A stretch of 64,000 nt of DNA from Erwinia persicina (GTDB lineage Bacteria; Pseudomonadota; Gammaproteobacteria; Enterobacterales; Enterobacteriaceae): positions 1 through 64,000 of the forward strand of contig NZ_JACYMO010000004.1 of NCBI RefSeq assembly GCF_014838825.1, written 5' to 3'. The notes beneath the pieces were generated by a model. It searched no databases, had not been told where the DNA came from, and saw nothing but the letters and a program-made list of their open reading frames with translations. Of the stretch, positions 1-64,000 are shown piece after piece; positions within the stretch are counted from its first letter, which is position 1; the number at the start of each line of letters is the position of its first letter. A program made the translations under genes and the position numbers.

Positions 1-66
1 TCCGGCGGTTCAGATGCTTCCTGAACCTCCTGAGCCGCTGGCCTGTAAGCCGTTGTGCCGTCTCAG

Positions 67-125
67 TGGTTGCGCATTATAGACAGGCGACCCGGGAACG
101 CAAGCAGTAATATCGACTTTTTTAC
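67..125 (-). promoter_or_regulatory. rRNA operon P1 promoter with UP-like element, reading out of the left edge
   Basis: On the minus strand the -10 hexamer TATAAT lies at 81-76 and the -35 hexamer TTGCGT at 103-98. They are separated by the 16-bp spacer typical of rrn P1 promoters. A GC-rich discriminator (GCGCAACC) follows the -10, and the expected start is A67. The downstream transcribed stretch (ACTGAGACGGCACAACGGC) closely resembles the rrnB P1 leader as I remember it. An A-rich tract upstream of the -35 (about 104-125) resembles an UP element. In E. coli the gene next to gmhB is rrsH, so the operon itself should lie beyond position 1. Such promoters answer to growth rate, ppGpp and DksA; dksA lies at the other end of this window. 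Confidence 0.85.
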
Positions 126-158
126 TGCCTGCTTAAAGTTCGTGCGAAACGCTGTTTT

Positions 159-719
159 TTAGCCCTGTTTAATCCGTGCTGGCAGCGCTTTCAGGCTGTC
201 CAGTACCCAATCCGCCGCTTGCTCACCTTCAGCCGTCACCGGTTTACCGCTGCGGACCAGCACCTTTTTTCCGATCCCGGCAGCAAAAGCAGCCTGCATA
301 TCCTCAATCTTATCGCCAACCATATATGAAGCGGCCATATCAATGTTCAGATCCTGTTGAGCCGTCAGGAGCATACCCGGCTGGGGTTTGCGGCAGTCAC
401 AAGACTGTCGGAACGCTTCTACTATTGCATCCGGGTGGTGCGGACAGAAGTAGATGCCGTCCAGGTCCACTTCACGGTCAGCCAGTGACCAGTCCATCCA
501 CTCGGTAAGGTGCATAAACTGATCTTCGGTGAACATACCGCGCGCAATACCAGACTGGTTAGTCACCAGGACCAGCGCGAAGCCCATTTCCTTCAGTTCA
601 CGCAAGGCATCAATCACGCCGTCGATAAACTCAAAGTTGTCACTTTCAAAAACGTAACCGTGATCCACATTAATAGTGCCATCACGATCGAGGAAAATTG
701 CGGGGACTTTCTCAGTCAC
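159..719 (-). CDS. gmhB: D-glycero-beta-D-manno-heptose 1,7-bisphosphate 7-phosphatase GmhB
   Basis: This cytoplasmic HAD-family phosphatase removes the C7 phosphate of heptose bisphosphate during synthesis of ADP-heptose for the lipopolysaccharide inner core. The 186-residue protein shows the HAD nucleophile motif FLDRDGT with Asp11 and Asp13 near the N terminus. It also has the subfamily zinc site, Cys92-x-His94 and Cys107-x-Cys109. Length is close to the E. coli protein. The ATG at 719 is preceded by AGGAG at the right distance. It lies between an rRNA promoter on its downstream side and the divergent metNIQ operon, the E. coli arrangement. Confidence 0.96.
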
Positions 720-801
720 GTAGGAACTCCTGCTTCAAAATTTGCCGTAGTGTATCGCATCATTGCGCTAAAAGAGAGAATGCCCGTTTGAATGACTTCG
801 A

Positions 802-830
802 TTGATTTAGACGTCTGGATGCCCTACCAT
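802..830 (+). promoter_or_regulatory. metNIQ promoter with MetJ box
   Basis: A perfect 8-bp met box, AGACGTCT, lies at 809-816. It is followed by a degenerate half-match at 817-824, as expected for MetJ, which binds tandem boxes cooperatively. The box sits in the spacer of a plausible sigma-70 promoter, TTGATT at 802-807 and TACCAT at 825-830 with 17 bp between. Bound MetJ-SAM would therefore block RNA polymerase. The palindrome and spacing are seen directly; the regulation is inferred from the E. coli MetJ regulon. Confidence 0.75.
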
Positions 831-908
831 CCATTCAGTCCCGGTAATCAGGGATACCGTTTTTATTGAACGCCACGGATAACTCCCATCACGATAATAA
901 ATAAATCA

Positions 909-1940
909 ATGATTAAACTTTCAAATATCACCAAAGTATTCCAGCAAGGGTCACGCAGCATTACCGCCCTGTCCGATGTCAGTCTGCATGTGCCTGCCGG
1001 ACAAATTTATGGCGTGATCGGCGCTTCCGGTGCGGGTAAAAGCACCCTGATCCGCTGCGTCAATTTACTGGAGCGCCCTACGTCCGGCAGCGTGCTGGTT
1101 GATAACCAGGATCTCACTACGCTGTCGGAAGGGCAGCTCACCCTGGCGCGCCGCCAGATTGGCATGATTTTCCAGCACTTTAATCTGCTGAACTCGCGCA
1201 CCGTTGCCGGTAATGTGGCGCTCCCGCTGGAGCTGGGTAACCTGTCGAAAGCCGAGATCAAACATCGCGTTACTGAACTGCTGGATCTGGTCGGCCTGGC
1301 TGACAAGCATGATTCATGGCCTGCCAACCTTTCCGGCGGGCAGAAACAGCGTGTGGCAATCGCCCGTGCGCTGGCCAGTAACCCGAAAGTGCTGCTGTGC
1401 GATGAAGCCACCAGCGCGCTGGATCCGGCCACTACCCGCTCCATCCTGGAGCTGCTGAAGGATATTAACCGCCGTCTGGGGATCACCATTCTGCTGATCA
1501 CGCATGAGATGGATGTCGTAAAACGTATCTGTGACTGTGTTGCAGTGATCAGCAACGGACAGTTGATCGAGCAGGATACGGTGAGCGAAGTTTTCTCTCA
1601 TCCGAAGACGCCGCTGGCACAGCAGTTTATCCAGTCAACGCTGCATCTGGACATTCCAGAAGATTACCTCAAGCGTCTGACGCCGGAAGCCAGTCCTACG
1701 ACCGTTCCTTTATTGCGTCTGGAGTTTACCGGTCAGTCGGTCGATGCGCCGCTGTTGTCTGAGTCAGCCCGCCGCTTCAATGTGAATAACAATATTATCA
1801 GTGCGCAGATGGATTACGCCGGAGGCGTGAAGTTCGGCATTATGCTGGCTGAGATCCACGGTGACGCAGCCGACACCCAGGCTGCCATCGCCTTCCTGCA
1901 AGAACACCATGTAAAGATAGAGGTATTAGGTTATGTCTGA
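909..1940 (+). CDS. metN: Methionine ABC transporter ATP-binding protein MetN
   Basis: This is the ATPase of the D/L-methionine importer MetNIQ on the cytoplasmic face of the inner membrane. In the 343-residue protein the Walker [10 protein letters not shown] is at 38-46, the ABC signature LSGGQ at 141-145, and Walker B with DEATSALD from about 161. The C-terminal hundred residues form the NIL domain that binds methionine and trans-inhibits transport in this family. It overlaps metI by 8 bases, consistent with translational coupling. A MetJ box lies about 95 bases upstream. Confidence 0.97.
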
Positions 1941-2586
1941 GGCGATGATGTGGTTAATGGGCCGCGGCATCTGGGAAACCCTGATGATGACCTTTGTCTC
2001 CGGCTTTTTCGGTTTTGTGCTTGGCCTGCCGGTCGGCGTTCTTCTGTATGTTACCCGCCCGGGGCAGATCGTGGCGAACGCAAAGCTTTACCGCGTGCTG
2101 TCAGCGGCGGTCAACATCTTCCGTTCTATCCCGTTCATTATCCTGCTGGTCTGGATGATCCCCTTCACCCGCATTATTGTCGGCACCTCGATCGGCCTGC
2201 AGGCAGCGATTGTTCCGCTTACCGTGGGTGCTGCACCTTTTATTGCGCGCATGGTAGAGAACGCCCTGCTTGAACTGCCCACCGGTTTAATTGAGGCATC
2301 ACGCGCCATGGGGGCTACCCCACTACAGATCATCCGCAAGGTTCTGTTACCGGAAGCACTCCCTGGTCTGGTGAATGCCGCTACTATTACTCTGATTACC
2401 CTGGTCGGCTATTCTGCAATGGGTGGTGCTGTCGGTGCAGGTGGTCTGGGTCAGATTGGCTATCAGTATGGTTATATCGGTTATAACGCGACGGTGATGA
2501 ACACGGTATTAATCCTGCTGGTTGTTTTGGTGTATTTGATTCAGTTCTGCGGCGATCGCATCGTTCGTGCGGTCAGTCACAAGTAA
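1933..2586 (+). CDS. metI: Methionine ABC transporter permease MetI
   Basis: This 217-residue inner-membrane permease forms the homodimeric channel of the methionine importer. Several hydrophobic segments run from about residue 15 to 210. The EAA loop that docks onto MetN lies around [20 protein letters not shown], in the middle of the protein. The size matches the E. coli protein. The start overlaps the end of metN, and metQ follows after 36 bases, so the three genes form one operon. Confidence 0.97.
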
Positions 2587-2622
2587 ACACAACAGTAATT
2601 TCTCTCTATTTAAGGAAGGGAT

Positions 2623-3438
2623 ATGTCTTTTAATGTTAAAACGCTTGCCGCTGTCGGCGCGCTTATCGGTACCCTGGCACTGGCTGGCTGTGACCAGAAA
2701 GAGAAAGATCCAAACCACATTAAAGTGGGTGTGATCGTCGGGAGCGAACAGCAGGTTGCCGAGGTGGCAGCAAAAGTCGCTAAAGATAAATATGGTCTGG
2801 ACGTTGAGCTGGTGACCTTCAACGATTATGTACTGCCTAACGAAGCGTTGAGCAAAGGCGACATTGATGCAAATGCCTTCCAGCACAAACCTTATCTCGA
2901 TCAGCAGATCAAAGACCGTGGCTACAAGCTGGTGTCTGTCGGCAGCACGTTTGTCTATCCGATTGCCGGTTACTCTAAGAAAATCAAATCGCTGGATGAA
3001 CTGCAGAACGGTGCCCAGGTCGCAATCCCTAACGATCCTACCAACCTGGGCCGTTCTCTGCTGCTGCTGCAGAAAGTGGGTCTGATCAAACTAAAAGACG
3101 GCGTTGGCCTGCTGCCAACCTCGCTGGATGTGGTTGAGAACCCGAAAAACCTGAAGCTGGTCGAGCTGGAAGCGCCACAGCTGCCACGTTCTCTGGACGA
3201 TCAGCAGATCGCGCTGGCCGTCATCAACACCACCTATGCCAGTCAGATTAACCTGACACCGGCAAAAGACGGTATTTTCGTGGAAGACAAAGACTCCCCT
3301 TACGTGAACCTGATCGTCGCCCGTGAAGATAACAAAGACGCGGAAAACGTGAAGAAATTCGTCCAGGCCTATCAGTCTGATGAAGTGAATGACGCCGCGA
3401 ACAAAGTGTTCAACGGTGGCGCAGTCAAAGGCTGGTAA
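2623..3438 (+). CDS. metQ: Methionine-binding lipoprotein MetQ
   Basis: This is the periplasmic substrate-binding lipoprotein of the methionine importer, 271 residues, NLPA family. A type II signal peptide ends in the lipobox LALAGC with Cys23 as the lipidated residue. The residue after the cysteine is Asp, the classical inner-membrane retention signal that prevents Lol export, so the mature protein is predicted to stay on the inner membrane beside MetNI. The rest aligns throughout with E. coli MetQ from memory, including the C-terminal VFNGGAVKGW. A hairpin follows the stop codon. Confidence 0.97.
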   Translation: MSFNVKTLAAVGALIGTLALAGCDQKEKDPNHIKVGVIVGSEQQVAEVAAKVAKDKYGLDVELVTFNDYVLPNEALSKGDIDANAFQHKPYLDQQIKDRGYKLVSVGSTFVYPIAGYSKKIKSLDELQNGAQVAIPNDPTNLGRSLLLLQKVGLIKLKDGVGLLPTSLDVVENPKNLKLVELEAPQLPRSLDDQQIALAVINTTYASQINLTPAKDGIFVEDKDSPYVNLIVAREDNKDAENVKKFVQAYQSDEVNDAANKVFNGGAVKGW

Positions 3439-3447
3439 GTTGCAACT

Positions 3448-3474
3448 GCGGGTGGTGCCTGCCACCCGCATTCT
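3448..3474 (+). terminator. Hairpin after metQ, probable operon terminator
   Basis: The inverted repeat GCGGGTGG at 3448-3455 pairs with CCACCCGC at 3462-3469 across a 6-base loop. It lies 10 bases after the metQ stop. The following run (ATTCTCAT) is only moderately T-rich, so termination may be partial. Confidence 0.55.
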
Positions 3475-3578
3475 CATCGTCTCATTATCATACGTGCTTT
3501 AGTGCATGCTCTCCGCTTGTTATTTCTGCTCTGGCTTGGTTCAATAACGCCACTTTTACCGAACGTGAGGAATTCCCC

Positions 3579-3983
3579 ATGCGTGTTTTACCGCTCTGTC
3601 TGTTAGCACTGTCGCTGACAGGGTGTTCGTTGCTGCCTAAACCCTATGAGCCCGTTAAACCATTTCCGCAGTCAACGCAAAACGACTCATCTCACTCTAA
3701 ACCCGCAGCCCGCCCTGCTCCGGTAAAACTGTATACGGATGCAGCCGATCTGGTGAGCAAACCGTTCCGCGACCTGGGGGAAGTGTATGGTGATGATTGT
3801 CAGAGCAACGCACAGGATTCGCCACCCAATCTTGCGACAGCACGCAAACGCATGCAGATACGAGCCTCCGGCATGAAAGCAAATGCGGTACTCGTCCATA
3901 AATGTGAAATTGTTAGCGGCGCTCAGGGCTGCCTGCGTCAGGCCGTATGCCAGGGTTCTGCCCTGAAGGTCTCCAGCCAGTAA
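3579..3983 (+). CDS. rcsF: Outer-membrane stress-sensor lipoprotein RcsF
   Basis: RcsF senses envelope damage and activates the Rcs phosphorelay by relieving IgaA inhibition. It is a 134-residue protein with a lipobox LTGC at Cys16 and Ser at +2, which permits outer-membrane sorting. The proline-rich linker (about 17-50) is the part that in E. coli threads through outer-membrane beta-barrels. The C-terminal domain carries Cys74, Cys109, Cys118 and Cys124, which form the two non-consecutive disulfides known for this family. ATG is preceded by GAGGAA. It lies after metQ as in E. coli, but is separated from trmO by a paralog. Confidence 0.93.
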   Translation: MRVLPLCLLALSLTGCSLLPKPYEPVKPFPQSTQNDSSHSKPAARPAPVKLYTDAADLVSKPFRDLGEVYGDDCQSNAQDSPPNLATARKRMQIRASGMKANAVLVHKCEIVSGAQGCLRQAVCQGSALKVSSQ

Positions 3984-4163
3984 CCCCCGCTTTTGTTCTG
4001 TACCGGGGGCAGTTGCGACCCCTGGTCCTGAACACCTACTGCCCCGAATCGGTGAAAGACAGCCCGCCTCAACCTATAAGATAATCCCTATATTTATCTT
4101 TGTATTCAACAAGTTATTTTATAAAAAAACCGATAGTGATAAACTCGCCACTTCAAATAACAC

Positions 4164-4182
4164 TATACAAAGGAATTGTATA
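4164..4182 (+). promoter_or_regulatory. Perfect 7-bp inverted repeat enclosing the ribosome binding site of the rcsF paralog
   Basis: TATACAA at 4164-4170 and TTGTATA at 4176-4182 are exact reverse complements. They flank the 5-base loop AGGAA, which is the Shine-Dalgarno sequence, and the ATG starts at the next base. In RNA this would form a weak, A/U-rich hairpin displaying or hiding the ribosome binding site. In DNA it could be an operator. Either control role is inference. Confidence 0.55.
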
Positions 4183-4578
4183 ATGCGTAAATTAGCCTTT
4201 ATTTTGGTATCATTAGCCCTGACTGGTTGTGCGCACACAGCAGACCAGAATGATCAAAAAAAATCCCAATCAAAACCCGAGGCAAAAAGCACTATGTCGG
4301 TTGTGACCTCTCACACCCCAGTAAAACTGCTGAGTCACCCTGACGAACTCGCGGGCAAACCTTTCCTGACATTAGGCCGGGTTACCGGTTCAGCCTGCCA
4401 GACCAGAGCCGCAGATTTTCCTACTGACATGAACATTGTGCGTCATCAGCTGCAGACCAAGGCGGCTACGCTTCACGCCAATGCTGTGCTGCTGAATAAT
4501 TGTGAAATCACGGCCAGCATTGAGGGCTGCTATCGTCAGACCCTGTGCCAGGGTTCAGCCCTGAGAGTCGCCCAGTAG
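4183..4578 (+). CDS. RcsF-like lipoprotein, tandem paralog of RcsF
   Basis: A 131-residue predicted outer-membrane lipoprotein resembling its upstream neighbour RcsF. The lipobox is LTGC at Cys16 with Ala at +2. Cys72, Cys107, Cys116 and Cys122 keep exactly the 35-9-6 spacing of RcsF Cys74/109/118/124. Segments such as GKPF..LG, HANAVL, CEI and CQGSAL are shared. The linker (about 17-46) differs: it is rich in Gln, Lys, Asp and Ser with only one proline, instead of proline-rich. The upstream 100 bases are clearly AT-rich. Its stop codon shares one base with the GTG of trmO, so this copy occupies the position next to trmO that rcsF has in E. coli. Function is not established: it may be a second Rcs input, a decoy or a diverging duplicate. 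Confidence 0.88.
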   Translation: MRKLAFILVSLALTGCAHTADQNDQKKSQSKPEAKSTMSVVTSHTPVKLLSHPDELAGKPFLTLGRVTGSACQTRAADFPTDMNIVRHQLQTKAATLHANAVLLNNCEITASIEGCYRQTLCQGSALRVAQ

Positions 4579-5285
4579 TGACCACATTTTCCTTCCAGCA
4601 AATCGGCAAGATTCATTCCCCGTGGAAGGAAAAGTTTGCTGTTCCCCGCCAGCCTGGCTTAATTCAGGATGGCGGCGGAGAGCTCCATTTCGATGCGCCT
4701 TATAATCATCCCGATGCGGTACGTGGCCTGGAAGCCTTCAGCCACCTGTGGCTGCTGTTTATCTTCCACCAGACGATGGAAGGCGGCTGGCGTCCAACGG
4801 TACGTCCCCCACGTTTAGGCGGTAATGCGCGTATGGGGGTCTTCGCCACCCGTTCAACCTTCCGTCCTAACCCGGTCGGGATGTCTCTGGTGGAACTGAA
4901 AGGAATTCGCTATGAGCGACAGCAGGTCATCCTCGAATTGGGCAGCCTTGACCTGGTTGACGGTACCCCTGTCGTTGATATCAAACCCTACCTGCCGTTT
5001 GCCGAAGCATTACCTGACGCACGCGCCGGTTTTGCCCAGCAGGCCCCTGTTGCCGATATGCCGGTGAGCTTTAGCCCCCATGCACGGATGCAGCTGATGC
5101 AGCACCAGCAGCGCTTTCCCCATCTTGAACGTTTTATTCATCAGGTTCTCGCCCAGGATCCGCGCCCTGCCTATCGCAAAGGCGAAGAGCCCGAGCGTGA
5201 ATATGCTGCATGGCTGCTGGATTTCAACGTCCGCTGGCGTGTTATCCACCCAGGCACAGAAGTTATCGCCATCGACCCGCGTTAA
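4578..5285 (+). CDS. trmO: tRNA (adenine(37)-N6)-methyltransferase TrmO
   Basis: TrmO (TsaA/YaeB) methylates N6 of t6A37 in tRNA-Thr(GGU) with SAM as donor. I choose the GTG at 4578, which overlaps the preceding stop codon by one base. It gives 235 residues beginning V-T-T-F-S-F-Q-Q-I-G, matching the length and N terminus of the E. coli protein. An in-frame ATG at 4545 lies inside the upstream gene and adds 11 unrelated residues. Family features include EKFAVPRQPGL near the N terminus and the substrate loop with RSTFRPNPVG. No strong Shine-Dalgarno is visible, so translation is probably coupled to the rcsF paralog. Confidence 0.93.
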   Translation: MTTFSFQQIGKIHSPWKEKFAVPRQPGLIQDGGGELHFDAPYNHPDAVRGLEAFSHLWLLFIFHQTMEGGWRPTVRPPRLGGNARMGVFATRSTFRPNPVGMSLVELKGIRYERQQVILELGSLDLVDGTPVVDIKPYLPFAEALPDARAGFAQQAPVADMPVSFSPHARMQLMQHQQRFPHLERFIHQVLAQDPRPAYRKGEEPEREYAAWLLDFNVRWRVIHPGTEVIAIDPR

Positions 5286-5378
5286 TTTCTCCCGGCACCT
5301 TTTGACTCTCCTGTCACACTGATACACTAGCGTCCACGTTTTTTTGGCTCTCTTTCCGTTCATATGGAATCGTAACTC

Positions 5379-7097
5379 ATGCGTACTACTCAATATTTGC
5401 TCTCCACTCTGAAGGAGACACCTGCCGATGCCGAAGTGATCAGCCACCAGCTGATGCTGCGCGCTGGCATGATCCGTAAACTGGCATCCGGTCTTTATAC
5501 CTGGCTGCCAACCGGTTTACGCGTGCTCAAAAAAGTTGAAAACATCGTGCGCGAAGAGATGAACAACGCCGGTGCGATTGAGATCTCTATGCCGGTTGTT
5601 CAGCCGGCAGATTTGTGGCAGGAGAGTGGCCGTTGGGAGCAGTACGGGCCGGAGCTGCTGCGCTTCGTTGACCGTGGTGAGCGCCCTTTTGTTCTGGGTC
5701 CGACGCATGAAGAGGTGATCACTGACCTGATCCGTAACGAACTCAGCTCTTACAAGCAGTTGCCGATAAATCTGTTCCAGATCCAGACCAAATTCCGTGA
5801 TGAAGTGCGCCCGCGTTTCGGCGTCATGCGTTCGCGTGAATTCATCATGAAAGATGCCTACTCGTTCCACACCACCCAGGAATCCCTGCAGGAAACCTAT
5901 GAGGCGATGTATCGCGCCTACAGCCAGAGTTTCACCCGCATGGGCCTCGACTTCCGCGCTGTTGATGCGGATACCGGCTCTATCGGCGGCAGTGCCTCAC
6001 ACGAGTTCCAGGTTCTGGCACAGAGCGGTGAAGACGATGTGGTGTTCTCTACCGAGTCTGACTACGCCGCTAATATTGAAAAAGCGGAAGCGGTCGCACC
6101 GGCCGGTGGCCGTGCGGCTGCCACCCAGCCAATGGAGCAGTTCGCAACGCCCGATGCGAAAACCATTGCTGAGCTGGTCGAACAATATGGCCTGCCTGTT
6201 GAAAAAACCGTCAAAACCCTGATGGTACACGCAACCAAAGAGAGCGGTCATAGCCTTGTTGCCCTGCTGGTGCGTGGCGATCACGAGCTGAACGAAATCA
6301 AAGCAGAGCATCTTGATATCGTTGCCTCACCGCTGACCTTTGCAACCGAAGACGAGATCCGCACGCTGGTGAACGCCGGTCCTGGCTCCCTCGGCCCGGT
6401 CGGGCTGAATATGCCCATCATCGCAGACCGCAGCGTTGCGGCGATGAATGACTTTAGCGCCGGTGCCAATGTTGACGGGCAGCATCTTAAAGGCATTAAC
6501 TGGGAGCGCGATCTGCCGCTGCCGCGCGTCGCGGATATCCGCAACGTGGTTGAAGGCGATGCCAGCCCGGATGGAAAAGGCACGCTGCTGATCAAGCGCG
6601 GTATTGAAGTCGGTCATATCTTCCAGCTCGGCACCAAGTACTCTGAAGCGATGAAAGCGTCCGTACAGGGTGAAGATGGCCGTAATCAGATTATGACCAT
6701 GGGCTGCTACGGGATTGGTATTACCCGCATCGTGGCGGCAGCGATTGAGCAGAACCATGACGAGCGTGGGATCATCTGGTCACCGGCGCTGGCACCTTTC
6801 CAGGTGGCGATTCTGCCGATGAACATGCAGAAGTCTTTCCGCGTGAAAGAACTGGCTGAAGAGTTGTATGCCACCCTGCGCGCCAGAGGCATTGACGTTA
6901 TCCTCGACGACCGTAAAGAGCGCCCTGGCGTGATGTTTGCCGATATGGAACTGATTGGCGTGCCGCACAGCATCGTGATCGGCGACCGCAACCTCGACAG
7001 CGAAGAAGTGGAATACAAATCGCGTCGTAGCGGTGAGAAGCGCATGATCAAAACCAACGAAATCGTTGATTTCCTGGTGAGTGAACTGGCGGTTTAA
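5379..7097 (+). CDS. proS: Prolyl-tRNA synthetase ProS
   Basis: This class II aminoacyl-tRNA synthetase charges tRNA-Pro. It has 572 residues, the length of the E. coli enzyme. Motif 2 lies around [17 protein letters not shown], and motif 3 includes [17 protein letters not shown]. Between them, from about residue 220 to 400, is the insertion domain of bacterial-type ProRS that edits mischarged Ala-tRNA-Pro. The C-terminal anticodon-binding domain starts near residue 470. A strong bidirectional terminator separates it from the convergent metalloprotease gene. Confidence 0.98.
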
Positions 7098-7147
7098 CCC
7101 GCTGACGCAGGCCGGAAAGACGGGCTGAGGTTACCGTTTCACTGATA

Positions 7148-7176
7148 AAAAAAGCCACCGCATGCGGTGGCTTTTT
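7148..7176. terminator. Bidirectional terminator between proS and the M48 protease
   Basis: A near-perfect palindrome, AGCCACCGCA at 7153-7162 and TGCGGTGGCT at 7163-7172, has A residues before it and TTTTT after it. It serves both convergent genes. Confidence 0.85.
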
Positions 7177-7180
7177 CATT

Positions 7181-9019
7181 TTAGGGTTGAACGACGTTTG
7201 CCTGCTCATGCAGCGCCCGCACCGTCTGGTGCCGCTGCCAGTAGTAACCCAGGGCATTTTTAAACCCTTCTATTTCCTTATTCAGGCCCGGCAGTGGGAT
7301 CTCACTGCGCTTTTTGCCCTGTGCATTGGGTTGCACATGTTGCAGATACAACACTTCTTTCGTGAACCGTTTGATAACATTGATATTCTTGATGTTATCC
7401 CACGGCAGCAGTTCAGCCGTCTGCGGTTTAACAATGCCCAGATAAGTCAGTTCTATCGTACTGCCGTCTTTCAGCGTCCACGAGACCGGCGGGAAGTACT
7501 TAACAACCAGCGCCGTCTCCTCTTCCCCTTCAGGCTGATAGCGCCATGCCAGGCTCTCTTCATGTGCCGACGAGAAATCACGCTCGTATTTCTGCCACAG
7601 TTGCTGTTCTATTTCCGCTGCCACTGGCATCAGATCGACCCAGCTCTCTGCCGGCAACTCCGCCGCAATGGCAGCATAACCGGTTTCGTCAACGGTATAG
7701 CCCACGTTGTGCATACGGTCCGCCAGCGGTGGGTGTGAATCAAACGGGTGCGGCACGTTTGACTGACGCATCATACCGATAAAGTCAGGCGAGCTGACGT
7801 GCTGTGGCAGGCCCTGGGCAATCGCTTTACTGATCCCCAGCTCATTTTCATGCAGGGTTTTATTATCAAATAGCGTTTGCTCAACTTCGCTGCGGTAGCT
7901 GGCATACGCAGAAATCTTAATCAGTGACTCAACAATCGCGGCGGGGGTTACCAGGGTGGCAGCATTGCGGTCGGCAATGAACTCACGCTCACGGCTGTTA
8001 CGCTGCCATGCCAGTTCAAACAGCATGCGATACAGGCAGAGAGGATAGTAAACCATCACGGTGGAGATATCGTTGCGCATCAAATGGATGTATTGATCGA
8101 AACGGTGCAGTTTGGGCCCCAGTAAGGCACCCGATGCGGTATCCCCCTCATGCAGGTGCGTGAGCTCATGCACCATCACCCCGTCGGCCTGCGAGGTGGT
8201 TAGCTGACGCAGCAAGGGGATACTGACGTAGAGCTTGCGGCCCTTCAGCATCTGCTGGTTGACGCTTAACGGTGCTTCAGTTACGTAAAAGTTAGTATCG
8301 ATACCCGCAATAATATGGTCGGGGGGTGCCGTCCCTACCCGGGAAGCCAGCGCATCAATACGGGACCACAGCGCGGGTGCCGCGTCACGGGTTACGACTT
8401 CACCTTCAACATCGTCTTCTGCCGGCAGCTTTTTAAAGATGCCTTTGATCATATAAAACATCGCGGCCAGCACCAACAGCCCCATCGCCATGACCAGCTT
8501 CGGATAATAGGTTTGAGTAAAGAAAGCCGTTCCCCAGAAAGAAAGCCAGACCAGCATCCCACCCTGAACCAGCACTTCCAGCGCGCTCGTCAGCATCAGG
8601 AAGGGACGAGCCAGCTTCAGGCTTTGCAGCTGTCCCTGACGGTTTTTAAAGGCCAGCATGGTGAACAGGACGATCATCAGCAGAATGACAACGCCACCAG
8701 CCAGGGTCCAGAAAGCGACTTTGTCCATCATCCAGAACTGCCAGAGTTCTGACTTTTCTGCACAGACCGCATTCTGATAGTCGCGGAGATCGTCCGGCAC
8801 CGCACCACAAACGCTGGAAGGCGGGTTCTGTTGCAGGAATTCCGTCAGTTTATTCACATCCTGACTCTGACTGCGCGCATCATCAATAAAGATTTGACTA
8901 TATTCCTGATCGAGCTGACGCGTGCCGTATTCAGCAAATACCAGCGTAATAGCGGGGATCAGGAAAAGCGTCACTAAAACCCATAGGAATACTTTCGCAT
9001 ACCCTTTTTTCAATGCCAT
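7181..9019 (-). CDS. Membrane-anchored M48-family zinc metalloprotease
   Basis: A 612-residue predicted inner-membrane protease. Hydrophobic segments lie at about 9-29, 101-124, 139-168 and 174-193, before the catalytic domain. The zinc site HELTH is at 284-288, with the downstream ligand Glu346 in REREFIAD, as in M48 peptidases such as HtpX and Ste24. The last 180 residues match no domain I recognise. I chose the ATG at 9019 (MALKKGYAKV), which places a membrane anchor directly at the N terminus; an ATG at 9085 would add 22 residues. It occupies the proS-nlpE interval, where E. coli has yaeF. Substrates are unknown; membrane-protein quality control is a reasonable guess. Confidence 0.85.
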   Translation of the reverse strand: MALKKGYAKVFLWVLVTLFLIPAITLVFAEYGTRQLDQEYSQIFIDDARSQSQDVNKLTEFLQQNPPSSVCGAVPDDLRDYQNAVCAEKSELWQFWMMDKVAFWTLAGGVVILLMIVLFTMLAFKNRQGQLQSLKLARPFLMLTSALEVLVQGGMLVWLSFWGTAFFTQTYYPKLVMAMGLLVLAAMFYMIKGIFKKLPAEDDVEGEVVTRDAAPALWSRIDALASRVGTAPPDHIIAGIDTNFYVTEAPLSVNQQMLKGRKLYVSIPLLRQLTTSQADGVMVHELTHLHEGDTASGALLGPKLHRFDQYIHLMRNDISTVMVYYPLCLYRMLFELAWQRNSREREFIADRNAATLVTPAAIVESLIKISAYASYRSEVEQTLFDNKTLHENELGISKAIAQGLPQHVSSPDFIGMMRQSNVPHPFDSHPPLADRMHNVGYTVDETGYAAIAAELPAESWVDLMPVAAEIEQQLWQKYERDFSSAHEESLAWRYQPEGEEETALVVKYFPPVSWTLKDGSTIELTYLGIVKPQTAELLPWDNIKNINVIKRFTKEVLYLQHVQPNAQGKKRSEIPLPGLNKEIEGFKNALGYYWQRHQTVRALHEQANVVQP

Positions 9020-9319
9020 TAATTCGTTCAAAATAATTAACCCGCAAACTGTGTGTGAGAAGACAAAGCTGCTTATATCAGGCAATACCTAAAGGGGAAT
9101 CTACCGACATTAATGGAAATGGCGTGAGATCCGTCTCTGGCGTGCGTCAGCTATAGAGTGTTAATAAGGTGGTAATACAGGCGTATAAGACGATATTTCA
9201 ACAAAGTGAACAAGAGGTTAACGGCTTTTTAGGATTATTTACCTGAATTATTCTCTTTTTTCCTGTTGCGGAGATAAATATATTCTGTAAAAGCATTTTT
9301 AATTTGACTTAATTCCTAC

Positions 9320-9346
9320 AAAGCCCCTTAAAGGGGCTTTTTTATT
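9320..9346 (+). terminator. Intrinsic terminator with the better U-run on the plus strand
   Basis: Stem AAGCCCCTT at 9321-9329 pairs with AAGGGGCTT at 9331-9339, followed on the plus strand by TTTT-TTATT. On the minus strand the same hairpin, lying just after the nlpE stop, has only CTTTG after it. It could end nlpE transcripts. The orientation of the T-run, however, points to a plus-strand transcript arising in the 9020-9320 interval, where I see no coding gene. Confidence 0.6.
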
Positions 9347-9360
9347 ATATTCGCGTATTG

Positions 9361-9768
9361 TTACGTGCCCGTTTTATTTGCCGTCAGACGCCATGCGTGT
9401 GAACTTTTCATCGCCATTCCGCGACCGGCAATGGCTTCCAGGCCATTCTCAATCGGGCGAAAACGCAGTTTCTCGCCGTTAATAGCGACCAGCGTCAGCG
9501 TATCTGCGGTGCGGGCCCACTGGCCATACTGCGCGCTGCGCAGGGTATGCTCCCCTGTTGCACGCTGCTCCAGGACATAGCTGCCATCGGTGGCCAAAAA
9601 CAGCGAGGACTCGCTGTCCTCACAGGCGGGTCCACACGGTAGCAGGCCGGTGTAACTCTGCTGCATGGGCTCCAGCGGCGTGGGTTGCTGTGCGTTCTGC
9701 CGGTTATGGCAGCCCAGCAGCCCTCCCAAAGCCAGAGTGGCAAATAATGTGAGAACAACTGCTTTCAT
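9361..9768 (-). CDS. nlpE: NlpE-like copper/envelope-stress lipoprotein, N-terminal domain only
   Basis: E. coli NlpE is an outer-membrane lipoprotein that triggers the Cpx pathway on surface contact or lipoprotein-sorting stress. This 135-residue version has a lipobox LLGC (Cys20, His at +2) and the N-terminal beta-barrel domain, recognisable by PMQQSYTGLLPC, SLFLATDGSY and YGQWARTADTL. The roughly 100-residue C-terminal domain of E. coli NlpE (236 residues) is absent. The N-domain CxxC motif is altered to Cys45-Gly-Pro-Ala-Cys49, a CxxxC spacing. ATG is preceded by AGGAG. It lies 28 bases after arfB, probably co-transcribed with yaeQ-arfB. The reading frame is intact, so this is a short family form or an ancient truncation. 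Confidence 0.82.
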   Translation of the reverse strand: MKAVVLTLFATLALGGLLGCHNRQNAQQPTPLEPMQQSYTGLLPCGPACEDSESSLFLATDGSYVLEQRATGEHTLRSAQYGQWARTADTLTLVAINGEKLRFRPIENGLEAIAGRGMAMKSSHAWRLTANKTGT

Positions 9769-9796
9769 GGTCGCTCCTGCATAAATAGATAACGAT

Positions 9797-10213
9797 TCAG
9801 TCGCCGCGAACTTTACCGCGCAGCGATTTGGTTGAGGCTTTACGGGCTTTACCTTCCAGCCGGCGTTTTTTTGAAGCCATCGTCGGACGCGTAGCGCGGC
9901 GGGTTTTCTCTACCACGGTTAACTCCTGAATCAGGTTTTCCAACCGTTTGAGTGCCGCTTCGCGGTTCATCTCCTGGCTGCGATACTCCTGGGCCTTGAT
10001 AATCACGATACCTTCCGGGGTAATCAGATGATGGCTGACCGCCATCATCCGCTCCTGATAAAACAGTGGCAGGCTGGATGCGCGAATATCAAAACGCAAA
10101 TGGATCGCCGTCGAGCTTTTATTCACGTTCTGGCCACCGTTACCCTGCGCTCTGATCGCGGTGATTTCGATTTCGGCATCTGGAATAGTGACGCTACGTG
10201 ACAATACAATCAT
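9797..10213 (-). CDS. arfB: Alternative ribosome-rescue factor ArfB (peptidyl-tRNA hydrolase)
   Basis: ArfB (YaeJ) releases stalled peptides from non-stop ribosomes. The protein from the ATG at 10213 has 138 residues. It has the catalytic GGQ at 26-28 in [13 protein letters not shown] and the basic C-terminal tail that enters the empty mRNA channel ([16 protein letters not shown] and following). The ATG overlaps the yaeQ stop as ATGA, a typical coupled start; the in-frame upstream extension MAGGRKKG lies inside yaeQ. Confidence 0.95.
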
Positions 10214-10764
10214 ACCCTTTTTCCTGCCTCCAGCCATGAATCAAACTGAATTTCCAGATGACTGCTGTCATCGGACAGCCAGATGGTGCCGTCCTGAATG
10301 GTGGCCTGCAACGTCATGGATCGTGAGGCCAGCTTAATCAGGGCACTGAGCTGTTCATCATTCAGGTAACGTATCGTCAGGTTATCATGCTGAGACAGCT
10401 TGCTCTGATGTTGCTGCCACCACGGCTGTGCGGCTCGCCAGTTATAGGTATACAACCAGACGTGCTGAGAACGGCTACAGGCTTTCTTGATCCTGCGCTC
10501 ATCCGGCAAACCGAGGTCAATCCACACGTCAATACCGCCGTGATCGTTCAACTGCCAGATTTCAGGTTCGTCTTCTGCACTTAGTCCGCGGGTGAAGGTC
10601 AGGCGCTCATGCGCATGAACCAGCCAGGCCAGCAGGCGCAGCATCATGCGCTCTTCCGTTTCCGAAGGGTGACGGGCCAGCGTCAGCGTCTGGTCAATAA
10701 ACACGTTACGGTCCATGTCTGCGACGTTAACCGTGGCTTTATAAATTGTTGCTTTCAGTGCCAT
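10210..10764 (-). CDS. yaeQ: YaeQ family protein
   Basis: A 184-residue cytoplasmic protein, close to E. coli YaeQ in length. The family adopts a PD-(D/E)xK nuclease-like fold and has been linked to suppression of RfaH loss, but its biochemical role is unsettled. Recognisable segments are [20 protein letters not shown] at the N terminus and [17 protein letters not shown]-like sequence in the middle. The start at 10764 is preceded by AAGGAT. It is the first gene of a yaeQ-arfB-nlpE unit and is divergent from yaeP. Confidence 0.93.
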
Positions 10765-10829
10765 AAGGATCCTTATCTCAGTTGCCCGCTATTGTAACCT
10801 GATGATGCAGCAAATCACCCGCTCACAGG

Positions 10830-10859
10830 CTGATTTCCCGTAAATGGCTGTGCTATAGT
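10830..10859 (+). promoter_or_regulatory. Probable yaeP-rof promoter, extended -10 type
   Basis: TG-C-TATAGT at 10851-10859 is an extended -10 element. A weak -35, CTGATT at 10830-10835, lies 18 bp upstream. It lies about 38 bases before the yaeP start in the divergent yaeQ/yaeP interval. Confidence 0.45.
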
Positions 10860-10896
10860 CGGATAATCGCCAGAGAAAACTCTGAAGGGGGTGCAT

Positions 10897-11100
10897 GTGC
10901 AAAAGTATTGTGAATTAGTTCGCCGGAAATATGCCGAAATCGGCAGTGGCGATCTGGGATACGTGCCTGACGCACTCGCGTGCGTGTTGAAAGCACTTGA
11001 TGAGGTAGCGGGCAATCCTGAGCTACACTCTTCCATCAGGGAAAAGGCAGCCTTTGCTGCCGCAAACTTATTGGTGAGCGACTATGTTGACGAAAGATGA
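10897..11100 (+). CDS. yaeP: YaeP, UPF0253 family small protein
   Basis: A 67-residue protein of unknown function conserved next to rof in enterobacteria. The core [20 protein letters not shown] and the end [11 protein letters not shown] match E. coli YaeP. I prefer the GTG at 10897 (M-Q-K-Y-C-E-L), 6 bases after the Shine-Dalgarno GAAGGGG. The alternative GTG at 10891 abuts that sequence. The 3' end overlaps rof by 17 bases, suggesting coupled expression. Confidence 0.9.
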
Positions 11101-11350
11101 AGCCTACAGACCGATCAACTGCGATGACTATGACAACCTGGAACTCGCCTGCCAGAATAACTGGATGCTGACACTGGCGTTAAAAGACGGTGAGCAGCTC
11201 AAGGCCAAAGCCAAAGATATGGTGTCGCGTAAGAACGTTGAGTACCTGAGCATTGAGATTGCCGGGGAAAATCGCCATCTGCGCCTTGACCATATCGCCA
11301 GCTTCAGCCACCCGGATCTCGGCACCGTGGTGGTCAGCGAATCAGACTAG
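11084..11350 (+). CDS. rof: Rho-binding antiterminator Rof (YaeO)
   Basis: Rof is an Sm-like small protein that binds the RNA-binding domain of Rho and inhibits Rho-dependent termination. The 88-residue product contains the conserved [17 protein letters not shown] near the N terminus and SRKNVEYL in the middle. The C-terminal [12 protein letters not shown] is almost identical to E. coli. The first residues (MLTKDEA) are a few longer than in E. coli. It starts inside the end of yaeP. Confidence 0.94.
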
Positions 11351-11362
11351 TCACTTCCTGCC

Positions 11363-11383
11363 AGGCGGATCGCCGATCCGCCT
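11363..11383. terminator. Hairpin between rof and the cytochrome c gene
   Basis: AGGCGGAT at 11363-11370 pairs with ATCCGCCT at 11376-11383 across a 5-base loop. The following TTCCCTCT is pyrimidine-rich but not a T-run. It sits in the 39-base gap between two convergent genes. Confidence 0.45.
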
Positions 11384-11389
11384 TCCCTC

Positions 11390-11704
11390 TCAGGGTTTCA
11401 GCCCCGCATAGTACGCCGCCAGATCCTCAATGTCCTGATCGCTCAGTCCCGCCACAAAAGCTTTCATCACCTCTGCCTGTCCGCCGCTGCGGCCGCCGCT
11501 TTTGTACGCCTGTAGCGCCTGCGCCAGATAGGGTTGATGCTGCCCGGCAAGATTGGGGTAGATTGGGGCTGCAGCTTTTCCTTCCGCGCCGTGGCAGGCA
11601 AGACAACGGCCCGCTTTCTCCTGTCCGGCACTGCTGTTGCCCGCTGCCAGCACAGGCGCACTACCGATCAGCAGCAAAGCCGCTATGTTTCTGACGTAGT
11701 TCAT
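11390..11704 (-). CDS. Small periplasmic c-type cytochrome
   Basis: From the ATG at 11704 the product has 104 residues. A Sec signal peptide (about 1-20, ending VLAAG) is followed by the haem-attachment site Cys34-Leu-Ala-Cys37-His38. Met80 in AEVMKAF is the likely second axial ligand, which is the class I cytochrome c pattern with one haem. An in-frame upstream ATG at 11788 would add 28 residues and run into tilS. It follows tilS by 19 bases and may be co-transcribed. E. coli K-12 has no such gene here. It could carry electrons to a periplasmic or terminal oxidase; the partner is not identifiable from the window. Confidence 0.88.
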   Translation of the reverse strand: MNYVRNIAALLLIGSAPVLAAGNSSAGQEKAGRCLACHGAEGKAAAPIYPNLAGQHQPYLAQALQAYKSGGRSGGQAEVMKAFVAGLSDQDIEDLAAYYAGLKP

Positions 11705-11723
11705 TGCACTCTCTCGTCCTGTT

Positions 11724-13031
11724 TTATCGACACCAGTCCACTGACCAGCCGTTATCGGGGCTATCCGGGGCACCCTCGCGGGTGACAAAAACCCCCGCAG
11801 CCGCCATCAGGCGCTCGCCATAAAAAATCAGCGGCGTACGCTCACGCGCCCAGGGAGGAACAGCCAGTTCATGCCAGAGTTTTTTTAACGGCCGGCTGCC
11901 TGCCCGGCCGACAATATGAAACGCCCCCTGCGCCTTAAAACGCACGCTGACCGGTTCGTCCGGCTGCGGAAGGCGCAGTGTTACCGTCTCGCCGACCGGC
12001 CGCAGCAGCCCAAGACCTTCCGGCAAAACGAGTGGGCATGAGATATCTGTCCATGTCAGCCGGACTGCTGCCAGCGACGGCATCAGCGGCAGCCAGTAAA
12101 GGCGGTGGCGATAGCGACGCACCTCATACCCGCCCAGCCGGAGGCGCGGTTCAGCATCCTCACGGCTACAGGCCACTTCCTGCCAGAGACGGCGCAGGGC
12201 ATCACGCGACGGCATACTGCCCTGATGACAGGCAATCCAGCGCCGCAACAGCGCAAAGCGCCGGGGCTCACTCATCTCAAGCAACGGGGCAACTGGCAAC
12301 GTACCGGTGGAATCCATTAGCGATGACAGTGACTCCGCCAGCAGTTCGTCCAGTAACTGCTCCTGCTCACCGCACAGCGAGGCGCTGCGGGCAACGGCGT
12401 GGGAAAAATGTGGCCAGCGGGCATTCAGTAACGGCATGACTTGCAGGCGCAAAAAATTGCGGTCATAGCGCGGGTCGGCGTTACTTTCATCCTCAATCCA
12501 CGTCAGGCGGTGTTCCTGCGCCCAGTCTTCCAGCTGCAGGCGACCGAACGACAGCAGCGGCCGCAGGTGGCGATGCTGCCCCATCTGGCGGTGTGCTGGC
12601 ATGGCGGCCAGACCCGCCGGACCGCTACCCCGCTTCAGTGCCAGCAACAGGGTTTCACTCTGGTCATCCTGGTGCTGGGCAGTTAACAGCGTTTCTCCCG
12701 CCTGAAGCTGTTGACTGAAAACCTGATAGCGTGCGCCGCGTGCCGCGGCCTCAATCCCGCCGTGGCGCGTATCGACCGTAACATGGCAGACCACCAGCGG
12801 CACCTGCCACTGCAGGCACTGTTGCCGGCAGTGGGCCACCCAGTCATCCGCACGCGGGCTGAGTCCGTGATGGATATGCACCGCCCGCAGCTGCAAGGCA
12901 GGACGCTGGCGTCGTAACAGCACCAGCTGATGCAACAGCACGCTGGAGTCCAGCCCGCCGCTGTAAGCCAGCAGCACGCTGTGCTCGTTAACCAGTTGGG
13001 CTTCAAGATGGGCAATCGATGACATGGTCAT
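11724..13031 (-). CDS. tilS: tRNA(Ile)-lysidine synthetase TilS
   Basis: TilS converts C34 of the CAU-anticodon tRNA-Ile to lysidine, so that it reads AUA. The 435-residue protein has the PP-loop ATP pyrophosphatase motif SGGLDSS at 24-30 and an N-terminal N-type ATPase domain. The C-terminal region has the TilS-specific domain with the conserved GSRPLKKLWHE stretch. Length is close to E. coli (432). The start could be 13031 or the in-frame ATG at 13025. It lies downstream of a VOC-family gene, as in E. coli. Confidence 0.96.
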   Translation of the reverse strand: MTMSSIAHLEAQLVNEHSVLLAYSGGLDSSVLLHQLVLLRRQRPALQLRAVHIHHGLSPRADDWVAHCRQQCLQWQVPLVVCHVTVDTRHGGIEAAARGARYQVFSQQLQAGETLLTAQHQDDQSETLLLALKRGSGPAGLAAMPAHRQMGQHRHLRPLLSFGRLQLEDWAQEHRLTWIEDESNADPRYDRNFLRLQVMPLLNARWPHFSHAVARSASLCGEQEQLLDELLAESLSSLMDSTGTLPVAPLLEMSEPRRFALLRRWIACHQGSMPSRDALRRLWQEVACSREDAEPRLRLGGYEVRRYRHRLYWLPLMPSLAAVRLTWTDISCPLVLPEGLGLLRPVGETVTLRLPQPDEPVSVRFKAQGAFHIVGRAGSRPLKKLWHELAVPPWARERTPLIFYGERLMAAAGVFVTREGAPDSPDNGWSVDWCR

Positions 13032-13063
13032 TCCAGAATACAGGGGAGGCTATTATAACCCCA

Positions 13064-13459
13064 TCAATCCTGATATATCTCCAGCGGCAGTCCATCCGGA
13101 TCGTTAAAGAAGGTAAAAAGTTTGCCGGTGAGCGGATCGATACGCACCGCTTCACAGCGCACGCCCTGGTCTTCCAGAGACTGCTTCGCGGCCTCAACGT
13201 CATCGACACTGAAGGCAAGATGGCGCAAACCGCAGGCTTCCGGCTGGGTAGGACGCGCCGGTGGCTGGGGAAATGAGAACAGCTCAATCACATACTCACC
13301 GTTCAGCGTCAGATCGCCCTTCCAGGAGTCACGCTCTGCGCGATACACCTCTCCCATCAGGCCGAAACCCAGAATATCGCAGTAAAACGCCTTACTCACC
13401 GCATAGTCGCGGGCGATGATCGCTACGTGATGGATTTTTTTTAACTGTAATGCTGACAT
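13064..13459 (-). CDS. yaeR: VOC-family (glyoxalase/dioxygenase fold) protein YaeR
   Basis: A 131-residue single vicinal-oxygen-chelate protein like E. coli YaeR. The fold is visible in HHVAIIARDYAVSKAFYCD at the N terminus and FNDPDGLPLEIYQD at the C terminus. Likely metal ligands are His near residue 10, His near 79 (LRHLAF) and Glu near 127. No substrate is known. It sits between ldcC and tilS, 32 bases before tilS, and is probably transcribed with it. Confidence 0.9.
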   Translation of the reverse strand: MSALQLKKIHHVAIIARDYAVSKAFYCDILGFGLMGEVYRAERDSWKGDLTLNGEYVIELFSFPQPPARPTQPEACGLRHLAFSVDDVEAAKQSLEDQGVRCEAVRIDPLTGKLFTFFNDPDGLPLEIYQD

Positions 13460-13480
13460 ACTGGCTCCTGATTAATCAAT

Positions 13481-13504
13481 GCCTGACGACCCTACCCGTC
13501 AGGC
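13481..13504 (-). terminator. Hairpin after ldcC
   Basis: GCCTGACG pairs with CGTCAGGC across an 8-base loop, 36 bases after the ldcC stop. On the minus strand it is followed by ATTGATTAATC, which is AT-rich but not a pure T-run. Confidence 0.45.
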
Positions 13505-13539
13505 ACCAGAGCAGCAAGGGTAAAATTCTGGATCTCCGG

Positions 13540-15690
13540 CTACATTCCGACGTCATTTTTCAGCACACGCACGCGATACTGGCCTTCGTCCGTCAGCGTG
13601 GTGCCGTGAATATCAGTTTCGAACCCCGGATAATGCTTACCAATGGCACACAGCATCAGCAGAAAATCGAGCACCGCCCGGCTCTCTTCGGTGATCATCT
13701 CACCGGGCATCACCACCGGCACACCAGGAGGGTACGGCAGGATCATATTGGCGGAGATGCGCCCGACCAGCGCAGAGATATCCACCGTTTCGATATTGCC
13801 CTTTACCTGCTGCTGGAACATCTGGTGCGGCGTCAGTTTCATCTCCGGCAGCGTGGCAAACGCCTTCAGCATCAGACGCGGCAGATCGTGCTGACGGATC
13901 AGCGTGTGGATCCCCTGGGCCAGATCCTGAATACGCATATTGCGATAGAAGTCAGGATCTTCCGCATACAGATCCGGCAGCATGTTTTTGACCCGCAGAT
14001 TAAGATCGTAGGATCGCTTAAATTCGGTCAGACCGCGCAGTACGCTCATCGCTTTGGTTTTATCAATGCCGATGCTGAACAGGAACAGCAGGTTGTAGGG
14101 CCCGGTTTTCTCCACCACCACACCGCGCTCATCGAGGAATTTCGCCACCAGCGCTGCAGGTATCCCCTCTTCGGCCATGTCGCCCAGCTCACTCATCCCC
14201 GGTGTCAGGATGGTCACTTTGATCGGATCAAGGTACATATGATCGGCATCCGCATCGCGGAAGCCGTGCCACTCCTCTTCACCGGGCTGGATCGGCCAGC
14301 ATTCCGGCTCATCCACGCCTTCCGGCTGCCAGATGTCAAAGAACCAGCCTTCTGACTCTTCGCGCAGGCGCTGGACTTCGCGACGAAAATGCAGGGCCCG
14401 CTCCACCGAACGGTTAATCAGGCGCTTACCCGGATTACCCCGCAGCATCGCCGCCGCCGTCTCGATGGAAGCGACGATGGCATAGTTGGGCGACGTGGTG
14501 GTGTGCATCATATAGGCTTCATTAAAGGTCTGTTCGTCGTAATCCCCTTTAATATGGATCAGTGAGGCCTGAGAAAATGCCGCCAGCAGTTTATGGGTAG
14601 ACTGGGTTTCATAGATGACCTTGCCCGGCGTTCGCTCCCCGCTCATGCCGCTCAGCCCCTGATAGATAGGGTGGAAGTTGGTATAGGGCACCCAGGCAGA
14701 ATCAAAGTGAATGGACGGCACGTCCAGTGTCTCTTTGATATAACGGGTATTGTACAGCAGCCCGTCATAGGTGGAGTTGGTGATCACCGCATGGACCGGC
14801 CAGCTGGCACGCGGCGTCTGTGCCACCTTCAGCGCAATACTCTCTTTCGTAAATTCGCGCTTCGGGATACCGCCGAGAATACCGAGTGCATTCCGCGTGG
14901 GTTTTAACCAGATGGGGATGATATCGCTCATCATCAGTAGATGAGTTAATGACTTATGACAGTTACGATCCACCAGCATCGTACTGCCCGACGGGGCGGC
15001 ATACATCCCGACGATCTTATTCGACGTGGAGGTACCGTTGGTGACCATATAACTCTGCTCGGCACCAAACGTGCGTGCGACATACTCTTCCGCTTCGAGA
15101 TGTGGGCCGGTATGGTCCAGCAACGATCCCAGTTCAGTGACGGATATCGAGATATCGGCCTTCAGGGTATTAGCCCCGAAAAAGTCGTAAAACAGACTGC
15201 CCACCGGGCTTTTCTGAAACGCCGTGCCCGCCATATGCCCGGGGGTACAGAAGGTATATTTTCCCTCTTTAACGTAGGTAAACAGGGCTTTGGTCAGCGG
15301 AGGCGTGATGGTATCGATATATTCGTCAGTATAATGACGGATGCGCTGGGCGATCTCTTCCGCTGCGTTCAGGGCGTATTCGAAGAACCAGATGGTCATG
15401 CGCATTTCATTAATGCTGACGTCCATCGTTGAGTGGGTGTTAATAAAGGCATAAAGCGGAAGATATTCGTTTAACTGGTTAATTTCACAGCACAGCTCCA
15501 GACTGTGTTCATCCCAGTCAAACACCACGCCGCAGATGCGCGGGTTGTGTTCAATCAGCTTCAGCAGGTCGCTGGCGTCGTGCGGATAAATGGTCTGAAA
15601 ACCCTGGCTTTTTAAGGTAGTGTCCAGCTCACGGATGGGTTCATCTTTATAAAAGGCGTTATGCGGTCCCATGATCGCGATAATATTCAA
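13540..15690 (-). CDS. ldcC: Lysine decarboxylase LdcC, PLP-dependent
   Basis: This fold-type I decarboxylase converts lysine to cadaverine and CO2. I assign a TTG start at 15690. It follows AGGAG by 6 bases and gives N-I-I-A-I-M-G-P-H as N terminus and 716 residues, matching E. coli LdcC (713). The upstream ATG at 15744 overlaps the accA terminator. Domains are the N-terminal wing, the PLP-binding core with the Schiff-base lysine in ETQSTHKLLAA (about residue 367), and the C-terminal domain. It is more LdcC- than CadA-like by neighbourhood (accA upstream, yaeR downstream) and no cadB accompanies it. Confidence 0.93.
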   Translation of the reverse strand: MNIIAIMGPHNAFYKDEPIRELDTTLKSQGFQTIYPHDASDLLKLIEHNPRICGVVFDWDEHSLELCCEINQLNEYLPLYAFINTHSTMDVSINEMRMTIWFFEYALNAAEEIAQRIRHYTDEYIDTITPPLTKALFTYVKEGKYTFCTPGHMAGTAFQKSPVGSLFYDFFGANTLKADISISVTELGSLLDHTGPHLEAEEYVARTFGAEQSYMVTNGTSTSNKIVGMYAAPSGSTMLVDRNCHKSLTHLLMMSDIIPIWLKPTRNALGILGGIPKREFTKESIALKVAQTPRASWPVHAVITNSTYDGLLYNTRYIKETLDVPSIHFDSAWVPYTNFHPIYQGLSGMSGERTPGKVIYETQSTHKLLAAFSQASLIHIKGDYDEQTFNEAYMMHTTTSPNYAIVASIETAAAMLRGNPGKRLINRSVERALHFRREVQRLREESEGWFFDIWQPEGVDEPECWPIQPGEEEWHGFRDADADHMYLDPIKVTILTPGMSELGDMAEEGIPAALVAKFLDERGVVVEKTGPYNLLFLFSIGIDKTKAMSVLRGLTEFKRSYDLNLRVKNMLPDLYAEDPDFYRNMRIQDLAQGIHTLIRQHDLPRLMLKAFATLPEMKLTPHQMFQQQVKGNIETVDISALVGRISANMILPYPPGVPVVMPGEMITEESRAVLDFLLMLCAIGKHYPGFETDIHGTTLTDEGQYRVRVLKNDVGM

Positions 15691-15742
15691 TGTGGTCTCC
15701 TGGTCTGTTTGCTCCAGTGTGTAAGCATAGTGGACGCAAAAC

Positions 15743-15772
15743 AAAAAGGGCCAGACGATGTCTGACCCTTTG
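15743..15772 (-). terminator. Terminator between accA and ldcC
   Basis: On the minus strand AAAGGGTCAGAC pairs with GTCTGGCCCTTT across a short loop (one G-U or mismatch) and is followed by TTGTTTTG. It lies 20 bases after the accA stop and upstream of the ldcC TTG start, so ldcC probably has partly independent expression. Confidence 0.75.
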
Positions 15773-15791
15773 GGTAACGAATGGTGAACAA

Positions 15792-16751
15792 TCAGGCGTA
15801 GCCGTAGCTCATCAGACGCTGATAGCGGCGATCGAGCAGCTCTTCTTTAGAAAACGTATCCAGATCGGCCAGATCGGCCAGCAGCTGGGCCTTCATCGAT
15901 ACGCCGATTGCCAGCGGATTACGATGCGCGCCGCCCAGAGGTTCCGGGATGACGGTATCAATCAGCTTAAGCTCTTTCAGACGCGGTGCAATGATGCCCA
16001 TCGCTTCGGCGGCCAGCGGCGCTTTGTCGGCGCTTTTCCACAGAATCGACGCACAACCTTCTGGTGAGATCACCGAGTAGGTACTGTACTGCAGCATATT
16101 CACTTTATCGCCAACGCCGATAGCCAGTGCACCACCGGATCCCCCTTCACCGATCACGGTGCAGATGACCGGCACGGTGAGTCCAGACATCTCACGCAGG
16201 TTACGGGCGATAGCTTCAGACTGACCGCGCTCTTCCGCACCGACGCCAGGGTAAGCACCCGGGGTGTCAATAAAGGTGATGATCGGCATATTAAAACGCT
16301 CGGCCATCTCCATCAGGCGCAGTGCTTTACGGTAGCCTTCAGGCGCAGGCATGCCGAAGTTACGACGGATTTTCTCTTTGGTTTCACGCCCTTTCTGATG
16401 ACCAATAATCATCACCGGACGCCCCTCCAGACGCGCGGTGCCACCGACGATAGCTTTATCGTCGGCATAGGCACGGTCGCCCGCCAGCTCGTCAAAGTCC
16501 GTGAACACATTGCGAACATAGTCCAGCGTATACGGGCGCAGCGGATGACGCGCAAGCTGCGCAATCTGCCAGGCACCTAAATCTGAGAAGATTTTACGGG
16601 TCAGCTCAACGCTTTTATCGCGCAGACGCTGAATCTCTTCATCCAGATTAATATCCAGTTTTTCATCCTGACGGCCAACCGACTTGAGCGAATCAATCTT
16701 CGCTTCAAGTTCTGCGATTGGCTGTTCGAAATCCAGGTAATTAAGACTCAT
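15792..16751 (-). CDS. accA: Acetyl-CoA carboxylase carboxyltransferase subunit alpha AccA
   Basis: AccA, with AccD, transfers the carboxyl group from biotin to acetyl-CoA to give malonyl-CoA, the first committed step of fatty-acid synthesis. The 319 residues match the E. coli length. Conserved segments include the oxyanion-hole glycines in [17 protein letters not shown] and [20 protein letters not shown]. It lies 12 bases after dnaE, the usual enterobacterial order. Confidence 0.98.
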
Positions 16752-16763
16752 AATAATCCTGTT

Positions 16764-19700
16764 TTAGTCAAACTCCAGTTCCACCTGCTCCGATCCTATC
16801 AACGATCGCAGATCGTTCAGCAAACGATCGCTCGGCGACACGCGCCAGGTTGCACCGAAGCGCAACTTCGCCCGCGCATCCTCTCTCTGATAGTAGAGAT
16901 GTACCGGAATTGTCCCCGAACGATGGGGTTCCAGGGATTGACGGAGACGGTTCAAAAGCTGGTCATCAATTTGCCTGTCCGTCAGCGAGATAGCAAGCCC
17001 GCGTGCATATTTTTCACGTGCTTCATCAATGTCCATCATATCGCGGGCCATCATTTTAAGCCCGCCGTTGAAGTCATCGAAGCTGACCTGCCCACTGACG
17101 ATCAGGATACGGTCCTTCTCCAGCATATGCTGGAACTTATCTAACGCATCTGTAAACAACATCACTTCCAGACGACCAGAACGGTCATCCAGCGTGCAGA
17201 TGCCAATACGGTTGCCGCGTTTTGTTACCATCACACGGGCCGCCACCACCAGACCGGCTGCCGTGGTCATCTTACCACGCTCGGTCGGGTGCATGTCTTT
17301 CAGGCGCAGTCCACCGACATAGCGCTCAATTTCTTTCAGGTACTGGTTGATTGGATGACCCGTTAAGTAAAGCCCTAACGTTTCCCTTTCGCCATCCAGC
17401 TGGATCTGTTCCGGCCAGGGAGTGACATCCGAGTAGGACTTCTCCACCTGTTCCGGGGCTTCAGCCAGCACGCCAAACATATCGGCCTGACCGATGGCTT
17501 CCGCTTTCGCATGCTGATCGGCCGCTTTCAGTGCATCCGGTAGCGCACTCATCAGTGCCGCACGGTGCGGGCCCAGGCGATCAAAGGCACCGGACATAAT
17601 CAGCTTTTCCAGCACCCGCTTATTCAGCTTCTTCGTATCTGTTCGGGCGCACAGGTCAAACAGTTCGCGGAAGTAACCGCCTTCATTACGGGCTTCAATA
17701 ATCGCTTCGATTGGGCCTTCACCCACGCCCTTGATCGCGCCAATGCCGTAAACGATTTCACCCGCATCGTTAACGTGGAACTGATACTGCCCGGAGTTGA
17801 TATCCGGTGGCAGCACTTTCAGTCCCATCCGCCAGCACTCATCGACCAGGCCAACTACTTTCTCAGTATTATCCATATCAGCGGTCATGACCGCCGCCAT
17901 AAATTCAGCCGGATAGTGTGCCTTCAGCCACAGCGTCTGGTAGGAAACCAGCGCATAGGCGGCGGAGTGAGACTTGTTAAACCCGTAACCAGCGAACTTC
18001 TCCACCAGGTCAAAAATTTTAATTGCCAGCTCACCGTCGATGCCGCGCGATTTCGCGCCGTCTTCAAAGCCGCCGCGCTGCTTGGCCATCTCGACCGGGT
18101 TCTTTTTACCCATTGCACGACGCAGCATATCGGCACCGCCGAGGCTGTATCCCGCCAGCACCTGGGCTATCTGCATCACCTGTTCCTGATAGAGGATGAT
18201 GCCATAGGTCGGTTCCAGCACAGGCTTCAGTGACTCATGCTGCCACTGAATATCCGGATAGGAGATCTCTTCACGCCCGTGTTTACGGTCAATAAAGTTA
18301 TCCACCATGCCGGACTGCAGCGGGCCGGGGCGGAACAGGGCGACCAGTGCGATCATATCCTCAAAGCAGTCTGGCTTCAGGCGTTTGATCAGGTCTTTCA
18401 TGCCGCGTGATTCAAGCTGGAAGACCGCAGTAGTCTCCGAGCGTTGCAGCATATCGAAACTTTTTTTATCTTCAAGCGGAATTGCCGCGATATCGATCGG
18501 TGGCTCACCCTGCTTTTCGCGGCGGGCGTTAATCATCGCCAGCGCCCAGTCAATGATCGTCAGGGTGCGCAGGCCCAGGAAGTCAAACTTCACCAGGCCG
18601 GCATATTCCACGTCGTTCTTATCAAACTGCGTAACCGGATGGTTGCCATTTTCGTCGCAGTACAGCGGCGCGAAGTCGGTAATTTTGGTCGGCGCGATGA
18701 CCACGCCCCCGGCGTGTTTACCGGCGTTACGCGTCACCCCTTCCAGGATGCGCGCCATATCAATCAGCGCCTTAACTTCTTCATCTGCTTCATAAATTTC
18801 AGGCAGCTGAGGTTCGGCGGCAAAGGCCTTTTCCAGCGTCATCCCCGGGTCGGGCGGCACCAGTTTAGAGATGCGATCGACAAAACCATAAGGATGGCCA
18901 AGCACGCGCCCTACGTCGCGGATCACTGCTTTGGCGGCCATCGTACCGAAGGTAATGATCTGCGATACGGCCTGACGGCCATACATTTCTGCCACGTGCT
19001 CAATCACCAGATCGCGTTTTTCCATGCAGAAATCGACGTCGAAGTCAGGCATTGAAACACGTTCAGGGTTGAGGAATCGTTCAAACAGCAGATCGAATTC
19101 CAGCGGGTCGAGGTCAGTGATTTTCAACGCATAGGCCACCAGCGAGCCCGCACCCGATCCACGTCCCGGGCCCACCGGGACATCGTTATCCTTCGACCAC
19201 TGGATGAATTCCATCACGATCAGAAAGTAACCAGGGAACCCCATCTGGTTAATCACCGTCAATTCAATGTCCAGACGTTCGTCATATTCACCGCGGCGCT
19301 CGGCGCGAACCTGCTCGTCCGGGAACAGGAACGCCAGACGTTCCTCAAGTCCTTCTTTTGATTTTGCCACCAGAAAATCTTCTGTGGTCATCTCACCGGT
19401 GGGGAACTGAGGCAGGAAATACTCACCCAGACGGATGGTGACGTTGCAACGACGGGCAATTTCCACGCTATTTTCCAGCGCTTCCGGAATGTCCGAGAAC
19501 AGCTCGCACATCTCCTCTTCACTGCGCATGTACTGCTGCGGGCTGTAGTTGCGGGGACGTTTAGGATCGTCGAGGGTAAAGCCGTCGTGAATGGCAACGC
19601 GAATTTCATGAGCGTCAAATTCCGTTTCCGTCAGGAAACAGACTTCGTTAGTGGCCACCACCGGCACGCCCTGCGCGATCGCCAGCTCTACCGCCGCGTG

Positions 19701-20246
19701 GAGATACGTCTCTTCATCCTGACGGCCCGTACGGATCAGCTCAAGGTAGTAGCGATCGGGAAAATGGTGCTGATAAAAGGCCAGACACTCGATCACCTGC
19801 GCCGTGTTACCGCGCAGCAGCATTTTGCCAACATCGCCACGCCGCCCACCGGACAGCAGAATGATGCCCTGCTGATGTTCCACCAGCCAGTCACGATCGA
19901 TTGTCGGGCCTGCGGGACCATAACCCCGCTGGTAAGCGCGGGAAATCAGCAGCGTCAGGTTTTGATAGCCTTCGTTATCGGCGGCCAGTACGGTGATTTG
20001 AGACAGCTCATCACCCATGGCTTCGCTGCTGACGTTGAAATCGGCACCGATAATGGGCTTGATACCCTGACTGTGAGCGGTACCGTAGAATTTCACCAGC
20101 CCGCACAGATTCGTGAAGTCAGTGATGCCGATGGCCGGCATCCCCATTTTTGCCGCGTTTTTCACCAACGGGCCAGTTTTCGCTAGCCCATCGATCATGG
20201 AGTAGTCACTGTGAACGCGTAAATGAATAAAACGAGGTTCGGCCAT
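16764..20246 (-). CDS. dnaE: DNA polymerase III alpha subunit DnaE
   Basis: This is the replicative polymerase subunit, 1160 residues, identical in length to E. coli. The N-terminal PHP domain begins [16 protein letters not shown]. The polymerase active site includes [16 protein letters not shown] and the acidic [10 protein letters not shown]-terminal region has the OB fold, and the internal beta-clamp binding motif QADMF lies near residue 920. It is embedded in the lpxB-rnhB-dnaE-accA run, 30 bases after rnhB. Confidence 0.98.
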
Positions 20247-20276
20247 CTGAGATTCCGTTAAAACCAGGGATAAAAA

Positions 20277-20900
20277 TTACAGCGTACGAACAACCGTTGC
20301 GCTGACGTCGGCATCCAGCAGCGCGTTACGCACAGGAACAAAACTGCGACGGTGCAGTGGCGTCGCGCCAAACCGGGCCAGTTTTTCCATATGCAGAGCG
20401 GTCGGGTAACCTTTGTGCTGGGCAAAGCCATATTCAGGGTAAAGCCGGTCCAGCTCGGTCATTTCACGGTCGCGCGTCACTTTCGCAACGATCGACGCGG
20501 CACTGATCTCACGCACCAGGCTATCGCCTTTAACCACGGCCTGACTGGGCATGGCCAGGACCGGGCAGCGGTTGCCATCTATCAGCACAAAGTCCGGCGT
20601 CAGATGCAGTCCTGCCACGGCACGCTGCATCGCCAGCATGGTGGCGTGAAGGATATTAAGCTGGTCGATTTCCTCCGGTTCAGCGCGTCCCAGGCTCCAG
20701 CTTAACGCTTTCTCGGTGATCTCATCAAACAGCGCCAGACGGCGTTTTTCCGACAGCTTTTTAGAGTCGGCAAGGCCGGCAATCGGCCGGGCCGGATCGA
20801 GGATCACCGCTGCCGTAACCACCGCGCCTACCAGGGGGCCACGCCCCACTTCATCCACACCGGCTATTAGCGTGGCGTTGGGATAGATAAATTCATTCAT
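20277..20900 (-). CDS. rnhB: Ribonuclease HII RnhB
   Basis: RnhB cuts RNA in RNA-DNA hybrids, including single ribonucleotides embedded in DNA. The active-site motif [12 protein letters not shown] is near the N terminus, and the remaining catalytic acids lie in the conserved core. The ATG at 20900 overlaps the lpxB stop in an ATGA arrangement and gives 207 residues; a GTG two codons upstream (20906) is also possible. The C terminus is about 9 residues longer than in E. coli. Confidence 0.96.
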
Positions 20901-22042
20901 GGACACAGCTCCAGTACAGCCGCAGCAGCCTGCTCATCGGCGTTCCAGCGGATCTGATGATGCAGTTCAGCAAAGGTCGCCAGCAGCGCATCGCGGGTTT
21001 TACCTGCAGCCAGCAACGGCTCCAGCGCGGCGGCCAGCCGGTCAGGCTGACACTCATCCTGCAGCAGCTCTTTCACCAGCTCACGTCCCGCCAGCAGGTT
21101 AGGCAGCGAGACATACTCCGTTTTGACCAGGCGCTTCGCCAGCCAGAAGGTGAACGGCTTCATACGGTAGCCAACCACCATAGGGCATTTTGCCAGCATA
21201 CACTCCAGCGCGGCGGTACCGGACGCCAGCAGTGCGGCATCGCTGGCCACCATGGCGGCCCGCCCTTTCCCATCCAGCAGGTGCATGATCAAATCAGGAG
21301 CCACTTCGGCTTTAATTTTCTCAAACTGTTCGCGACGGCGCGGGTTAACCAGCGGCACGACAATTTCCAGCGCCGGGTATTTAGCCCGTAATAATACCGC
21401 TGTTCGCAGGAAATCGGCACTCAGCATTTCTACTTCGGCCCCGCGGCTGCCAGGGAGCAGCGCCAGACACAGTGCGTCCGGGGCAATACCGAGCTCACGC
21501 CGTGCCGCCTGTTTATCCGGTTCAATCGGCATGGCATCGGCCATCGTATGGCCAATAAAGCGGCACGGCACGTTGAAACGATCGTAAAAGGCTTTTTCAA
21601 ACGGCAGGAAGGCCAGCACCAGGTCCGTCGAGCGGCCAATCTTAAACACGCGCTTCTGCCGCCATGCCCAGACGGAGGGGCTGACGTAGTGGATCGTGCG
21701 GATGCCCTGCTGTTTCAGCTTACCTTCAAGGGTGATATTAAAATCTGGTGCATCAATGCCGACAAAGACATCGGGCCTGAGCGTAGTAAAGCGGCGGGTG
21801 AGGTCACGGCGGATATGCAACAGGCGACGCAAGCGGCCCAGCACCTCAACGATGCCCATCACCGCCAGCTCTTCCATTTCGTACCAGGCTTCACAGCCTT
21901 CGGCCTGCATCAGCGGTCCCGCCACGCCGACAAAACGGGCGTCAGGATGCTTTTCTTTCAGCGCACGGATAAGACCGGCACCAAGAATATCGCCGGAGGT
22001 TTCTCCGGCGACAAGGGCAATCGTTAAGGGATGCTTTGGCAT
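20897..22042 (-). CDS. lpxB: Lipid-A-disaccharide synthase LpxB
   Basis: This GT19 glycosyltransferase joins UDP-diacylglucosamine and lipid X to form the tetraacyl disaccharide of lipid A, at the inner-membrane surface. The 381 residues match E. coli (382). The N-terminal motif is [17 protein letters not shown], and the centre holds [13 protein letters not shown], part of the nucleotide-binding fold. It follows lpxA by 3 bases and overlaps rnhB. Confidence 0.97.
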
Positions 22043-22045
22043 GAG

Positions 22046-22834
22046 TTAACGAATCAGACCCCTTGTAGAACGGGCAAAGAAGTCGTAAAACGGCTGCACT
22101 TCCGGATGTGCCTGGGCGATCTCAGCGATCTCCGGTTTCACTTCGTCCAGCGTTTTCCCACTGCGGTACAACAGTTTGTACGCCGCGGTAATCGCATGGA
22201 GCGCATCTTTGCTGAAACCACGACGCTTCAGCCCGACCAGGTTGATACCAAACGGTGTCGCGTGGTTACCCTGAGCAATCACGTAAGGAGGAACATCCTG
22301 CGCGACACCCGAACAGCCACCCACCATGACATGAGCACCGATAATGCAGAACTGGTGCACCGCCGTCATACCACCAATAATCGCATGGTCGTCAACGGTA
22401 ACATGACCGGCCAGGGTGGCGTTATTCGCCAGAATGCAGTGGCTTCCCACAACACAGTCGTGCGCAACGTGAGCGTTGACCATCAGAAGATTGTCATCAC
22501 CCACTTTCGTCAACCCACCGGACTGCGCCGTACCACGATGGATAGTGACGCTTTCACGGATACGGTTACGGTCGCCGATCTCAACTCGTGTCGGTTCACC
22601 AGCGTATTTCAGATCCTGATTCGCTTCACCAATTGAAGCAAACTGGTAGATGGTATTGTCTTTACCAATAACGGTATGACCATTGACCACTACGTGAGAC
22701 TTCAGAACCGTGCCTTCGCCGATCGAAACGTTTGCACCCACCGTGCAAAACGGACCAATCTGGACACCAGCGCCAATCACGGCGCCTTCTTCTACGATCG
22801 AGCTGGGGTGAATTACGGCGGTGCTATCAATCAC
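22046..22834 (-). CDS. lpxA: UDP-N-acetylglucosamine acyltransferase LpxA
   Basis: This is the first enzyme of lipid A synthesis, a trimeric left-handed beta-helix acyltransferase using 3-hydroxyacyl-ACP. In the 262-residue protein the catalytic His125 lies in [11 protein letters not shown]. Hexapeptide repeats (I-G-x-x-x) run from residue 5 to about 190, before the C-terminal helical domain. It lies between fabZ (3-base gap) and lpxB, so flux to fatty acids and lipid A is co-expressed. Confidence 0.98.
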
Positions 22835-22837
22835 GAA

Positions 22838-23293
22838 TTAAGCCTCCCGGCTGCGAGCACACATCATCGTTGCTTCGCAGACAATTTTACCGTCTACGGT
22901 GGCCACACCTTTAAAGCGCGTCACACCACGGCGGGTTTTCTCGAAAGTGACTTCCATGATCATTTGGTCGCCAGGCACAACCGGACGCTTGAAGCGCGCA
23001 TCGTCGATGCCGGCAAAGTAGTACAGCTCGCCCGGCTCAAGTTTCCCAACGCTTTTAAACGCCAGAATACCCGTAGCCTGTGCCATTGCTTCCAGAATCA
23101 GCACACCGGGGAAAATCGGTTTACCAGGGAAGTGGCCCTGGAAAAACGGTTCGTTAACCGAGACGTTTTTTACCGCACGCAGAAACTTGTTTTCTTCAAA
23201 CTCAATCACGCGGTCAACCAGCAAAAACGGGTAACGGTGCGGTAAAAGTTCAATAATCTCTTCAATCTTCAGAGTATGAGTTTCAGTAGTCAA
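22838..23293 (-). CDS. fabZ: 3-hydroxyacyl-ACP dehydratase FabZ
   Basis: FabZ dehydrates 3-hydroxyacyl-ACP in fatty-acid elongation and competes with LpxA for 3-hydroxymyristoyl-ACP. The 151 residues equal the E. coli length. The hot-dog fold active site is visible as His54 in [12 protein letters not shown] and Glu68 in LILEAMAQ. A spacer of about 150 bases separates it from lpxD. On the minus strand that spacer contains an isolated TATAAT but no good -35. Confidence 0.98.
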
Positions 23294-23442
23294 AATACTC
23301 TTCCTGTCCTAAAAATTCTGATGGCATCAATGACACGGCCCGCAACGATCATCCAATCGTCTGCAGGCCGCAAATTATATCTGTACGCTTACGCTTCCGC
23401 CTATTCTATTTATGAAAGCGGCGCAGCTTGGTGTTAACGTGC

Positions 23443-24468
23443 TTAGTCGTCTTTACCGACCTTGCGTTCGATGGCTTTTAAGCGCTTGCTTATTTCATCG
23501 ATGTTCATCACCAGGGCTGCCGTTTTGCGCCAGGTTTTATTGGGCTGTAGCGGAATCCCGGAAGAGTATACTCCAGGTTCAGTGATTGGCCTCATCACCA
23601 TTCCCATCCCTGTGACGGTAACTTTGTCACATATTTCCATATGACCATTAATCACGCTGGCACCACCAATCATGCAGTAGCGACCAATTTTCAGACTACC
23701 AGCCATGATAACACCACCGGCCACCGCGGTATTGTCGCCAATCACCACGTTGTGTGCAATCTGGCACTGGTTATCTATGATAACACCATTCCCTATATGG
23801 GTGTTATCAAGAGCACCGCGATCGATGGTGGTACAAGCACCAATCTCTACACGATCGCCGATAATCACCGTACCCAACTGTGGAATTTTCACCCAGTTAC
23901 CGCGATCGTTAGCGTATCCGAAGCCATCAGAACCAATCACCGTGCCTGACTGAATCAGACAGTCAGCGCCGATTTCAATTTCATGGTAGACAGACACATT
24001 GGCCCAGAGACGCGTTCCGGCACCAATTTTGGTTCTTTTCCCGATAAAACATCCCGGGCCGATCACCACGTTGTCACCAAGGACCACGTCAGATTCGATC
24101 ACCGCGTTGGCACCGATCGAAACGTGCTGACCTAGCTGCGCGCTGGGGTCGATCACCGCGCCAGGAGCGATATGGTTAGCCGGTTGCGGGGTAGTGTCCA
24201 GCAACTGGGCCATACGGGCGTAGGTCAGATACGGGTTTTTAACCACCAGCGCTGCGCCAGGGAAAAATTCCAGATCCGCTTCAGTGAGCACCACGGCTGA
24301 AGCCTGACAGGCTGCGAGCTGCTCGCGGTAACGGCTGTTTGATAGAAACGTGATCTGACCAGGTTGGGCGGATTGCATAGAAGCAATGCCGGAGATGGCG
24401 ATATCGCCATCTCCGTGCAATTCTGCATCCAACTGCTGGGCTAAATCAGCCAGTCGAATTGAAGACAT
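23443..24468 (-). CDS. lpxD: UDP-3-O-(3-hydroxymyristoyl)glucosamine N-acyltransferase LpxD
   Basis: LpxD adds the second (N-linked) hydroxyacyl chain in lipid A assembly. The 341-residue protein has an N-terminal uridine-binding domain (about 1-100), a long left-handed beta-helix of hexapeptide repeats, and a C-terminal helix ([14 protein letters not shown]). The catalytic histidine is in the [12 protein letters not shown] stretch near residue 240. It lies 3 bases after skp. Confidence 0.98.
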
Positions 24469-24471
24469 GAC

Positions 24472-24969
24472 TTATTTAACCTGTTTCAGAACATCAGCAG
24501 TGATGTCTTTAGATTTAGCAGCATAGGCAACCGCGTTCTGGTCAATAACGACGTCGTAACCTTCGCTATCAGCCACTTTCTGCACGGCGTCCTGAATGCG
24601 GCTCAGGATTTTGTTACGCTCTTCCATCTGACGACGGCGATTGTCCTGCTCGAAAGCCTGCGCTTTGGTTGAGAACGCTTCACGCTGAGCCATCACGTCT
24701 TTTTCCATGCGGCTACGTTCAGACGCCTTCATGGTAGAGCCGTCACGCTGCAGACGCTGCATTTTGGTTTGCAGATCGCGTTCCATACCCTGCAACTCAG
24801 TTGCACGGCCTTTGAACTCGTTCTCCAGTTGTTTCGCAACGGTCGCACGCGCTGGTAACTGTTGGAAAATGCTGGAAACGTTCACCACTGCAATTTTATC
24901 AGCAGCCTGAGCACCAGCGGAAACCGCCAGAGCAATACCCAGACCTGCGGCACACAACAACTTTTTCAC
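24472..24969 (-). CDS. skp: Periplasmic chaperone Skp
   Basis: Skp is a trimeric holdase that carries unfolded outer-membrane proteins to BamA. I assign a GTG start at 24969, placed 7 bases after AAGGAG. It gives a lysine-starting signal peptide ([10 protein letters not shown]) cleaved around AQA-ADK at residue 22, and 165 residues in total. The next in-frame ATG upstream lacks this fit. The mature part is a long charged coiled coil (about 50-130) ending AADVLKQVK-like, as in E. coli. It lies 119 bases after bamA. Confidence 0.94.
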
Positions 24970-25088
24970 TATAAAACTCCTTACCATCAACGTTTGTGTC
25001 ACGGACACATAGGTTGCGCTTACGTTGGTTGTCTCAGACACCGCGGTAAGCGCGATACTCTCTTGCTGTGCTTCCCTGCAGGTCCGAA

Positions 25089-27500
25089 TTACCAGGTTTT
25101 ACCAATGTTAAATTGGAACTGTTCGGCCTTATCTCCATCATACTTTTTGAACGGCTGGGCGTAGGAGAACACCAGCGGCCCCAGAGGTGACATCCACTGC
25201 AGTGCCAGACCGGCTGACATGCGGATGTTACTCGGATCGCTGTAGTCCGGGATACCGGCTGCACGCGTGGCTGCCGTGTTTTCCCATTTGGTGTCCCACA
25301 CCGTACCCGCATCCACAAACAGTGACGTACGTACTGAGTTAGCATACTTCTCACTCAGGAACGGCGTCGGGGTGATCAGCTCTGCACTGGCCACGGCCAT
25401 GGCGTTACCACCGATAGCATCATCAGAATTACAGACACGATTCACATCACTTCCTGAACAATCAGAAGAACCGTTGTTCAGGTAGGCGGCTTTAGGACCA
25501 ATGTTATTGGAACGGAAGCCACGAACGGTGCTGGAGCCACCGGCATAGAAGTTCTCATAGAACGGCATCTCTTTACCGCTCAGGCCATCACCATAGCCCA
25601 CGCGTCCACGACCTAACAGCACCCAGGTACGATCCTGATTCAGCGGCAGATACTGTTGCGTATCCAGCGTCGCTTTGTAGAAGGCGTTATCGGAGCCCGG
25701 GATGGTCACTTTACCGTTCAGGTTGGTACGGTTACCTGCCGTCGGGAAGAACCCGCGGTCGAGGGTGTTATACGTCCAGCCATAGTTAAAGGTGAAGTCA
25801 TCTGCCGAGTAATCTTCGTCACCGGAAAGGCTCGGATTCTGCCCGACAGAACGCAGGTAACGCCACATGGCGATCTGCGGCTGCATGTTAGACAGGCTGT
25901 TATGCACATAGCCCAGTCCCACGCGCAGCGTGTTGTTTTCATTCACCGGGAAGCCCAGCGTGCCGTCTACACCATAACTTTTGTTGGTGTAGTCTGACAG
26001 GTCAGCGTCATCCGCTTTAAAGTCGTTGTAGAAGACGCGTCCGCCCAGGCTGACACCGTCGACCGTAAAGTACGGATCGGTCAGTGAGAACTCAGCATAG
26101 GTCTGGTAGTCGTTCTTGGTGCCGCTGATGCCGACAGTGTTACCGGTACCCAGCCAGTTATCCTGAGTCACGCCAACCTGGAAGCTGACACCGCTTTCGG
26201 TGCCGTAGCCGACGCCGAAGTTCAGCGTACCGGTGTTACGTTCTTTCACCTTGTAGACGACGTCAACCTGATCGGGTGAGCCCGGAACGCGCTGAGTTTC
26301 TGTATCAACGGTTTCAAAGTAACCCAGACGATTCAGACGCTCTTTGCCCTGCTCAACCAGATCGCTGCCCAGCCATGCCCCTTCCATCTGACGCATTTCG
26401 CGGCGCAGAACCGAATCCTTCGAAGTGTCATTCCCTTCGAAGCGGACTTTACGCACGTAGAAACGGTTGCCCGCATCGACATTAATACGCAGTTTAACGG
26501 TTTTGTTCGCGTCATCGATTTCAGGCTGCGTCTGCACGCGCGGATACGCGTAGCCATAACGGCCCAGCAGCTTCTTGATGTCGTCTTCAATGCGGGTCAC
26601 TTTCGACCCGTTATACAGTTCGCCCGGCGTGACTTTACTCAGGGTTTCAATTTCCGCTGAGTGTCCTGCCAGATTACCGCTCACCGCGACGCCAGAAAGC
26701 TTGTACTGATCGCCTTCATTGATGTTAACGGTGATGTAGATACCTTTTTTGTCCGGCGTCAGGCTGACCTGAGTCGAATCAATATTGAATCGGGCGTAGC
26801 CGCGGTCCAGATAGAAGCTGCGCAGGGTTTCAAGGTCACCAGCGAGTTTCTGCTTCTGGTATTTACGATCGCCCACCACGTTCCACCATGGCACTTCATC
26901 ACGCAACTGGAAGCGCGAGATCAGTTCATCAGAGCTGTACGCTTTATTACCCACGATGTTGATCTGCTGGATCTTAGCGGACACGCCCTCGGTGAAGACC
27001 AGCTTCAGGTCGACACGGTTGCGTGGCAGTGGGGTAACCACCGCTTTCACACTAGCGCTGTATTTACCGACGCTGTAGTAAAAGTCTTCCAGCCCTTTCT
27101 CAATCGAGGAGATGGTGGTGCGATCCAGTGCTTCACCTACGCGCACGCCTGACGCTTCCAGGTTCTGCTTCAGCATATCCTCTTTCACCGCTTTGTTACC
27201 GGAGAAAGTGATGCTGGCAATCGTCGGACGTTCTTTCACCTGGACGATCAGCGTATTGCCGTCGCGCAGGACCTGAACATCTTCGAAATTCCCGGTCGCA
27301 AACAGTGCACGAATGGTGTTACTGAGATCTTCATCAGAGACAGTGTCTCCAACGCGGACAGGCATACTGAGCAATGCCGCACCGACGGCGACTCGCTGCA
27401 GGCCTTCGAAATGAATATCATTCACTACGAATCCGTCTGCACCGTATACGGTTACGCTGCTAAACAGCAGCGACGCTATGAGCAACTTTTTCATCGCCAT
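25089..27500 (-). CDS. bamA: Outer-membrane protein assembly factor BamA
   Basis: BamA is the essential Omp85 insertase of the BAM complex. The 803-residue protein has a signal peptide (about 1-20), five POTRA domains to about residue 420, and a 16-strand barrel. The lid loop 6 motif VRGF is present, and a cysteine pair ([17 protein letters not shown]) lies where E. coli has its extracellular disulfide. It ends in the beta-signal phenylalanine-rich strand FQFNIGKTW. The start M-A-M-K-K is as in E. coli. It lies 55 bases after rseP. Confidence 0.98.
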
Positions 27501-27555
27501 CGTTTTTATGCATTCTTCCTAACTGGTTCTCACGAACAGCTTACCGACTGGCAAA

Positions 27556-28905
27556 CTATAGCCTTGAGAAATCATTGAATAGCGCAAGCCCCATTAACAG
27601 CACCAGCACAATCGAGCCGATACGATAACTGAAGTCCTGAACTCGCTCGGAAACCTGCCCTCCTTTGATCTTCTCAATCAACAGGAACAGCAGATGACCA
27701 CCATCTAACACCGGCAGTGGGAACAGGTTGATTATCCCTAAATTCACGCTAATCAGAGCGAGGAACATCAGGTAGTAGATCAAACCATATTCCGCTGACA
27801 TCCCAGCACCCTGGGCGATTGAAATCGGCCCGCTGAGATTGTTCAACTTCACATCACCGACAATCAGTTTGCCTAACATGCTTACCGTCAGCTTCATCAG
27901 TTGCCAGGTTTTCGCGCTGGCCTCACCGATTGCCGCAAACGGGCCATACTGGCGCACCGTTCTGTACTCTTCAGGTAGCGGAATAATGCGCGGTATCACG
28001 CCCGCAAACCCTTCTGCCTTGTTGTGTGGATTAACGTCTGGCGTCAGCGTCAAATCGACGGTGCTGCCCTGCCGTTCCACCTCAATGGGTATGTTTTTGC
28101 CCGGATTCTCGCGTACCGTGGCAACAAAACTCTGCCAGTGCTCCAAAGGCTGACCATCGACTTTAACGATCCTGTCGCCGGCTTGCAAACCCGCTCGACT
28201 TGCTGCTGAATCTTTCTGCACCTGCGCCAGCACCGATTCGATCTGAGGACCCCGGGGCTGGATGCCCAGTGATGTGACCGGATCCTGCTTGTCGGGTTCA
28301 AACTGCCAGCCCTGAAGATTCACCGTCTTATCACGGGTGTTATCACTGCCAAACGGAGCTACGGTGAAGGTGGTGTGCTGATCGCCAATCTTCGCTACCA
28401 GTGCCATTCGCACAGCATCCCAATCAGGCGTTTCGATACCGTCAACGGCTTTAAGTTCCGTGCCTGGGGTAATTTGAGCTTCAGCGGCGGGCGAACCGCT
28501 CACTATTTCGCCAACAACCGGGCGCACGCCGGGGACGCCGATAATAAACACCAGCCAGTAGGCAAAAATAGCAAAGATGAAATTCGCCACAGGGCCAGCG
28601 CTGACAATCGCGGCACGTTGCAAAATCGTTTTATTATTGAAGGACTGATGGCGAAGTTCAGGCGGCACGCTTTCGACGCGTTCGTCGAGCATCTTGACGT
28701 ACCCGCCCAGGGGGATCAGCGCGATAACATACTCTGTGCCCTGCTTGTCACGGCGTCGCCACAGTGCCTTACCAAAACCGATGGAGAAGCGCTCGACTTT
28801 CACGCCGCAGCGGCGGGCGACCCAGAAATGGCCGAACTCATGCACGGTGATTAAAATCCCCAGCGCAACGATAAAGGCAGCAAAACTCCAGAGTATGCTC
28901 AACAT
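27556..28905 (-). CDS. rseP: Site-2 protease RseP
   Basis: RseP is an intramembrane zinc protease that cleaves RseA after DegS to release sigma-E, and also clears signal-peptide remnants. The 449-residue protein has HEFGH at 22-26 in the first membrane segment and the third ligand in [10 protein letters not shown] near residue 400. Two PDZ domains lie in the periplasmic part between about 115 and 310. It lies between cdsA (9-base gap) and bamA. Confidence 0.98.
28432..28459 (-). promoter_or_regulatory. Candidate sigma-E promoter inside rseP
   Basis: On the minus strand GGAACTT (28459-28453) is followed after 15 bases by ATCGAA (28437-28432). The sigma-E consensus, as I remember it, is GGAACTT, 15-16 bases, GTCTAA-like. 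The site lies about 950 bases upstream of bamA, inside rseP coding sequence. A sigma-E promoter in this area has been described in E. coli. Because the bases also encode conserved protein, the match could be coincidental. Confidence 0.5.
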
Positions 28906-28914
28906 AATGTTTCC

Positions 28915-29772
28915 CTACAGCGTCCCAAAGACCAGCAATAACAGGCAGGCGAACACCGGAACGGCCGCCGTGAGGCTGTCAATACGGTCAAGAATGCCGC
29001 CGTGGCCAGGGATCAGACTGCCGCTGTCTTTAATGCCGGCTTCACGTTTGAACATGCTTTCGGTTAAATCCCCGAGCACCGACGCCAGCGCAGCAATAAT
29101 GGAGCAAATCAGCAGCGTCGATAGCGGTACCTGCAACGGAGCAAACACGCTGAACAGCCAGGAAATTAACGCCGAGGTGACCAGACCGCCAAAGAAACCT
29201 TCCCAGGTCTTGCCCGGGGAGACCTTCGGCGCCAGCTTATGCTTGCCAAACAGCTTACCAAACATGTAAGCCCCGGAATCGGCTCCCCAGACGAGGAACA
29301 TCACGTACAACAGCCACCAGGCACCGGCATAGTGGTCAACGTCATAGTGATACTGACGCAGAGCCAGCATTCCCCAGAAGAACGGGACAATGGTCAGCAA
29401 GCCAAAGATCAGACGCAGCACGCGTGAATGACGCCAGAATGTGGCAGAACCGGGATAGGAGAGAACCAGCAGCAGCGCCACTATCCACCATCCCAGCGAT
29501 ACCCAAAGGGCACCGCCAATCTGAGGCAGATGCACTGAATGCTGGTACGCCGGGAGCGTAAACAGCATAAAGGCCAGCAGCAGGCCGCACAGCAAAGCCA
29601 GCCAGACGCGCTGAGAGCGCGCAGCAAAGCCTGCAAACTGACCCCATTCCCATGCGGCCAGCATACAGATCGCTAAAATAGTGATGGCAAACCCTAGCGG
29701 CGGCAGCAAAAAGAGGGCTGCAATGACGATAGGTATCAATATAAACGCGGTAATCAGGCGAGACTTCAGCAA
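28915..29772 (-). CDS. cdsA: Phosphatidate cytidylyltransferase CdsA
   Basis: CdsA makes CDP-diacylglycerol from CTP and phosphatidic acid, the branch point of phospholipid synthesis. The 285-residue inner-membrane protein has about eight hydrophobic segments. Its C-terminal signature includes KDSGSLIPGHGGILDRIDSL, with the two conserved aspartates. It lies 18 bases after uppS in the usual uppS-cdsA-rseP-bamA order. Confidence 0.97.
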   Translation of the reverse strand: MLKSRLITAFILIPIVIAALFLLPPLGFAITILAICMLAAWEWGQFAGFAARSQRVWLALLCGLLLAFMLFTLPAYQHSVHLPQIGGALWVSLGWWIVALLLVLSYPGSATFWRHSRVLRLIFGLLTIVPFFWGMLALRQYHYDVDHYAGAWWLLYVMFLVWGADSGAYMFGKLFGKHKLAPKVSPGKTWEGFFGGLVTSALISWLFSVFAPLQVPLSTLLICSIIAALASVLGDLTESMFKREAGIKDSGSLIPGHGGILDRIDSLTAAVPVFACLLLLVFGTL

Positions 29773-29790
29773 AGATTACCCCCAGTGCGC

Positions 29791-30543
29791 TCAGGCGCCG
29801 CCGGGTGCTGCGCCGCCAAACCGACGCTCTCGTTGTGCAAACGCATTCAGTGCACCTTCAAAAACTTGTTCATCAAAATCAGGCCAAAGAGTATCGGTAA
29901 ACCAAAACTCTGCATAGGCAACTTGCCAAAGCAGGAAGTTACTAATCCGATGCTCTCCCCCGGTCCTTATTACGAGATCCACAGGTGCCAGTTCATTCAG
30001 GCAGAGATAGGGGTGAAGCGTCTCTTCTTCGATCTGGTCCGGACGAAGAAGCCCTTCCTGTACCTGTTCTGCTATTTTTCTGACTCCATGGATAATATCC
30101 CAACGTCCGCCATAATTCGCAGCAATGTTGAGTGTTAGTCCATTATTTTGTTGAGTAAGTTCCTCAGCACGGCGAATACGCTCCTGGAGACGGGAGTTAA
30201 ACCGACTGATATCACCGATAATTTTCAACCGGACATTATGCTTGTGCAGACTTTTCACTTCGCTGTCGAGTGCCCAGACGAACAATTCCATCAGTGCCAG
30301 AACTTCCTGATGAGGACGATTCCAGTTTTCACTACTAAAGGCATAAAGCGTGAGCGCATCAAGTTTATTGCTGACCGCAAAACTCACGGCGCGCCGCACG
30401 GATTTCACTCCCGCTTTATGACCAGAAATACGCAGCTTGCCCTGGTTTTTAGCCCAGCGGCCGTTGCCATCCATAATGATGGCCACATGGCGGGGGCCTG
30501 TCCCCTGCTGGTCATCGGTTTGTAATTTATTTTCGGACGACAT
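29791..30543 (-). CDS. uppS: Undecaprenyl diphosphate synthase UppS (IspU)
   Basis: This cis-prenyltransferase makes the C55 lipid carrier for peptidoglycan and O-antigen. The 250-residue protein has the catalytic Asp25 in IIMDGNGRWAK. The C-terminal signature includes DLVIRTGGEHRISNFLLWQ and AYAEFWFTDTLWPDF. The C-terminal tail (GGAAPGGA) is low complexity. An intergenic repeat lies between it and dxr, so it probably has its own promoter. Confidence 0.97.
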   Translation of the reverse strand: MSSENKLQTDDQQGTGPRHVAIIMDGNGRWAKNQGKLRISGHKAGVKSVRRAVSFAVSNKLDALTLYAFSSENWNRPHQEVLALMELFVWALDSEVKSLHKHNVRLKIIGDISRFNSRLQERIRRAEELTQQNNGLTLNIAANYGGRWDIIHGVRKIAEQVQEGLLRPDQIEEETLHPYLCLNELAPVDLVIRTGGEHRISNFLLWQVAYAEFWFTDTLWPDFDEQVFEGALNAFAQRERRFGGAAPGGA

Positions 30544-30572
30544 AATGCGTAACTATTTCCTTATTCAGAAAT

Positions 30573-30696
30573 ATACCCTTCATATTTGAAGCTGCTACCG
30601 CAGGGGCTGCCGCATTCACCCCGGCCACTTAACTGCTTAAGCATCCGAACGTTCCTGCACCTGCCGCCTTGCTTCAGCACCAACGACGTTGGGTAT
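30573..30696. repeat. Palindromic intergenic repeat with imperfect terminal inverted repeats
   Basis: The 124-base element begins ATACCCTTCATATTTGAAGC and ends with TTGGGTAT. The reverse complement of its right end (ATACCC, nine other bases, G, two bases, GCTG) lines up in register with the left end (ATACCC, nine bases, G, two bases, GCTG). An internal palindrome-like stretch, CTTAACTGCTTAAG, lies near the middle. I recall similar elements of roughly 125 bases with ATACCCTTCATA-type ends scattered between genes in Enterobacterales. It carries no ORF and sits between dxr and uppS. Confidence 0.65.
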
Positions 30697-30837
30697 GCAA
30701 CGGCTTCTGAAATATCTCACCTGCCCGGCGTAAAGCGCGTGCGATTGCGCAAGTTTACCTGCTAAATCACGCCGTGATACCGGAACGGTGGGGCAAGACT
30801 ATACCACCTCCGCCCAGCGCTCACAAATGGCGACGCG

Positions 30838-32052
30838 TTAAATCGCGCTGACCCGACCAGCCGCAAAACGGGGCAATAAGGCGCGTGCCGCAGCACGGGC
30901 TTCATGGTCGATAGCAATGACCTCGTCAACACTCTGAGGCTCCTGACAAGACAGCGTCTCCAGTACCGCGACATTTAATGCCGCAATATCGGTGAAGCGG
31001 ATCGCTGATGCGAGAAACGCCGCAACGGCGATTTCATTTGCCGCATTCAGCGTCGTGGTCGCCGCCTGCCCCGTCATACTGGCATCAATAGCCAGTTTCA
31101 GACAGGGGTAGCGCGCGAAGTCAGGTTCAGCGAAGGTCAGGGCCGACATTCGGGTGAAATCAAGCGGTTGAGCGCCCGAAGTCACGCGCTGCGGCCAGGC
31201 CATTGCGTGCGCGATAGGGGTACGCATATCCGGCGATCCAAGCTGGGCAATCACACTGCCATCCCGATAGCGCACCATCGAATGGATGACAGACTGAGGA
31301 TGCAGAACCACTTCCATCTGCTTATCCGTCGCATTAAACAGCCAGCGGGCTTCGATATATTCCAGGCCTTTGTTCATCATGGTGGCCGAATCAACGGAGA
31401 TTTTTCTCCCCATCGACCAGTTCGGATGTGCACACGCCTGATCCGGTGTCATATGACCTAATTCTGCCAGCGGCGTGTCACGGAACGGGCCACCCGACCC
31501 CGTGAGGATAATACTGTCAATGCCATTATCTTCGAGAGAAGCGTACCCTAACTGCTGCTGGAGGGAAGCAGGCAAACTCTGAAAAATGGCGTTGTGCTCA
31601 CTATCAATAGGTAGCAGCTGGGCTTTCGAGGCGCTGACGGCCTCCAGGAAAAGGCGGCCGCAGGTGACAAGCGACTCTTTATTGGCCAGTAAAACCTGTT
31701 TTCCGGCGCGAATTGCCGCCAGGGTAGGTAATAATCCTGCCGCACCCACAATCGCGGCCATCACCTGATCCACATCGTCCAGCGCGGCAAGGTCACAGGA
31801 AGCCTGATCCCCACTGAGCACCTCGGTGTCCACATGCAGATCTTTCAGACGAAGTCGCAGCGCGTCCGCCGACTGAACATCGGACATAGCGGCATAGGCG
31901 GGGCGGAATTCCAGACACTGCTCAACCATCAGTTCGACGTTACGCCCGGCAACCAGTGCTTTAATGGCGAACAGATGGGGGTTAGCGCGCACCACGCCCA
32001 GCGTGCTGGTGCCGATGGATCCGGTCGATCCGAGGATGGTCAATTGCTTCAT
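30838..32052 (-). CDS. dxr: 1-deoxy-D-xylulose 5-phosphate reductoisomerase Dxr (IspC)
   Basis: Dxr catalyses the NADPH-dependent committed step of the MEP isoprenoid pathway. The 404-residue protein begins with the dinucleotide-binding [12 protein letters not shown]. Its centre has the metal and substrate region with [11 protein letters not shown] and [13 protein letters not shown]. The family [20 protein letters not shown] follows. The C-terminal domain is a few residues longer than in E. coli (398). It precedes uppS, so precursor and carrier synthesis are neighbours. Confidence 0.97.
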
Positions 32053-32113
32053 GAGATTGCTCTGCGTAAACCCGCTCAGGGGAAGAATACCCTGTTGCCG
32101 GGAGAGTTAACAA

Positions 32114-32168
32114 ACGCAAAACGCCGCCAGACCAGCCCTTCGTTCGAACGGCAATCTGTGCGGCGTTT
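32114..32168 (-). terminator. Long hairpin after frr
   Basis: AAACGCCGC at 32119-32127 pairs with GCGGCGTTT at 32160-32168, with further inner pairing (CAGA with TCTG). On the minus strand it lies 18 bases after the frr stop and is followed by TTTTGCGTTTG. Confidence 0.6.
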
Positions 32169-32186
32169 ACCGGGAGGAAGATGGGA

Positions 32187-32744
32187 TCAGAAGTCCATCA
32201 GCTCCGCTTCTTTCTCGGCCAGCGCGCTGTCAATTTTCTTGATAAACACGTCGGTCATTTTTTGAACGTCTTCCTGACAACGGCGATCGTCGTCTTCACT
32301 GATCTCTTTATCTTTCAGCAGCGCTTTCACTTTGTCGTTTGCATCACGACGCACGTTACGCACAGACACGCGACCCTGCTCGGCTTCACCGCGCACGATT
32401 TTGATCAGGTCTTTACGACGCTCTTCAGTCAGTGCGGGTAGCGGAACGCGAATATCCGTCCCTGCTGACATAGGGTTCAGGCCCAGGTCAGAAGACATAA
32501 TCGCTTTTTCAACGGCGGCGCTGATTGAGCGGTCAAAAACGTTGATTTTCAGCGTACGGGAATCTTCCACCGTGACGCTGGCCAACTGACGCAGCGGCGT
32601 CGCTGAACCGTAGTAATCCACCATGATACCGTCGAGAATGCTCGGCGACGCACGGCCGGTGCGAATTTTGCTGATATGGTTTTTGAATGCCTCGACGCAT
32701 TTTTCCATGCGCGTTTCTGCATCTTTCTTGATGTCGTTAATCAC
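32187..32744 (-). CDS. frr: Ribosome-recycling factor Frr
   Basis: Frr, with EF-G, splits post-termination ribosomes. I assign the GTG at 32744 ([10 protein letters not shown]), preceded by AAGG. This gives 185 residues, the E. coli length; the ATG at 32810 would add 22 residues without family similarity. The conserved [17 protein letters not shown] and the C-terminal [17 protein letters not shown] helix are evident. pyrH lies upstream with 128 bases between. Confidence 0.96.
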
Positions 32745-32872
32745 GTGGGAACCCTTGGAATCTGTTTGATCCACCAGCCTCTGGCATCGCCAGAAGCCGT
32801 TCAAATACATTTAAAGATAATCCTGACAGGCAGAATATACCTTATTTTAACCCTTTTAACCGCAGACTGATA

Positions 32873-33598
32873 TTAATGCGTAATCAGCGTGCCTTCTTTT
32901 TCGCCCATCACCACGCGGCGCAGTGCGCCCGGCTTGTTCATATTGAACACGCGGATAGGCAGTGAATGGTCACGCGCCAGGGTAAAGGCGGCCAGGTCCA
33001 TCACTTTCAGTTCTTTATCCAGTACTTCAGTATAGGTCAACTGATCGTGCAGGACAGCATCCGGGTTCTTCACCGGATCGGAAGAGTAAACACCGTCAAC
33101 TTTGGTCGCTTTCAGCACCACATCGGCTTCGATTTCGATACCGCGCAGGCAGGCTGCGGAGTCAGTGGTAAAGAACGGGTTACCGGTACCGGCGGAGAAA
33201 ATCACCACGCGGTTGTTGCGCAGCAGGCTAATGGCTTCTGCCCAGCTATAATTATCACACACGCCATTCAATGGAATCGCTGACATCAGACGGGCGTTGA
33301 CATAAGCACGATGCAGCGCATCACGCATCGCCAGGCCATTCATCACCGTCGCCAGCATTCCCATATGGTCGCCAACAACGCGATTCATCCCGGCCTGAGC
33401 CAGACCCGCACCACGGAACAGATTCCCCCCGCCGATGACCACACCTACCTGAATGCCCAGCTCTACCAGTTCTTTCACTTCCTGAGCCATACGATCCAGC
33501 ACGCTGGCATCGATACCGAAGCCTTCAGCACCTTGCAGTGCTTCGCCACTCAGTTTAAGCAGGATACGTTGATATACGGGTTTTGCATTGGTCGCCAT
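32873..33598 (-). CDS. pyrH: Uridylate kinase PyrH
   Basis: PyrH phosphorylates UMP to UDP; it is hexameric, activated by GTP and inhibited by UTP. The 241 residues match E. coli. N-terminal [12 protein letters not shown] and [12 protein letters not shown] are the amino-acid-kinase fold glycine loops, and the ATP side has [14 protein letters not shown]. It stands between tsf and frr in the standard order. Confidence 0.98.
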
Positions 33599-33716
33599 GG
33601 TATTTTTCCTGGAAGATATCGTCGAAAAGGGGTGTTAACTGTGTGCGGTATCATCCTAAAAGCATCAGAGAAATACTATTGGGATGAGACTGAAAATGCG
33701 CTGTCGGAAGACAGGC

Positions 33717-33744
33717 AAAAAAGAACCGCCATCTGGCGGTTCTT
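33717..33744 (-). terminator. Terminator after tsf
   Basis: AAGAACCGCCA at 33721-33731 pairs with TGGCGGTTCTT at 33734-33744. On the minus strand a run of T follows (TTTTTTGCC including stem ends). It lies 10 bases after the tsf stop. Confidence 0.88.
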
Positions 33745-33753
33745 CTTAAGCGA

Positions 33754-34605
33754 TTAAGACTGCTTGGACATCGCCGCGACTTCTGCCGCGAAATCTGTCT
33801 CAGCTTTCTCAATACCTTCGCCCACTTCAAAGCGGATGAAGTTGGTCACGTCTGCATTTTTCTCTTTCAGCAGCTGGCCCACAGTTTTGCTTGGGTCAAT
33901 GACGAAAGGCTGACCGGTCAGAGAAACTTCGCCGGTGAATTTCTTCATACGGCCTTCAACCATTTTCTCTGCGATTTCTTTCGGCTTGCCAGACTGCATG
34001 GCGATGTCCAGCTGAACCTGGTACTCTTTCTCTACCACTTCAGCAGACACATCTTCAGGCTTAACGAATTCTGGCTTGCTGGCAGCAACGTGCATTGCCA
34101 GCTGCTTAACCAGCTCTTCGTCAGCGCTTTTAGCCGCGATCAGAACACCGATACGTGCACCGTGCAGGTATGAACCCAGCACGTCACCTTCCAGAGAAGA
34201 CACGCGACGAATGTTGATGTTTTCACCGATTTTAGCAACCAGTGCAACGCGCTCTTCTTCGAACTGTGCTTTCAGCACATCAACGTCAGTGATTTTGCCG
34301 GCAACAGCCGCATCCAGCACTTTGTCAGCGAAGGCCTGGAAACCAGAGTCTTTAGCAACGAAGTCAGTCTGGCAGTTTACTTCCAGAATCACACCGTAGT
34401 TGCCGTCGATCTTGGTTTTGATCACGCCATCAGCAGCAACGTTGCCTGCTTTTTTAGCGGCTTTGATCGCGCCAGATTTACGCATGTTCTCGATCGCCAG
34501 CTCGATGTCGCCGTTGGCTTCGGTCAGTGCTTTTTTACAATCCATCATGCCAGCGCCAGTGCGCTCGCGCAGTTCTTTTACCAGAGCAGCGGTAATATCA
34601 GCCAT
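33754..34605 (-). CDS. tsf: Translation elongation factor Ts
   Basis: EF-Ts exchanges GDP for GTP on EF-Tu. In the 283-residue protein the N-terminal domain begins [24 protein letters not shown]. The core has the exchange motif region ENINIRRV and repeated subdomains. It follows rpsB, separated by 327 bases holding an attenuator hairpin. Confidence 0.98.
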
Positions 34606-34932
34606 TCTCTAATCCTCGGTTAGCGTGCATCTGTCAGCTGGCCAGTAATGGCGTTCGCTACAGATGCCAGGTCTCGGGAGAAACATTCTGCCCCGCTGAA
34701 TTTTCCTTCATCTTCCAGGCCACAGAGATGCTGGCTGTCTTCGGTCCCGCCAGTCACTAACGGATGTCAGCGTCTGAACGGCCCTTAGTTGCCCTCTTTC
34801 CTGCAACGTGAAATCTAGCGGATAAATATGACATTCAGCAAAGCGAAGTCGAAAAAATAAAGGGGCCAATCAAGGCCCCTTCCTTACAGATTCACATCTG
34901 ATGTACAAGGGCTCTCTAAAGAGCAAGCCTTA
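34606..34932 (-). other. rpsB-tsf intercistronic region
   Basis: No ORF with family similarity and no other RNA gene is visible in these 327 bases. The only clear structure is the attenuator hairpin near the rpsB end. Confidence 0.6.
34852..34880 (-). terminator. Attenuator between rpsB and tsf
   Basis: AGGGGCC at 34861-34867 pairs with GGCCCCT at 34874-34880, and on the minus strand it is followed by TTTATTTTTTC. It lies about 52 bases after the rpsB stop. In E. coli a partial terminator at this spot lowers tsf relative to rpsB; I infer the same here. Confidence 0.8.
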
Positions 34933-35772
<840 letters not shown>

Positions 35773-35847
35773 TATTTACACATAGTGAGATTTATGCGTT
35801 TCTGAGCCTGGCGATGAAACTCACCGAACAGAGAATCGTCGGCGCGC

Positions 35848-35877
35848 TTTATACCATAAACCAGCGAGGGTAGCCAA
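35848..35877 (-). promoter_or_regulatory. rpsB promoter with GC-rich discriminator
   Basis: On the minus strand TTGGCT (35877-35872) and TATAAA (35853-35848) are separated by 18 bases and followed by the discriminator GCGCGCC. Such GC-rich discriminators are typical of ppGpp/DksA-repressed ribosomal promoters. The rest of the 35,773-36,030 divergent region holds no visible gene; it must also contain the map promoter. Confidence 0.65.
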
Positions 35878-36030
35878 TACTTGTTACCTTTTTAGTCCGA
35901 ACAGGAAAGCGGATCCCCCCTCCCGGTCCGTTGACGCCACAAACTGCATTGGCAGCATCCGGGCAGGCTGATACCATTACAGCACTTTCTTTATTATTGT
36001 CGAACATGACGACAAATTCGGACCTGATGA

Positions 36031-36822
36031 ATGGCTATTTCAATTAAAACCCCTGAAGAAATCGAAAAAATGCGTGTGGCTGGCCGTCTGGCTGCCGAAG
36101 TGCTTGAGATGATTGAAGAGCACGTTAAGCCCGGCGTCAGCACGGGTGAGCTGGATCGCCTGTGCCACGATCATATCGTGAATAAGCAGCATGCCGTCTC
36201 CGCCAGCCTCGGCTACCACGGTTTTCCTAAGTCGGTATGTATCTCCGTTAACGAAGTGGTGTGTCACGGTATTCCCAGCGATGACAAAATCCTCAAAGAT
36301 GGCGATATCGTCAATATTGACGTTACCGTGATCAAAGATGAGTATCACGGCGACACGTCCACCATGTTTATCGTCGGTAAGCCGACCATTCAGGGTGAGC
36401 GCCTGTGCCGCGTCACGCAGGAGAGTCTCTATCTGGCCCTGCGTATGGTGAAGCCAGGCATTCGTCTGCGCACCCTGGGCCGTGAGATCCAGAAATTTGT
36501 TGAGGCACAGGACTTCTCCGTGGTACGTGAATACTGCGGCCACGGCATCGGCAAAGGCTTCCATGAAGAGCCACAGGTGCTGCACTACGATGCCGATGAT
36601 GGCGGCGTAGTGTTACAGCCCGGAATGGCTTTCACCATCGAGCCGATGGTCAATGCCGGTGATTACCGCATCCGCAGCATGAAAGATGGCTGGACGGTAA
36701 AAACCAAAGATCGCAGCTTGTCCGCACAGTACGAACACACTATTGTGGTAACCGAAAACGGCTGCGAAATTATGACCCTGCGTAAAGATGACACCATTCC
36801 GGCGATTCTGGTCGCAGAATAA
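36031..36822 (+). CDS. map: Methionine aminopeptidase, type I (Map)
   Basis: Map removes the initiator methionine from nascent proteins. In the 263-residue pita-bread fold all five metal ligands are present: Asp97, Asp108, His171 (in HGIGKGFHEEP), Glu204 (FTIEPM) and Glu235 (QYEHTIVV). The length is one residue short of E. coli. It is divergent from rpsB and is followed by a terminator before glnD. Confidence 0.98.
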   Translation: MAISIKTPEEIEKMRVAGRLAAEVLEMIEEHVKPGVSTGELDRLCHDHIVNKQHAVSASLGYHGFPKSVCISVNEVVCHGIPSDDKILKDGDIVNIDVTVIKDEYHGDTSTMFIVGKPTIQGERLCRVTQESLYLALRMVKPGIRLRTLGREIQKFVEAQDFSVVREYCGHGIGKGFHEEPQVLHYDADDGGVVLQPGMAFTIEPMVNAGDYRIRSMKDGWTVKTKDRSLSAQYEHTIVVTENGCEIMTLRKDDTIPAILVAE

Positions 36823-36871
36823 TGTGCAGGGGCTGACCTTCTTCATTCGGTCGGTCCGCAATCAGCATATG

Positions 36872-36896
36872 AAGCCGGCGACTGCCGGCTTTTTTT
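36872..36896 (+). terminator. Terminator after map
   Basis: AAGCCGGC at 36872-36879 pairs with GCCGGCTT across GACT and is followed by TTTTT. It ends map transcripts 50 bases after the stop and just before the glnD leader. Confidence 0.88.
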
Positions 36897-36932
36897 ATGG
36901 GCTCACGAGCAGATCCCTGGTGGAGCGGTGAA

Positions 36933-39590
36933 ATGAACAAAGACGTGACGGAAGCCAGCATCCTGAAAAAACTCACCAAAGCGCCCCGCCGCTGGGAAGA
37001 TGCGGAACTTAATCGCGACACGCTCAGGCATCATCTGGATGTTTTCCAACAGCATCTCGCCGCAGCCTTTGACGCCGGACAGAATGCAGAAACCCTGATT
37101 GATGCGCGCACGCTGTTTATTGACCGCCTGCTCAGACGTCTCTGGCGCTTCTTTGGCTTCCCGGAAAAAGAGGGGATTGCCCTGGTGGCTGTCGGCGGCT
37201 ACGGTCGGGGTGAGCTGCATCCGCTGTCAGACATCGACGTTCTTATCCTCAGCCGCCAACCGCTGTCAGAGGAAGATGCCCGACGTACCAGCGAATTACT
37301 GACCCTGATGTGGGACCTGAAGCTCGAAGTCGGCCACAGCGTACGCACACTGGAAGAGTGTCTGCTGGAAGGGCTTTCAGACCTGACGGTGTCCACTAAC
37401 CTGATTGAATCACGGATGCTGACCGGCGACCTGGCCCTGTTCCTTGAGTTGCAAAAAAATGTCTTCAGTGACGGCTTCTGGCCCTCCGACCGCTTCTTTG
37501 CCGCTAAAATTGAAGAGCAGCAGGAGCGCCACCAACGCTACCACGGCACCAGCTACAACCTTGAGCCGGATATTAAAAGCAGCCCTGGCGGCCTGCGCGA
37601 TATCCACACCCTGCTATGGGTGGCCCGCCGTCACTTTGGTGCCACCTCACTGGATGAAATGGTGGGCTTTGGCTTTCTCACCGAGGCTGAACGCAATGAA
37701 CTCAACGAATGCCAGAGTCTGCTATGGCGAATTCGCTTCGCCCTGCACCTCACCCTGCCCCGTTACGACAACCGTTTGCTGTTCGATCGCCAGCTGAACG
37801 TTGCACAGCGCCTGAATTATCAGGGTGAAGGCAACGAACCCGTCGAGCGAATGATGAAGGATTTCTTCCGCGTCACCCGCCGCGTCAGCGAGCTGAATCA
37901 GATGCTGTTACAGCTGTTCGATGAGGCGATTCTGGCGCTACCGACGGACGAGAAACCGCGACCGCTGGATGATGAATTTCAGCTGCGCGGTACGCTGATC
38001 GACCTGCGCGATGAGACGCTGTTCGCGCGGCAGCCGGAATCGATTATGCGCATGTTTTATACCATGGTGCGCACGCCAAAAATTACCGGTATCTATTCCA
38101 CCACCCTGCGCCACCTGCGCCATGCCCGCCGTCATTTGAAGCAGCCGCTGTGTACCATTCCAGAGGCGCGGACGCTGTTCCTGTCCATTCTGCGTCATCC
38201 GGGTGCCGTCAGCCGCGCTTTAGTGCCGATGCATCGTCACAGCGTGCTGTGGGCCTATATGCCACAGTGGAGCAATATCGTCGGCCAGATGCAGTTCGAC
38301 CTGTTCCACGCCTATACGGTGGATGAGCACACGATCCGCGTATTGCAGAAGCTGGAAAGTTTTGCCGACGAACGCACCCGCCCCCGCCATCCGCTGTGCG
38401 TTGAGCTCTGGCCCCGCCTGCCGCAGCTGGAGTTACTGCTGATGGCGGCCCTGTTTCACGATATCGCGAAAGGTCGCGGCGGCGATCACTCCATCCTCGG
38501 GGCGCAGGATGCGCTGGAGTTTGCTGAGATGCACGGTCTTAATTCGCGTGAAACGCAGCTGGTGGCCTGGCTGGTGCGTCATCATCTGCTGATGTCGGTG
38601 ACCGCCCAGCGCCGCGACATCCAGGACCCGACCGAAATTCAGCAGTTTGCCGAAGTGATGCAGAACGAGAATCGTCTGCGCTACCTGGTCTGCCTTACCG
38701 TAGCCGATATCTGCGCCACCAATGAAACGCTGTGGAACAGCTGGAAACAGAGCCTGTTACGGGAACTGTTCTTCGCCACGGAAAAACAGCTGCGCCGCGG
38801 CATGGAAAACAGCCCGGATCTGCGCGAACGTGTGCGCCATCATCGTCTGCAGGCCCTCGCCCTGCTGCGTATGGATAACATCGATGAGGAAGCCCTGCAC
38901 AGCATCTGGGGCCGCTGCCGCGCCGACTACTTCCTGCGCCACACGCCAAACCAGCTGGCGTGGCACGCCCGTCACCTGATGAATCATGACCTGACACAGC
39001 CGCTAATCCTGGTCAGCCCGCAGGCGACGCGCGGCGGCACGGAGATCTTTATCTGGAGCCCGGACCGGCCGTATCTGTTTGCCGCCGTGGCGGGAGAGCT
39101 GGACCGGCGAAACCTGAGCGTGCATGACGCGCAGATCTTTACCAGTCGTGACGGCATGGCCATGGACACCTTTATTGTGCTGGAACCGGACGGCAGCCCG
39201 CTGGCCACCGATCGTCATGAGATGACCCGCCAGGCGCTGGAACAGGCGATCTGTCAGACCAGCTGGCACCCACCGCGCACCCGCCGCCAGTCCGCCCGCC
39301 TGAAGCATTTCAACGTGGATACGGCGGTGAACTTTTTACCCACACACACTGACAGGCGAACGTATCTGGAATTAGTGGCGCTCGATCAGCCCGGTTTGCT
39401 GGCGCGGGTAGGAGAAGTCTTTGCGGATTTAAATGTGTCGCTGCACGGCGCACGCATCAGCACCATCGGTGAACGCGTGGAGGACTTATTTATTCTGGCT
39501 AACGGCGATCGGCGTGCATTAGATGCCGATTTGCGCGAACGCCTACAACAACGGTTGACAGAGGCCCTTAATCCAAACGATAAAGTGTGA
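36933..39590 (+). CDS. glnD: Bifunctional uridylyltransferase/uridylyl-removing enzyme GlnD
   Basis: GlnD senses glutamine and adds or removes UMP on PII proteins (GlnB/GlnK), setting nitrogen control. I start at the ATG at 36933 ([10 protein letters not shown]), 7 bases after GGAG, giving 885 residues; an ATG at 36897 would add 12. Domains are the nucleotidyltransferase [17 protein letters not shown] at 88-104, an HD hydrolase with [13 protein letters not shown] near residue 510, and two C-terminal ACT domains (the second with [20 protein letters not shown]). It lies upstream of dapD as in E. coli. Confidence 0.97.
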
Positions 39591-39685
39591 CCCAGATTGA
39601 CTTTTTAACCGTGCCGGCGCGGGATCTGCTGCAGCGGAATCGTTTTCGTTATAAAGCGCACGGCAAAACCAGGAAGAGATGATTT

Positions 39686-40510
39686 ATGCAACAGTTACAG
39701 AGTGTTATTGAGGCCGCCTTCGAGCGCCGCGCAGACATTACCCCGGCGAACGCCGACAGCGCAACGCGTGATGCCGTCAATCAGACCATCGCCCTGCTGG
39801 ATAGCGGTGCTCTGCGTGTGGCCGAGAAGATCAACGGCGAGTGGGTCACTCACCAGTGGCTGAAAAAGGCGGTACTGCTGTCATTCCGTATCAACGATAA
39901 TCAGGTGATGGAAGGCGCAGAAAGCCGCTATTACGACAAAGTTCCGATGAAGTTTGCCGATTATGATGACGCGCGCTTCAAAAAAGAAGGCTTCCGCGTG
40001 GTGCCACCGGCAGCCGTTCGTCAGGGCGCGTTCATCGCACGTAATACCGTACTGATGCCGTCGTATGTCAACATCGGTGCCTACGTTGATGAAGGTTCCA
40101 TGGTTGATACTTGGGCCACCGTAGGCTCCTGTGCACAGATCGGTAAAAACGTACACCTGTCTGGCGGCGTGGGCATCGGTGGCGTACTGGAACCTCTTCA
40201 GGCTAACCCTACCATCATCGAAGACAACTGCTTTATTGGTGCGCGTTCAGAAATTGTAGAAGGCGTGATCGTCGAAGAGGGCTCGGTGATCTCAATGGGC
40301 GTCTATATCGGCCAGAGCACCAAAATTTTCGACCGTGAAACCGGTGAAGTGCATTACGGCCGCGTTCCTGCGGGCTCCGTCGTGGTATCAGGCAACCTGC
40401 CGTCAAAAGACGGAACTTACAGCCTGTACTGTGCAGTCATCGTCAAAAAAGTGGATGCTAAAACCCTGGGCAAAACCGGCATCAACGAACTGCTGCGCAC
40501 CATCGACTAA
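39686..40510 (+). CDS. dapD: Tetrahydrodipicolinate N-succinyltransferase DapD
   Basis: DapD is the succinyl-CoA-dependent step toward diaminopimelate and lysine. In the 274-residue trimeric left-handed beta-helix enzyme the N-terminal helical domain begins [18 protein letters not shown]. Hexapeptide repeats run from about 105 to 240. The conserved [20 protein letters not shown] block is visible. AGGAAGAG precedes the ATG. A hairpin follows the stop. Confidence 0.98.
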
Positions 40511-40516
40511 GCATCG

Positions 40517-40540
40517 TACGGGCCACACCAGTGGCCCGTA
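40517..40540 (+). terminator. Hairpin after dapD
   Basis: TACGGGCCAC at 40517-40526 pairs with GTGGCCCGTA at 40531-40540 across a 4-base loop, right after the dapD stop. The following AAGCTATCTTT is a poor T-run. Confidence 0.55.
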
Positions 40541-40732
40541 AAGCTATCTTTCCACCTCCAGCAGTTACTACCTCTTTCACTACGCGAAACAAGTGGTGCT
40601 ATTGTGCGCAATCCAGGCGTATAATCCGCGCCAGAAAAACATTGTTCTTAAATTAACCGATCCTTTACCGTTTGACGGATAGCGACGACTCTGATCGCAT
40701 CTGGATCGAAAGTCTCCTAAAAGGAAAATGCT

Positions 40733-41125
40733 ATGTACGACAATCTTAAAGGGTTGGGTATCTCTTCACCTGAAGATATCGACCGTTACAGCCTGCGTCA
40801 GGAAGCCAATAACGACATCCTGAAAATTTATTTCCGCAAAGACAAAGGCGAGTTTTTTGCTAAAAGCGTGAAATTCAAATATCCCCGTCAGCGCAAAACC
40901 GTAGTCGCCGATAACGCCAGCCAGGGTTACAAAGAAGTTCAGGAAATCAGCCCGAATCTGCGCTATGTGATTGATGAGCTTGATCAGATTTGCCAGCGCG
41001 ACCAGGTCGAAGTCGATTTGAAACGTAAAATCCTTGATGATCTGCGTCATCTGGAAAGCGTTGTTTCTCACAAAATCGCTGAAATTGAATCGGATCTGGA
41101 TAAACTGACCCGTAACGGTCGTTAA
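40733..41125 (+). CDS. yaeH: YaeH, UPF0325 (DUF3461) family protein
   Basis: A 130-residue cytoplasmic protein of unknown function, conserved in enterobacteria. It begins [20 protein letters not shown] and ends in a charged, probably coiled-coil helix (about 85-128). AAAGGAAA precedes the ATG. An isolated TATAAT near 40,620 may belong to its promoter. It sits between dapD and degP; E. coli has additional genes (yaeI, cdaR) in this neighbourhood that are absent here. Confidence 0.92.
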
Positions 41126-41140
41126 TGTCCCCGCTGATAT

Positions 41141-41176
41141 AAAAAAAGGGTGACCCTATTTGGGTCACCCTTTTTT
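41141..41176. terminator. Strong bidirectional terminator after yaeH
   Basis: AAAAAAGGGTGACCC pairs with GGGTCACCCTTTTTT across TATTT. It is symmetric, with T-runs on both strands, and lies between convergent yaeH and degP. A second hairpin (GGGCGGACC with GGTCTGCCC, minus strand, about 41,207-41,235) follows degP directly. Confidence 0.92.
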
Positions 41177-41244
41177 GTCCGGCCCGTTTTTTCCGACTGG
41201 CCCGGTGGGCAGACCGTTTTTTAAGGTCCGCCCTTTTTTAGTCA

Positions 41245-42687
41245 TTACTGCATCAACAGGTAAATACTGGCGTCACCACGCTGAATATTCAGCGCCAGCA
41301 CCGATGGTTTGGTGTCGAGGATTTTACGCAACTCACCCAGATTCGCGATCGGCTGCTGATTCACACCCAGAATCACATCATCTTTTTTCAGGCCAATCCG
41401 CGCAGCGGCAGAGCCAGGCTTCACATTGTCGACTTTCACGCCCTTATTGCCTTTTACATCGTAGTTGCTGAGGTCTGCACCTTCGATACCGTTATAGATG
41501 GTACCGGAGTCGACTTTATCCGCACTACTCTGCTGCAGTGCCACATTGACGCTCATTGGCTTACCGTCACGGATCAGGCCCAGTTCCATTTTAGTGCCGA
41601 CCGGCAACGAACCAACCTCTGCGCGAAGGGCTGCAAAGCTGGAGATCGGTTTATTATTGATAGAGACAATGACATCACCGGCTTTAATCCCGGCCTGAGC
41701 CGCTGAGGACTTCGGCAACACCTGGCTGACGAAAGCACCGCGCTGGGCATCGACTTTCATCGCTTTCGCCAGTTCTGAGTTCAGCTCGGTCCCCATAATC
41801 CCCAGCTCACCGCGTTTCACCTGGCCATACTCGACCATCTGAGACGTCAGGTTTTTCACCATATTACTCGGGATGGCAAAGCCAATGCCGATATTGCCAC
41901 CGTCCGGTGCCAGAATGGCGGTGTTAATTCCGATAAGTTCACCCTTAAGGTTGACCAGTGCGCCCCCGGAGTTACCCCGGTTGATAGCGGCATCGGTCTG
42001 GATAAAGTTTTCGTAATTTTCCACATTCAGACCGCTGCGGCCGAGTGCAGACACAATACCTGATGTCACGGTTTCACCCAGGCCATACGGGTTGCCGATC
42101 GCTACCGTGTAGTCACCGACGCGCAGATTATCGGAGTCGGCAATCTTAATCGCCGTCAGATTTTTCGCATCCTTCAACTGGATGAGCGCAATATCTGAAC
42201 GCGGATCTTTACCAATCACTTTCGCATCATAATGACGACCATCGCTTAACTGCACCTGAATTTTGGTGGCGTTATCCACTACGTGGTTGTTGGTGACCAC
42301 ATAGCCTTTTGCGGCATCGATAACCACGCCTGACCCCAGTGCGCGGAAGGTTTGCTGCTGGTCAGCACCGCCATTGCCGTTGCCTTCAGGACCGCCGCCC
42401 TGGCACATTGGGGAACCCAGGAAGGGAGACCCCTCCTGACAGAATGGCGAGTTGCCGCCAAAGAACTGCTGGAACTGCTGGGACATACGCGGTGTGCGTA
42501 CCGTGGTGCTGCCTTCAACATTGATACTGACGACTGATGGCATCACCGTTTCCAGCATCGGTGCCAGGCTCGGCAGCGGCTGAGTTGCAGACGAAGAGGC
42601 CGTTTCCGCAGCGCTGGCAGCTAACGGGTTTAATGCCAGACCCAGGCTCAAAGCCAGAGCGCTCAATACTAACGTGGTTTTTTTCAT
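41245..42687 (-). CDS. degP: Periplasmic serine protease/chaperone DegP (HtrA)
   Basis: DegP degrades or refolds damaged periplasmic and outer-membrane proteins. From the ATG at 42687 (MKKTTLVLSA) the product has 480 residues; an ATG 5 codons earlier is possible. Features are a signal peptide ending ASA-AET near residue 26, the catalytic triad His135 (NNHVVD), Asp165 (DPRSDIALI) and Ser240 (NRGNSGGALV), and two C-terminal PDZ domains. Cys83 and Cys95 lie in the LA regulatory loop, which also has a Gly/Asn/Gln-rich insertion. A sigma-E-like promoter and a CpxR-like box lie upstream. Confidence 0.97.
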   Translation of the reverse strand: MKKTTLVLSALALSLGLALNPLAASAAETASSSATQPLPSLAPMLETVMPSVVSINVEGSTTVRTPRMSQQFQQFFGGNSPFCQEGSPFLGSPMCQGGGPEGNGNGGADQQQTFRALGSGVVIDAAKGYVVTNNHVVDNATKIQVQLSDGRHYDAKVIGKDPRSDIALIQLKDAKNLTAIKIADSDNLRVGDYTVAIGNPYGLGETVTSGIVSALGRSGLNVENYENFIQTDAAINRGNSGGALVNLKGELIGINTAILAPDGGNIGIGFAIPSNMVKNLTSQMVEYGQVKRGELGIMGTELNSELAKAMKVDAQRGAFVSQVLPKSSAAQAGIKAGDVIVSINNKPISSFAALRAEVGSLPVGTKMELGLIRDGKPMSVNVALQQSSADKVDSGTIYNGIEGADLSNYDVKGNKGVKVDNVKPGSAAARIGLKKDDVILGVNQQPIANLGELRKILDTKPSVLALNIQRGDASIYLLMQ

Positions 42688-42747
42688 TAGTCGGATTCTC
42701 AAGATAATTCAGTGAAGTAACCATTGCTGTGGTTGTCGTTGTGATAT

Positions 42748-42775
42748 TGAGATTAATTTTTTAACGCTAAGTTCA
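42748..42775 (-). promoter_or_regulatory. Sigma-E-type promoter of degP
   Basis: On the minus strand TGAACTT (42775-42769) is followed after 15 bases by ATCTCA (42753-42748). E. coli degP has GGAACTT, 15 bases, ATCTGA, so both elements and the spacing are preserved. The site is about 60 bases upstream of the degP start. Confidence 0.7.
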
Positions 42776-42815
42776 TGTTTAAATATGGGGCAATAGTAAA
42801 AAAATATTGTCCTTC

Positions 42816-42830
42816 TTTACAATTCTTAGC
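42816..42830 (-). promoter_or_regulatory. Possible CpxR box upstream of degP
   Basis: On the minus strand GCTAA-GAATT-GTAAA matches the CpxR consensus GTAAA-N5-GTAAA in one half perfectly and in the other half at three of five positions. It lies about 40 bases upstream of the sigma-E-like -35, which fits dual Cpx/sigma-E control known for E. coli degP. Confidence 0.45.
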
Positions 42831-42841
42831 GCTTATCACCG

Positions 42842-44347
42842 TTATTCCACCGCCATCAGGCGTCGGTACTCATCCCAGGCATACTGATCGGTCATGCCGC
42901 TGATGTAATCCTGTAACAGCCGTACGCGATAATAGTATTCCCAGATAGCACTCTCCTGTGGGTTTTTATCCATTGACGCTACCGCCTCCGTGTAGGCAAG
43001 GCGAAAACGTGTCGACAGTTTATGGAAAAGGCGGGTTTCAATCGGGTAGCCTTTTAAATAATCCTGTGCGGTCAGTTCGCTAAACTCATCCTGAGAGAGC
43101 AGCAGTAACGGTCGGTAGATATCCAGCAGCCCGCTGATCACGCGATAACCCTGCAGCTCCAGCTGTTCGACTTCAGGGTGATTAAACACATGACGAAACG
43201 CGACTTTTTTAAAGACTTCCAGCAACTGACTGTGGGGGCTGCCGTCCTCCAGCAGCGCTTCATTAAATTCTCCGTGATACACGTCAGGAAGATGATCAAT
43301 AAAGCGGCTTGCCGCGTGGGGAACCAGCTCTGCCACCGTATTCACGCGTAAATACATAAAGAACTGATCTTCGCTGCACAGCGTGGTCCGTGGATTCCGC
43401 GATTTTTCCAGCGCGCGGGTGACGACGGTAGCAAAAAGATCGTCTGCCTGGTGGTCTGGCCAGAGCTGAAATAAGTGCTGATATAACTGTTCAACGGTGA
43501 AGATGTTTTTTTCGACAGCATCTTCCAGGTCGGCCACGCAATAAGAAATATCGTCGGCGGCTTCCATAATATAAGTCAGAGGGAAGCGGCAGTGTGGCTC
43601 AAGCTCTAATTGCTCACGCAGTCGGGTAATATATTCCTCTTCCGCCAGATAATATCCCGGCTTTTTCATTAAATAGCTGTGGCTCGCGGGCACCGGCCCG
43701 TGATGCCAGGCCGGGCGGGTATATTTTAAAATGCAGCCCACCTGCGCCCAGGTGAGATTCATCTTCATCAGAGTATGGACCATGCGGATCGCCTGGGCAT
43801 TCCCTTCAAAATGCGAGAGATCCTGACGCACTTTCTCACGGAGCTCATTAAGCCCGTCGTCACGCTGATGCAGTACCGGCGGCACACAACGATCCTCGCG
43901 CCCGCCATCCGGCACCCAGTCTGCATCCAGCTGCTGACGGAACCAGTCATTGATCGCCGACTCGCCAAAGTGGCCAAACGGTGGATTACCAATGTCGTGC
44001 ATCAGGCAGGCCATTTCAACAATGCTCTCAAACGGGGCGGTCAGTTCCTTCAGCCCCAGCCGCTCAAGCTGCCCCATCTCCTGCAGGCGTGTCAGCACTT
44101 CCTTGGCAATATAGCGCCCCACCTGCTGTACCTCCAGCGAATGGGTCAGCCGGGTACGCACCGCAGCGTTCCGCTCCAGCGGGAAGACCTGGGTTTTTTG
44201 CTGCAAGCGGCGGATAGCCGCCGAATTAATGATACGCCCGCGATCGCTTTCAAAAATACGCAGGATTTCATGTTCATTCTTCGGCCCCTGATAAGGGCGA
44301 AACAGACGCTGCCAGTTAATCTTTTTGCGGAAGTCGATCCCGGTCAT
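42842..44347 (-). CDS. dgt: Deoxyguanosinetriphosphate triphosphohydrolase Dgt
   Basis: Dgt hydrolyses dGTP to deoxyguanosine and triphosphate, limiting dNTP pools. The 501-residue HD-domain protein is near the E. coli length. The HD motif lies in [16 protein letters not shown], and the N-terminal substrate region has [13 protein letters not shown]. The C terminus ends [18 protein letters not shown]. It is divergent from mtnN. Confidence 0.97.
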
Positions 44348-44477
44348 ACCTTATTCCCTCTGGTTTACGACGCCGTGATTATCGCAGTACCGATTAGCGG
44401 ATTATTTCTCTAGAGCTGCCATGATAGACTATGCGCTGAAATGAATGGCAAATTCCACTAATTCAGAGAGTATCCCT

Positions 44478-45176
44478 ATGAAAGCAGGCATTATTGGCGC
44501 AATGGAACAGGAAGTGACGCTCCTGCGTGACAAAATTGAAAACCGTCAGACCCTGACGCTGGCAGGCTGTGAAATTTACACGGGTACGCTGAACGGGGTC
44601 GAGATTGCCCTGCTGAAATCGGGTATTGGTAAAGTCTCAGCGGCACTGGGCACCACCCTGCTGCTGGAGCTGTGCAAACCCGATGTCGTGATCAATACCG
44701 GTTCTGCCGGGGGGCTTGCTCCCACGCTGAAAGTGGGTGATATCGTGGTCTCCGATGAAGTGCGCTATCACGATGCCGATGTAACCGCCTTCGGCTATGA
44801 GCCCGGCCAGATGGCAGGCTGCCCGGCCGCCTTTAAGGCAGATGAAACGCTGATTGCCGCGGCTGAGCAGTGCATCGGTGAACTCAACCTGAACGCCGTG
44901 CGCGGCCTGGTCGTCAGCGGCGATGCTTTTATCAACGGTGCTGCACCGCTGGCGCGCATTCGTACCACCTTCCCGCAGGCAATTGCAGTTGAGATGGAAG
45001 CGACGGCAATCGGCCACGTTTGCCACCAGTTCGGCACCCCGTTTGTGGTGGTCCGCGCGATCTCCGATGTGGCAGATCAGGCGTCGCACCTGAGCTTCGA
45101 CGAGTTCCTGGTGGTGGCTGCACAGCAGTCTTCCCTGATGGTCGAAACCTTACTGACTCACCTGGCCCGTGGCTAA
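44478..45176 (+). CDS. mtnN: 5'-methylthioadenosine/S-adenosylhomocysteine nucleosidase MtnN (Pfs)
   Basis: MtnN splits adenine from MTA, SAH and 5'-deoxyadenosine; from SAH it yields the AI-2 precursor. From the ATG at 44478 ([13 protein letters not shown]) the protein has 232 residues, the E. coli length; an in-frame ATG at 44445 would add 11. Catalytic Glu12 and the C-terminal Asp in [11 protein letters not shown] are present, and [11 protein letters not shown] contributes the substrate glutamate. It overlaps btuF by 8 bases. Confidence 0.97.
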
Positions 45177-45981
45177 ACGCCTTGGGTGGCTGGTTCTGCT
45201 GTGGCTGACCTGTGCCGCCGCTGTTCAGGCCGCCCCCCGTGTAGTCACCCTGGCCCCCAACCTCACTGAACTGGCCTTTGCTGCCGGCATCACCCCCGTT
45301 GGGGTCAGCGCTTACTCCGATTTCCCGCCGGCGGCGCAGCAAATCGAACAGGTGGCTAACTGGCAGGGGATCAACGTTGAAAAGCTGCTCAGACTGAAGC
45401 CTGATGTGGTGATCGCGTGGCGGGGCGGGACACCGCAGCGCCAGGCCGATCAGCTTCAGGCGTTGGGCATCCGCGTGATCTGGCTGGCTCCGGACTCCAT
45501 CGCGCAGCTCACGGACAGCCTGCGCCAGCTGGCTGCGTACAGCCCACACCCTCTGCGGGCCAGGCAGGCGGCGGCAGCGCTGCAGGCGCAGTTTGACCGC
45601 CTGCGCCAGCGTTACCAGTCACAGCCGGTGAAGCGGGTCTTTTTACAGTTTGGCCTTAAGCCCCTGTTTACCGCATCGGGCCATACCCTGCAGGATGAAG
45701 TCTTACGCCTGTGCAAAGGGGAAAATATCTTTGCCTCTGCGTCGGTGCCCTGGCCACAGGTCAGCCGTGAACAGGTTTTATTACGCCAGCCCGCCGCCGT
45801 GGTGGCGCCCGGCGACAGCGCGGATGCCCGGCAGATTGCACTGTTCTGGCAACCTCAGCTCACCGTGCCGATCGTGGTCATTAATGATGACTGGATAAGT
45901 CGCGCGGGACCACGTATGATCCTTGCTGCGCAAAAATTGTGCAGCGAATTAGCCACCGCCCCTCTTCCGTCACACTCATAA
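45169..45981 (+). CDS. btuF: Vitamin B12-binding periplasmic protein BtuF
   Basis: BtuF delivers cobalamin to the BtuCD importer. The 270-residue protein starts with GTG overlapping the end of mtnN (frame +2). A signal peptide ends near AAAVQA-APR (residue 22), followed by the class III binding-protein motif [17 protein letters not shown]. It is probably co-translated with mtnN, as in E. coli. A terminator follows, and the yadS gene that lies next in E. coli is absent. Confidence 0.95.
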
Positions 45982-46017
45982 TCACCGCAAAAGGTGAGTA
46001 AAGATCCGGCGGTAGCT

Positions 46018-46050
46018 GCCGTTAACTAAGTGTAACGGCGATTTTTCGTT
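46018..46050 (+). terminator. Terminator after mtnN-btuF
   Basis: GCCGTTA at 46018-46024 pairs with TAACGGC at 46033-46039 and is followed by GATTTTTCG and more T. A second small hairpin with T-tail (CAGGG/CCCTG, 46061-46080) lies in the leader of the next gene. Confidence 0.75.
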
Positions 46051-46101
46051 CGTTTTTTATCAGGGTATTTTGCCCTGTTTTATATACCAGGAAATAGCAC
46101 C

Positions 46102-46356
46102 ATGAAAACCCTTTATCTGGCCCTCGGGCTGATGATGACGGGTCACGTCTTTGCTGCCTCAACCACCGGCAGTATTGGCGTGAAATTAACTATCTACTCA
46201 CAGTGCAGCGTAGACGGGAGCACACTTTCTGCTTCACGCCTGCCCGGCGTTGCGTGTGGATCGCAGCCTGATGCACAGCCAAAAATCACGCAGGACGTTA
46301 TCATGCGCGATGGGGTAAAGCGTCAGGAGGCAAGGTTAGTGACCGTCGAATGGTAA
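46102..46356 (+). CDS. Small exported protein resembling a shortened spore-coat U (SCPU) domain
   Basis: An 84-residue protein with a clear Sec signal peptide (about 1-18, ending HVFA-AST) and a Shine-Dalgarno AGGAAA. The mature part starts GSIGVKLTIYSQCSVDG, which is like the first strand of SCPU-domain (Csu-type fimbrial) subunits. It ends ARLVTVEW, which is like their last strand. The core between is only about 35 residues, against roughly 100 in a normal domain. Cys35 and Cys52 could form a disulfide. No usher or chaperone genes are nearby, so pilus assembly is not implied. It stands alone between the btuF terminator and convergent erpA. SCPU affinity is my pattern reading, not a search result. 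Confidence 0.7.
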   Translation: MKTLYLALGLMMTGHVFAASTTGSIGVKLTIYSQCSVDGSTLSASRLPGVACGSQPDAQPKITQDVIMRDGVKRQEARLVTVEW

Positions 46357-46421
46357 TTTACCCATTCGGCCTCAGGCTACCCGTGCGTAAGCCGCACGCG
46401 GAGACCTGGCGTAGTTTGGGT

Positions 46422-46456
46422 AAAAAAAATGCTTCCCGGCAGCGGGAAGCATTTTT
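46422..46456. terminator. Bidirectional terminator between the small exported protein and erpA
   Basis: AAAATGCTTCCCG pairs with CGGGAAGCATTTT, with A-runs before and TTTTTGTTTT after. It serves erpA on the minus strand and the small gene on the plus strand. Confidence 0.9.
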
Positions 46457-46470
46457 GTTTTGCAGGGCAT

Positions 46471-46815
46471 TTAAATGCTAAATGAGGAGCCACAGCCACA
46501 GGTGGTTTTGGCATTCGGGTTGGTCACGATAAAGCGCGATCCCTCCAGGCCTTCAGTATAATCAACTGCACCACCGACCAGATATTGCAGGCTCATCGGA
46601 TCCACGACCAGCGCAACACCTGATTTCTCAATGGTCATATCCCCATCGTTAATCTTGTCGTCGAAGGTAAAACCGTACTGAAACCCGCTACAACCACCAC
46701 CGGTGATATAAACGCGCAGTTTCAGATCCGGGTTGTCCTCATCGGAAATCAGGTTTTTGACTTTACTCGCCGCAGCTTCAGTAAATTGCAGGGGCAGGAC
46801 TACATCGTCGCTCAT
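46471..46815 (-). CDS. erpA: Iron-sulfur cluster insertion protein ErpA
   Basis: ErpA is an A-type carrier that delivers Fe-S clusters to apoproteins such as IspG/IspH. The 114-residue protein has the three cluster-binding cysteines Cys42 ([11 protein letters not shown]), Cys106 and Cys108 ([11 protein letters not shown]). The length equals E. coli. ATG at 46815 is preceded by GGAGTG. Confidence 0.98.
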
Positions 46816-46910
46816 AGGTCACTCCAGTATACATACAGGCCGGTGCCTGACAGGTCACAATTCGACCATAATTAGTGTCATTATCTAACACACTGGTATA
46901 GCAATCAAGT

Positions 46911-48326
46911 TCAGGCTGTACCACCCTGTGCGGTAGCGGCTTCATTTTCACGCTGCTGCTGCTTCGCTAAGGTGCGGGCAAGCAGAGAAGAATACAAGGG
47001 TTGCCCGCCGAGAAACTGGGCCAGCAGCGTCGCCCCCAGGCAGGTAATGATCATCGGCAGGATCAGCTGATAGTTGTCCGTCATCTCCAGCACCAGAACG
47101 ATACCGGTGAGCGGGGCCCGCACGGAGGCGGCAAACAGCGCGCCCATACCGGCGATGGCAAACGTCGCAGCCTGCAGATGATAGTCCGGCAGCCAGGCGG
47201 CCGCACAGAGGCCAAATGCCGTGCCCAGCAGCGTGCCCAGCGCCAGCATCGGGGCAAATATACCGCCAGGCGCGCCAGAACAGAAGCAGAGTAGCGTGGT
47301 CGCCAGCCGGACAATAAACAGAAACAGCAGCATGCCAATGGAGAAATTGCCCGCTGCCGCCAGCGGGATCAGGCTGGAACCGCCCCCAGCAGCCGCTGGT
47401 AACAGCAGGCCCAGCACTCCGCATCCGCCCCCCAGTAAGGCCCCCACCAGCAGTACCTTGCTTAAACGACCGCCGTGCAGACGCTGAAACAGATCCTGGA
47501 TACGGAAAATAAACTGATTAAACGCCACACCCACGACGCCAAATATCATCCCGAGCAGCAGATAGAGCCACAGCGTATTCACCGGCGCATCGGCGAGTCG
47601 ACCAATTTCAATAACTGCATTTTCCCCGTTAAAAATACGGAACACGATGCTCGACATAATCACGCCAACGAACACCGCCTTAATGGAAATCAGGCTGTAG
47701 CGGAACTGCAAACGCATCTCTTCTATAATAAACAGGATCCCGGCCAGCGGCGCGTTAAAGGCCGCCGACAGACCCGCCGCCGCACCGGTCGCCAGCAGGG
47801 AATGGCGGGCCTCGGTACTTTTCATGCGGAAGATATCGAGCAACATCCGCCCGATATTCCCCCCCAGCTGTACCGTTGGTCCCTCCCGCCCGAGCACCAT
47901 CCCGGCCCCCAGCGTGCCCATGCCGCCGATAAATTTCACCGGGATCACCCGCCACCAGCGCACCGGACGCAGCTCCTCCAGCGCACCTTCAATTTCAGGG
48001 ATACCCGACCCCGCCGCTTCGGGCGCAAAACGCCGTACCAGGTAATAGCCGCCTGCGGCCAGCAGGGCTGAGGCGAAAAAGGCCAGCACGATCATGACCA
48101 GCGGCTGACCTTCGAAGGCGAGCACTCCGCTGGTACGCAGGAAAATGATTCGATTTACTGCCTTTTCAAACGCCACCCCGACCAGACCGGTCAACGTGCC
48201 AACCATGCCCGCCATGACCAGAATGGTCAGTGGGGTTTTATCACGCCGCAGCAGCAGACGCAGAAAATCACCGCGACGCACAGGCACCACGTTGAGCTCA
48301 TCGGTAGAAGTCGATTGCTGATTCAT
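46911..48326 (-). CDS. clcA: H+/Cl- exchange transporter ClcA
   Basis: ClcA exchanges two chloride for one proton and supports extreme acid resistance. In the 471-residue inner-membrane CLC dimer subunit the selectivity motif GSGIP is at 106-110. The gating Glu148 lies in GREGPTVQ, and the internal proton Glu203 in FIIEEMRL. The C-terminal Tyr of [10 protein letters not shown] coordinates chloride. The gene is divergent from hemL and lies 95 bases upstream of erpA. Confidence 0.97.
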
Positions 48327-48495
48327 CGTTCGTTCATTTCAGGGTAAAGATGGGTCAATATATTACCTGTTCCAGTCATGAACACCCGCGCTTTAATTCT
48401 CTCTAATCGTGTCATAAACAGCATCAGCCTTTGGCTGCTCCGCCAAGTTCCCTTAGAATAGACGGGTTTTTCCATGAATGATCAGGAGCGGTTCC

Positions 48496-49776
48496 ATGAG
48501 TAAGTCTGAAAATCTGTACGCTCAGGCGCAGCAGTTAATTCCCGGTGGCGTGAATTCACCGGTACGTGCCTTTAACGGCGTTGGCGGCGTGCCGCTGTTT
48601 ATCGAACGTGCTGACGGAGCCCTGCTGTACGATGTGGACGGCAAAGCCTACATCGATTATGTCGGCTCCTGGGGCCCGATGGTGCTGGGCCATAATCATC
48701 CCGCCATCCGTCACGCGGTCATTGAAGCGGCCGAACGCGGCCTGAGCTTCGGTGCGCCGACCGAGATGGAAGTTAAAATGGCTGCGCTGGTGACCGAACT
48801 GGTCCCGACGATGGATACGGTCCGCATGGTCAACTCCGGTACCGAAGCCACCATGAGCGCCATCCGCCTTGCTCGCGGCTTCACCCATCGTGACAAAATT
48901 ATTAAGTTTGAAGGCTGCTACCACGGCCACGCTGACTGCCTGCTGGTCAAGGCGGGGTCAGGCGCACTGACGCTGGGCCAGCCAAACTCACCGGGCGTAC
49001 CGGCTGATTTTGCGAAGCACACCCTCACCTGCACCTATAACGATCTCACGACGGTACGCGCCGCCTTTGAGCAGTATCCGCAAGAGATCGCCTGTATCAT
49101 CGTGGAGCCGGTTGCGGGCAACATGAACTGCATCCCGCCGCTGCCATCGTTCCTGCCAGGCCTGCGTGCGCTGTGCGACGAGTTTGGTGCCCTGTTGATT
49201 ATCGATGAAGTCATGACCGGCTTCCGCGTGGCGCTCGCTGGCGCTCAGGCTCACTATGGCGTTAAGCCCGATCTGACCTGCCTCGGTAAAATCATCGGCG
49301 GCGGGATGCCGGTCGGTGCCTTTGGTGGCCGCCGCGAAGTGATGGACGCGCTCTCTCCTACCGGGCCGGTCTATCAGGCCGGTACGCTGTCCGGCAATCC
49401 GATTGCGATGGCGGCCGGTTTTGCCTGTCTGACCGAAGTGGCCCGCCCGGGCACGCACGAGGCGCTGACGCGTCTGACCACGCAGCTGGCCGACGGCCTG
49501 CTGGCAGCGGCAAAAGCGGAAAAAATTCCCTTCGTGGTTAACCATGTTGGCGGCATGTTCGGGCTGTTCTTTACCGATGCGGAAAGCGTCACCTGCTATG
49601 CGGATGTGACGAAGTGCGACGTGGAGCGCTTCAAGCGTTTCTTCCATCTGATGCTGGCAGAAGGCGTCTATCTGGCACCCTCGGCCTTTGAAGCGGGCTT
49701 TATGTCACTGGCACACAGCCCGGAAGATATTCAGCGCACGATTGATGCCGCACGCCGCAGCTTTGCAAAGCTGTAA
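48496..49776 (+). CDS. hemL: Glutamate-1-semialdehyde 2,1-aminomutase HemL
   Basis: HemL makes 5-aminolevulinate for haem from glutamate semialdehyde, using PLP. From the ATG at 48496 (AGGAG upstream) the protein has 426 residues, the E. coli length; six codons of in-frame sequence upstream are not needed. The Schiff-base Lys265 is in [13 protein letters not shown], and the N terminus has [13 protein letters not shown]. It lies between clcA and the convergent fhu operon. Confidence 0.98.
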
Positions 49777-49835
49777 AGCGGAATAACGGCCGGGCAAAAA
49801 TGTTGCCCGGCCCGGCCTTGCCGCCATGCGCCAGC

Positions 49836-49866
49836 AGGGCCGACCCTTTCCGGTCGGCCCTTTTTT
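49836..49866 (+). terminator. Terminator after hemL
   Basis: AGGGCCGACC at 49836-49845 pairs with GGTCGGCCCT at 49852-49861 and is followed by TTTTT on the plus strand. It touches the end of convergent fhuB; the T-run serves hemL only. Confidence 0.88.
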
Positions 49867-51844
49867 ACACCTTGCGTAGCAGATAGATAAAGTACGGCGC
49901 ACCGATAAAGGTCGCCAGCAGCCCTGCCGGGATCTGATCCGGGAAAGCCAGCATCCTTCCACACCAGTCTGCCGCCACCATCACACCGCCCCCCAGCAGC
50001 GCAGCCATCACCTGCTGCGGGAACGCCCGGCGGAAGCCAAGCATTCGCGCAATATGCGGTGCCATCAACCCGACAAAGCTCAGTGGGCCGATAGTCAGCG
50101 TTGCGGCCGCAGTCAGCACGGCGGCCAGCAGCAGCAGCGTCAGTCGCGAGGGCGTCAGCGCGATCCCCACCGCCCGGGCGGTCGCCCCTCCCAGCGGCAG
50201 TATGGTCAGCCAGCGGCGACACAGCGGTACCAGCGCCAGCAGAACCCCCATGATGATCAGCGTGCGCTTCGCCTGCAGGACATCAATGTTATAGGTCGAC
50301 CCGGAAATCCACGTCAGCAGGTTCGCCATACGCGGATCGCCGCTGGCCAGCAGCAGCATCATTAGCGTAGTAAAGGCGGTACTCAGAGCCATCCCTGCCA
50401 GCAGCATCCGCTCTGGTGAGAAACCGCCGCGCCCGGCGGCCACCGAGATCACCAGCAGCGTCAGTGCGGCACCCAGACTGCCCGCCGGCAGCAGCCAGCC
50501 AAAGGCATCGCCCGGCACGATAAACAGCATCACCACCACGCCAAACGCCGCGCCGGAGCTGATCCCCAGCACTTCGGGGCTGGCCATCGGATTACCGGTC
50601 AGCCGCTGTACAACACAGCCTGCGACGCCCAGCATCATTCCGGTCGCCATCGCCGCCACCATCCGCGGCCAGCGCCACGGTAACAGCTGTTGCCACAGTT
50701 CACCGCTGGCCCACACCCAGCCGTGTGCATCGCGGCCAAAGCTTAACGCCACCGCCATCAGCAGCAGCAGGACGCCGCCACCGATCGCCGCCCACCACAG
50801 CAGGTTTTGCCGCTCGGAAGGCACCCGATCCCCCTGGTCCATCGCCGGTGGAACAGAGCCGGTGCGCAGGCGTGGCAGCAGCCACAGCAGCAGCGGCGCA
50901 CCGATGACGGCGGTCACCGTCCCGGTGGAGATCTCGCCCATATGGGGGGTCAGCCACAGCACTATCTGATCGGCCAGCCACAGCAGCAACGCCCCGATGA
51001 CCGGAGCCAGTATCAGACGGCTGATCAACCGACGGAAGCCCAGCATCTTCGCCAGCAGCGGCGAAAACAGGCCGATAAAGCCGATAATGCCGACTGCATT
51101 GACCAGCGAAGCACTGATTAAAATCGCCAGGCCCAGCACGCCGATGCGCGCCAGCGAAAGAGCCAGCCCCAGATTTTTTGCCACGCCATCGTCCAGCCCC
51201 ATCAGGGTCATCGGGCGCAGCAGGAGCAGGGTCAGCAACAGTCCGCCGAGCAGACGCGGCCAGAGGAACGCCACGTTACTCCAGTCCATCTGATTCAGCG
51301 AGCCGCTGCTCCACAGAAACATATTCTGTAGCTGATCGTGATTGAAGATGGCAAAGATCTGGTTCGCCGCGCCGCAGTACAGCGACACTACCAGCCCCGC
51401 CAGAATCAGCGTGACCGGCGACATGCGTTTACCCCAGGCAACGCCAAAGACCACGATCCCCACCAGCACCGCTCCCGTCATGGCTGCCAGTTGCTGCGTA
51501 ACCATTCCACCCGTGACGCCCCACAGCGTAACCACGGTCAGCCCCAGCTGGGCCCCGCTGGCCACGCCCAGGGTCGCCGGTTCAGCCAGCGGATTGCGCA
51601 GCACCTGTTGAAACAGCAGGCCGACCAGCCCCAGTCCCGCCCCTGCCAGCAGTGACAGCGTCAGGCGCGGCATCAGGCTGTAGTGAAACACCATCTGTTC
51701 AATACGGTTGTTATCCGGGGTCAGGAGCGCCGTCAGCCAGAGCTGATGCGGCAGGCGCTGCTGCAGATTGACCAGCGTCAGGGCCAGTGCCGCGGCAAAC
51801 AGCGCGGCGGGCAGCAGGAGCGGCAAACGAGAATGACGCATCAT
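49865..51844 (-). CDS. fhuB: Ferric hydroxamate ABC transporter permease FhuB
   Basis: FhuB is the inner-membrane channel for ferrichrome-type siderophores. The 659-residue protein is a fusion of two FecCD-type permease halves (about 1-330 and 340-659), each with about ten membrane segments. Each half carries the GFIGLFSPLLAKMLGF / GLMAPHIARMLGF coupling loop for FhuC. It overlaps fhuD by 4 bases and is the last gene of fhuACDB. Confidence 0.97.
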   Translation of the reverse strand: MMRHSRLPLLLPAALFAAALALTLVNLQQRLPHQLWLTALLTPDNNRIEQMVFHYSLMPRLTLSLLAGAGLGLVGLLFQQVLRNPLAEPATLGVASGAQLGLTVVTLWGVTGGMVTQQLAAMTGAVLVGIVVFGVAWGKRMSPVTLILAGLVVSLYCGAANQIFAIFNHDQLQNMFLWSSGSLNQMDWSNVAFLWPRLLGGLLLTLLLLRPMTLMGLDDGVAKNLGLALSLARIGVLGLAILISASLVNAVGIIGFIGLFSPLLAKMLGFRRLISRLILAPVIGALLLWLADQIVLWLTPHMGEISTGTVTAVIGAPLLLWLLPRLRTGSVPPAMDQGDRVPSERQNLLWWAAIGGGVLLLLMAVALSFGRDAHGWVWASGELWQQLLPWRWPRMVAAMATGMMLGVAGCVVQRLTGNPMASPEVLGISSGAAFGVVVMLFIVPGDAFGWLLPAGSLGAALTLLVISVAAGRGGFSPERMLLAGMALSTAFTTLMMLLLASGDPRMANLLTWISGSTYNIDVLQAKRTLIIMGVLLALVPLCRRWLTILPLGGATARAVGIALTPSRLTLLLLAAVLTAAATLTIGPLSFVGLMAPHIARMLGFRRAFPQQVMAALLGGGVMVAADWCGRMLAFPDQIPAGLLATFIGAPYFIYLLRKV

Positions 51845-52725
51845 TTCACCTCCAGTGCATGGTCAAGGCTGGCGATCAGCTGCATGGCTGACAGTGTGGC
51901 ACCGTAGAACCACACGCGGGGCATCGCTTTAAAGCGGCCGCTACGGACAAACGGCAGGGATTGCCAGAGCGCCGTCGACGTCACCTGGTCAACAATCGCC
52001 TGATTATCGTGCTCAAAGCCGATGGCATCGACATCACCCAAATCCGCCAGCCTTTCAATACCCACGATCACACTCCCCCAGAAGCTACTTTCTGCTTTCC
52101 AGGCATTTTCAAGCCCCAGATTATCCAGCACTTCCTGGAACAGCCCGTTGGCGGTGAAAACAATCACATGGCGCGGGTCAACAATGGACAGCAGCAGCAG
52201 CGGGCGCGGCGGACGATGGGCCAGTTTATTTTTCAGACCGGCCATCTGACCATCCAGATCGGCCAGGTGCGCCACCGCCTGGGGAACCCGGCCGATGTGC
52301 TTCGCCAGTACCATCAGCGAATGACGCGCGCTGGTCAGCGGCTTGCCCGTTCCCCCCTCGTTAAAGGTGAAGCCCAGACCCGGTGCTATACGCATAAAGC
52401 GTGACGGATCCGGACCATACCCCTGGGAATAGAGGATCAACGTCGGTTTCATCTGGGTAATCAGTTCAAGATTGGGTTCGGTACGCAGCCCGACATCCAC
52501 CACCGATGCGGGCAGAACAGGCTCGCCCACCCACTGCCGATAACCAGTCAGTTCGGCGGCCCCTGCAGGGATCACGCCAAGGGCCATCAGCAGCTCAAGC
52601 GGCAGCCACTCCAGCGCAATAATGCGCTGTTCGCCCAAGGCCTGAGCCCTGAGAGGAAACTGGGCCAGCAGCGGGGAAAAGGCCAGTGCCGTCAGCAGAC
52701 GGCGACGCACAATATCCGGCATCAC
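51841..52725 (-). CDS. fhuD: Ferric hydroxamate-binding periplasmic protein FhuD
   Basis: FhuD passes hydroxamate siderophores from FhuA to FhuBC. The 294-residue protein has an N-terminal export signal with three consecutive arginines before a hydrophobic stretch (RRRLLTALAFSPLL). This resembles the twin-arginine type of signal reported for E. coli FhuD and ends near ALG. The binding-protein domain begins IIALEWLPLELLMALGV. It lies 12 bases after fhuC. Confidence 0.95.
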   Translation of the reverse strand: MMPDIVRRRLLTALAFSPLLAQFPLRAQALGEQRIIALEWLPLELLMALGVIPAGAAELTGYRQWVGEPVLPASVVDVGLRTEPNLELITQMKPTLILYSQGYGPDPSRFMRIAPGLGFTFNEGGTGKPLTSARHSLMVLAKHIGRVPQAVAHLADLDGQMAGLKNKLAHRPPRPLLLLSIVDPRHVIVFTANGLFQEVLDNLGLENAWKAESSFWGSVIVGIERLADLGDVDAIGFEHDNQAIVDQVTSTALWQSLPFVRSGRFKAMPRVWFYGATLSAMQLIASLDHALEVK

Positions 52726-52737
52726 AACATCCCATAT

Positions 52738-53529
52738 TTAATAAACAAAACTCACCGGCGCGCCACCCTGCGGGTGCGGCAAAATCCCCATCGGAATACC
52801 ATAAATCTGTTCCAGCACGCTCCCGGTCATGATCGCCTCAGGCCCTCCCTGGGCAATCATTTCGCCGCCGCGCAGCGCGACCAGATGGTCGCAGTAGCGC
52901 GCCGCCATATTGATATCGTGCAGCACCGCAATCACCGTCAGGCCGCGTTCACGGCTCAGACGCTGGATCAGCGCCAGCACGTCTACCTGATGGGCGATAT
53001 CCAGCGCGGAGGTGGGTTCATCAAGCAGCAGGCAGCGGCTGTTTTGTGCCACCAGCATGGCGATCCACGCACGCTGACGTTCTCCCCCGGACAGGCTATC
53101 CACCAGACGTTGTGCAAAAGGTTTCAGCCCGACCAGGGCGATAGCCTCTTCGACCCGCTCCCGATCGTCCACGCCGAAACGGCCCAGCGCCCCGTGCCAG
53201 GGATAGCGCCCCACCGCCACCAGCTCACGTACCGTCATGCCTTCCGCCGCAGGCAGCTGTTGGGGCAGATAGGCGACTTCCCGCGCAAACGCCTTGCTCT
53301 GCCAGCTGGCCACGGGCCGATCGTTGAGTAAGACCTGCCCTGCCGATGCCGCATGATGGCGACCCAGCATTTTCAGCAGGGTCGATTTTCCGGAACCATT
53401 ATGGCCGATCAGGCCACAGACTTTCCCGGCGGGGAAAGCCAGCGACAGCGGCTGTAACAGGGTACGGCCTGGCACGCTAAAGCTGACACGGTCCAGGGTG
53501 AAGGTCGTTTCGGTGGAGTGCTGTTGCAT
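52738..53529 (-). CDS. fhuC: Ferric hydroxamate ABC transporter ATP-binding protein FhuC
   Basis: FhuC is the ATPase of the FhuBC importer. I choose the ATG at 53529 (MQQHSTETTF), giving 263 residues, close to E. coli (265); an ATG at 53577 adds 16 residues not typical of the family. Walker A GHNGSGKST is at 42-50, the signature LSGGERQRAW at about 145, Walker B LLLDEPTSALD follows, and the switch histidine is in VLHDINMA. It begins 48 bases after fhuA. Confidence 0.96.
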   Translation of the reverse strand: MQQHSTETTFTLDRVSFSVPGRTLLQPLSLAFPAGKVCGLIGHNGSGKSTLLKMLGRHHAASAGQVLLNDRPVASWQSKAFAREVAYLPQQLPAAEGMTVRELVAVGRYPWHGALGRFGVDDRERVEEAIALVGLKPFAQRLVDSLSGGERQRAWIAMLVAQNSRCLLLDEPTSALDIAHQVDVLALIQRLSRERGLTVIAVLHDINMAARYCDHLVALRGGEMIAQGGPEAIMTGSVLEQIYGIPMGILPHPQGGAPVSFVY

Positions 53530-53577
53530 GGTGATCTTCTGATTGGCGGGCGCGGCGGACCGCGCCCGGTTAGACAT

Positions 53578-55788
53578 TTAGAAACGGAAGGTCGCCGTAG
53601 CGACAATCTGGCGCTCCGCGCCCCAATAGCAGGCATGCTCACGGTAGCAGCTGGCAACATAATTACGGTCAAACAGGTTATTCACATTGATGCCGATGGA
53701 AGAACCTGGCAGGCCGAACCGCCCCAGATCATATTTCACTGCAGCATCAACCAGCGTATAGCCTGCGACGTCAAAGTTTTGGTCCTGCTTGTCGCCGTTG
53801 CTGTCCTGATGGCGATACAACCCCTTGCTTTCACCCACATAGCGCAGCCCGCTCCCCAGCGTCAGGCCGGAGAGTGCCGTCTCATTGAAGGTGTAATCAC
53901 CCCACAGGGACGCCATATGCTTAGGCACCTGCACCGGCGTTTTGCCGCGCAGATAGTTGTCTTCGGTGTATTCCGCATCGGTATAGCTGTAGGACGCCGT
54001 GATGTTGATGTTGGCATTCACCGCAGCTTTAGCTTCAAACTCGAATCCACGTGAGCGAATTTCCCCGCCCTGCACGCTGAACAGCGGTGCCGCCGGGTCA
54101 CCCATCAGGTTATTGTTTTTGGTCAACTGGTAAATCGCCCCGGTCAGCACGATCGGGCGATCTTTCGGCACATATTTCACGCCGGCTTCATACTGTTTGG
54201 CGCGCGAGGGCGTAAAGGTCTCTCCACCCAGAGTGGTGCCGCTGTTAGGTATAAACGACTCACTGTAGCTGAAATAAGGGGCGATACCGTTATCGAAGAC
54301 ATAGTTCACCCCACCGCGCCAGGTAAAGGCCTGATCGTGGGTTTTATTCTCACTGACGTTGCGATCGAATGCTGACATGGTCAGATAGTCATAGCGCCCG
54401 CCCAGGGTTAACACCCAGCGGTCCCACTCCATCTGATCCTGCGCGTAAAGACCGGTCTGTTCCTGTTTGTTCAGGTACTGATACGGGTTATACAACACGG
54501 TTGGCTGATCGTTGCCGTACACCGGATTCAAGGCATCCAGCGGCGCGGCTGCGCCAAAAATAGCATCGATATCGTTGCGTGAACGCTGATAATCCACACC
54601 CATCAGCAGCGTGTGATCCACCTGCCCCGTAGCAAACGTAGCCTGCGCCTGAGTATCGACGGCGAACTGATTCAGCTTTTCCTGAGAATGCGCATAGCCA
54701 CGATCGATGGTGTTATTGGCGGTATTCAGGCCGTTGCCATAAATGCTCAGGTAGTTGGTGCGCATCTGGGCGTAACGCAGGTTCTGACGCACGGTCCAGG
54801 TATCATTAAAGGCATGGTCAAAACTGTAGCCGACCATTTTGGTGTTTCGCGAAATCTTGTTGCTGTCTTCGCCTTCATCAAAGTCCGTTGGCAGCTTGTG
54901 CTGATTGCCGTTGGCGTCGGTAATCGGTACGACCGTGCCTTCACGCGGCAACCATCCGTAATAGCCGGTTTCCGGTTCATTCTGGAAGTAGCTGAGGAAG
55001 GTAAAGTTCGTGTTCTCATCGGGCTGCCAGCTGAAAGAAGGGGCAACGGTATAACGCTTCTCTTTATTCATCTGCTGCTGCGCATCGGCACTGCGGGCCA
55101 GGCCTGTCAGGCGATAAGAGAATTCGTCGTTATCATCCAGGGCACCGCCAAAGTCAAATCCCGTGGAAAACAGGTTGTCGGTGCCCATCTGGAACTGAAC
55201 TTCACGTAAAGATTCTGTGGTCGGGCGCTTACTCACCATGGACACGATGCCGCCGGGATTACTTTTCCCATACAGCACGGATGTCGGGCCGCGCATCAGT
55301 TCAACGCGCTCCAGGAAATAGGGGTCAACGGCAAACTCTGAGTAATTGTCACCCTGTAGTTTCAGCCCATTGAGATACTGATTGGTATTTGTCTCACTAA
55401 AACCGCGGATGGATAAGGCATCAATCACGTTCGACGCACCGCGGTTACCCACCATCACCCCGGTGGTATAACCCAGCGCTTCCTTTACCGATAAAGGCTG
55501 ATGCGTCTGCATTTCCTGACTGGTAATGACTGACACTGACTGCGGATTTTTCTCGATCGGCGTGTCGGTCTTGGTGCCAGTGGCGCTGTGTTTTGCCGCA
55601 ATCGTCGGGGACGGGCCCCAGGCACTTTCCTGCGGTTCGCTGCCGGCGGTGGCCGTCACATTGAGGGTCTGTTCGGCGGCAGCAAAGGCGGTACCGCTGG
55701 TAAGAGACAGGGCGACAAACACCGCCAGCTGTCGTTTTGCTGTTTTCGCGTGGTTAAAATCAGTGGATAAATCGCGCAGATTGGCCAT
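53578..55788 (-). CDS. fhuA: TonB-dependent ferrichrome receptor FhuA
   Basis: FhuA is the outer-membrane ferrichrome gate. The 736-residue protein has a signal peptide ending near AFA-AAE (about 37) and a TonB box-like TLNVTA soon after. The plug domain follows (SVKEALGYTTGV to about 190), then the 22-strand barrel ending GAERQIVATATFRF. The C-terminal cysteine pair (SCYREHACYWG) is conserved. The loop equivalent to E. coli L4 is shorter and lacks its two cysteines; no other cysteine exists in the protein. The siderophore specificity is inferred from fhuCDB linkage. Confidence 0.94.
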   Translation of the reverse strand: MANLRDLSTDFNHAKTAKRQLAVFVALSLTSGTAFAAAEQTLNVTATAGSEPQESAWGPSPTIAAKHSATGTKTDTPIEKNPQSVSVITSQEMQTHQPLSVKEALGYTTGVMVGNRGASNVIDALSIRGFSETNTNQYLNGLKLQGDNYSEFAVDPYFLERVELMRGPTSVLYGKSNPGGIVSMVSKRPTTESLREVQFQMGTDNLFSTGFDFGGALDDNDEFSYRLTGLARSADAQQQMNKEKRYTVAPSFSWQPDENTNFTFLSYFQNEPETGYYGWLPREGTVVPITDANGNQHKLPTDFDEGEDSNKISRNTKMVGYSFDHAFNDTWTVRQNLRYAQMRTNYLSIYGNGLNTANNTIDRGYAHSQEKLNQFAVDTQAQATFATGQVDHTLLMGVDYQRSRNDIDAIFGAAAPLDALNPVYGNDQPTVLYNPYQYLNKQEQTGLYAQDQMEWDRWVLTLGGRYDYLTMSAFDRNVSENKTHDQAFTWRGGVNYVFDNGIAPYFSYSESFIPNSGTTLGGETFTPSRAKQYEAGVKYVPKDRPIVLTGAIYQLTKNNNLMGDPAAPLFSVQGGEIRSRGFEFEAKAAVNANINITASYSYTDAEYTEDNYLRGKTPVQVPKHMASLWGDYTFNETALSGLTLGSGLRYVGESKGLYRHQDSNGDKQDQNFDVAGYTLVDAAVKYDLGRFGLPGSSIGINVNNLFDRNYVASCYREHACYWGAERQIVATATFRF

Positions 55789-55831
55789 TTAGCATTTCTC
55801 TGAAAAAAGATTGTTGAATGTGAAACGAAAC

Positions 55832-55850
55832 GATAATTATTATTATAACG
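55832..55850 (-). promoter_or_regulatory. Fur box upstream of fhuACDB
   Basis: The 19 bases GATAATTATTATTATAACG match the Fur consensus GATAATGATAATCATTATC at 13 positions by my count. They lie 44 bases before the fhuA ATG. Iron-dependent repression of fhuACDB is inferred from this site and from the known Fur control of the operon. Confidence 0.75.
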
Positions 55851-55963
55851 GCCGGATAATATGCGAAACAAAGCCTGCTCTGCAAGGAAAAATGCCCCGC
55901 ACAACTGGCTACACAACCCGCACGGGCATTGGCCTGGTCGCTAAAATACGCGTAATTTTTGAC

Positions 55964-55988
55964 TGCCGGGAAACGTCATTTCCCGGCA
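55964..55988. terminator. Hairpin between the acid phosphatase and fhuA
   Basis: TGCCGGGAAA at 55964-55973 pairs with TTTCCCGGCA at 55979-55988 across a 5-base loop. On the minus strand it follows the phosphatase stop by 34 bases and is followed by GTCAAAAATT. On the plus strand it is followed by AAAAAAG. It is a strong hairpin without a proper T-run. Confidence 0.5.
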
Positions 55989-56022
55989 AAAAAGAGGATG
56001 GATTTTGGTCTGGCAGAAAAAA

Positions 56023-56751
56023 TTAGCGATTAAGCTCCTGTTTTACTTCTTTTAATGCCGTCATAAAGGCAGGCAGGGTTTGCAGGCGTGCAAACTCTAC
56101 GGCTCCGACATAGCGTCCCGCATTGACATCACTCTGCCAGTGCGCACCACAGATGACCCGGCTCTGACCAAACTCCCAGGCTCGCTTTGCCAGTTCCTGT
56201 GCACGTTCCGGCTTCGCCTCTGCCAGCACCAGTCCCAGCAGTGTTCCGTAGCTGGTGTGGCCGGAGGGGTATGAGCCGTTTTTACGCAGCGCCGCCTCGT
56301 CACCGGGCTGGCAGGTATGGTGACCGAAAACGACAAAAGGTCGTGTGCGCATATAATATTCTTTCGCGCCGTCAGGCGCGTAGGTCCCCCCCATCAGCAG
56401 CAGGTTCTTTAGCATTGTCCAGGTGGCGGGAGTCTGCGCCTCACTCAGCGTGATGCCCAGCGCGGGGGAAAAGGTTTTGGCGATACTGGCCGCGTCCAGC
56501 CGCGCATCCTCCGTTGCCTGCTGCCATCGCGGCGTTCCTTTCATCGCATATCCCGCCTGGTAGGCCGCTTTATCAAGCGCAAAGGCGGGATCATTTTTGG
56601 CCGGCGGCGGCGGCAGATAATACTGGCTGTTTACCGCACCGGCGGCAGAATGAAACGGTGTGAACCCGTCGACAGTTTTGGCCTGAGCCGGGGTGTTAGC
56701 CAGCAGTACGCCACCGAACAGGAGGCTGGAGAACAGAATGGTGTGTTTCAT
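56023..56751 (-). CDS. phoC: Class A non-specific acid phosphatase (PhoC/PhoN type)
   Basis: A secreted periplasmic phosphatase of the vanadium-haloperoxidase/PAP2-like superfamily that releases phosphate from many organic phosphomonoesters. The 242-residue protein has a signal peptide (about 1-24, ending AQA-KTV). The complete active-site signature is present: Lys130...Arg137-Pro138, PSGH at 162-165, and Ser197-Arg198...His204...Asp208. The symbol phoC is by family; phoN would be equally possible. The gene is absent from the fhuA-mrcB interval of E. coli, and the 180 bases upstream are AT-rich compared with neighbours, which suggests acquisition. Confidence 0.92.
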   Translation of the reverse strand: MKHTILFSSLLFGGVLLANTPAQAKTVDGFTPFHSAAGAVNSQYYLPPPPAKNDPAFALDKAAYQAGYAMKGTPRWQQATEDARLDAASIAKTFSPALGITLSEAQTPATWTMLKNLLLMGGTYAPDGAKEYYMRTRPFVVFGHHTCQPGDEAALRKNGSYPSGHTSYGTLLGLVLAEAKPERAQELAKRAWEFGQSRVICGAHWQSDVNAGRYVGAVEFARLQTLPAFMTALKEVKQELNR

Positions 56752-56933
56752 TTTTAAGATCCTTTTAAAGTAATCAGCGCCCTTATCCTTGCTGAGAGCC
56801 GCCGGTAAAAAAGAGAGCCGGATCTTATTTTATGGTGCCATCTGGCATTTTATGGAAATTTAGCATGTAAAATCAAAAGCTTTAACGCGTGAACTTTAAC
56901 TGTAATAGTTAATAAATCCCCATGATTCAGACG

Positions 56934-56965
56934 AAAAAAAAGCCGGTTTCCCGGCTTTTTCATTC
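56934..56965 (-). terminator. Terminator after mrcB
   Basis: AAAAGCCGG pairs with CCGGCTTTT across TTT, followed on the minus strand by TTTTTCG. It lies just after the mrcB stop and separates it from the phosphatase gene. The region 56,752-56,930 is AT-rich and probably holds the phosphatase promoter; I could not identify it firmly. Confidence 0.88.
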
Positions 56966-56975
56966 AGCACTGCCC

Positions 56976-59516
56976 TTACTGGCCGAACATGTCCTTGATC
57001 CAACCGGCCACACCGTCAGCATCCTTCTGCTCATTTTGCTGGCCTGGCTGTCCCTGCTGAGTCTGCGGATTTTGCTGATTCTGCTGCTGCAACATCTGCT
57101 GCTGCTGCTGAACCTGCTGTTGCTGCTGCTGGCATAGCGCATTCGCATCGGTGGTCCAGACCGGCAGACTGCGCCAGCTGCTGCTGGCGCTGCCGCAAAC
57201 AAAGTTACCAGCTGAGTCCACGTTCATTGGCGAGATATCTTCCGGCGGCGTGAGCATCAGCGGCATCGGAGCCTGATTCTCCAGATAGCGGCGATAGAGC
57301 TGCATCGCACCGCTGGCACCGTACAGCTTGGTAGGCTGGTTGTTATCACGACCAATCCAGGTGATCGCCACCTCTTTGCCATCAATACCGGCAAACCAGC
57401 TGTCCACCAGGTTGTTAGTGGTCCCGGTTTTACCCGCCAGGTGGGCTTTCGGGAACTTCGCGCCCAGAGCACGGGCGGTGCCGTGGTCGGCGACCTGCTG
57501 CATGGTATACAGCGTCAGATAAGCTGCCTGCGCCGGAACCGCACGCTCCGCCTGTGGGAAGCTCTGATACAGCACGCTGCCGTCTTCGGCAATCACGGAA
57601 CGCAGTGCCGACAGTGGCGCACGGCTGCCGCCGCTGGCAATGGTCTGGAACGCCTGAGCCACTTCGACCGGGGTCAGGTTCAGCGCACCCAGCAACATTG
57701 CCGGTACCGGGTGAAGCTGATCTTTCGGCACGCCCAGCTTAGTCCAGGTATCGACTACCTGCGGCAGACCCAGCGTCATGCCCAGATTGACCGTCGGTAC
57801 GTTCATCGAGTTAGTCAGTGCATCAACCAGCATCACCTGACCGCTGAAGCGGTGGTCATCGTTCTGCGGCTTCCACACCTGTCCGTTCGGCTGCTTCAGC
57901 GCGATCGGGTTATCCGCAATCCAGGTATTAAGACGGTAGGTATCCGGCTGACTGAGCGCCGTCAGATAGGTCGCCGGTTTGGCCAGCGAGCCAATGGAAC
58001 GACGCGCCTGCAGCGCGCGGTTGTAACCGGCGAACTGCGGATCGGCACCGCCCACCATCGCGCGGACTTCGCCGCTGAAGCGGTCGACCACCACCATCGC
58101 GGTTTCAAGATCGTTCACGCCGCGCTGTTTACGCAGCGCCGGGATGCCCTCTTCTACTGACTTCTCCGCGGCATCCTGTGACACCGAATCCAGCGTGGTG
58201 AAGATTTTCACCCCGGAGAGATCCTTCACTTTGTCACCGAGCTTCGCCTGCAGCTCGTTACGCACCATCTGCATAAACGCCGGCTGTGGAGTAATCACGC
58301 CCCCTTTTGGCTGCACGCCCAGCGGACGGGCACTCAGCATATCGTAGAGCTCCTGGTCGATGACCTTTTGCTGCTGCAGCAGGCGCAGCACCAGGTTACG
58401 ACGCTCCAGCGACAGCTTAGGATTACGCCACGGGTTGTACAGGGACGCGCCTTTCACCATCCCCACCAGCAGGGCCTGCTGATCGAGGCTCAGTTCGTCT
58501 ACCGGACGACCAAAGTAGTAAAGGCTGGCCAGCGGGAAGCCGCGGATCTGATCGTTACCGGCCTGGCCGAGGTACACCTCATTCAGGTACAGCTCCAGAA
58601 TGCGATCTTTGCTGTAACGCGCATCCATAATCAGCGCCATATAGGCTTCATTAGCCTTACGCCACAGAGAACGCTCGTTGGTCAGGAACAGGTTCTTCAC
58701 CAGCTGCTGTGTCAGCGTACTGCCACCCTGCACAGCGCGTCCGGCGGTGATGTTGGCGAGGAAGGCACGGCCAATCGAATAGAGGCTGATACCGTCGTGC
58801 TGATAGAAATGACGATCTTCCGTCGCCACCAGGGTATCCACCAGCAGGTCAGGGAACCCGGCGCGTGGTACAAACAGCCGCTGTTCACCGTTAGGTGACT
58901 GCAGCATGGTGATCAGGCGGGGGTCGAGGCGGAAGAAGCCGAAGCTGCGTCCGTTATCGAGATTTTTAATGTCCGTCAGCTCATCGCCGCTGAAGGTCAG
59001 GCGGGCGCGGATCTGCCCCTCTTTGCTGTCGGGGAAATCAAACGGGCGGCGGATCATCTCAATGCTGTTGGCCTGCACGGTAAATTCGCCAGGACGCGTC
59101 ATACGCGTCACTTCGCGATACTGTGTGCCTTCCAGCAGGGCAATCATCTCTTTTTTATTGTAAGACATGCCGGGCTCAAGGCTGACCATACGGCCGTAGA
59201 CCGTCGCCGGAAGCTGCCAGACTTTGCCATCAATACGGCTGCGGATCTGCGAATCAAGATAGAAACCATAAATGGCCATCACTACCGCGAAGATCAGGAA
59301 AAGCTTAAATAAAAAGCCTAACCAGCCTCTTTTCTTGCGCGCAGCGCGTCCTTTTCCTTTACGTGGCATCGGGGTTACCTCTTCTTCATCCAGATCATCA
59401 TCCTGATCGTCATAGTCATCGTACTCTTCTTCCTTACGGCGACCACGCCCCGCTTTATTACGCGCAGGCTGGGGCTGTTTTCCTTTTCGCCCGATAGGTT
59501 CGCGATCGTCAGACAT
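56976..59516 (-). CDS. mrcB: Penicillin-binding protein 1B (MrcB)
   Basis: PBP1b is a bifunctional peptidoglycan synthase of the inner membrane. In the 846-residue protein a cytoplasmic tail has an acidic stretch at about 29-46 and basic flanks. A membrane segment at about 64-87 and a UB2H domain (LpoB docking) follow. The GT51 domain has catalytic Glu233 in [11 protein letters not shown]. The transpeptidase has the serine in SIGSLAKP near residue 510 and KTGT near 700. The C terminus has a glutamine-rich tail, then the conserved [12 protein letters not shown]. The gene is flanked by hrpB and the phosphatase. Confidence 0.97.
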
Positions 59517-59815
59517 GTCTTTTATTTCTCCAGGGGCAGGCGTCGGCCAGGCCGACTACTCTCGTTGCACGACGGCAATTGCGGAACCAGAACCTTCTGA
59601 AAGCCTCTGGCCGACACGCAGGGGTTGTCGGAAGATGACGCACCGTCATCGCACTGACACCACACTCCCCCTGCTAAAGCGCGACAGAATACCATTTATT
59701 ACCGGCAGGCTTAACCTTGATTTTTTTATCGCCCGCCGGTCAGCGCAGAAAAAAACACGCCATTTCAGCGGGATAAATATTATCGCTGTTTAAATTGTTA
59801 CGATTAAAAGTGCTG

Positions 59816-62266
59816 TCACTTCCCGTTCCCTGGGGAAGAAAATCTTTTCACCCGGCTGGTGGGCAGGGTATTGGCGGGATCGTCCGGCCAGAGGTGTTTG
59901 GGATAGCGCCCTTTCATCTCTTTCTGGACTTCCCGATAGGCCCCCGACCAGAAGGCTGCGAGGTCGCGAGTGATCTGCAGCGGACGGTGTGCCGGGGATA
60001 ACAGCTCCAGCACCAGCGGCACACGCCCATTAGCCACGCTGGGGTTTTTCGCCTCGCCGTACATCTCCTGCAGGCGTACCGCCAGCGCCGGGGGCTTGTC
60101 GCGATCGTACTGAATCGGCAGGCGGCTGCCGGTGGGCACCACGTAATGGGTGGGTAGCAGATTGTCCAGCTGCTGGCGCTGCGCCCAGGTCAGCCGCTGT
60201 GACAGGGCACTGGTGATATCAAGCTGACGCAACCCTTTGCCATCCCGCACGCCATTCATGGCGGGCAGCAGCCACTGTTCCAGCGTTGCCAGCAGCGCAC
60301 TCTCCTGCATATCCGGCCATTCCCCTTCCGCCAGCCACTGCGCGGCACAGTGCAGCCGTACCCGAAGCTGCTCTGCCTGCGGCGTCCAGTTCAGCACCGA
60401 CAACCCCTTACTGCGCACCCAGCGCAGCATGGCGGCGTGCAGTTCATCTTCGGCAGGTTTTGCCAGCGGCTGCGATTTCAGTACCAGCTGGCCAATCTGC
60501 TCCCGCCGCCAGGCGCGCAGCGTGCCTTTCTCATCATCCCATTCAACTTCCGTTTGCTGCTGGACCAGACCGGGCCGCTGGCTGACCAGCCGATCGATAT
60601 CCAGTGGCAGCGCCTGTAAAATACGTGCGTCGGGCTGACCACTCCCCTGCAGAAGCGCCGGGGCGATCAGCCACTCATAGCGGGTTAAGCCATCCTCACG
60701 ATCCAGCGAGGCTCCGCTCCCGTTGGCTAACTGATAGCGTCCGTCCACCCCGCGCCGCCGGGCGATACGGTCGGGAAATGCCGCCGCCAGCAGCGGAGCA
60801 ATCAGATCCTCATCCGGCTGTCCGCCGCTGATGTTCAGCCGCTGTTGCAGCTGACGGGCGCGACGCTGCCACTGCGGCAGACGACGCTGGAAGCTGTCGC
60901 GCAGGTCGGCACTGCCGCGTACCGGATCCTCCAGCATCGCCACCAGCGCCGCCGCCGTTGCCACCGCACCGGCATCACTGCCCGCAGCCATCAGCAGAGC
61001 GCCAAAGCGCGGCTCACTGCCCAGCGTGGCCATTTTACGCCCTCCGGCCGTCAGTCTGCCGGTATCGTCGGTTGCACCCAGCTGAAACAGCAGCTGTCGC
61101 GCTGCCGCGATCCCCGCGGCGGGCGGCGCATCCAGCCACTGCAGCTGACCCGCCTCCTGGCAGCCCCACTGCAGCAGATCGAGCCACAGGGAGGCAAGAT
61201 CGCTGTGGAGGATCTCCGGATCGCTGTGCGCGGCGGCGCGTTCAGCCTGATCCTTTGCCAGCAGATGAACACAGATGCCGGGTTCAAGACGTCCGGCGCG
61301 TCCGGCACGCTGGGTCATTGATGCCTGGCTGACGCGCTGGGTTTGCAGGCAGGTCACTCCGCTGCGCACATCAAACTGTGCGCTGCGCTCCTGGGCGCTG
61401 TCCACCACCAGGCGGATTCCCTCAATTGTCAGGCTGGTTTCGGCAATATTCGTCGCCAGCACCACTTTACGCCGCCCGGCGGGCGCAGGCAGGATCGCCC
61501 GGCGCTGTTCGGCCAGCGTCAGCGCACCGTACAGCGGGCAGAGGTCAACATCGCCGTCCACCCTTTCCGCGAGCTGCGTCTGTACGCGCTGGATTTCCGC
61601 CACGCCGGGCAGGAACAGCAGCATTGAACCCGACTCTTCACGCAAAAGCTGACTGGCCTGGCGGGCAACCGCCTCCTCAAAACGCAGGTGGCTTGCCAGC
61701 GGCTGATAACGACGCTCTACCGGGAAGGAGCGTCCCTCCGAACTGATTAAGGGGGCCTGCGGCAGCCAGTCCCGCAGCCGTGAGTTATCCAGGGTCGCAG
61801 ACATAATCAGCACTTTCAGGTCATCACGCAGACCGCCCTGAACGTCGAGCAGCAGCGCCAGCGCCAGATCCCCCTGCAGGCTGCGCTCATGGAACTCATC
61901 AAGGATCACCAGCGATACGCCGTCCAGCATCGGATCCTGCTGCAACATTCGCGTGAGAATCCCTTCGGTCACCACCTCCAGCCGGGTGTGTTGACCGCAG
62001 CGGCTTTCACCGCGCATGCGATAACCTACGGTTGCACCAGGTTCCTCACCTAACAGCTCGGCCAGCCGCTGTGCCACGTTGCGCGCGGCCAGCCTGCGGG
62101 GTTCAAGCAGCAGGATCCGCCCGTTAAATCCCGCCTGCTGCAGGATCTGTAACGGCAGCCAGGTAGACTTCCCCGCCCCGGTGGGGGCCGCCAGCAGCAC
62201 CTGCGATGAGGTCCTCAATGCCGCTAACAGCTCGGATAACACGGCACTGACCGGTAATAAACTCAC
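59816..62266 (-). CDS. hrpB: ATP-dependent helicase HrpB
   Basis: A DEAH-family RNA helicase of uncertain role. The 816-residue protein has Walker A APTGAGKST at 27-35 and the DEAH-box variant LDEFHERS near residue 125. Motif III SATLD and motif VI QRAGRAGR are present, followed by the HA2/ratchet region and the HrpB C-terminal domain. Length is near E. coli. It lies upstream of mrcB with 299 bases between; that spacer holds no gene I can see and must contain the mrcB promoter. Confidence 0.96.
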   Translation of the reverse strand: MSLLPVSAVLSELLAALRTSSQVLLAAPTGAGKSTWLPLQILQQAGFNGRILLLEPRRLAARNVAQRLAELLGEEPGATVGYRMRGESRCGQHTRLEVVTEGILTRMLQQDPMLDGVSLVILDEFHERSLQGDLALALLLDVQGGLRDDLKVLIMSATLDNSRLRDWLPQAPLISSEGRSFPVERRYQPLASHLRFEEAVARQASQLLREESGSMLLFLPGVAEIQRVQTQLAERVDGDVDLCPLYGALTLAEQRRAILPAPAGRRKVVLATNIAETSLTIEGIRLVVDSAQERSAQFDVRSGVTCLQTQRVSQASMTQRAGRAGRLEPGICVHLLAKDQAERAAAHSDPEILHSDLASLWLDLLQWGCQEAGQLQWLDAPPAAGIAAARQLLFQLGATDDTGRLTAGGRKMATLGSEPRFGALLMAAGSDAGAVATAAALVAMLEDPVRGSADLRDSFQRRLPQWQRRARQLQQRLNISGGQPDEDLIAPLLAAAFPDRIARRRGVDGRYQLANGSGASLDREDGLTRYEWLIAPALLQGSGQPDARILQALPLDIDRLVSQRPGLVQQQTEVEWDDEKGTLRAWRREQIGQLVLKSQPLAKPAEDELHAAMLRWVRSKGLSVLNWTPQAEQLRVRLHCAAQWLAEGEWPDMQESALLATLEQWLLPAMNGVRDGKGLRQLDITSALSQRLTWAQRQQLDNLLPTHYVVPTGSRLPIQYDRDKPPALAVRLQEMYGEAKNPSVANGRVPLVLELLSPAHRPLQITRDLAAFWSGAYREVQKEMKGRYPKHLWPDDPANTLPTSRVKRFSSPGNGK

Positions 62267-62529
62267 GTTTTCGCTCCATTACAGCATGGTCTAATTTTCG
62301 CGGGCATTGTAGCATCCTCCGGGGCGGATTGACCGGGGGGACGCCAGCGCTGTTTTACCGCCGTGCGTTTTCCGTCATCTGCCTGTCATATCAGTGCGCA
62401 ACGCTACGCAGCCTGTACTGCTGAGGCCGCGTAATTTTTTCGGGTCACTGTCCGTCAGCGTGTTGTGTGGATGTCGCCACGACTCGCCAGCAGGAGATAA
62501 CGGGCAGGAAATGACGATAAGGAATTCCT

Positions 62530-63234
62530 ATGGAATTTAATCCCGGGCTGCAGTCAGCAACGCTGGTTAAACGCTATAAGCGCTTTCTGGCAGATATTGT
62601 GACGCCGGAAGGCGAAACCCTGACTATCCACTGTGCGAATACCGGCGCGATGACCGGTTGCGCCACGCCGGGTGACACCCTGTGGTATTCAACATCGGCC
62701 AGTCTGACGCGGAAATATCCGCACAGCTGGGAGCTGACCAGAACCCAGGAGGGGCACTGGATCTGCGTCAACACCCTTCGCGCTAACGCCCTGGTGCGCG
62801 AAGCACTTACCGCCGCGACGATCCCGGAGTTAACCGGATACGATACGCTGTTACCGGAAGTAAAATACGGTAGTGAAAACAGCCGCATTGACTTCCTGTT
62901 ACAGGCAGATAATCGCAGTAACTGCTATATTGAAGTCAAATCCGTGACGCTGTTACAGCAGGGTAAAGGGTATTTTCCGGATGCGGTGACCGAGCGAGGC
63001 CAGAAGCATTTGCGCGAACTGATACAGATTGCGCAATCTGGCCATCGGGCGGTACTGTTCTTCGCCGTTCTGCATTCGGGGATTGAGGACGTTTCCCCGG
63101 CGCGTCATATTGATGCACGCTACGCGGAACTACTGGTACAGGCACAGCAGAGTGGGGTTGAACTACTCTGCTATAAGGCGCAGTTATCACCCGAAGGGAT
63201 CCATCTGCACAGGCCCCTGAAGGTGGAGTTGTAA
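62530..63234 (+). CDS. sfsA: DNA-binding protein SfsA (sugar fermentation stimulation)
   Basis: A 234-residue protein of the SfsA family, with an N-terminal OB-like part and a C-terminal PD-(D/E)xK nuclease-like fold. E. coli SfsA was described as stimulating maltose gene expression and binding DNA; its true activity is unclear. The conserved core includes [23 protein letters not shown] and [24 protein letters not shown] precedes the ATG. In E. coli thpR lies between hrpB and sfsA; here the 263-base gap is too short for it. Confidence 0.94.
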
Positions 63235-63390
63235 AATGTAGCGCGATTTGCTTTTATACGGCCACTCAGCGGGCATTAAGTGACTGAGTCAATACAGGAA
63301 ACTGATGCTGCTGCGCTGCCGGATGGACGGAGATGGCGCGCGCTAAATACGCTTTTCCTCACAGGCTTGTCAAGCCATGTTCAGGAATAA

Positions 63391-63419
63391 TTGCTAACCT
63401 TGACCGCTTCTGTTATTTA
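63391..63419 (+). promoter_or_regulatory. Candidate dksA promoter
   Basis: TTGCTA at 63391-63396 and TATTTA at 63414-63419 are separated by 17 bases and followed by a GC-rich stretch (TAGCGGCC). A short inverted repeat (CCGCT at 63404-63408 and AGCGG at 63421-63425) followed by seven T overlaps it and might instead end sfsA transcripts. The 308-base sfsA-dksA interval holds no other recognisable gene. Confidence 0.4.
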
Positions 63420-63542
63420 TAGCGGCCTGTTTTTTTCCCCAACGTGGGATCGATGCCCGAATATGTCGGGTTGCAGGGTAGCTGCCAACGCCCTGCAGCT
63501 TAAAGATGAAGGGTGTAGTGCGTGTTATCCAGGAGAAACAAC

Positions 63543-63998
63543 ATGCAAGAAGGGCAAAGCCGTAAAACATCGTCCCTGAGTATTCTCGCCATCGCTGGGG
63601 TGGAGCCGTACCAAGAGAAGCCAGGCGAAGAGTATATGAACGAAGCCCAGCTGGAGCACTTCAAGAAAATTCTTGAAGCCTGGCGCAACCAGCTTCGGGA
63701 TGAAGTGGATCGCACTGTGTCGCATATGCAAGATGAAGCCGCTAACTTCCCGGACCCCGCTGACCGCGCCACTCAGGAAGAAGAGTTTAGTCTTGAACTG
63801 CGTAACCGTGACCGTGAGCGCAAGCTGATCAAAAAGATCGAGAAGACGCTGAAGAAAGTGCTCGATGACGATTTTGGCTACTGTGAATCCTGTGGCGTTG
63901 AAATCGGTATTCGTCGCCTTGAAGCGCGTCCTACTGCTGATCTTTGTATTGACTGCAAAACGCTGGCGGAAATCCGCGAAAAACAAATGGCCGGTTAA
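63543..63998 (+). CDS. dksA: RNA polymerase-binding transcription factor DksA
   Basis: DksA enters the RNA polymerase secondary channel and, with ppGpp, represses rRNA promoters and activates amino-acid promoters. From the ATG at 63543 (AGGAGAAA upstream) it has 151 residues, the E. coli length. The coiled-coil tip acids Asp71 and Asp74 ([10 protein letters not shown]) are present. The zinc finger has Cys114, Cys117, Cys135 and Cys138. The gene ends two bases before the window edge and is complete. Confidence 0.98.
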
Positions 63999-64000
63999 CG

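Follow-up and report, generated by a model that had tools for sequence, protein, structure and literature searches.

What does a second copy of an envelope-stress sensor do when it lies directly behind the first, and is it kept for doing it? The question is raised by the window, the whole 64,000-nt stretch of Erwinia persicina DNA analysed here, in which two genes for RcsF-like lipoproteins follow one another. We addressed it through the identity of the two genes, the presence and history of the second one in related genomes, the constraint on its protein, and the fit of its residues with what is known of RcsF mutants.

The gene pair between metQ and trmO

The first-pass annotation had proposed a tandem rcsF duplication, and this is what the locus holds. 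The ORF list gives, all on the forward strand and in the gene order of E. coli, metQ as the 5' neighbour (2623..3438), rcsF1 (3579..3983, 134 aa), rcsF2 (4183..4578, 131 aa) and trmO as the 3' neighbour (4578..5285). Pfam RcsF, NCBIfam PRK10781.1 and phmmer identify rcsF1 as encoding a canonical RcsF outer-membrane lipoprotein, while Pfam RcsF and AlphaFold/Foldseek mark the product of rcsF2 as a diverged RcsF paralogue and predicted lipoprotein. E. coli K-12 has, as had been said, one rcsF between metQ and trmO (this locus only was counted), the place that rcsF2 also occupies. The proximal copy adjoins metQ and the distal one trmO, whose GTG start overlaps the rcsF2 stop (TAGTG); rcsF1 has lost its overlap with trmO. 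A search of the window's own genome (G000 in our codes; 4.8 Mb, 60 contigs) returned two RcsF matches, namely these two genes.

RcsF1 and RcsF2 are 39% identical (56 of 142 columns; BLASTP E 2e-32), a homology far above chance. Against the Pfam RcsF profile (PF16358), which has a curated cut-off of 29 bits, RcsF1 scores 152.4 bits (5.1e-45) and RcsF2 109.8 bits (9e-32). The NCBIfam equivalog PRK10781.1 is stricter: its cut-off of 140 is passed by RcsF1 (192.8 bits) and missed by RcsF2 (130.2 bits), so that only RcsF1 is an equivalog under that rule. In phmmer searches the same five PDB RcsF chain sequences were matched by either protein, with RcsF1 reaching E. coli RcsF (6t1w_C) at 2.2e-46. 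The Pfam match and the placement among RcsF in protein trees (see below) confirm that the distal protein belongs to the RcsF family.

Sequence and alignments also bear out the lipobox Cys16 and the 35-9-6 cysteine spacing that had been read in both proteins. The signalling-domain cysteines are C74/C109/C118/C124 in RcsF1 (E. coli numbering) and C72/C107/C116/C122 in RcsF2; this spacing, which in RcsF serves two non-consecutive disulfides, is present in 5/5 intact RcsF2, and so is C16. The lipobox cysteine codon of rcsF2 lies at 4228..4230 (forward strand) within the signal LTGCA, and the residue at +2 is Ala, not Asp, compatible with the predicted sorting to the outer membrane. An AlphaFold model of RcsF2, built with RcsF relatives in its alignment, has a mean pLDDT of 78.6, with block means of 91-97 across residues 51-130 and poor values before. 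Foldseek matched it best to solved RcsF structures, with TMt of 0.89 for 2y1b, 0.91 for 9biy_B (the RcsF chain of an IgaA entry) and 0.87 for 6t1w_C (RcsF bound to BamA), and 0.69 for the NMR model 2l8y. As modelled, RcsF2 appears to keep the RcsF fold.

Distribution and origin of rcsF2

RcsF was found in 37/37 Erwinia genomes, and seven of them gave a second match, each time between rcsF1 and trmO. Five of these second copies are intact and form two groups, clade A (G000, G403 and G409) and clade B (G399 and G416); the remaining two are decayed, the copy in G412 being without its 5' part and that in G418 carrying two in-frame TGA. Retention in sister species, to which the annotation had tied its reading, thus stands for four genomes besides the window's own but is not universal, given the two decayed copies and a possible loss in G411, which indicate that the gene is dispensable in some lineages. 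In G411 a single rcsF ends in a TAA stop and is followed by an 89-nt gap before an ATG that aligns with other trmO starts. Queries with three RcsF2 proteins gave no significant tblastn match in this gap (E 2.8 or worse), and blastn matches extend 5' of trmO by some 40 nt to G412 and some 25 nt to G418 and G000; by its sequence, the gap may be a relic of rcsF2. Among named species genomes the only match to RcsF2 was Erwinia persicina NBRC 102418, 89% identical over all 131 residues.

In the wider family, RcsF was present in 264/392 genomes and six had two matches, their places being those among the matches listed. The second match was weak, prophage-like and below the Pfam cut-off in G188 and G290, one gene read in two frames in G054, and a gene cut at contig ends in G265, which leaves G000 and G180 as the two-RcsF genomes of the 392. 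An RcsF2 profile run over the same family genomes (387 from other genera) scored 239.7 bits in G000, with 139.7 bits as the next-highest value and nothing RcsF2-like among the matches listed. Import of rcsF2 from a plasmid or phage was rejected, since tblastn returned no plasmid or phage match of at least 60% identity: the best of 16 plasmid records, called rcsF where annotated, had 41.4% and the single phage record 36.4%. The titles and abstract openings of the open-access RcsF and Erwinia literature held no report of a second RcsF among the matches listed. The accessible part of an Erwinia genome comparison gives rcsF as present, without copy number (PMC2897811); further Rcs-related literature, likewise available in part, comprises PMC7553776, PMC10710380, PMC12388358 and PMC5829831.

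The spacer between rcsF1 and rcsF2 measures 199 nt in the window and 209-210 nt in clade B, where it looks unrelated by eye. After rcsF1 lies a hairpin (4003..4025, forward strand; CCGGGGGCAG-loop-ACCCCTGG) whose stem is invariant and whose loop is variable in the three clade-A genomes; its pattern occurs once in the genome, with no T run after it. Folding z was -1.9 for 3984-4045 and -3.2 for 3990-4040, and -1.2 and -1.5 in G403 and G409. A Shine-Dalgarno-like AAGGAA, read from the sequence at 4170..4175 on the forward strand, stands 7 nt 5' of the rcsF2 start; G403 has AAGGAA too and G409 AAGGGA. A sigma-70 scan covering both strands of 3400-4700 found 4 sites where 1.2 were expected and established no rcsF2 promoter, the best site (10/12, 4157-4184) running into the rcsF2 start codon. 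An rcsF2-associated terminator was likewise discarded: both terminator-like sites (1.4 expected) lie inside rcsF1. The motif scan also picked out a weak RcsAB-box-like sequence, TAAGATAATCCCTA (4077..4090, forward strand, 11/14, shuffle fraction 0.029), for which no function is claimed, the consensus having been chosen after the spacer was seen. The whole window has 2 such 11/14 matches against 2.18 expected, and RcsB autoregulation of rcsF2 was set aside. Orthologous sites reach 10 in G403 and, by a hand count, 9 in G409, and clade B has none above 9; G409 holds a different 11/14 match elsewhere in the spacer, on the other strand (fraction 0.0615).

We sought to establish whether the two clades of rcsF2 go back to one duplication. 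In protein trees the five RcsF2 form one clade with long branches (96/94 with 72 rows; 94/94 with 61 rows, the 72 minus G180 and the 'o' rows). They have in common F6, L64, V88, Q91 and R130, residues that are rare elsewhere (at most 2/85 other RcsF), and at six further positions clades A and B are fixed for different rare residues. This joint clade and the shared rare residues argue against two independent duplications, one in each clade, that later converged. The opposite case can be built from the AU test, which only just rejected forcing clade-A RcsF2 with its own RcsF1 (p 0.046) and did not reject the same for clade B (p 0.101), from the lack of evident similarity between the A and B spacers, and from the locus tree. 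The latter, made from metI, metQ, trmO and proS, groups the clade-A genomes with the single-copy G353 (99/97) and G411 with clade B (100/98), which places single-copy species with an intact 4-nt junction between A and B, albeit on weak joining branches (55-58% bootstrap). On balance, we consider two duplications rather unlikely, at about one chance in four.

A 4-nt overlap of rcsF and trmO is found in 28/30 single-copy Erwinia (26 ATGA and 2 GTGA), G353 included, the remaining two being G410, with TAATG, and G411, with no overlap. Such an overlap is not restorable by simple loss of rcsF2. From these sequences a single origin of the gene seems the likelier, though it is not proven, and rcsF2 may since have been lost, been replaced through recombination or arisen a second time by duplication. 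A transfer of rcsF2-trmO between lineages was not retained, as the hint comes from the 5'-terminal 118 nt of G000 trmO, which give 80.5/82.1% to G407/G410 vs 75.4% to the sister G353 and are too short to decide. As for DNA traces of the duplication, 3400-4700 contains no long repeat; the repeats there amount to two direct families and two inverted pairs, all short. The TAATG of G410 (L052), unique among the 30 single-copy junctions, resembles the TAGTG found 3' of rcsF2 in G000 and G409; it is possibly the trace of a collapsed duplication, or chance.

Constraint on RcsF2 and its changed residues

In the four within-clade pairs, dN/dS (NG86, in a script) was 0.228, 0.166, 0.148 and 0.203 for RcsF2 and 0.009, 0.022, 0.027 and 0.028 for RcsF1, with dN in RcsF2 4 to 17 times that of RcsF1 and RcsF2 synonymous distances of 0.23-1.37. 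The G000-G399 pair is left out of the RcsF2 range because synonymous sites are saturated there in RcsF2 (RcsF1 gives 0.079). A ratio of 0.15-0.23 together with a raised dN points to a protein that is kept, under much looser constraint than RcsF1; the two clade-B RcsF2 are only 37-40% identical to the window's. One may suspect a transient duplicate without a distinct role, on its way to slow loss, and the decay in G412 and G418, the possible deletion in G411 and the relaxed constraint relative to RcsF1 would all suit it. Nevertheless, the dN/dS values, the intact frames in 5 genomes and the four kept disulfide cysteines are not what neutral decay would yield, and we disfavour this explanation as improbable. 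Judged by sequence, RcsF2 is the second member of a tandem at the native locus, a putative RcsF-family lipoprotein under apparent purifying selection, accompanied by a single canonical RcsF and a single IgaA.

RcsF2 was compared, in E. coli numbering, with 85 distinct other RcsF, taking as conserved the positions with at least 95% agreement; as these 85 come from search-chosen loci and are mostly best-scoring, conservation is overstated. Out of 42 conserved positions, 22 are kept in all five RcsF2 and 20 are changed in at least one. Conserved sites kept in 5/5 include C16, L58, F63, C74, C109, C118 and C124, and G60, K61 and S127 are kept in 5/5 as well. On the other side stand R64 (in 83/85 other RcsF), which is Leu in all five; D65 (84/85), which is T, A or P; E68, which is R, G or V; and H107 (83/85), which is N or Q. 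In the window, the place of R64-D65 is taken by rcsF2 codons 62-63 (Leu-Thr by alignment; 4366..4371, forward strand). P62 is A or S in 4/5, the window's RcsF2 keeping Pro, and position 55 (Ala in E. coli) is P/T in clade A and V in clade B, with P also in 8/85 other RcsF. The N-terminal domain is of almost normal length (31 or 33 residues; median 33) but poor in proline, with 2-4 where the median RcsF has 8; it carries a net charge of +1 to +3 in the clade A proteins and of +4 to +5 in those of clade B (median +3).

Mutants of E. coli RcsF give these positions a meaning. The accessible part of a preprint (PMC13317618) describes, for RcsF at the inner membrane, less IgaA contact and activation in A55K, L58Y and F63A and no reduction of either in A55V, K61A, P62L and R64A, the last signalling well when held there. 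For the outer membrane, the portions available of a mutant screen (PMC9907809) report normal OMP complexes and IgaA contact with poor signalling in P62A and R64E, read as locked OFF, and H107R in the same screen class; A55V shows raised signalling, in a class with little or no response to polymyxin, and A55Y and S127L do not assemble with OMPs. Positive charges in the surface-exposed region of RcsF are required for sensing LPS damage, as far as the excerpted source goes (PMC4942254).

We also looked at the partners of RcsF. IgaA was matched in 37/37 Erwinia genomes; 36 gave a single match and G415 two fragments, and a second IgaA as a matching partner for RcsF2 was dismissed, there being none across the 37. 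The hydrophobic residues of IgaA that bind RcsF, L472, I476, M481 and L483, are unchanged in 15/15 Erwinia IgaA compared, as are N536 and V537. At position 533 the D of E. coli is replaced by N in 13/15 (clade A included) and by S in G399 and G416, the intact clade B. Co-change of IgaA with RcsF2 was rejected: of 29 positions in these 15 IgaA only 533 tracks RcsF2, G411 and G423 differ at a few, and the rest do not separate genomes with RcsF2 from those without. RcsD is present in the window's genome at 55% identity to E. coli. As a separate observation, igaA of G415 (L111, C1:379500-386500) is matched as two overlapping pieces in different frames, one with an internal stop. In E. coli an igaA deletion is toxic, according to the available part of the preprint (PMC13317618), so the split points either to an error in the sequence or to altered Rcs signalling.

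Possible roles and relation to known RcsF proteins

Our working proposal, held tentatively and at somewhat less than even confidence, is that rcsF2 encodes a true RcsF paralogue, kept by selection, which modulates the Rcs envelope-stress pathway. Like RcsF, RcsF2 would receive its lipid anchor and be sorted to the outer membrane; it would be offered to the same Bam/OMP assembly route and could still touch IgaA through the kept hydrophobic L58 and F63. The changes at R64, D65, E68 and H107 (and at P62 in 4/5) suggest that its OMP complex may lean away from the switch that stress normally triggers. RcsF2 would in that case take up OMP or IgaA sites but not signal in the manner of RcsF1, with which it would compete, and the threshold of the Rcs response would be raised or the response dampened. 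The roles put forward in the first-pass annotation, a second input to the Rcs phosphorelay or a decoy competing for IgaA or BamA, are hypotheses. Since the IgaA-binding residues L58/F63 are kept and the outer-membrane switch residues are changed, a modulator fits somewhat better than a redundant sensor. Several points weigh against it. The E. coli mutants are R64E, R64A, H107R, P62A and P62L, not R64L, H107N/Q or P62S, so that the states of RcsF2 at 64 and 107 and its Ser62 are not those assayed, although clade B's A55V and P62A were. The window's RcsF2 keeps P62, and R64A signals well at the inner membrane. IgaA D533, by our mapping the counterpart of the Klebsiella residue that makes the salt bridge with RcsF, is N/S in the 15 Erwinia IgaA, and loss of R64 may matter less there. 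As A55V is a signal-blind gain of function in E. coli, clade B RcsF2 with V55 might be more, not less, active; and decay in G412 and G418, with the possible loss in G411, shows the gene to be dispensable there. The sharper claim, of a natural and selected 'OFF-biased' RcsF that fills sites without raising the alarm and so sets the Rcs threshold in part of Erwinia, strikes us as unlikely. If true, RcsF2 would be a dominant-negative envelope-stress regulator made by tandem duplication of the sensor.

The main rival to a modulator is a second sensory input, in which RcsF2 would be an ordinary IgaA-activating RcsF, retuned in its N-terminal domain and switch loop to another envelope signal and expressed from its own promoter. 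The IgaA-contact residues L58, G60, K61 and F63, kept in 5/5, the strongly different N-terminal domain with its few prolines, and a spacer of its own, 199 nt long, that contains a hairpin and a Shine-Dalgarno-like site would all agree with such a sensor, yet it would have to work after losing R64, D65, E68 and H107, all residues with 95% or higher conservation among the other RcsF compared, and the scan of 3400-4700 did not establish the promoter. We rate it as doubtful, with a little over one chance in four. RcsF2 might also have been redeployed outside Rcs as a surface or periplasmic lipoprotein, for example in OMP plugging or phage protection, with IgaA contact no longer selected. This has in its favour the fast divergence between the clades, the confinement to one genus in the genomes searched, among the matches listed, and the RcsF-like lipoproteins in prophage-like stretches and a Serratia phage; the preservation in 5/5 of L58 and F63, known for their part in IgaA contact, speaks against it, though the two residues may be structural. 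Redeployment is, in our estimate, a one-in-five prospect.

With its IgaA-contact residues kept and its outer-membrane switch residues lost, RcsF2 could be a natural separation-of-function variant, with many sites altered together, for the switch of RcsF from its OMP partner to IgaA. A comparison of RcsF1 and RcsF2 would bear on which residues serve each step and on the tuning of Rcs by a second sensor. If RcsF2 turned out to be redundant or unrelated to Rcs, it would be a lineage-specific duplicate of modest interest.

How does rcsF2 compare with other additional RcsF-like genes? The second RcsF of G180, from another genus (g47), is an extra copy like rcsF2 (L107:5459-5830; 113.5 bits beside 105.5 bits for the native RcsF), but it is unlinked to metQ-trmO and stands away from the Erwinia RcsF2 on the tree, if on a long branch. 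Its signal-peptide cysteine is replaced (SGFS), so it is probably not lipidated. The RcsF that G180 has at metQ-trmO (L108:5247-5585) is a protein of 113 aa, its N-terminal domain being very short.

Weaker relatives occur at L109:3988-4368 (contig C8 of G290; 126 aa, 24.6 bits) and L110:4307-4723 (contig C30 of G188; 138 aa, 23 bits), with RcsF-domain scores below the Pfam cut-off of 29. By the reading of neighbouring ORFs both genes lie in prophages, and one IMG/VR viral contig encodes a protein 100% identical to that of L109. A 33.6% identical relative in a Serratia phage (MT843275.1) is annotated 'RcsF-like outer membrane lipoprotein', its gene lying between antiterminator Q and holin-lysozyme genes. 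These proteins may be phage mimics of RcsF. Those of Serratia phage vB_SspM_BZS1, L109 and L110 share with RcsF2 a similarity to the RcsF domain, weak in their case, in a lipoprotein; unlike rcsF2, their genes are phage-borne, and direct kinship with rcsF2 is unsupported.

The closest comparison is with RcsF of E. coli and Klebsiella. RcsF2 resembles it in the metNIQ-rcsF-trmO locus, the lipobox Cys16, the cysteine spacing, the predicted fold and in L58, F63 and S127. It differs in scoring below the equivalog cut-off, in being without R64, D65, E68 and H107, in its proline-poor N-terminal domain, in its faster evolution, and in being the second gene of a tandem whose product is 39% identical to its own RcsF1.
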